25,080 nucleotides of DNA from a virus. The DNA lies in IMG/VR virus record IMGVR_UViG_3300020152_000055, positions 1-25,080 of that record, one strand, 5' to 3'. Below are positions 1 through 25,080 of this stretch, in pieces. Within the stretch, counting starts at the first letter, position 1. Each line of letters starts with the position of its first letter. The translations under genes and the position numbers were made by a program. The notes beneath the pieces were generated by a model. The model was not told the origin of the DNA. It did no database searches and saw only the letters and a program-made list of their open reading frames with translations.

Positions 1-227
1 CGGGCGTTACGGCGCTCCACGTGGCCGCAGACGACGCATTTGCGCGGGCGGTAGCTGGAGCTGCTGCCCGCTGTGCGCGGCGCACCGGTCACCAGCGCGC
101 GCGCCTCCTCGGCTCTGGTCTCGTCGATCGTCCAGACCTTGCGCGCCGCGTCCCACTTGGCGCCCAGGGCCTTGAGCTGCTCGCGTACCGGGTAGGTGTT
201 GCCCGAGACATCAACGCGCTTCGACAT
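1..227 (-). CDS. Partial gene, small protein with DUF5710/HARP-like motif and CxxC
   Basis: An open frame starts with ATG at 227 and runs off the left edge without a stop (75 codons visible). An AGGAGA Shine-Dalgarno sits about 7 nt upstream, which fixes the start. Residues 12-36 read YPVREQLKALGAKWDAARKVW-like, the 'LKxLGarWdxxxKxW' pattern seen in DUF5710 and related to HARP-type modules of DNA/RNA-processing proteins. After a Ser-rich linker there is a CVVCG pair (C-x2-C) near residue 66, which could be half of a zinc finger. It follows the endolysin on the same strand but is separated by 139 nt with its own candidate promoter and dyad, so it is probably not part of the late operon. Its function is not known; the C-terminus lies outside the window. 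Confidence 0.75.
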   Translation of the reverse strand, partial: MSKRVDVSGNTYPVREQLKALGAKWDAARKVWTIDETRAEEARALVTGAPRTAGSSSSYRPRKCVVCGHVERRNA

Positions 228-291
228 GGCTTCTCTCCTGGATGGGGCCGCGACTTCCGTTGCGGATGGTCGCTCCGTGCGACCTGAGGAG

Positions 292-320
292 ATAGTGACC
301 GATGCGTATGATTTGCGCAA
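292..320 (-). promoter_or_regulatory. Candidate sigma70-like promoter for the leftmost gene
   Basis: On the minus strand a TTGCGC hexamer (315-320) and a CACTAT hexamer (292-297) are separated by exactly 17 nt in the most AT-rich patch of an otherwise GC-rich gap. Each hexamer matches only 3 of 6 consensus bases, so the support is mainly spacing and context. Transcription would begin near 285 and leave a leader of about 58 nt before the ATG at 227. The -35 hexamer lies inside the 306-333 dyad, the usual geometry of a repressible promoter. Confidence 0.35.
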
Positions 321-333
321 GCGTAAATCGTAC
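306..333. promoter_or_regulatory. 28-bp imperfect dyad, candidate operator
   Basis: The arms pair at 11 of 14 positions about a centre between 319 and 320. The core half-sites are GATTT-n-CGC and its complement GCG-n-AAATC, flanked by GTA/TAC. There is no loop, so it resembles a DNA operator for a dimeric protein more than an RNA hairpin. It lies between the endolysin and the next gene and overlaps the candidate -35 element. The rest of gap 228-366 shows no convincing intrinsic terminator; an A6 run at 344-349 (minus strand) has no stem feeding it in the needed orientation. Confidence 0.45.
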
Positions 334-366
334 AGCGCGGAGTTTTTTCTGTCCGGAGAGGCGTAG

Positions 367-942
367 TCACGCCCGATCGCGGTACGCCGTAAGCCACGCC
401 TCGGCGTGCTTGCCGGGGCACGTGGGCTTGGGCTTGCCGCCGAAGCGGTCGGCCTCGGCGTGCCAGCTCATCCACGCGGGGCCGAGCTGGTGCCGCTCGC
501 GCAGCCACGGGAGCAGCGCCTCGAGGCACTCCTCGTGCGAGGTCGTGAGCGGCGCTGCCGTGGTGTCGCCCTGCAACGCGACGCCCACGCCGTGATGGTT
601 CGCCGCGCGGCCCGTGTGCCAGCACCGCGTGCGGTCATCGTTCAGCCGGAGCACCACCAGCCGCCCGTAGGGGTCGCGCAGCGTCTCGGCCGGGATCCAG
701 TAGTGGTAGGCCGCGCCGGGAAAATCCTCGCCCACCGAGTAGCGCGCGCTCGCCAGCGCTCCGGGGTAGCCCGCCGCGCCGAGCGCGCCCGAGTGGTGGA
801 CGTAGACGCGTCGAATGGCGCCGACGCGCGCCTCGTAGCGCAGTGTCTTGTGGCGGGGAAGGAGGTGGTGCACGTCCCAGAGGGCGACGCCGCCCGCGAT
901 CACCGCCTCGAGCGTGGCCTGTACCGGGAGAGCTGAGAACAA
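367..942 (-). CDS. Endolysin, N-acetylmuramoyl-L-alanine amidase (Amidase_2/PGRP fold)
   Basis: The 191-residue protein cleaves the amide bond between N-acetylmuramic acid and L-alanine of peptidoglycan at the end of infection. Features of the family are visible: YVHHSG (H49/H50, first zinc ligand), AAYHYWIP at 78-84, HHGVGVALQGD at 116-126, SWHAEADR with H161 (second zinc ligand) and TCPGK with C175 (third ligand). The start is TTG at 942, chosen because AGGAGG lies 5 nt upstream. There is no signal peptide or membrane segment and no separate wall-binding domain, so release probably depends on the holin-like protein encoded upstream. It is the last gene of the late operon, 46 nt after the coiled-coil protein. 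Confidence 0.9.
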   Translation of the reverse strand: MFSALPVQATLEAVIAGGVALWDVHHLLPRHKTLRYEARVGAIRRVYVHHSGALGAAGYPGALASARYSVGEDFPGAAYHYWIPAETLRDPYGRLVVLRLNDDRTRCWHTGRAANHHGVGVALQGDTTAAPLTTSHEECLEALLPWLRERHQLGPAWMSWHAEADRFGGKPKPTCPGKHAEAWLTAYRDRA

Positions 943-988
943 AGGAACCTCCTGATGTGACGGATGCGGCGTGCGACGCTGGGGCGCG

Positions 989-1549
989 TCACTTGGCCAG
1001 CCACTCGAGGGCGCGCAGCACGGACCAGGCGCCGGTGCCCACGCCGGCCACGGCTGCGCCCCACCTGCCAGCGATGCGCAGCGCGGACCACGCGCCCGTG
1101 ACCGCTACCTTGGTGTTCTCGAGCTGGCGCACGCCGTCGCTGTGCTTGTCGATGCGCTGCTTTTGCTCCTCGAGCTCGCCCGCGACCTGCTCGCGCAGCA
1201 GCTCGATCCGGCGCTCGGTGCGATCCTCGACCTTGCGCAGGTCGTCGCTGATCTTGCGCTGGCGGTCGCGCATCTCGGCGACGTTGGTGAGCACGAGGTT
1301 CTCCATGTGCTTCGCCATCTGCTCGATCCGCTGTGCCGACTCGCGCAGATCGCGCCCGCTGTTGGCCGCCGTGAGGTGCACTTGCGAAACCGCGATCCGT
1401 AGCTCCTGCTGTTCCTCGAGGACGCGCTCGAGCAGCTCGCGATCATCGAGGACGCGCCCATTGAACCGCCGCGGCTCGCCTGGGATGGGGGTTCGCTCGA
1501 TGGGCTCGTAGAGAGTCGTGCGGCCGTCGAGGTCGGGGTTCGAGCTCAT
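989..1549 (-). CDS. Coiled-coil protein with hydrophobic C-terminus, XhlA-like layout
   Basis: This 186-residue protein starts at the ATG at 1549, overlapping the previous stop as ATGA. Residues about 40-145 are rich in Glu, Arg, Gln and Leu with heptad-like spacing (ELLERVLEEQQELRIAV, RQRKISDDLRKVEDR), indicating a long coiled coil. The last about 40 residues are hydrophobic and Gly/Ala/Trp-rich with few charges and could form one membrane segment or amphipathic helix. The layout, coiled coil followed by a terminal membrane segment beside a holin and endolysin, is that of XhlA-type lysis helpers, although XhlA is about half as long. A lysis role is inferred from position; homology is not established. 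Confidence 0.7.
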   Translation of the reverse strand: MSSNPDLDGRTTLYEPIERTPIPGEPRRFNGRVLDDRELLERVLEEQQELRIAVSQVHLTAANSGRDLRESAQRIEQMAKHMENLVLTNVAEMRDRQRKISDDLRKVEDRTERRIELLREQVAGELEEQKQRIDKHSDGVRQLENTKVAVTGAWSALRIAGRWGAAVAGVGTGAWSVLRALEWLAK

Positions 1550-2283
1550 CGCAAGGCCCTCACGAGCCACGTCCCGGCGACGCCGCCCAGCACGACGCCC
1601 AGCGGCACGAGGAACCGCGGCGAGCGGTACCAGCGCAGCGCGCGCGCCTCGCGCTCCCTCGAGGCCGAGAGCTCGAGCGCGAGCATGTCGGCGTGACCGC
1701 GCTCGTAGGCGACCACGTCGAGCAGCGTCTCGCGCTCACGGTCGAATGCGAGCCGCGCGGCGCGAAACTCCGCGATGGCCGCCCCCACGCCCTCGAAGGC
1801 CTCGGCCTTGCCCAAGGCATCGCGCCACACGTCATCCGGGATCCACCAGCCCGCCGCGCCCGTGTCGGGGTGCACCAGGTCGACGGGCAGCTCGTCGGCA
1901 GCGGCCGCCGGCGACGCCGCGAGCGCGCCCAGGAGGGCCAGCAGAGGGCCGACCTTGCGGATGCGCCGAGCGTATTCCTGGGAGCGCCGGCGCACCTCCT
2001 CGCGACTGAGCGCGTTGAGTCGTACGCGCTTCGTGTCGGCCTCCTCGAGGAACTCCTCGGCGCGGGCCCCGTGCTGCTCGCCCTCGCGCCGGTGCGCTTC
2101 GCTGCGCTTCTCGATGGGGCGCACAGCCTCGCGTAGGTGCTGCTGCTCGCGTTCTGAGAGCGTGGTCTGCGCAGCCGGGCGCCGGCGCAGAAGCAGGAAG
2201 GGAAGGCCGCCGAGCGCCAGCCCGATCACGGCGCGCAGCCACGACGGGCACGCGCTCCACCAACGGTTGATGACAGCCAGCAT
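1546..2283 (-). CDS. Membrane protein with internal signal-like segment, lysis cassette
   Basis: This 245-residue protein has ATG at 2283 with AAAGGG 7 nt upstream. Three hydrophobic segments are visible: residues 17-33, residues 111-129 and residues 223-241. Between the first two is a highly charged helix (about 40-110). The middle segment follows RRIRK and ends ASPAAAAD, which looks like a secretory signal peptide with a cleavage site, placed inside the protein. Residues 130-220 are a second mostly helical domain containing VHPDTG and GWWIPDD. It lies between the holin-like gene and the XhlA-like gene, so a spanin-like or holin-accessory function is possible. No in-frame ATG lies near the middle segment; a GTG at codon 97 has GAGGAG touching it, which is too close for good initiation. 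Confidence 0.75.
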   Translation of the reverse strand: MLAVINRWWSACPSWLRAVIGLALGGLPFLLLRRRPAAQTTLSEREQQHLREAVRPIEKRSEAHRREGEQHGARAEEFLEEADTKRVRLNALSREEVRRRSQEYARRIRKVGPLLALLGALAASPAAAADELPVDLVHPDTGAAGWWIPDDVWRDALGKAEAFEGVGAAIAEFRAARLAFDRERETLLDVVAYERGHADMLALELSASREREARALRWYRSPRFLVPLGVVLGGVAGTWLVRALR

Positions 2284-2286
2284 GGA

Positions 2287-2622
2287 TCAACCCTTTCGCC
2301 AGGTGTGGACGAGGTCGTACGCGACGATCGAGAGCACTCCCGCCGCGCCGAAGTACAGAGCGCCCGCGGGACGCCCCGGGAGGAGGCCGGCGAACCACTC
2401 GGGCGTGAGCTGGGGACAGGCAAGGCCGAGCAGCATCCCGGCCGCGATGGGATGCGCGACCTTCGTTCGCCAGAAGTAGCGCCAGCCTCGCGAGCGCTCC
2501 GGACCGGGCGCCGCCGTCTTCACGAACTCGCCGATGCCGCAGAGCATGACGATGGTAGCGAGCCCGGTCCCGTTAGCCTGCATGATCGGCCAGAGCGCGA
2601 TCAGCGTGCTGATGATGTCCAT
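2287..2622 (-). CDS. Holin-like small membrane protein
   Basis: The 111-residue protein has about three hydrophobic segments: residues 3-34 (perhaps one long or two short), 55-73 and 87-108, with positively charged loops (PERSRGWRYFWRTK) and a basic end (HTWRKG). Size, topology and position directly before two membrane-associated proteins and an amidase fit a phage holin, which accumulates in the inner membrane and opens it to release the endolysin. ATG at 2622 is preceded by GAGGT. No named holin family is recognised, so this is a call by layout and context. Confidence 0.65.
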   Translation of the reverse strand: MDIISTLIALWPIMQANGTGLATIVMLCGIGEFVKTAAPGPERSRGWRYFWRTKVAHPIAAGMLLGLACPQLTPEWFAGLLPGRPAGALYFGAAGVLSIVAYDLVHTWRKG

Positions 2623-2653
2623 ACGACCTCACTTCCCCGGCAAAAGGCCGGAA

Positions 2654-2983
2654 TCAAAGCGTGTAAGCGGGCTGCAAACAGGCCTTGAGCTCGCCCGTGC
2701 CGCTGTCGTGCGTGTAGGCGAGCAAGTACTCGCGCGAGTGCAGGTTCCCGAGATCGAGGATGAAATCGCCGGCCGAGCCAGCGGGCTGCGTCATCGCGTC
2801 GTTGATCTCGGTGACGTCGGACCACGGCATGTTGGCGCTGTTGCGCGCTTTGAGCGCGAGCGTGCCCGTGATCGCTCCGAACGACACTTGGAGGCTGAAC
2901 GCCTTCGCGCCTCCCGCTGAGAACGCCTCGCTCTCGTCCGTTTCGGCCGCGGCAAGGTCCAGAAGCATGATCGATGGGTGCAT
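2654..2983 (-). CDS. Small beta-rich virion protein, unknown
   Basis: A 109-residue protein begins at ATG 2983, with AGGAG 8 nt upstream. The frame stays open further upstream, but the added residues are Arg-rich, read through the end of the preceding gene and lack a ribosome site. The sequence is soluble, without membrane segments or signal, and alternates hydrophobic and polar residues (FSLQVSFGAITGTLALKA, DFILDLGNL, REYLLAYTH), which suggests a beta-sandwich. It follows the LamG-like protein by 11 nt and precedes the lysis genes, so it is most likely the last gene of the adhesion module. No family is recognised. Confidence 0.7.
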   Translation of the reverse strand: MHPSIMLLDLAAAETDESEAFSAGGAKAFSLQVSFGAITGTLALKARNSANMPWSDVTEINDAMTQPAGSAGDFILDLGNLHSREYLLAYTHDSGTGELKACLQPAYTL

Positions 2984-2994
2984 GGTCGTGACTC

Positions 2995-3771
2995 CTATAT
3001 CCAGTGGTCTGCGGCGTACCCTTCGAGGAGCGCGCGCTCTTCGTCCGTCCAGGCCTGCGAAGCGAGAAGCCACCCGCGCGCCCTACACGCGTTGAAGGCG
3101 ACCGGCGCCGCGGCGCGCACGCGCGCTCCGACCGAAAACGCGTTGACTGCGTGCGTATGCGTGAGCGCGGCCTCGCAGGACAATGCCCCGTCAATCCACG
3201 ATCTCGCCGTCGTGCCGGTGACGACGAGCGTGCGGACGCGATAGCTCGTATCGACCGCCAGGCCGTTGTCCGATGCGCTGCCGACCGAGTTCGCGCGCGT
3301 TGCGAAGTCGAGCCCCGTGCTCGTGACGCCCAAGTAGGTGTAGTCAGTGTTATTCGCGGTATTGCTCAGGGACGCGAGTGCGCGTGTAGCCGCGGCCGCT
3401 GCGACGCGTTGCGAGACGACCATCAGCGAAAACGAGGCGCCCGCACCGAACACGCTGAACGCGGCGCTCACCAGGGTGAGGTAGTCAGCCGTTCCATCGA
3501 ACACCGCGTCTTCGACGTCGAACGCAGGTTGATTCGCGTCGGGCGCCGCCATCGACCGCCCTGCCAAAAGGTCAGCCAGCGCTGCAACGTAGTCCGTGCC
3601 CGCGTCTGCACGCAGCGTGCGGCTTGCTGCGTTGGAGACGTCCCACAGACCGAACGCACCCGGCGCTGCGAGCAGGTGGTCGATCGGCTGCAGCACGACA
3701 GCGGGCACGCCGAGCTCGTAGCCCACCCGCGCGCCAACCAGCGGCCCGACCTGTGCGCCGACCTTCGTCAC
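2995..3771 (-). CDS. LamG/concanavalin-like domain tail protein, probable carbohydrate binding
   Basis: This 258-residue protein starts with GTG at 3771, overlapping the previous stop as GTGA. Residues 1-85 contain Gly/Val-rich stretches and LWDVSN, as in linking regions of phage fibre proteins. Residues 89-258 follow the LamG-like jelly-roll pattern: AVFDGTADYLTL near the start, FSLMVVSQR, YRVRTLVVTG, SWIDGAL and FSVGARVRA, then the closing EERALLEGYAADHW helix often found at the end of phage LamG proteins. Such domains bind surface sugars. Its position right after the tail spike and a 64-residue protein suggests a second receptor-binding or decorating protein of the tail tip. Confidence 0.75.
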   Translation of the reverse strand: MTKVGAQVGPLVGARVGYELGVPAVVLQPIDHLLAAPGAFGLWDVSNAASRTLRADAGTDYVAALADLLAGRSMAAPDANQPAFDVEDAVFDGTADYLTLVSAAFSVFGAGASFSLMVVSQRVAAAAATRALASLSNTANNTDYTYLGVTSTGLDFATRANSVGSASDNGLAVDTSYRVRTLVVTGTTARSWIDGALSCEAALTHTHAVNAFSVGARVRAAAPVAFNACRARGWLLASQAWTDEERALLEGYAADHWI

Positions 3772-3962
3772 TTGAACTCGACCTCAATTTCCTTGCCAGC
3801 GGGGAACTCGGCCGCGAAGCCGGTATCCGTGAGCAGCTGGATCGACACCTTGGCGCCGCCGAAGATCCAGGCGTTGTCAGGGTGGCCCTCGATAGGCCTG
3901 AGCACGACGTTATGGAGGCCGACTGCGTCCTCGCTCACTGCGACTTTGAATCGAGCTTTCAT
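3768..3962 (-). CDS. 64-residue protein after the tail spike, unknown
   Basis: The short gene begins with ATG at 3962, overlapping the tail-spike stop as ATGA, and itself ends inside the GTGA start of the next gene. Both junctions show translational coupling, good evidence that it is real. The protein (begins MKARFKVAVSED, ends EIEVEFK) has alternating hydrophobic strands and no signal or membrane segment. It could be a small virion protein, a fibre-tip domain or an assembly helper for the spike. Nothing in the sequence chooses between these. The same frame is open much further upstream, but that part is antisense-like noise within the spike gene. Confidence 0.75.
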   Translation of the reverse strand: MKARFKVAVSEDAVGLHNVVLRPIEGHPDNAWIFGGAKVSIQLLTDTGFAAEFPAGKEIEVEFK

Positions 3963-6028
3963 GTCATCTTCTCCACCAACGCGCGCATGTTGAGCGGCAG
4001 GTCCACCGCGCCGCCTGTGCGGTTTGAGATTCTCACGCTCACCGTGTCTGTTGCGCTGACCCAGGCGTAGAGCTCGATGCCCTGCGTATCGGAGTCGGCG
4101 CTGACCCTCGCGAGATCGCCCAGTGCCGCGCCAGTCACAGGGATTGTCCTCGTCACACTCGTGCCGTCCGCAAGCGATGCCGCGCTGTACGCCGCCGAGC
4201 CGGCGAACATCTCCAGCATGGTCATGCGCGTGATCTGCCAGTTCTTCGTTACCAGCTTCGCACGGATGGCATTCGTGCCGGCTGGCCACGCCGAGTACGT
4301 CACCGACGCGCCGCCGTTCACGCGGTAGCCGTCGGCGTAGTCGTCCACAGTCGGCTCGATCGTCCACGTGCCAAGCGGCTGCTCGCTGGTGGCTGTGCCG
4401 TGCGCGACGATCCACAGCTCGTCGAGCCCAGCGACGCGCCCGAGATGGCCTCCGGTCGAGTCGAGAAAGATGGTCTTTTCGTCGCGGTTGTACCCCTCGA
4501 TTGCGATAGGGGTAGGCGCGAGCGTTAGCGTTCCCTCCTCGCCAGTCAGAGCGCGGCGCACCCACGAGGAGCCCATGGCCACATCCAGGCCGATGAACTT
4601 GGGCCACAACGGATCGAGCGAGCGCATTTTCTCGGCGATGTGGATGCCGAGCGTGTTTGCGATCTTGTACGAGACCTCTGCACGCGTAGCCTTGAGCACG
4701 TCGATGCGGTGCGACTCGGTATAGAGATTCGTGATGCCGCCGCCGACACTCGCGTTTGCTCGTCCGCCACCGACAACGATCCCGATCCCGCAAGCCTGCG
4801 TCGATGCCGTCGTGATCTGCGGCGGGTAGAGCGCGGCAGCCCGGTGAGCGATGCCACAGGACAACGCGGAGAGAATGCCGATCGTGTGATTGCTGGAGTC
4901 CGAGCCCTCGACGTTGTACACGCCGCCCGCAATCACCTCGACGTCGTCTGGCGCAGTGAACCCGGCAGGCACGTGTGGGAAGCACGTCAACGTCTTTACG
5001 CCGGTCTCCGGATCGGTGTTGGTGGCCTCGATCAAAAGCACCGTTTCGTCGGCGTCAGGAAGCAGCAAGAACGATTTCCCGGCCTCGATGTGGCTCGGGA
5101 TTTCGCTGACCGTTAGAACTGCGTAGCGCTCGGGGGTGGTAGATCCGAGAAAGTTGGTAAAGCTCTCAACGTTGATGAACTTTTGGTAGTTCGTGCTCAA
5201 ATCGTCGCCGGTTCCGCAGCGAATGCCGCGAATCTTGTGCACGTGCGTGCCGGTCGACGGCGTCTCTGGGTTGAAGCCCCATCGCCGAACGTTGGTAACT
5301 TGGATGCTTTGGAACGTGTTGTGCGCGCCCAGCACGCGGATGAAGTCGCGACAGGTACGATCCGCCCATACCAGCGAGTTGCCGAAGCCCTCGATGCGCC
5401 CGATCCACGCGATCCCTGCCGCAGTAATGGTGATGCAATCGCCGTCGATGTTGGCGCCGGTGAAGTGCGGACGAATGACCGCGTTGCAGTAATACGTTTT
5501 CGTCGCGTCGCCGCTGACCGTGATCCATCCATCGCAAAGGAACACGCCGTCGATGACGGCGACACCGACGTTCACGCGTCCGCAGTACGCAAAGAACTTG
5601 CGCAACGGCACCCAGTCGTTGACCACGCCACCACCAACCGCGCCGAACACGTAGGGCGTGAGCGGGCCGATCGGTAGCCAGCGCCAATAGAGGCCTTCCG
5701 ATGAACTCTGATAGACGGGGTCATCGTCAACGCTTTCGCCCTCGGCGAGCGCGTCGAGGCAAAACACCATCGCTCCCTTGTCACCGCGCGCGGACCGCCC
5801 CGAGACGAGGAGAACTCTGCCCGCGGCGCCTCCTTGGCTGGCGAGCTCGGACGACAGCGCAGAGGCGGCAGAGCCGGCCTCGAACACAATTTCCGTGACC
5901 TCGTCGTCAGCATTGTCTGAGGCCGAAACGCCCGTGCCGGTGAGGCGGATTTTTGGCCGCGACTTGAGCACTTCGCCGCCGTATTCGACCTGACGCAACC
6001 CAGAGAGGATCGGATCTAGCAAGCCCAT
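3959..6028 (-). CDS. Tail spike/fibre with probable beta-helix
   Basis: The 689-residue protein starts at ATG 6028, chosen over further-upstream codons because AAAGG lies 9 nt away and the first residues match a tail-attachment domain. Residues 1-55 (GLRQVEYGGEVLKSRPKIRLTGTGVSASDNADDEVTEI) follow the 'RPKLNFvGxGvxvxDd...' pattern at the N-terminus of many phage fibres. From about 140, residues repeat short strands and turns (GVVNDWVPLRKFF, GVFLCDGWITV, ITITAAGIAWIGRI), consistent with a right-handed beta-helix, as in polysaccharide-degrading spikes. The last about 130 residues are Ser/Thr-rich beta structure (SVTRTIPVTGAAL). No catalytic residues can be assigned. It likely recognises or cuts host surface glycan. 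Confidence 0.8.
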   Translation of the reverse strand: MGLLDPILSGLRQVEYGGEVLKSRPKIRLTGTGVSASDNADDEVTEIVFEAGSAASALSSELASQGGAAGRVLLVSGRSARGDKGAMVFCLDALAEGESVDDDPVYQSSSEGLYWRWLPIGPLTPYVFGAVGGGVVNDWVPLRKFFAYCGRVNVGVAVIDGVFLCDGWITVSGDATKTYYCNAVIRPHFTGANIDGDCITITAAGIAWIGRIEGFGNSLVWADRTCRDFIRVLGAHNTFQSIQVTNVRRWGFNPETPSTGTHVHKIRGIRCGTGDDLSTNYQKFINVESFTNFLGSTTPERYAVLTVSEIPSHIEAGKSFLLLPDADETVLLIEATNTDPETGVKTLTCFPHVPAGFTAPDDVEVIAGGVYNVEGSDSSNHTIGILSALSCGIAHRAAALYPPQITTASTQACGIGIVVGGGRANASVGGGITNLYTESHRIDVLKATRAEVSYKIANTLGIHIAEKMRSLDPLWPKFIGLDVAMGSSWVRRALTGEEGTLTLAPTPIAIEGYNRDEKTIFLDSTGGHLGRVAGLDELWIVAHGTATSEQPLGTWTIEPTVDDYADGYRVNGGASVTYSAWPAGTNAIRAKLVTKNWQITRMTMLEMFAGSAAYSAASLADGTSVTRTIPVTGAALGDLARVSADSDTQGIELYAWVSATDTVSVRISNRTGGAVDLPLNMRALVEKMT

Positions 6029-6041
6029 GGTAATGAACCTT

Positions 6042-6653
6042 TCAGGGGCGCAGGCCAGGAACGCTGAGAGACATGCGAATCGCGGACACGAGGTCATTTG
6101 CCGAGGAGGCCGTGTTTCCCGACCTCACCAGCAGCGCGTAAGACTTGGTTTCCAAGTCGATTACCTCTCCAGGCGCGATGGAGATCGTCTGCGCATCGGT
6201 GCTCTCGTCGTCGAACTCCAGGTCGGCATCGACGAAGCCGCTCGAGGCTGGACTATCGAACCCCGTGCGCACAGACAGAGCCACGCCCATCCGGTTATTT
6301 CCAGACCGCGCGGCGCCTGGATTGACGCGAAAGTCGATGGACACGATCGTCGCACCGTTCAAGTGGGCCAGATACGGCGTCAGATCTTTCAGGTAGTGCG
6401 TGCTATCATCCTGAAAAAGCGTGTTCGCGCCTAAGCGAACAGCTCCACCAAAGCCGTGCACGGAGATCATGCGTGTCACGACTTGCGCCGCCGCGAAGCT
6501 GTGAGGCGCATCGAGGCGACCCTTCAGATTGCGCGTACGGTTCCCGATCTGCTGGAGGTACGCCTCGACGGACGCCTCTGTGACATCCTCTCCGTCCTCT
6601 GGACAGCTGAGGTTCGCCGGGAAGGTGTCCACATCAACAATCAGCTTTGGCAT
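6042..6653 (-). CDS. Tail fibre/collar-type structural protein
   Basis: A 203-residue protein has ATG at 6653 with AGGAG 9 nt upstream. Residues 8-45 follow a pattern common at the N-terminus of phage tail proteins, PxDGxxVTxASVxxxxQxxxNRTxxLKG (here PEDGEDVTEASVEAYLQQIGNRTRNLKG in part). The rest is predicted beta-rich, with SIDFRVNPGAARSGNNRMGV and TISIAPGEVIDLETKSYALLV. It lies between the gpI-like baseplate protein and the tail spike, where adaptor fibres are expected. The role as fibre base or connector is inferred from the N-terminal pattern and position. Confidence 0.65.
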   Translation of the reverse strand: MPKLIVDVDTFPANLSCPEDGEDVTEASVEAYLQQIGNRTRNLKGRLDAPHSFAAAQVVTRMISVHGFGGAVRLGANTLFQDDSTHYLKDLTPYLAHLNGATIVSIDFRVNPGAARSGNNRMGVALSVRTGFDSPASSGFVDADLEFDDESTDAQTISIAPGEVIDLETKSYALLVRSGNTASSANDLVSAIRMSLSVPGLRP

Positions 6654-6657
6654 CTGA

Positions 6658-7377
6658 TCAAACTCCTATTTTCGCGGTCGAACCGCCGCCGTACACGAGC
6701 CCGTCGCCATAGGTGCGCGGGGGGTAGCCGTAGATCGTCGCGCCGGGGCTCAACAGAATCACCTTCCCGATCGCGTGCGCTGTGTTCCACTCACGCGGCA
6801 GAACGCGAATGTCGTAGGTCTCGGTCGAGGTGAGGCCGGACCCGTACACGGCGCCCTCGCCGTACTTGATTCCGTCGCCGTACTTGCGCTTTGGCGGCAG
6901 CGCCTCGGGCCATTCGTAGATCAGCCACCAGCGCGCCCACTTCTCGGGCTCATCGTCGGGACTCCACGCCACGTCGAGCTTGGTCACGTTGCCGTCGACG
7001 TCCATATCGAACGCGCGTCCCGATCGGTACACCAGGCGGATCGGGAAGTTGTTGGGTGCGTAGTACGCGTGCAGCTGAGCAAGCATCGCGTAGGGACCGC
7101 CGCGCGTCGGGTGCCCGGTCTCGTCGAGCCAACCACGCAAGCGAAGCGCGTAGGACGATGCTGGCTCATTGCGGCCGCGTCGAATGCGGCGCTCGCGTCC
7201 GATGAGCGGCATGGATTCGTCGGAGTAGAGGCCAGGAAACCGGAACTTGACGGCCGCTGCTGCCGCGTCGCCGAGCCTGTCGAGGTGCACGCCGATTGCG
7301 AAAAGGAGCCTCTCAGCCCAGCCGAACTGCAGCCACCAGGGAACCCGCTTCCGCAGACTGTCGCGAAAGGTCAGCAT
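6658..7377 (-). CDS. Baseplate/tail protein in gpI (Mu gp48) position with YGxG repeats
   Basis: This 239-residue protein is given the start ATG 7377 because it follows the gpJ-like stop by one base and begins a conventional helix (MLTFRDSLRKRVPWWLQFGWAERLL). Residues 20-110 are helical and end in RLRGWLDETGHPTRGG, similar in style to gpI-like tail proteins that connect the wedge to the fibres. The second half is unusual: YGDG, YGEG and YGSG recur exactly every six residues at 166, 172 and 178, and YGDG and YGGG at 223 and 229. These are likely Gly-rich turns of short beta repeats. Gene order (gp46, gp47, gp48 equivalents, then fibres) supports the call more than sequence does. Confidence 0.7.
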   Translation of the reverse strand: MLTFRDSLRKRVPWWLQFGWAERLLFAIGVHLDRLGDAAAAAVKFRFPGLYSDESMPLIGRERRIRRGRNEPASSYALRLRGWLDETGHPTRGGPYAMLAQLHAYYAPNNFPIRLVYRSGRAFDMDVDGNVTKLDVAWSPDDEPEKWARWWLIYEWPEALPPKRKYGDGIKYGEGAVYGSGLTSTETYDIRVLPREWNTAHAIGKVILLSPGATIYGYPPRTYGDGLVYGGGSTAKIGV

Positions 7378-7378
7378 G

Positions 7379-8557
7379 TTAGTGCCCCACCGGTGGATTG
7401 ACTTGGATGATGTTGGCCGTGACCGTTCCAAGCGTCGGCACCGCCTCAGGCGCGAGCTCGGGGTCGGCCGCTGGCACCGTGATCACGACGCGGAAGATCT
7501 CGCCCGGGAACACGGCCTTGATGACTCCGATCAAGTCGGAGAGGAACACCTTGCCAGCCGCGGCACCGATCACATTGCCACCGATGGGCTGGGTGCTCAG
7601 GTGCGTCGCGAGGGCCGTGCTGATCGCCGCCTCAACCTCGGCGTTACTGCGGCCGCTGGTGTTGTACATCCAGACGCCGTAGGTGAGCGCGATGGACGCG
7701 GACCCAGCCGAGCCCACGATCGCCGTGATGCACAGGGGCGTAGAGAGGCGCTGGATCGCGCTAGCGACGGCTCCAAGATCCGTTGTGGGGTCGTCCTCTG
7801 TGCCGCTCACGGCGCCGGTAGCAGTCGCGGCCACCACGTAGACGTTGCCGTAGCCGTCGGGGAACACGCGGACACGCGTGACACCGATCCGTGTACCGTC
7901 TGAGCGCGTGGCGTTCTTCGCGACGTATGCGTAGGCGTCCCATGGTCCGTTGGGCGACAGGGCTCCGAGCTTTGCACTGCAGCGAGCCTTGAGAACACTG
8001 TCGCCCTCCTCGTCCAAACCGACAAGGGCCGCCGCGTTCGTGCAGGTGACCCCGTCGAGCGTCGTCTCGAGCACCGTGATCGCGCCGGGCACAGCAGTTG
8101 ACGCTGCGCCTGCCTCGATGGCCGCGATCGGTACCGTGACCGTACCCAGCGCGGCGAGCGTGAACGCGCTCGTATTGCGGTACGTCTTCCCGGTGTCGGG
8201 ATTGCTCACGATCAGGTCGCCGACCTCGAGCTCGTAGACGCCGCCGCCGGTGTTCGTGAGTGTGACCTCGCCAGCCGCGAAGGTCGCGACTTCGCGCTCA
8301 ACGCCAAACACGTAGCGCGCGCAGAGAGTCAGCCAGCTGCCGAAAGCTGTCTCGAGAAACCCGCCGCGCGCTACCTTGGCGATCAGGCTGTGCAGCGCCG
8401 CAAAGAAGATGGCGAGCGCGGCGATCAACGTGCGCACGACCGCGCCCGGCTTCCATGTGGTCGTGTTGGTGCCGACCGCGGCCAGCACGTTGTACATGGA
8501 CTCTTTGTACTGCTCCGAGCTCAGCGGAGTCAGGACGTCGGCGAGCGTGATCGTCAT
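7379..8557 (-). CDS. Baseplate wedge protein, gpJ/Mu gp47-like
   Basis: A 392-residue protein starts at ATG 8557 overlapping the gp25-like stop as ATGA. Its N-terminal half has the baseplate-J layout: helical start (SSEQYKESMYNVLAAVG), GGFLETAFGSWLTLCARYVFGVEREVATFAAGEVTLTNTGGGVYELEVGDL (shown in part), then TGKTYRNTSAFTL, as in the 'G.wL...A...yGl.R..at.A.G.v.ft..g' signature of the family. The central part contains SVLKARCSAKLGALSPNGPWDAYAYVAKNA and VTRVRVFPDGYGNVYVVAA segments, also typical. It forms the outer wedge of the contractile-tail baseplate with the gp25-like and gpI-like neighbours. Confidence 0.88.
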   Translation of the reverse strand: MTITLADVLTPLSSEQYKESMYNVLAAVGTNTTTWKPGAVVRTLIAALAIFFAALHSLIAKVARGGFLETAFGSWLTLCARYVFGVEREVATFAAGEVTLTNTGGGVYELEVGDLIVSNPDTGKTYRNTSAFTLAALGTVTVPIAAIEAGAASTAVPGAITVLETTLDGVTCTNAAALVGLDEEGDSVLKARCSAKLGALSPNGPWDAYAYVAKNATRSDGTRIGVTRVRVFPDGYGNVYVVAATATGAVSGTEDDPTTDLGAVASAIQRLSTPLCITAIVGSAGSASIALTYGVWMYNTSGRSNAEVEAAISTALATHLSTQPIGGNVIGAAAGKVFLSDLIGVIKAVFPGEIFRVVITVPAADPELAPEAVPTLGTVTANIIQVNPPVGH

Positions 8558-9027
8558 CGGCTGACCTCCGCAAGGAGCACGGCGCCATTCTCGGCCGCCA
8601 GCGTGAGCGCGAACGGACGCATGCCCGGGATCGCCGGCTCGACCATCACCTTCACGTTCAGGCTCGGCGACGCCCACGTGACCGTGGGCTGCACCTGCGC
8701 GACGCGGTCGTCCTTCGCGAGCTCGGCGCGAATCTCGCCCTCAAGCGCGAGCAGATCCTGACGCGTCAAGGCCCGGTTGCAGTAGCCGCGAATGTCGATC
8801 CCGTAGTCGGCGTCATCGGGGAGCGAGCCGCGCGGCGTGATGAGACGCCGTAGGAGAGCCTCGCCCAGCCCCTGCACGCTGAACGGGTCGACCTCCTCGA
8901 GCGTCTCGGTGATGTCCGTGACGCACGAGAGATCACGCCCGTAGCCGAGCTCGCCCGTGGGCACGGGCACCAGCCGCGTGAGCGCGGCCGTCTCCGCTGC
9001 GATGAACTCGAGCACGCCGTCGCTCAT
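8554..9027 (-). CDS. Baseplate wedge protein, gpW/gp25-like (Mu gp46 position)
   Basis: The 157-residue protein begins at ATG 9027, coupled to the preceding gene by ATGA. It has the layout of gp25/gpW-like wedge proteins: GYGRDLSCVTDITE, then ALLRRLITPRGSLPDDADYGIDIRGYCN, where the 'qal..rl.t.rGelp.dp.yG.dl' segment is the family hallmark, and a beta-rich second half (QVQPTVTWASPSLNVKVMVEP). These proteins nucleate the baseplate wedge around the hub and sit next to the gpJ protein, exactly as found here. Confidence 0.85.
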   Translation of the reverse strand: MSDGVLEFIAAETAALTRLVPVPTGELGYGRDLSCVTDITETLEEVDPFSVQGLGEALLRRLITPRGSLPDDADYGIDIRGYCNRALTRQDLLALEGEIRAELAKDDRVAQVQPTVTWASPSLNVKVMVEPAIPGMRPFALTLAAENGAVLLAEVSR

Positions 9028-9557
9028 GGGCTGACCTTCAGGAGAGCAGCGAGGGCCGCCCAGGTTGCGGGAACGGTAGTGATGAGCACGAGCGCGTTCG
9101 CTGCGTCGGTGGGGGCGCCACCGGGCGTGCCGCCGGCGAGCTCGGCCGAGAGCTCTCCGCCGAGGTCCTGCGTCTGTCCCGCGAAGGCGTAGGCATGCAC
9201 GCCGGCCACGCCGAAGTGCGCTTGCAGCGCGGCGATCACGCTGAGCTGGGCGCTGATGCTGGTGACAGCCGCGAGCAGCTCCGCCACCAGGGCCGCGACC
9301 TGCGCAATTTGGGCCGCCAGCGAGGGCACGGGCAGGCCCAGTGCGATCCCGGCCTGGATGCTGGCCACCGTCTGCTGAGCGAGGGCGAGCTGCGCCGCGA
9401 AGTCGACATTGATGGGCGCGAACGCGAGCAGCGCATCGAGGCGCCCCTGAATGTCGGGCAGCGCCGCGTTGATGCCAGCCGAGCCGGCCGCGGCCGCGCT
9501 CACGGCGCCCGGCACCACGTCGCCCACGCTCAGGCTGCCGAGGTAAGTGGTGCTCAT
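9024..9557 (-). CDS. Ala-rich helical protein in the baseplate operon, unknown
   Basis: A 177-residue protein starts at ATG 9557 and overlaps both neighbours by ATGA. It is strongly enriched in Ala, Leu and Gly. Residues 15-115 form nearly charge-free helical repeats (LALAQQTVASIQAGIALG, IAQVAALVAELLAAV). The C-terminal part has a conserved-looking GVHAYAFAGQTQDLGG motif and ends PATWAALAALLKVSP. No cleavable signal is evident and the segments are not classic membrane helices. It sits between the hub/spike and the gp25-like wedge protein, a position where Mu has no equivalent, so it may be a baseplate accessory or a chaperone for the spike. Function unknown. Confidence 0.7.
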   Translation of the reverse strand: MSTTYLGSLSVGDVVPGAVSAAAAGSAGINAALPDIQGRLDALLAFAPINVDFAAQLALAQQTVASIQAGIALGLPVPSLAAQIAQVAALVAELLAAVTSISAQLSVIAALQAHFGVAGVHAYAFAGQTQDLGGELSAELAGGTPGGAPTDAANALVLITTVPATWAALAALLKVSP

Positions 9558-10690
9558 GAGAGCTTGGCCTTCCCAGAGCCGGACGTGATCACGCCCGCCA
9601 TCTTGTTGAGGGGGAAGGTGAGGACGCCGCTCGCTGGTGTTGGGACACCGCCCACGGCGATCGTTCCGCTGAACACCGCCGGCGGGAGCAGCACCTCGAC
9701 CGCGTCGCCCTGACGCGCGATGGGCGCGCCGCTCGTGTCACTGGCGAAGCCCGTTACGATCGGCATCGTCCGGTCTCCCTCGATGAACTGCACCAGCACC
9801 TCGGTGCCCAGCTCGGGCTGCATCCGTGCACCTGCGAGGCCCGGCCACACCGTCAACGGGATCAGGTTGGGCAGACCTGCACCCTTGCGCACCGCCTGCA
9901 GCTCGATGCGGTCTCCCGACATGCGGATCACGCGGTAGCGGTAGACGCCGTGTAGCGCGCCGTCGGTGCTGCGCGCGACGAGAGCGCGGAAGATCCCCGC
10001 GAGACGGTCCTGCGCACCGCTCGCGCCGCACCACGCCTTGATCCGGAGCTCGCCGGCGTCGAGGATAACCTCCAGGTCGCGCACCGTCTGGGGCGTGTCC
10101 AGGCTCTTCGAGACCACGCTTCCCACGCTCACCGAGGCGAGGCTATCGACGCGCAGCTCGACCAGCTTCGAGCGGGGGTCGTAGCCCACCACCTCGTAAG
10201 CGCTCTCTGCCGGCGTCGAGGTTGGACGAGTGCCCACCTGGGTGAGCCCCGAGTAGTCCACCCACCAGGAAGCCGAGCCGATCACGTCCTCGAGCACGCG
10301 CGACGCAGGACCGGCCTCGCGCACGTAGTCGACGCCGACCCGCTCGGGCGTGGCCACGAAGGCGCCGAGCGTCTCCCCAGCCTCGCGCGCCGCGTCCTGG
10401 GCGACGTTGAGCGCCTTCAGCCCCGCGTCGTTGTGGTAGCCCTTGGGCTCCAGCAGCTTGCCCCAGCCGCCGCCGCCGGCGACGATGCGAGCGCTCCGAG
10501 ACGCGCCGTAAGCGCCCACCTCGAGCGGGTCGACCGTCGCGACGAGCTCGACGCCGCCCACGTCAAGCGTGACCGCGCCAGCGAGCTCGGCGTCGGTGTC
10601 GAGCTCGAGGTCGGCGAACCACGGGCCGCGCGCCCCGATCATGATCCGGAGCCGCGTGATCGTGTGACCGTTCGCGCGTGCGTAGGTCAT
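9554..10690 (-). CDS. Baseplate hub with C-terminal spike-type OB domain
   Basis: The 378-residue protein starts at ATG 10690, overlapping the previous stop as ATGA; earlier in-frame codons lie in the body of the preceding gene. Residues 1-230 resemble the hub proteins of contractile tails, with beta-rich modules (ELAGAVTLDVGGVELVATVDPLEVG, SAYEVVGYDPRSKLVELRV in part). Residues about 245-318 look like a gpV/Mu gp45-type OB module: VWPGLAGARMQPELGTEVLV followed by QFIEGDRTMPIVTGFASD, the 'P..G.eVlV.F..GD...PiV.G' signature. The C-terminus ends in Gly/Ser-rich beta structure. Thus functions split between Mu gp44 and gp45 appear joined in one chain. It forms the centre of the baseplate at the tip of the tube. 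Confidence 0.75.
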   Translation of the reverse strand: MTYARANGHTITRLRIMIGARGPWFADLELDTDAELAGAVTLDVGGVELVATVDPLEVGAYGASRSARIVAGGGGWGKLLEPKGYHNDAGLKALNVAQDAAREAGETLGAFVATPERVGVDYVREAGPASRVLEDVIGSASWWVDYSGLTQVGTRPTSTPAESAYEVVGYDPRSKLVELRVDSLASVSVGSVVSKSLDTPQTVRDLEVILDAGELRIKAWCGASGAQDRLAGIFRALVARSTDGALHGVYRYRVIRMSGDRIELQAVRKGAGLPNLIPLTVWPGLAGARMQPELGTEVLVQFIEGDRTMPIVTGFASDTSGAPIARQGDAVEVLLPPAVFSGTIAVGGVPTPASGVLTFPLNKMAGVITSGSGKAKLS

Positions 10691-11211
10691 CGGGCGAGCT
10701 CCTCGGCGAGGCTCTCGAGCGCGTCGTCGTTGTCGAGGATTTCCTGCTCGACCGGGTCGAGCGGCTGCGCCTTTGAGCTCTCGACCTTTCCGAGCGACTG
10801 CTTGGGGAGTCCACGGTGCTCGAGCATTCGGATCGTAGTCGCCCAAACGCCGTCCTCGATCTGCTCGAGCTGCGTGTAGTGCTGCACGACCACGGACTTG
10901 ATATCGAGCGTCTCCAAAAGCGGGTGCCAGATATCGAGAGCCTTCGCGAGGCCGCGTTTCGTGGGCGGCTCCAAGTGCTTCCGCCAGAACTCGAACTCGA
11001 TCAGGTCGGTGGACGAGTAAAAGCGCAGCCGCACGTCGAACTCGGCGAGCTTCATCCGCTTGTAAACGATGCGCGCACCGCTCGCGAAAGGCGGTTGATG
11101 CACCGCGTACTCGTACTCGCGCTTTGCGCCGATCACGTCCGCGAGGCCGGGGCTCTTGTCGCCAGCCAGCTTGATGTAGTTGATCGGTTCGCTGAGGAGG
11201 AATGCGCTCAC
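10687..11211 (-). CDS. Baseplate/tail adaptor protein between tape measure and hub
   Basis: A 174-residue protein begins with GTG at 11211, overlapping the tape-measure stop as GTGA. Residues 1-130 are a mixed beta fold with EFDVRLRFYSSTDLIEFEFW, then KALDIWHPLLETLDIKSVVV and DGVWATTIRMLEHR. This layout recurs in contractile-tail clusters just after the tape measure. The last 40 residues are acidic and likely flexible. It occupies the position of Mu gp43 (gpN) or of LysM tube-baseplate connectors, but is much shorter and shows no LysM motif. The adaptor role is inferred from order and fold style. Confidence 0.65.
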   Translation of the reverse strand: MSAFLLSEPINYIKLAGDKSPGLADVIGAKREYEYAVHQPPFASGARIVYKRMKLAEFDVRLRFYSSTDLIEFEFWRKHLEPPTKRGLAKALDIWHPLLETLDIKSVVVQHYTQLEQIEDGVWATTIRMLEHRGLPKQSLGKVESSKAQPLDPVEQEILDNDDALESLAEELAR

Positions 11212-13109
11212 GGCCGTGCGCCTCCCACCTGCACGAGCAAGCCGGAGAGCACTTCCTCGAGCTGCTGCCGCAGGTCTCCCGCAATGCCCCGCGACGTCGT
11301 CTCGCTGGTCTGCAGCGTGAGCTGGGCGATGCTGACAGACACGTGCGCCGCGCCGACCGTCGGCGAGCCGTTGCCCACGGCCGCGCGCGACACGTCGGGC
11401 GGCTCGACCATCTCGCTCACGGTGCGGTCGAGCGAAGGCGTCGCGTCGTCGACGCCGGCGGCAACGCCCTGAGGCAGCGCGCGCCCGAGCTTAGCGAACT
11501 CCTTCGACGGGCTCGCGATCCCGAGCGTCTCCTTGAAGGAGCGCCACGCGTCCGATCCGAGCGTCGAGAGCGCCTCGATCACCCACCTCGCGCCGCCCTT
11601 CACGCCGCGCACGATGCCGTTGCAGATCGACTTGCCGAGCTCGATCCAGTCGATGCCCGCAACGAAGTCGTAGGCCTCGCCGAGCGCCTTCGACAGGTAG
11701 GTGATGGCCACCGAACCAACCTTGTAGACGGTCGTCCAGAACAGCCGCGCGATCGTGAAGCTCGCGTAGAGGATGCCCGCGAAGGCAATGAAGGGAGCGA
11801 TCAGAGCGCCGACCGCCAGTGCGAACACGCCGACAACCACCGAGAGTCCTGCGAAACCAGCGATCAGCAGGTACACGGCGAGCTTGCCAGCGCGCAGCGC
11901 CGACGTGGAAAGGTCCATGTCCTTCAAGAAGGAGCTGCCGAACGTGCGCTTGAAGTAGAGCGCCACGCGCAGGACCGAAATCGCTAAGTGCTGTGCGCCC
12001 AAGACCATGCCCTGAAAGAAGCGCTTCGCGAGCGGAGCCACGTGCTCGATCGCATCGATCAGCGGCTGAAACACCACCTTGACCAGCGAGTGCAGGGCCC
12101 GCCCGCTCACCGTGCTCTGGCTGAACAGGTCGGTGACCGTTTTGAGCGCCTTGAGCAGACCCTCGACCTTGAGGTCGGCGAATAGGGCACCGAAGTTCTC
12201 GCGCAGCTTTTGCGCCTGAACGTTCAGGTCGAGCATCTGCGCGGCCGCGATGCCTCCGAGCCGTGCTTTCACGTCCTGCGCCATCTTGCGCACGCTGCCG
12301 CCGGAGAGCGCGATCCCTGCCGCGAGGTCGGCCCACTGCTTCGCAGCCGCCTGCCCCTGCGTCGCTGCCTTGATGGCAGTGGCCTCGAGCGCGTCATCGA
12401 AATTCTGCCCGCGCAGGCCGGCCCGGTAGAGCTCGGTTGCGAGGCCTGCGATCTCCTCGCGCTGCAGCGCCACCGAGCCGCTCGTGCGGTCGATCGCGCG
12501 CTGCATCTCGGTGGCGTTGCCGGCGGCGAGGCCCCAGATGGACCGCATCTTGGTGAGGCCCTCGAGTCGGAGCAGCTCGGCCCGGCGCGCGTTCGCCTGG
12601 GCCACGCCATACCGCAAGAGCGCCGCGCCCGCGGTCACCGCCGCCGCCGCCAAGACAGCAAGCCCCGCCGCAATCGCGACGATGCCGAGTGCGATGACGC
12701 CGCCGGCGAGGAGGCTCTTCATCGAGCCCAAGCGCCCCGCAACGGTTCCGAGGGGCCCGCCTACGCCCTGGGCCTGCTGGCGCATCTGATCGAGCATCTT
12801 CCCGAAACCGCTACCCGGCTTGCGCGTCCGCTCGAGCGTGGCGCCCAGGTCGACCAGCGCGCCCTGTGCCTCGGCGATCGCGTTCTTCTTCGCGTCGATC
12901 TGAGCCTTGAGGGTCCGGAACTGGGCGATGTTGGTGGACGATCCGCCCTTGAGGCGCTTCATACCGTTCTCGAGCTCGCGCAGCGCCTTGGTGTCCCGCT
13001 CGATGGCGTCTCTCAGGGTGTCGACGGCCTTCGCAGCAGACTCCGCGTTCCCCTCGATGTTGCCCTCGAGGTTGACTGCGAATGTTGCTTGCTGCTCTTC
13101 TTTCGCCAT
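11208..13109 (-). CDS. Tail tape measure protein
   Basis: This 633-residue protein determines tail length and is carried in the tube until DNA ejection. It begins at ATG 13109 with GAGG 7 nt upstream. Residues 20-100 are a coiled coil (AAKAVDTLRDAIERDTKAL, TLKAQIDAKKNAIAEAQG). Two hydrophobic blocks follow, about 130-165 and about 415-460, as expected for the membrane-active parts of tape measures. Near 550 there is the common GIASPSKEFAKLGRALPQGV segment of tape-measure C-terminal domains. At 0.15 nm per helical residue the protein would span at most about 95 nm, similar to Mu-like tails. It directly follows the frameshifting chaperone gene, the conserved order. Confidence 0.9.
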   Translation of the reverse strand: MAKEEQQATFAVNLEGNIEGNAESAAKAVDTLRDAIERDTKALRELENGMKRLKGGSSTNIAQFRTLKAQIDAKKNAIAEAQGALVDLGATLERTRKPGSGFGKMLDQMRQQAQGVGGPLGTVAGRLGSMKSLLAGGVIALGIVAIAAGLAVLAAAAVTAGAALLRYGVAQANARRAELLRLEGLTKMRSIWGLAAGNATEMQRAIDRTSGSVALQREEIAGLATELYRAGLRGQNFDDALEATAIKAATQGQAAAKQWADLAAGIALSGGSVRKMAQDVKARLGGIAAAQMLDLNVQAQKLRENFGALFADLKVEGLLKALKTVTDLFSQSTVSGRALHSLVKVVFQPLIDAIEHVAPLAKRFFQGMVLGAQHLAISVLRVALYFKRTFGSSFLKDMDLSTSALRAGKLAVYLLIAGFAGLSVVVGVFALAVGALIAPFIAFAGILYASFTIARLFWTTVYKVGSVAITYLSKALGEAYDFVAGIDWIELGKSICNGIVRGVKGGARWVIEALSTLGSDAWRSFKETLGIASPSKEFAKLGRALPQGVAAGVDDATPSLDRTVSEMVEPPDVSRAAVGNGSPTVGAAHVSVSIAQLTLQTSETTSRGIAGDLRQQLEEVLSGLLVQVGGARP

Positions 13110-13113
13110 CGCC

Positions 13114-13793
13114 TTACCTCATGTTCGCGAGGCCCTTTGCGATGGCCTCAAGGATCTTCCGGCTCTCTCTCTGATCCGTCGCCATGTCCGCGAGGATGAG
13201 CGCGCCTGTGAACGCGTGTGCCTCCTCCTCGTCCGTCTCGAACTCCGTTCGACCGAGCGCCTCCAAGATGCAGGCGGCCGCGAGCCCTCTTTCGCGCTCC
13301 ACTCGCGCGGAGAGGGCCGCTATTTTCCCGCCAGCTCCTTCACGCGAACGCCGGCCAGAATGCCGATCGCGTTTGCTGAGCGCTCGAGGATGAACGGTTG
13401 TTCGTCCACCATCGCGTTGAGGCGCTGCCGATCAGGGTGCACCAGGCACGCTTTGACGAGCGCCTCTGTGTCTGCGTCGGTCATCTTGGATTCGCGGTAG
13501 CGCTTGAACACGACCGGTAGCGCGCGCTTGACGATCACGACGCCCAGCGACGTGCGCACGAGCGCAATCTGACGCTTACTGTCGGTCTCGTTCCCGTCGT
13601 ACGCGGGGCCGTGCGCCGCCTCGGCCGCCTCGATCGCCTCGTTGTCGGCGAGCTCGAGCGCAGCGGCCTCGACAGCTTCCGACTCCGCGAGCTTCGAGAG
13701 GCGTTCCTCGCGCTTTGCTGCCAGGGCGTCCTGCCGTGCCTTGATCTCGGCGAGCCTGGCCTTGATGGGGTCGAGTTCCTTGGCGTTGCTCAC
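13114..13793 (-). CDS. Tail assembly chaperone, long form made by -1 frameshift
   Basis: If ribosomes slip by -1 on GGGAAAA (13323-13329), translation bypasses the TAG at 13320-13322 and continues in the frame that ends at 13114. The product has the 157 residues of the short form plus 69 more, 226 in total. The added part begins IAALSARVERERGLAAACILEALG, contains an acidic TEFETDEEEAHAF segment and ends AKGLANMR. This matches the paired short and long tail assembly chaperones (lambda G/GT type) made in a fixed ratio upstream of the tape-measure gene, which starts only 4 nt after 13114. The downstream frame has a GTG at 13302 but no good ribosome site for independent initiation. Confidence 0.8.
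13284..13329 (-). promoter_or_regulatory. Programmed -1 frameshift signal: slippery site plus stem-loop
   Basis: The heptamer GGGAAAA occupies 13329-13323 with zero-frame codons GGA AAA, i.e. a perfect X XXY YYZ site immediately before the TAG stop. After a 5-nt spacer, GCCCTCT (13317-13311) pairs with AGAGGGC (13290-13284), 7 bp. Inside it CGCGC (13309-13305) pairs with GCGCG (13297-13293), 5 bp, around a 7-nt loop. Spacer length and stem strength are in the range known to stimulate -1 slippage. Everything listed is read directly from the sequence; the activity is inferred. Confidence 0.85.
13320..13793 (-). CDS. Tail assembly chaperone, short form
   Basis: The zero-frame protein has 157 residues. 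It starts with GTG at 13793, overlapping the tube stop as GTGA, and terminates at TAG 13320-13322. Residues 1-62 are a charged, Ala/Glu-rich helix (DPIKARLAEIKARQDALAAK), followed by a compact domain with KRQIALVRTSLGVVIV and TDADTEALVKACLVHPDRQRL. Position between the tail tube and the tape measure and the frameshift signal at its 3' end identify it as the G-like chaperone (Mu gp41 position). It keeps the tape measure soluble and recruits tube subunits; it is normally absent from the virion. Confidence 0.85.
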   Translation of the reverse strand: MSNAKELDPIKARLAEIKARQDALAAKREERLSKLAESEAVEAAALELADNEAIEAAEAAHGPAYDGNETDSKRQIALVRTSLGVVIVKRALPVVFKRYRESKMTDADTEALVKACLVHPDRQRLNAMVDEQPFILERSANAIGILAGVRVKELAGK

Positions 13794-14269
13794 GGTACAC
13801 CTCGCGACGAGTCGAACAGGGTTTTCTTGTTGCGGTAGATGGCCATCACGCTCAGCTCCATGTCCTGCATGAGGAGCTCGGGTCCTTCGGCGTAGGCAGA
13901 GCCGCCCTTGACGATCCGGCAGCGGTCGAACGTCACCGTGAGCGGATCGTCGCCTGGCTCGATGAGCTGCAGCGTCATCGGGAACTCAACTTGCCCGTAC
14001 GACAGCCCGCCGACCGATCGAGCGGACGCCTCGTCGATGATCCGCTGCGCCGTCTTGGCGTAGACCTTGATCTTGACCGGGCTAGGGACGTACTTACCCG
14101 CGCTGCGCGCGATGGGCGCGTGGTGCTTGCCCAGGCCGTAGCCGAGCGTCACCTCAAGCGCGTCGTCATAGTCGATGCTCACGAGACCCGTCCAGCGGTC
14201 ATCGAAGAGCTTCCAGATGATGGAGCTCCAAGAGAACGTGCGGTCGTTCATGCGAAGTGAATCAGCCAT
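13790..14269 (-). CDS. Tail tube protein (Mu gpM-like position)
   Basis: A 159-residue protein begins at ATG 14269 with AGGAG 6 nt upstream, 16 nt after the sheath gene. It is beta-rich, with MNDRTFSWSSIIWKL at the start, VSIDYDDALEVTLGYGLGKHHAPIARSAGKY (shown in part), TLQLIEPGDDPLTVTFDRC and LLMQDMELSVMAIYRN near the end. Size, beta content and its place between sheath and tail chaperone are those of the inner tube protein of contractile tails, which stacks in hexameric rings. No signal or membrane segment. Confidence 0.85.
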   Translation of the reverse strand: MADSLRMNDRTFSWSSIIWKLFDDRWTGLVSIDYDDALEVTLGYGLGKHHAPIARSAGKYVPSPVKIKVYAKTAQRIIDEASARSVGGLSYGQVEFPMTLQLIEPGDDPLTVTFDRCRIVKGGSAYAEGPELLMQDMELSVMAIYRNKKTLFDSSRGVP

Positions 14270-14285
14270 GGTCAGCTCCTAGGCC

Positions 14286-15746
14286 TCAGGCCGCTTGCCG
14301 GACTTGGAGCGCGGGGTTCAGGAACCCAACGCTGAGGTTGATGAACTCGGGGTAGCCGAGCGGGATGATCCGCGCGTCGCCCGTGAGCGTCTTGGTGCTG
14401 AGCAGGTTGTCGGTGCGGCTCAGCGCGAACTGAATCCCGCTCGCCTTGGGCTTGGCGAGGAGCACAGCCGTCATCGCGGCCTCAGCGCCCGCCTCAATGT
14501 CGAGCGCCTCCTCCTCGAGGATGAACCCAGTCGTAGCGTCGACCTGGATCGGCTTGCTGAGCCGGCGGATGAAGTACGCGCGCAGCGCCGAGAGCGCGAT
14601 GTTCATCACGCGCCGGTGCGGAAGCAGCTCGAAGTCGGAACCGGCTGCCGAAAGCAGGCGAGGGCGGTTCACGTAGACGCCCTGGGGGCCGTTATCCCAG
14701 GTGCGCAGCACGTAGGCGCGCGCGTCGTCGGGGCCCGGGTTCAGCGTCTCGTCGTGATGGCGAGGGTTGCCGTTCGCGTCGCGGATGGACACGCCGACGA
14801 GCGCGCCGAGGTTGGTGTCGGCCGCGTTCACCTCATGCGAGCTCGCCGCCTCACGGCTTGCGACCGCGAAGAGCGGCGGGCGCCGGTACTTCCGGCCGTC
14901 AACAGCCGACGTCAGGTCACACGCTCCGTAGCATACCGTTCCGAAGGTGGTCGACTTGGAACCGAACGCCGTGTTGAAGGCTGCGAGGTAGGTTGCCTCG
15001 CTCTCGCCGTCGGTGGGCATCCGGAAGTGCCCCATCCACGCGTGGTACTTGCCGCGGGTGAAGAAGCCCGCGAACTTGGTTTCTACCGTGTCGAAGGACG
15101 TGCCGTCGAGCGGGCCCACGATCTCGACGATCTCCCAGGTGACCGCCGACTGCCCGAGCGCGTCGAGCGCTGCGCCGAGCTCGGCCGCACTCCACTGCGG
15201 AGCCGTCGTGCGAAACGTCGCCTCGTCGGCCGCGACCAACGTGCCAGCCGCGAAGTTGAGCACGACGCCCGAGTTCGGGATCGTGTACGTGTTCGCCGTG
15301 CCGAGCGCGGTCACCGGTGAGTAGTTGTGACCACCGTCGAGCGAGTACTTGAAGGTGATCCCCGCGACTCCGATCGTTCCGCCCGTCACCACCTCGAACA
15401 CGACGTCGAAGTCGTCGTAAGGGGCGAGCGGGTCGACGTCGACCGTGATCACGCTCGTACCGTCGACGTCGTCGACGTCGACCGTTCCAGCCGCGCCCGC
15501 GGTGGTGGTCGCGGTCCGGATGACCACCACCGGCTTACCCGTGCGCTCGATGTGCAGCGCGGCTGCCTGGGGCATGGGTCCGCGGCCGAACGTGTTGATC
15601 ACGTCCTTCGCTCGCCCGAAGGTGGCCGGCTCGTTCGTCGGGCCATCCGAGGCCGGTCCGATGATCGCGAGCAGAGCGCCGGCGCTCGCCGGAAGCACGC
15701 CGAGTGCGCCATCGAGTTGAGTGATTGCTACAGCCGGTTGGGTCAT
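14286..15746 (-). CDS. Contractile tail sheath protein (Mu gpL-like)
   Basis: The 486-residue protein starts at ATG 15746, overlapping the terminator-gene stop as ATGA; upstream in-frame codons are out-of-frame readings of that gene. The beginning, AITQLDGALGVLPASAGALLAIIGPASDGPTNEP, is the standard opening of small-phage sheath proteins. The middle holds Asp/Val-rich beta segments (TVDVDDVDGTSVITVDVDP) written in DNA as local GTCGAC repeats around 15431-15484. The C-terminal domain (SGIQFALSRTDNLLSTKTLT and YPEFINLSVGFLNP) matches the closing strand region that links sheath subunits. Length is close to Mu gpL. It shows the virion is a myovirus type. Confidence 0.9.
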   Translation of the reverse strand: MTQPAVAITQLDGALGVLPASAGALLAIIGPASDGPTNEPATFGRAKDVINTFGRGPMPQAAALHIERTGKPVVVIRTATTTAGAAGTVDVDDVDGTSVITVDVDPLAPYDDFDVVFEVVTGGTIGVAGITFKYSLDGGHNYSPVTALGTANTYTIPNSGVVLNFAAGTLVAADEATFRTTAPQWSAAELGAALDALGQSAVTWEIVEIVGPLDGTSFDTVETKFAGFFTRGKYHAWMGHFRMPTDGESEATYLAAFNTAFGSKSTTFGTVCYGACDLTSAVDGRKYRRPPLFAVASREAASSHEVNAADTNLGALVGVSIRDANGNPRHHDETLNPGPDDARAYVLRTWDNGPQGVYVNRPRLLSAAGSDFELLPHRRVMNIALSALRAYFIRRLSKPIQVDATTGFILEEEALDIEAGAEAAMTAVLLAKPKASGIQFALSRTDNLLSTKTLTGDARIIPLGYPEFINLSVGFLNPALQVRQAA

Positions 15747-16312
15747 GGCTCCTCGGGAAGGGTCAGGTTGTCGGTGTGATCGAGCTGCTCGACGTCCAGG
15801 TCGGCGCCCACGTCGACCGGCGCGAGCTGCTTCGCTGCGTCGGGGATCTTCGCGTCGATGGCGAACACGACTTGGATGCCCAGGCCGTGCACACGCTCCG
15901 TGGGGACGCGCACCCACTTGCTCGAGATCACAGTGAAGGTGCCGCGCGCGGCGAGGTACACCGCGCGAAGCCACGCGTCGTAGATGGCGCGCGCTCGAGC
16001 GTATTGGAGGCGTTCGTCCTCTTTGCCAGCAAGGTCGGCGCCGAGGATCAAGCACGTGCACAGCTCGTGCAGCGTCGCCAGTGAGCGCGGGTTGCCCGTC
16101 TGCGACTGCCTCGCCGGACCGATCTGCCCGAGCGCCTTCGACGGATCACCCGGCGTCCACAGGATGCGGTCGCCCGTCGCCAGCTTGCCGGTAGGGGCAC
16201 GCCAGCCGAAAACGTTCGCAACGGCGAGCTCGTCAGCCGCGAAGCGTGCCTCGACCTGGCCGAGCAGGTGCAGAAGCGCGAAGTGCTCGGGCAGGGCGTA
16301 CTCAAACGGCAT
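15743..16312 (-). CDS. Neck/tail terminator-like protein (Mu gp37 position)
   Basis: A 189-residue protein starts at ATG 16312, 11 nt inside the preceding gene. It opens with a helix (ALPEHFALLHLLGQVEARFAADE in part) and then strands with RAPTGKLATGDRILWTPGDP, a 'v.W.PGdPsg..G' layout common in tail terminators and other neck proteins. Helix LATLHELCTCLILGADLAG and RAIYDAWLRAVYLAA follow, then KWVRVPTERVHGLGIQVVFAIDA strands. Position after the virion morphogenesis protein and directly before the sheath supports a role in capping the tail tube or joining it to the head. Family assignment is not certain. Confidence 0.7.
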   Translation of the reverse strand: MPFEYALPEHFALLHLLGQVEARFAADELAVANVFGWRAPTGKLATGDRILWTPGDPSKALGQIGPARQSQTGNPRSLATLHELCTCLILGADLAGKEDERLQYARARAIYDAWLRAVYLAARGTFTVISSKWVRVPTERVHGLGIQVVFAIDAKIPDAAKQLAPVDVGADLDVEQLDHTDNLTLPEEP

Positions 16313-16703
16313 TGCCGCCCCCCATGCGTTCTGCGAACTTCCGCGCGAGCACCTTCGTGATCGCGCGCCCGAGTGTGGGTGTGATCTTCGATGGAAGGAT
16401 CGGACGCTCGACGCCGCCGCGAGATCGGCCGAGGTGGTGCCGCGCCACATGCCCGCGAAGGCGCACGATGATGCGCGGTCCCACCGTGGCGATCGCGAGC
16501 GCCTTACCGGCCGTCTCGAGCGGCTGACCGCCGTCCGCGCGCGGCTCCCAGGCCTTGCCGTCGGGATCAGTGCCCGCCGCAATCTGGCGCCCGATCTCGT
16601 CGCGCACCGCCTCGCCCACCTCCGGAGCGGCCTCACGGGCGAGCTCGGGGAGCGAACGCAGGCGCGCCGCGAAGGCGTCAAGCGATTCGAAGCCGTCAGA
16701 CAC
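16302..16703 (-). CDS. Phage virion morphogenesis protein (Mu gpG / P2 gpS-like)
   Basis: This 133-residue protein begins with GTG at 16703 inside the end of the gp36-like gene (8-nt overlap). It has the gpG/gpS layout: a helical start (LDAFAARLRSLPELAREAAPE), then RQIAAGTDPDGKAWEPRADG, the 'f..g.dPdG..W.pl' signature, a TAGKAL segment, then GHVARHHLG and RPILPSKI, where the family usually has 'Hq.G....paRpflg'. These proteins help finish heads or join head and tail. No membrane segment or signal. Confidence 0.8.
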   Translation of the reverse strand: MSDGFESLDAFAARLRSLPELAREAAPEVGEAVRDEIGRQIAAGTDPDGKAWEPRADGGQPLETAGKALAIATVGPRIIVRLRGHVARHHLGRSRGGVERPILPSKITPTLGRAITKVLARKFAERMGGGNAV

Positions 16704-17187
16704 AGGACCCCTCCCCGTTCTCGTCCTCGTCGCGCCCGATGCGGGCCTGTCGCGAAAAGCCGACGTAGGGCGATTGCTCGCTGTAGGCGCGCGTTGCCTG
16801 CTTCATGGGCGCCGTGGCGCCTTCCGAGTCCGCAAGCGCGAGTTCGAACAAGCCGTTCTCGCCGTTGGCCGCCTCGAGCACCTCAGCGCGCGCGGCCTCG
16901 CCATCAGTCACGATGGCGTCGACGTCAACGCCAGATGGGTCCCAACCACGCCGAGAGTAGGCAACGGCGGTCACGATGCGCGAGAGCCACAGACCGAGCA
17001 GCTTGGTCAGCGGCTCAGCCGTGAACAGCTCGCGCTTGTAGCGCTTGCGGAGCCGGCTCTCGATCCAGACACTCTGCGCGTCGAGCTGCGCCGCGAGGAA
17101 CCCTGGCCACGTAGACTCAAGCTGGTCGACATGCTCATCCGGCATGACACTGAGCAGCTTGAATCCATCGAGGTCGAGGTAGGCCAC
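16696..17187 (-). CDS. Head-tail connector protein, Mu gp36/DUF1320-like
   Basis: A 163-residue protein begins with GTG at 17187, preceded by GGAG at 5 nt, 23 nt after the tRNA. It has the mostly helical build of gp36-type connectors: LLSVMPDEHVDQLESTWPGF, AQLDAQSVWIESRLRKRYKREL and EPLTKLLGLWLSRIVTAVAY, the last like the helix that packs at the neck ring. The C-terminal part is polar and probably flexible (SEQSPYVGFSRQARIGRDE). Position after the major capsid protein and before gpG supports a head-completion or connector role. Confidence 0.75.
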   Translation of the reverse strand: MAYLDLDGFKLLSVMPDEHVDQLESTWPGFLAAQLDAQSVWIESRLRKRYKRELFTAEPLTKLLGLWLSRIVTAVAYSRRGWDPSGVDVDAIVTDGEAARAEVLEAANGENGLFELALADSEGATAPMKQATRAYSEQSPYVGFSRQARIGRDEDENGEGSCV

Positions 17188-17210
17188 GTGAGCTCCGAGT
17201 AAGGTGTGAG

Positions 17211-17285
17211 TGGTTGCGGGACCCGGGTTCGAACCGAGGACTTCGGCTTATGAGGCCGACGAGATGACCGCTCCTCCATCCCGCA
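17211..17285 (-). tRNA. tRNA with anticodon CAU (Met, or Ile2)
   Basis: On the minus strand a full 75-nt cloverleaf can be drawn: acceptor TGCGGGA/TCCCGCA (7 bp, U1-A72), D stem GAGG/TCTC with G-U closing pair and loop AGCGGTCA, anticodon stem TCGGC/GCCGA with loop CTCATAA, a 4-nt variable loop AGTC, T stem CTCGG/CCGGG with loop TTCGAAC, discriminator A and encoded CCA. G18-G19, A14, A21 and G15-C48 are in place. The U1-A72 pair and the lack of three G-C pairs in the anticodon stem exclude an initiator. Elongator Met and lysidine-modified Ile (AUA) cannot be separated by eye. It lies inside the head gene run, transcribed with it. Confidence 0.93.
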
Positions 17286-17306
17286 AAAAGACGCGCCCGT
17301 GAGGGC
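17285..17306 (-). terminator. Weak hairpin with T run between capsid gene and tRNA
   Basis: On the minus strand GCCC-TCAC-GGGC (17306-17295) is a 4-bp GC hairpin followed 6 nt later by TTTTT (17289-17285), the last T being base 1 of the tRNA. The stem is short and the T run is displaced, so it is at best a partial terminator or attenuator that lowers expression of genes after the capsid gene. It might also be a processing element 5' of the tRNA. Confidence 0.3.
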
Positions 17307-17313
17307 TCCGCGA

Positions 17314-18303
17314 TCAGGTGGGCTGACAGCGGAACAGGAAGTGAGGGCGACCTGCGCCGACGATTGCGCGGCCTGCCATCGTCCATTCGAACACGCGTTT
17401 ACGCGCGAGCTCGGCCGAGGTCATCGGCCCGTGGTACGTGGTGTTCGCCGGCTCGCGGTTCACGTAGATCCAGGGGCCCACCTCGGTGCCGACCATCTCG
17501 CAACCGATGTAGTAGCTGGGATCCCCGGCGAGCTCGCCAGCGCGGATTAGGTCCAGGTCGAAATCGTTGACCTGCATCGACACATCCGTGCTGCCGATGC
17601 TGCCGCCGACGAACTGCGCCTTGGACGCAGTCATGGCGCGCCGGTGAATGGTCGGCGACGAGAGGAGGTACCTCGGCTTGAGGTTGAGGCAAGTCTTCCC
17701 GTCCGGCCCCTTGATGCTGCGGATATACGCGAGCACCTTTCCGATGGTAGCGTTGTCAGCCAGCGGATCCGTGCCCGCAAGCGGAGCCGCGCCGGGGTAC
17801 TCGCCATCCGCTGCACCCGTGAAATCGTTGGCCCACGTGGTGGAGATGTCGCCGCCAGGGAAAAGCGGGTGAGCCGTCGAGAAGAAAGCCTGCCCGTCGT
17901 AACAGGTCGGGTTCGCGAGCAGCGCGGCCGCGAGCTTCTGCTGCGGAAACAGCGCCGCTTTGACCGCGCTGTCACTCGACCACTGCGAAGCCTTTTGCAA
18001 TCCTGCGCCGTTGCTGTCGTCGAGCTCGGACTTGAGCAGACGCAGACCGGGAACCGTGATGAACTTCGGTTCGAGGTCGATGCGCTTGGACGCCTGGTCG
18101 AGGAAGGACTGATTTCCCTCGGTCCCGTAGTCCATCGCGCCGCCGGTGATGAGGATGACGAGGTGCTCCGCGCTTGCGGTACTCGGCATCTCCTTCATCA
18201 CCTTGGGCCACCAGATGTTGCTCATCGCGCTCGCGAAGGTGTTCTCTTGGATCACCTTCATGTTTTCTTCGATGCGAGCGAGAAACTTGGAAGTCAGTGC
18301 CAT
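17314..18303 (-). CDS. Major capsid protein, Mu gpT-like
   Basis: The 329-residue protein forms the icosahedral shell. It starts at ATG 18303 with AGGAG 8 nt upstream. It resembles the Mu-like major head subunit family: an N-terminal arm MALTSKFLARIEENMKVIQE, then SQWSSDSAVKAALFPQQ, CYDGQAFFSTAHPLFPGG, where 'YDG..fF...Hp' is the hallmark of the family, and KPRYLLSSPTIHRRAM. A long insertion with DGEYPGAAPLAGTDP and a C-terminal GCEMVGTEVGPWIYVNRE strand follow. Position after protease/scaffold and decoration genes fits. No scaffold-like delta domain is attached, consistent with the separate scaffold upstream. Confidence 0.9.
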   Translation of the reverse strand: MALTSKFLARIEENMKVIQENTFASAMSNIWWPKVMKEMPSTASAEHLVILITGGAMDYGTEGNQSFLDQASKRIDLEPKFITVPGLRLLKSELDDSNGAGLQKASQWSSDSAVKAALFPQQKLAAALLANPTCYDGQAFFSTAHPLFPGGDISTTWANDFTGAADGEYPGAAPLAGTDPLADNATIGKVLAYIRSIKGPDGKTCLNLKPRYLLSSPTIHRRAMTASKAQFVGGSIGSTDVSMQVNDFDLDLIRAGELAGDPSYYIGCEMVGTEVGPWIYVNREPANTTYHGPMTSAELARKRVFEWTMAGRAIVGAGRPHFLFRCQPT

Positions 18304-18339
18304 GGGTCAGACTCCTGTGAGAGGTCCTGTGTAAGGTCC
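18304..18339 (-). promoter_or_regulatory. Major capsid leader with three GGA boxes spaced 12 nt
   Basis: The leader carries near-repeats GGACCTTACACA, GGACCTCTCACA and GGAGTCTGACCC, with each GGA exactly 12 nt from the next (starting at 18339, 18327 and 18315 on the minus strand). Only the one nearest the ATG is at a normal Shine-Dalgarno distance. Stacked ribosome-binding-like boxes could aid loading on the most strongly translated gene, but this is inference. Confidence 0.4.
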
Positions 18340-18354
18340 TATTGGTTGGTTCGA

Positions 18355-18801
18355 TCAGGTGTCCACCACGAGCAACGGACCCTGGAGGCCAAGACCAGGC
18401 GCCATCTGCACGGCGACCTTCGCCCCCGCGCCGGAGCCGACGATCTCCCAGACGCGGCCGGCGATGCTCTTGCCGGTTCCGGTCATGGAGACCTCAAAGG
18501 AGCTGTGTAGGTAACAGAGCGCTCCGACGTCATCGTCGGCAACGGGACCGGAGCTGGAGTTGACCAAAACAGCGCACTCGATCTCGCTAAACAGCTTCAC
18601 GCCGATTGTGGTCGCACCGTCGCCGGTGAGGCTCTCCTCGAACCATCCGATCGGGAAGTAGTTCGCATCCTGCGCGCCAGCGACGAGTGTGCCGTCGTCG
18701 AGGTTGATGCACGCAACGTTGCCCTTCTCAGCAACGGCGCCAGTCGCCAGCGCGCGCACGATGCGCGAGATGGTCTTAGGTTGAATCAGACGTTCAGCCA
18801 T
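18355..18801 (-). CDS. Head decoration protein (capsid cement)
   Basis: A 148-residue protein begins at ATG 18801 with GGGAG 8 nt upstream, 3 nt after the scaffold gene. It is a beta-rich protein with KGNVACINLDDGTLVAGAQD, FPIGWFEESLTGDGATTIGV and DDVGALCYLHSSFEVSMTG, a layout of small capsid-stabilising proteins that bind between hexamers after expansion. It sits immediately before the major capsid gene, where such proteins are usually encoded. Ends GLGLQGPLLVVDT. Confidence 0.75.
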   Translation of the reverse strand: MAERLIQPKTISRIVRALATGAVAEKGNVACINLDDGTLVAGAQDANYFPIGWFEESLTGDGATTIGVKLFSEIECAVLVNSSSGPVADDDVGALCYLHSSFEVSMTGTGKSIAGRVWEIVGSGAGAKVAVQMAPGLGLQGPLLVVDT

Positions 18802-18804
18802 GGC

Positions 18805-19452
18805 TCACGCTCCCTTCTTGCGGGCCACGGGTGCCCCAAGGATGACGGTGTCTCCCTCGCGCTTCGTGCCGATGCTGGCCAGCGCGCGAACGCCCATCGC
18901 GGCATCGACGGCGTCGAACTCGGTGCCCGCAGTCTCGCCGCCGGCGTCGCCCTGGCCCTCGCCACGCGTGCCTCCCACCGTTGCGGCGCTCGCGGCGTGC
19001 TTGGGCGCCTTGGCCTTCGGGATAGCGTTGACGATGGCCTTCACCTCGGCGAGCGGCTTCCCGTCCAAAACCTTGAGAAGGTCCTTCGATAGGTCGGGGC
19101 GAGACGCGAGGAACGTCCGTCGCTCTGAGCTCTCGTTCGAGCGCTTGAGCTGCGCGACCTCGGCGCCGAGCTCGTTCACACGAGCGGCGAGGCCGCCGGC
19201 GGTGGACGCAGATACGGTGCCAGAGGACACTGCGGCAGTCGCCGCGGTTGCCGCGCTCGCGGCGCTCTCGTCCTTCTCCTCGTCGTCCTCGGACTCGGCG
19301 CTCTCGTCCTTCTCCTCGTCGTCCTCGGACTCGGCGCTCTCGTCCTTCTCCTCGTCCATTGCGGCGAGGGCGCGCTGTGCGCGCTTGGCCTCTTCATCGT
19401 CGCCCTTCGCCGCCTCCTCGAGCGCTGCGCGGGCCTCTGCATACTTGGACAT
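18805..19452 (-). CDS. Nested scaffold protein, internal start in the protease gene
   Basis: ATG at 19452 is in frame (codon 249 of the protease gene) and is preceded by a perfect AAGGAG 5 nt upstream, far better than expected by chance inside a coding region. It lies exactly at the domain boundary, just after the protease fold (ending FDELLASLASQGAT). The product would be 215 residues: MSKYAEARAALEEAAKG start, acidic repeats, coiled coil and basic tail. This matches the lambda C/Nu3 and Mu I/Z arrangement, where the scaffold is made in excess from an internal start. It would lack S115 and K167 and so be inactive as protease. Confidence 0.8.
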   Translation of the reverse strand: MSKYAEARAALEEAAKGDDEEAKRAQRALAAMDEEKDESAESEDDEEKDESAESEDDEEKDESAASAATAATAAVSSGTVSASTAGGLAARVNELGAEVAQLKRSNESSERRTFLASRPDLSKDLLKVLDGKPLAEVKAIVNAIPKAKAPKHAASAATVGGTRGEGQGDAGGETAGTEFDAVDAAMGVRALASIGTKREGDTVILGAPVARKKGA

Positions 19453-20196
19453 GGTCGCTCCTTGGCTCGCGAGTGATGCGAGCAGCTCGTCGAACGTTTG
19501 GACGCGATCCACAAGGCCGGCGGCTTTCGCCTCCGGACCGTGCATCACCTTTGCCTGTAGGCCTTGAAAGTGCTTCGCCGGCTTGCCGCGCATGTCCGCG
19601 ACCAGGCCAAAGAACACAGCGGCCATGGAGTTCACGATCTCCTGCTTCGCTGCTATCTCAGCGTCGGTCACAGGGACGTGCGCATGCCCGTACGACTTGA
19701 GCGCTCCGCTCGTGACGTACTCGAACCGGAGCCCCATCGCCTTGTCGAGGGCCGACTGGTCGACGCGAACGTCGAGCACTCCGATGCTCCCGACCACGCT
19801 GGCCATTGGCGCAACGATCATGTGCGCCGCGCACGCATAGGCGTACGCCGCTGAGCACGCCTGCCCGTCCACGAATGCGATCAGCCGTTTGCCGGACTTG
19901 TCTGCTCGTGCGCGAAGGTCGCGCGCGCCGTCGAAGCACCCGAAAACGACGCCTCCGGGCGAGTGGATGCGCAGCACGATCGTGCGCGCGTCGCTTTCGC
20001 AAGCCTCGTCGAAACGCGCAGCGATCGCGTCGTATGAATCCAGGGACGCCGACGCGTGCCGATCCAGTGGACCGCGAATCTTGACGATCGCCACGTCGCC
20101 GATCCGTTCGTTCGAACGGTCGACCACCTCGGGAACGGGCTCTCCGAGCGCACTCGGGTCAATCGCCAGAAGGCCCGTAAGCATGAGCTGCTTCAC
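18805..20196 (-). CDS. Head maturation protease (S49/SppA-like) fused to scaffold
   Basis: The 463-residue protein starts with GTG at 20196, overlapping the portal stop as GTGA. Residues 30-240 are an S49 signal-peptide-peptidase-like domain: TIVLRIHSPGGVVFGCFDG, RLIAFVDGQACSAAYAYACAAH with nucleophile S115 in the ACSAAY box, SVVGSIGVLDVRVD, and K167 in SGALKSYG as general base. Residues 249-463 are scaffold-like: an acidic helix with three copies of DEEKDESAESED, an Ala/Ser linker, a coiled coil (NELGAEVAQLKRSNESSERR) and a basic C-terminal end (VARKKGA). In related phages the protease cuts scaffold and capsid precursors inside the prohead. A separate scaffold start lies within this gene at 19452. 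Confidence 0.85.
   Translation of the reverse strand: MKQLMLTGLLAIDPSALGEPVPEVVDRSNERIGDVAIVKIRGPLDRHASASLDSYDAIAARFDEACESDARTIVLRIHSPGGVVFGCFDGARDLRARADKSGKRLIAFVDGQACSAAYAYACAAHMIVAPMASVVGSIGVLDVRVDQSALDKAMGLRFEYVTSGALKSYGHAHVPVTDAEIAAKQEIVNSMAAVFFGLVADMRGKPAKHFQGLQAKVMHGPEAKAAGLVDRVQTFDELLASLASQGATMSKYAEARAALEEAAKGDDEEAKRAQRALAAMDEEKDESAESEDDEEKDESAESEDDEEKDESAASAATAATAAVSSGTVSASTAGGLAARVNELGAEVAQLKRSNESSERRTFLASRPDLSKDLLKVLDGKPLAEVKAIVNAIPKAKAPKHAASAATVGGTRGEGQGDAGGETAGTEFDAVDAAMGVRALASIGTKREGDTVILGAPVARKKGA
19262..19356 (-). repeat. 36-bp tandem repeat, 2.6 copies, in scaffold
   Basis: Two identical 36-bp copies (19262-19297 and 19298-19333) and a third of 23 bp (19334-19356) lie in frame and encode the 12-residue unit DEEKDESAESED. 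Perfect DNA identity, including third codon positions, suggests a recent slippage expansion. The unit lengthens the acidic linker of the scaffold. Confidence 0.95.
19458..19463 (-). promoter_or_regulatory. Internal ribosome binding site AAGGAG for scaffold
   Basis: The minus strand reads AAGGAG, then CGACC, then ATG (19452). This decides the internal start of the scaffold protein inside the protease gene. Confidence 0.8.
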
Positions 20197-21605
20197 GCTG
20201 CCTCCCGTTCTGCGCTTCGCGCGCGCTGTGCCTTCACCAGTCCGGGGCGCATGCGGCTACGGGCCTCGGCAAGCTCGTTCCCGCCATCATCCTTCGGAGC
20301 TTCGACCTCTGCCGCGCCCTCGAGCAAGGGGATCGCGAACAGAGCGCACATGGCGCGCACGTCAGGACGCAAGCCGTGCGGAGCGAGGCTCTCGGTGAGC
20401 GACTGAATCGCCGAGGACGCACTCGTGAAGGTCTGCGCGACTTGGGCGAGGTCCTTCGGAGGAGTGACGTCCCACGCCATCACCGGGCAGCGGTCGAGCG
20501 CCTCCTCGCCGTAGCGGTGGAGCACGAACACCGGAATGCACTGCGTGTTGATGGTAAAGGCAAGCCCGTCCGCGGTCTCCTTGATCAGGTCCGCGCGGAT
20601 GGACTTGTGAATGTCCGCGTTCGCAAAGCCGGTGCCGCCGTCGGTCGTGACAGTCTGCCCCGCGAGAGCGATCTGAATTTCGGTGTTCTGCTCGGCGATC
20701 GTCTCTTTGAACGACTCCCAGCCACGCCCGTTCGACTCGACGAGCTTGACCTCGTACCCCGGGCTCGTCTGAAACACCGTGTTGACGCCCCACGCCGCGA
20801 CCCGCTTGAACCAGTTCTCTTTCTGCTCCTCGGCCGCACCGTTGGGCGCCTGAGCGACCCGCGCGGGGTGCGCGAGCTTCGACTCCCATGCATCGCGGTA
20901 CAGCGCCGCATGGCTCTTGCGGATGAAGGCGAGGCCGATCGCGCGCCACAGTCCGTTTTGCCATGGGGCGTTGCGCCCACCCGGAACGTGCAGCACCCAC
21001 CGACCATCACCAGGCGTGATCGGAATCAGGCCGATGATCGAGCGGAAGTACCACCGGTTCTCATTCCAGCGGTACGTCAGGAACTGCGGATCAAGACGCA
21101 CGAGAACCGGGTAGTCGCGCCCCTCGACCTTTACGAGCTCGCCCACCGCGACGCCCACGCCAATGCCATCGGCAGCCATGAGAGCGAGCTCGGTCGACGG
21201 CAGCATTTCGTCGAAGCAGGAGCGCACCTCGCCCGTCTCGGCGTAGTGACCGCGCTCGAGGTCGGCGCAAATTTGCTCGTCGCCCTCGAAGCGCTTGGGG
21301 AGCCGCACGAGCCCACCGGTGCGGGTCGCGAGCAGACCGGAGACCACCGCGTCACGGCGCGCCGCGGACCACAGTCGAGCGGCCTGCGCGATGCTGCCGG
21401 AGTCGGCCGCGTGCTCGGCCGCCTCGACGTCGTCGACGTACCATCGAGACTGCGAGTCGGAGAGCGGCTGCATCTGGCCGCCGAACATCCGGCGGAGCTG
21501 CTCAGCGATGGCGGAATCAAGATCGATCGTGCCAGCGGCAGCGGGCGCCCCAGCCTCGTAGGCTGAGATCCCGGCTAACTTTCTGGCGAACGACAGTAGT
21601 CCCAC
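20193..21605 (-). CDS. Portal protein, DUF935/Mu gp29-like
   Basis: The 470-residue protein forms the ring at the unique head vertex through which DNA enters and leaves. It begins with GTG at 21605; the upstream ribosome site is weak. The middle resembles DUF935: DPQFLTYRWNENRWYFRSI, PGDGRWVLHVPGGRNAPWQNGLWRAIGLAFIRKSHA (in part), then IQIALAGQTVTTDGGTGFANADIHKSIRADL, where 'iLGqtlTt..g..G....a..h......d' is the hallmark of the family, and NTQCIPVFVLHRYG. The C-terminal 50 residues are charged and flexible. It is followed directly by the protease; the minor head protein gp30 (F-like) usually found between them in Mu is absent. Confidence 0.88.
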   Translation of the reverse strand: MGLLSFARKLAGISAYEAGAPAAAGTIDLDSAIAEQLRRMFGGQMQPLSDSQSRWYVDDVEAAEHAADSGSIAQAARLWSAARRDAVVSGLLATRTGGLVRLPKRFEGDEQICADLERGHYAETGEVRSCFDEMLPSTELALMAADGIGVGVAVGELVKVEGRDYPVLVRLDPQFLTYRWNENRWYFRSIIGLIPITPGDGRWVLHVPGGRNAPWQNGLWRAIGLAFIRKSHAALYRDAWESKLAHPARVAQAPNGAAEEQKENWFKRVAAWGVNTVFQTSPGYEVKLVESNGRGWESFKETIAEQNTEIQIALAGQTVTTDGGTGFANADIHKSIRADLIKETADGLAFTINTQCIPVFVLHRYGEEALDRCPVMAWDVTPPKDLAQVAQTFTSASSAIQSLTESLAPHGLRPDVRAMCALFAIPLLEGAAEVEAPKDDGGNELAEARSRMRPGLVKAQRARSAEREAA

Positions 21606-21628
21606 GGGGCAATGACTACCCGGGGCAA
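21606..21628 (-). promoter_or_regulatory. Direct repeat upstream of the portal start
   Basis: In the 56-nt gap between the small HTH gene and the portal, TTGCCCC occurs twice on the minus strand (21628-21622 and 21612-21606), 16 nt apart; the second copy touches the GTG start of the portal. A 10-bp perfect palindrome GAGCGCGCTC lies 5' at 21633-21642. Binding by the neighbouring HTH protein is possible but unproven. Confidence 0.3.
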
Positions 21629-21661
21629 GCTGCGAGCGCGCTCATACTCTCCGCGCATGGA

Positions 21662-21868
21662 TCAGCGCCGCGGAGTGTTCCCGCGTTCCCACGGACCGAC
21701 CACAGTCCACACGTGCTCAGCGAGTGCTGCGCGCGCTTTCTTGCTCGGCGTGGTCTCCCCGCTAGCCCACCGGGAGACCGCCGACTGAGTAACGCCGCAC
21801 CTGAGGGCTATCTCGGTCTCGGTCAGAATCTGGAGCGCTGCCAGGAGCTGGCGACGCCCCGGGGTCAT
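21662..21868 (-). CDS. Small XRE/Cro-like HTH DNA-binding protein
   Basis: A 68-residue protein begins at ATG 21868, overlapping the terL stop as ATGA. Residues 8-46 form a clear helix-turn-helix: QLLAALQILTETEIALRCGV, then TQSAVSRWASGETTPSKKAR, the 'e.eiA..lGvs.s.VsrW..G...p' pattern of Cro/C1 proteins. The last 20 residues (EHVWTVVGPWERGNTPRR) are basic and Trp-containing. It is unusual to find such a gene between terminase and portal. It may regulate its own operon or help terminase find DNA ends. It could also be the true small terminase or an inserted gene. Confidence 0.85.
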   Translation of the reverse strand: MTPGRRQLLAALQILTETEIALRCGVTQSAVSRWASGETTPSKKARAALAEHVWTVVGPWERGNTPRR

Positions 21869-23694
21869 CTGCCGCCGTAGGGGTCTATCTTCCCGGCGTA
21901 CGGGTCGAGCGCGTGGACGTCGTCGTCGTACGCCTCAGGCTCTCTGCGGCCCGCCGGCGCGGCCTCTGCGCGCGCTGGCTGCGCCGGAGCGCTGTCATCG
22001 GCCTCCTCGTCGCGCGTCCACATGGGTTCCCACACCGAGAGCGCGAGCGCGTCGTAACGATCCGGAGAGCGCCCCAGGATCTTGCGGATCTCGCGCTTCT
22101 CGATGAGGCGCAGCGGGCCGTCGTCGACCTTGTCCCAGACGAGCACGTGCAGCTCGGCCGAGAGCTTGGCGTCCTCGGGAATGGCTCCGCCGTTGTCCTT
22201 CCCTGGATCGCCGCGCAGCCAGTCGGCGAGATTGCCGCACAGCCGGTCGCGAAGCCGGTGGTAGATCTTACCCTTCGCTTTCGCGCGCTCGCTCGAGCGC
22301 ACGGTCACGAGATCGAACGGAACGTGTTTCGCTCCGAGGAACTTGTGCAGCGCAGACTCGCTATCAGCGTTCAGAAACTCTCGCAACTTCGAGTCGCGCG
22401 GCGCTCCCTCCTCGTAGTCGCGCAGCGCAGTGAGCACCTTGGCGCCGACCTCGCCCTCTGCGTCGATCACAACCACCGGCTTTTCGCCGTCCTCCCGGAG
22501 CTCGACCAGGAGGAGCAGCAGCTCGAGGAGCGACCCGTACTCGTCGAGGCCGCGATGCACGTCGAAGCGGATCGCCTTGCGGCCGCGGCGCGGACAGAGG
22601 CACATCTCGTCACCCGTGCCGGCCTCGCCGGCGGGGTCGAAGCCCACCCACAAGCGGCCCTCCGCTTCGACCTCGGGCCAGCGCTGCTCGCCCTCGAGGA
22701 TGGCCTGCAGCGTGAAAATGCGGCCGTCCTCGCCGATCGGGAAGTCGCCCTCGACGCGCACGCGGTACTGAGGCGAACTCTCGCCCCACTCCTTGCCTTT
22801 CTCCTCGCACCACTCGCGCTCAGCAAGGCCGGGGATCACCGTGCGACCCTGTACGACGTTGGGAGTCTCCTTCGAGCTGACCTTGATTCCCTTGTAGAGC
22901 TCGGCCTTTTTGTGGAACGCCTCGAAGAACTCTCCGACCGTCTTGGTAGGGTTCGAGAACAGCACGATGCGCGCGCCGCCTGCGCGGTTGCCCTCGATGG
23001 CCTCGAAGATCTCGTCAGGGACGCCGCTCGCCTCGTCGATGATGAAGAGCAGATTTTTGCCGCTGATGCCCGCTACCGCCTCGGCCTCCTTAGCTGTGAA
23101 GCCGCTGATCGTCCGGAAGTCGTCGGAGCGCATGCCCGTGCGCGCGAGACGCCCGATCTCGCCGTCGATGAGCGCCGAGTGCACGCACGGCTTGGGGAGC
23201 TTCTCGTCCGCGTCGAGCTGGTGGACGCCAGCGTCGAGGAGCGCTTGATACTCGCGCTTGCACTCGAGACAGCGGCCGCCGCGCGAGCGCAGCATCGAGA
23301 GCTCACGCCAAAGGATCGTGTCGACCTGACGCGAGGTGGTCGAGCTCATCACCACGCGTGCGTCCGGCCAGCTGCAGTAGAACCACAGGGCCAGGATGCC
23401 GGCCGAGTTGCTCTTTCCCGTCTTGTGGCCCGAGCGGATGGCGACGCGCTTGTGGTCGCGTACCGCCTCGAGGATCTCGACCTGCTTCGACCACGGCTCG
23501 ACGCCGAGAATGTCGTGCGCGAACGCGACGGGGTCGTCGCGGTACTTCGAGGAGGGCCACTTAATCCGCTCGCCGGCGCGCACCTTGAGGTCAGCGCGCA
23601 GGAGCGTCGCCAGCCGCCGACCGAACGTCACGGGAGCTCGCGAGGTCCTGCCTCGTGAGCGCTTCGCCACCTCGGCCGCGCGGGATGTGGTCAA
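21865..23694 (-). CDS. terL: Terminase large subunit (ATPase and nuclease)
   Basis: The 609-residue motor packs DNA into the prohead and cuts concatemers. The start is TTG at 23694 (GGGGAG 8 nt upstream, overlap with the previous stop). The ATPase domain has SGHKTGKS (88-95, Walker A) and LLFIIDEAS (215-223, Walker B with E221), then VLFSNPTKTVGEFF. The RNase H-like nuclease domain has GFDPAGE with D353, VVVIDAEGEVG with D411 and PDRYDALALSVW with D545/D548. A C142-x2-C145 ... C170-x-H172 set may form a zinc knuckle inserted in the ATPase domain. The last 60 residues are Ala/Pro/Asp-rich. Length and motifs fit an intact large terminase. Confidence 0.95.
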   Translation of the reverse strand: MTTSRAAEVAKRSRGRTSRAPVTFGRRLATLLRADLKVRAGERIKWPSSKYRDDPVAFAHDILGVEPWSKQVEILEAVRDHKRVAIRSGHKTGKSNSAGILALWFYCSWPDARVVMSSTTSRQVDTILWRELSMLRSRGGRCLECKREYQALLDAGVHQLDADEKLPKPCVHSALIDGEIGRLARTGMRSDDFRTISGFTAKEAEAVAGISGKNLLFIIDEASGVPDEIFEAIEGNRAGGARIVLFSNPTKTVGEFFEAFHKKAELYKGIKVSSKETPNVVQGRTVIPGLAEREWCEEKGKEWGESSPQYRVRVEGDFPIGEDGRIFTLQAILEGEQRWPEVEAEGRLWVGFDPAGEAGTGDEMCLCPRRGRKAIRFDVHRGLDEYGSLLELLLLLVELREDGEKPVVVIDAEGEVGAKVLTALRDYEEGAPRDSKLREFLNADSESALHKFLGAKHVPFDLVTVRSSERAKAKGKIYHRLRDRLCGNLADWLRGDPGKDNGGAIPEDAKLSAELHVLVWDKVDDGPLRLIEKREIRKILGRSPDRYDALALSVWEPMWTRDEEADDSAPAQPARAEAAPAGRREPEAYDDDVHALDPYAGKIDPYGGR

Positions 23695-23894
23695 CGGCAG
23701 CGCTCCCCGGCCCGCTTGACTTGCTCGGCCACATCGAGCTGCGCGCGCGTAATGCGCTCGACGTCGGAACGCGTGATCGCCGGGTCATCGGCACGAGCCA
23801 CCGAGCTCACGCAAGCCCAGGTTCCCTGGCCGGCGAGCCATCCAAGGATCGCGCAGCAAGTCGCACGCACCAGAAACTGAGTCGTCTTGTCCAT
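23691..23894 (-). CDS. Small secreted or membrane-anchored protein, unknown
   Basis: A 67-residue protein begins with ATG at 23894; a GTG at 23900 overlaps the preceding stop, but GGAG is 7 nt from the ATG and only 1 nt from the GTG. Residues 8-28 are hydrophobic (FLVRATCCAILGWLAGQGTWAC) and end VARADD, like a signal peptide with an A-x-A site. The rest is a short amphipathic helix (DVERITRAQLDVAEQVKRAGERC). It sits between the metalloprotease and terL, coupled to both. In Mu, spanin genes lie just before the terminase genes, so an envelope or lysis role is possible. No family is recognised. Confidence 0.7.
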   Translation of the reverse strand: MDKTTQFLVRATCCAILGWLAGQGTWACVSSVARADDPAITRSDVERITRAQLDVAEQVKRAGERCR

Positions 23895-23896
23895 GG

Positions 23897-24391
23897 TCAC
23901 TCTCCAAGCGTCGCGCGAACCGCGGACACGTCGTCATCCGTCACTATGGCCCAAGGCTCGATCGGGTCGTGCCGCACCGAGCCCGGCTCCGATGAGTGCT
24001 CGCGCCCGAGGAGCACGTGCCCCAGCTCGTGCGCGAACACGCGACCAAATTCCGAATGGCCCCAGCGCTCGAGCTCGGCCGCCGTGGGCCGTCGAATCTC
24101 GAGGAACAGCGAGCACTCGGTGGGCGTGAGCTCGCCGTAGCCGTCGCCCATCCCATCGCGAACCCACACGTTCACACGTCCGCAATCCGACAGGCCGCGC
24201 GGCTCGAAGCTCAGCTCGAACAGGTCGCGCCCGACGGCCGCCTCCCACTCAGCCACGCGAGCGGCCATCTCTCGGCGCTCCGCGGGCGACGTCTCGCCGA
24301 GCACCGCGACCGGTACAGGGTAGGTATCTGGCCACCACTCGCGCGAGCAGCCGACCTGGAAGAGCATCACCAACAGCATCGCCCACCGCAT
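23897..24391 (-). CDS. Secreted metzincin-like metalloprotease, lipoprotein candidate
   Basis: The 164-residue protein starts at ATG 24391, one base after the upstream gene ends. The first 15 residues (MRWAMLLVMLFQVGC) are a signal with a possible lipobox VGC, although -3 is Gln. Residues 121-132 read HELGHVLLGREH: H121, E122, H125 and H132 could bind zinc. Metzincins have HExxHxxGxxH, so this has one residue extra. Downstream, GSVRHD has Arg where the Met-turn Met is expected, then TDDDVSAVRATL resembles the final helix of matrixins. Cys70 and Cys93 may pair. It is in the packaging module, coupled to terS-like and small-protein genes, so it is probably made late and may act on envelope proteins. 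Confidence 0.75.
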   Translation of the reverse strand: MRWAMLLVMLFQVGCSREWWPDTYPVPVAVLGETSPAERREMAARVAEWEAAVGRDLFELSFEPRGLSDCGRVNVWVRDGMGDGYGELTPTECSLFLEIRRPTAAELERWGHSEFGRVFAHELGHVLLGREHSSEPGSVRHDPIEPWAIVTDDDVSAVRATLGE

Positions 24392-24392
24392 G

Positions 24393-25028
24393 TCAGATCC
24401 CCGCCTTCTCGATGGCCTCGACCACCGCACGCGCCGCGTCGGGCCACGGCGCCAGAGCTTTGAGCACAACCTCCTCGAATCGGTGCCAGTGCGGGTGCTC
24501 CCGCACGATGCGCTCCTCGATGGCCAGGTCAGCACCGCGCGCACGCTCGTACTGCGTGCGCAGGGAGCCCTCGCGCTCAATGGCGCGAAGGCGCTCGAGG
24601 GGGGCGAGGTTCGTGCCCGTGCGAGCCGCTCGCACCTCCTGCATGAGCTCGAGGAAATGAGCCGCCGAGCTCGCGGGTACCTCGGCCGCTAGCGCGCCGC
24701 CCTGGTCGACCTCGTCGCCGTCCAGCTCCTTGGCGTCCTCCTTGGCTGGCGCGCAGTCCCAGGCCTCGAGGGGAATCCCGTACGCGCGCTTGAGGTGACG
24801 ACGCTGTTCGCTCTCTGGCTGCCGAGAGCCATCGCGCCAGCGCTTCACCGTCGTCCGCGAGCCCACGCACGCGACCTTGGCGACCGTCGCGAGGCTGTCA
24901 TCGAGCGCCAAAAGTAGCCGTTGACCCTCTGAGCGGAGCTGGGCGGACGCGGGAACACTGTTCCCGGCGCTGTTCCCGCCTGTACCCGCGCTTTTTTTCG
25001 CGGCCCGTTCGGAGGTCGGCTTGCTCAT
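24393..25028 (-). CDS. HTH protein in small-terminase position
   Basis: This 211-residue protein begins at ATG 25028; GGGAGG lies about 10 nt upstream. Residues 1-35 are polar (Lys/Asn/Ser-rich). Residues 38-80 form an XRE-like HTH: LLLALDDSLATVAKVACV, then GSRTTVKRWRDGSRQPESEQ with KRAYGIPLEAWDC. An acidic linker and a charged C-terminal helix region (LAPLERLRAIEREGSLRTQYERA in part; ELIMQEVRAA-like) follow, which could oligomerise. This layout, HTH plus helical oligomerisation region, and its place upstream of terL suggest the small terminase, which recognises the packaging site. A regulatory protein is the alternative. The 52 bases to the right edge hold only its leader. Confidence 0.65.
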   Translation of the reverse strand: MSKPTSERAAKKSAGTGGNSAGNSVPASAQLRSEGQRLLLALDDSLATVAKVACVGSRTTVKRWRDGSRQPESEQRRHLKRAYGIPLEAWDCAPAKEDAKELDGDEVDQGGALAAEVPASSAAHFLELMQEVRAARTGTNLAPLERLRAIEREGSLRTQYERARGADLAIEERIVREHPHWHRFEEVVLKALAPWPDAARAVVEAIEKAGI

Positions 25029-25080
25029 TCGGGTGTTCCCTCCCGAGAAGGCTGCGCAACCTCCGGATTTTTCGCGCGGG

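Follow-up and report, generated by a model that had tools for sequence, protein, structure and literature searches.

A small protein of 164 amino acids, encoded between the terminase genes of a bacterial virus, is very probably a real exported protein with a zincin fold, and the comparison of related phages leaves it highly likely that its gene is accessory cargo carried in a variable interval. The best explanation of its role, to which we assign a probability of roughly 0.4, is that of a late-expressed protease that is tethered in the envelope and aids lysis or virion release. To our knowledge, the standard equipment for phage lysis in Gram-negative hosts includes no proteases.

Genome organization

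The DNA analyzed here (the window) is a complete 25,080-base IMG/VR record and derives from a temperate-type bacterial virus of the Mu-portal phage lineage. Its minus strand reads as a single late operon across the window, in the order terS-like HTH gene, protease, 69-aa protein, terL, small HTH gene, Mu-type portal and S49 head protease, with the genes beyond taken as those for head and tail; an amidase-type endolysin is encoded near the opposite end (367-942). The features referred to below are as follows.

24393-25028, minus strand: HTH protein, putative small terminase (terS-like), adjoining terL across the lineage; 1 bp from the protease start
23897-24391, minus strand: exported metzincin-like protease gene, 164 aa, ATG at 24391
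24347-24391, minus strand: signal peptide with weak lipobox, residues 1-15, Cys15 putatively lipidated (sequence, alignment, hydrophobic score 2.27)
23996-24031, minus strand: zinc motif H121ELGH125VLLG129REH132 (HExxHxxxGxxH), from the sequence; model helix 114-128
23972-23974, minus strand: Arg140 (CGG), at the position of the Met-turn methionine (alignments)
23691-23900, minus strand: 69-aa protein with an N-terminal TM segment, better start ATG at 23894; overlaps the protease stop and the terL start
21865-23694, minus strand: large terminase terL, TTG start; TTGA overlap with the 69-aa gene
20193-21605, minus strand: Mu-type portal protein PF06074 (Pfam), a downstream late gene
18805-20196: S49 head protease

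Every junction in the run from terS through the protease and the small TM protein to terL is abutting or overlapping, so expression of the protease together with the late packaging genes is likely. The small HTH protein (21662-21868) overlaps the end of terL and is kept both here and in a related phage, L002 (3406-3630).

The protease gene and its motifs

The protease open reading frame is a real gene: its GC content at codon positions 1, 2 and 3 (0.72, 0.50 and 0.84) matches that of real high-GC genes, its neighbors abut or overlap it, and a homologue with 28% identity occupies the same place in L002. A first-pass annotation made from the sequence alone had its coordinates, strand and E122 numbering right, and it had correctly described the zinc motif as one residue longer than HExxHxxGxxH. 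Reading frames of at least 60 codons with the pattern HExxH.{2,3}GxxH occur in 1.5% of random windows drawn from a second-order Markov model, and the motif by itself is only moderately significant against chance; its reality is settled by its conservation in L002 and in a further homologue, L194.

The same annotation had placed an arginine at the Met-turn, and the alignments bear this out. Arg140 lies eight residues past H132 and matches the methionine of MMP-14 (HSSDPSAIM versus HSSEPGSVR) as well as that of a bacterial protein, L207 (HELGHVLLGSGHSSAPGNLM). Its codon is two changes from ATG, so a single sequencing error does not explain it. The N-terminal signal likewise has the weak lipobox that had been noted (FQVGC, C15, with Gln at -3); the cysteine is invariant in all 20 aligned phage homologues, the lipobox of L194 is good (LSAC), and those of a larger group of phage lipoproteins described below (the SIMYP group) are also better. 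Since the signal is present, export is expected, and the product is probably a small exported lipoprotein. A matrixin-like last helix, also proposed earlier, is predicted at residues 152-161.

Weak profile matches to the AHELGH stretch raise the thought of a cytoplasmic peptidase of the ImmA/IrrE type (M78) acting on a repressor. We consider this extremely improbable, because the downstream ExxAxxFA element, with its M78 Glu ligand, was sought in the protease and is absent, unlike in the M78-like matches L148 and L202, and because of the signal peptide, the matrixin-like C-terminal helix and the matches to metzincin folds.

Predicted fold and class membership

Structure prediction and a search against metzincin folds, as the first-pass annotation had proposed, gave matches to matrixins and snapalysin. 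With the 20-sequence alignment as input, the best AlphaFold2 model has a pLDDT of 74.9 and a pTM of 0.70 (the other models range from 67 to 46), and its order of elements, strand-helix-strand-strand-strand-strand-helix-helix with the active-site helix at 114-128, matches that of metzincins; residues 140-147 fall below a pLDDT of 50. The first Foldseek matches are MMP-8 and snapalysin (E values of 4e-4 to 6e-4, probability 1.00, TM near 0.5). VIA-align places karilysin at a Z of 9.9 (rmsd 3.6, 140 residues aligned) and snapalysin at 9.2 (rmsd 3.6, 122 aligned, 20% identity), and its best 50 matches are all metzincins; with a stated background best Z of 7 to 8, this support is good without being overwhelming, and it agrees with the sequence evidence. 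Profile searches also give metzincin matches in the PDB, and together these predictions support a metzincin-type fold.

The definition of a metzincin rests on a spacing and a methionine. The protease has HExxH in the active-site helix (H121-H125, with E122) and, in the moderate-confidence model, the mixed beta sheet and helices A-C, with metzincins as all of its top PDB matches. In place of the exact spacing HExxHxxGxxH/D, it and its phage relatives have HExxHxxxGxxH, and in place of the methionine, which is present in L002 and most SIMYP members, it has Arg140; both features having been tested, it is not a metzincin by strict membership. By its predicted fold, its ligands and its catalytic Glu it nonetheless appears to work like one, and the group as a whole keeps the Met-turn.

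Several known families resemble the protease in part. Matrixins (MEROPS M10A, PF00413), including karilysin and MMP domains, share with it the predicted fold and order of elements, the HExGH helix, the third His and a C-terminal helix after a DDD stretch. They differ in that the protease has an extra residue between the second His and the Gly, Arg for Met, a lipoprotein-type signal and no propeptide, being at 164 aa too short for one with a cysteine switch; its PF00413 score of 18.2 bits is below the gathering cut-off of 24. Snapalysin (M7), a small Streptomyces metzincin with Asp as third ligand and the usual spacing, is a small single-domain protein like the protease, which differs from it in its third-ligand His and longer spacer.

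Homologues and the longer spacer

Relatives of the protease were obtained by way of terL neighbors and by a motif scan of viral contigs. As a single query the protease sequence found no match by tblastn among 50,697 phage records and no relative among the viral contigs, and an NCBIfam search gave no match. Retrieval by terL led to L002, whose terL is 74% identical to that of the window and whose integrase (PF00589) indicates that it is temperate. Directly before terL it encodes P0003, a protein of 155 aa with a signal, a Cys, the long-spaced motif HELGHAVMGSAH and a normal Met-turn, SVMY.

The scan of viral contigs for HELGHxxxGxxH identified L194 as a third close homologue (profile E value 1e-10), with its gene at the end of a tail/baseplate run and, as in the window, without the Met-turn methionine. 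It also identified about 20 phage lipoproteins of about 150 aa, the SIMYP group, which have the long spacer and in which the Met-turn mostly reads SIM(Y)P. A profile-profile comparison of the window group with 21 SIMYP lipoproteins gave a probability of 97.8, with the signal and motif accounting for part of the match. None of the 20 aligned sequences departs from the signal Cys, a single Cys ahead of the active helix, the three His, the Glu or the Gly. Like the protease, SIMYP lipoproteins combine a lipobox Cys, a conserved Cys before the active-site helix and HELGHxxxGxxH; unlike it, they mostly have the SIM(Y)P Met-turn and a Cys in HELGHC, and they match weakly PF18894 (PhageMetallopep, 'Putative phage metallopeptidase'). 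The first member scanned against PF18894 was below the cut-off, 19 of the 21 members match with E values down to 3e-6, and the window protease does not match.

Lipoproteins with HELGHCxxGxxH and SIM(Y)P are widespread (L101, L102, L104, L105, L110, L118, L124, L129, L136, L144, L179, L180, L192, L195 and L197). Their genome contexts vary, with genes beside tail fibre, DNA-metabolism or other genes and not between terS and terL, and two members searched against the annotated phage collection gave no match. A matrixin match in CAKLQH020000026.1 (L013), labelled Acinetobacter phage MD-2021a, was rejected as apparent host contamination: the chromosomal genes around it include dnaK and grpE, and the record also holds purK.

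The same long spacing recurs in two large bacterial proteins that come from the class to which a bin with a related terL belongs; one of the two, L207, is very close to the protease around the motif. The motif scan selects the long spacer by design and is uninformative on its frequency; a motif search in genomes of the class presumed to be the host's gave 28 matches, 2 of them with the long spacer. Because the spacing is common to L002, L194, about 20 phage lipoproteins and these two bacterial proteins, nearly all of them with a Met-turn methionine, the longer spacer is a trait of the group and not a sign of decay, and the Arg at the Met position is particular to the window protease. The earlier description of the protein as divergent thus holds for Arg140, which is truly deviant, and not for the spacer, which phage lipoproteins and some bacterial matrixins have in common.

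These features bear on whether the protein is an inactive zincin, a pseudoenzyme that keeps the fold but has little or no activity as a result of Arg140 and the longer spacer, and that binds an envelope or phage protein. An Arg at an almost invariant Met, the loss of the Met in L194 too and the low pLDDT of the model at 140-147 speak for such a protein, which we nevertheless judge improbable, since the three His and the catalytic Glu have all been kept and, in L002 and the SIMYP group, proteins with the long spacer still have a Met-turn, which means that the spacer itself is no mark of decay. Replacement of the Met-turn Met by His, Ser or Asn made one metzincin too unstable to isolate, whereas Leu or Ser was tolerated in MMP-2 (PMC1266349). 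As tolerance of a missing Met differs between metzincins, we lean no more than modestly toward an active enzyme.

The terS-terL interval

The interval between terS and terL is a variable cargo slot in the Mu-portal phage lineage. Among 76 related loci with both genes, the gap is within about 170 bp in 47 and from 227 to 3,802 bp (loaded) in 29, with gaps taken up to the first position of the terL match and near-duplicates among the contigs. The cargo is varied and includes lipoproteins, signal-peptide proteins, small TM proteins and other genes, among them antirepressor-like ones.

A same-strand reading frame with an N-terminal hydrophobic export or anchor segment is present in 17 of 25 loaded slots, compared with a mean of 4%, and never more than 17% in 300 resamples, for intervals of equal length downstream of terL, and with 3 of 25 on the antisense strand. 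A single rule was applied to slots, control intervals and antisense; the test was designed after a first one had failed and has to be weighed accordingly. That first test for export enrichment relied on greedy ORF calling, which takes wrong-frame ORFs in high-GC DNA, and for this reason it did not reach significance. Structural genes are also a lenient control, so the result separates the slot from the structural module but not from other accessory sites. The contigs of the slot enrichment are the window (23691-24392), L028, L030, L023, L034, L053, L055, L059, L061, L079, L084 and L018.

Five contigs carry in the slot a conserved secreted family of about 170-235 aa with several Cys and the stretch 'HCRFL..LE.A.RK.DDPNAFVCD'; a scan of the L030 member against Pfam gave no match. 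Its members are as follows.

L030, 892-1440
L023, 836-1393
L059, 1428-1949
L084, 3342-4004
L018, 1612-2316

The protease is cargo in just two known phages of the lineage, those of the window and L002. The first-pass annotation had coupled it to the terminase genes, which it does adjoin in both phages. It is not generally linked to terL, because the slot holds accessory cargo, only two known members of the lineage have the protease there, and the farther homologues lie beside tail, DNA-metabolism or other genes; nor is it part of packaging, as the assignment to a packaging module had implied. A virion-associated or assembly protein, a minor tail or head part in lipoprotein form tied to packaging, would fit this adjacency to terL and the position of the L194 gene at the end of a tail/baseplate run, but is very unlikely given the signal peptide with its Cys, the relatives that mostly package DNA without the protease, and the S49 head protease already there.

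The 69-aa protein and the Pro-rich lipoproteins

The 69-aa protein is one of a family whose short members carry a single hydrophobic segment at the N-terminus, along with a helix that mostly ends in ERC(x). In the sequences examined the family occurs only in terS-terL slots (the window, L020, L033, L034, L053, L054, L055, L061/L063 and L079), and a small-protein scan of viral contigs gave no relatives beyond this set. In L033, L034, L053, L055, L061 and L079 the family member follows a Pro/Ala-rich protein with a Cys-rich end, which is a lipoprotein wherever the contig includes its start. In the window the protease occupies the place of the Pro-rich lipoprotein ahead of the 69-aa partner; L002 has the protease without a small partner. 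Pro/Ala-rich lipoproteins with a conserved Cys-rich C-terminal domain are found in the slots of L034, L053, L055, L059, L061/L063, L079 and L033, and are mostly followed directly by a TM protein of 52-67 aa. Two-component spanins, in which an outer-membrane lipoprotein and an inner-membrane TM partner fuse membranes, resemble the slot pair in layout only.

Possible role of the protease

We propose that the protease would be expressed alongside the packaging genes at a late stage of infection, leave the cytoplasm through Sec and, once lipidated at Cys15, remain in the periplasm, perhaps attached to the outer membrane. Its substrates there may be one or a few envelope proteins, such as a tether between outer membrane and peptidoglycan or a lysis or spanin-type partner, whose cleavage would weaken the envelope and so help lysis or virion release; anchoring, regulating or receiving this activity may be the part of the 69-aa single-TM protein. 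Lysis or release is the best guess because of the late-gene layout, the signal and the precedent of Mtz, a phage-derived metzincin that cleaves the lipoprotein Tim; together the two raise phage lysis and virion release in a manner dependent on the catalytic Glu (PMC8235301).

Like the protease locus, Mtz-Tim of Listeria comprises an exported phage-derived metzincin, as an accessory gene, and a small exported partner, and Mtz acts on the envelope at lysis, as proposed here (PMC8235301). Mtz differs in its Gram-positive host, its usual HEXXHXXGXXH, its Met-turn AIMLD, its type I signal and its location in prophages near the holin-lysin (PMC8235301). A literature search on phage metalloproteases, spanins and outer-membrane lysis found nothing relevant. 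The place of the gene in L002, L194, the SIMYP match, the fold, the slot enrichment and the lipoprotein habit of the partner, along with Mtz, suggest a lysis role, and an envelope-related job, as first suggested from the sequence, remains the best guess. Against it stand the absence of the gene from most relatives, which makes it dispensable in the lineage, the endolysin at the other end of the window instead of beside the protease, the Arg at the Met-turn, and the lack of a small partner in L002. If the protein is active, we put lysis or release at even odds.

The same position in Pseudomonas phages holds anti-phage morons: Tab and anti-Tab lie between terS and terL of the Mu-like phage JBD26, and Tab, an 83-residue protein that has no known domain and is not a protease, acts on the tape measure protein and so stops virions from assembling (PMC10884400). 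A moron for superinfection exclusion or host-surface change, in which the protease or its surface binding would shield an infected cell or a lysogen from other phages, perhaps through loss or masking of a receptor, is accordingly a real alternative, the more so as L002 has an integrase and as the slot is both loaded in many relatives and enriched for exported proteins. We hold it unlikely, though less so than an inactive zincin, because the protease gene shares the strand of the late genes and, abutting or overlapping its neighbors, has no room for a promoter of its own; Tab, by contrast, is on the opposite strand with a promoter (PMC10884400).

Returning to lysis and release, a more speculative extension, on which we would not rely, is that the slot is an envelope cassette used late, a lipoprotein plus a single-TM protein, in which a metzincin-like enzyme can replace the Pro-rich lipoprotein; this would be a protein-cutting step in Gram-negative lysis, by an enzyme of non-standard ligand spacing and no Met-turn methionine. 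If active, the protease would widen the definition of metzincins and provide a test of the natural variability of the Met-turn, and the cargo-slot pattern is a place to seek unknown exported phage proteins that alter the host envelope.
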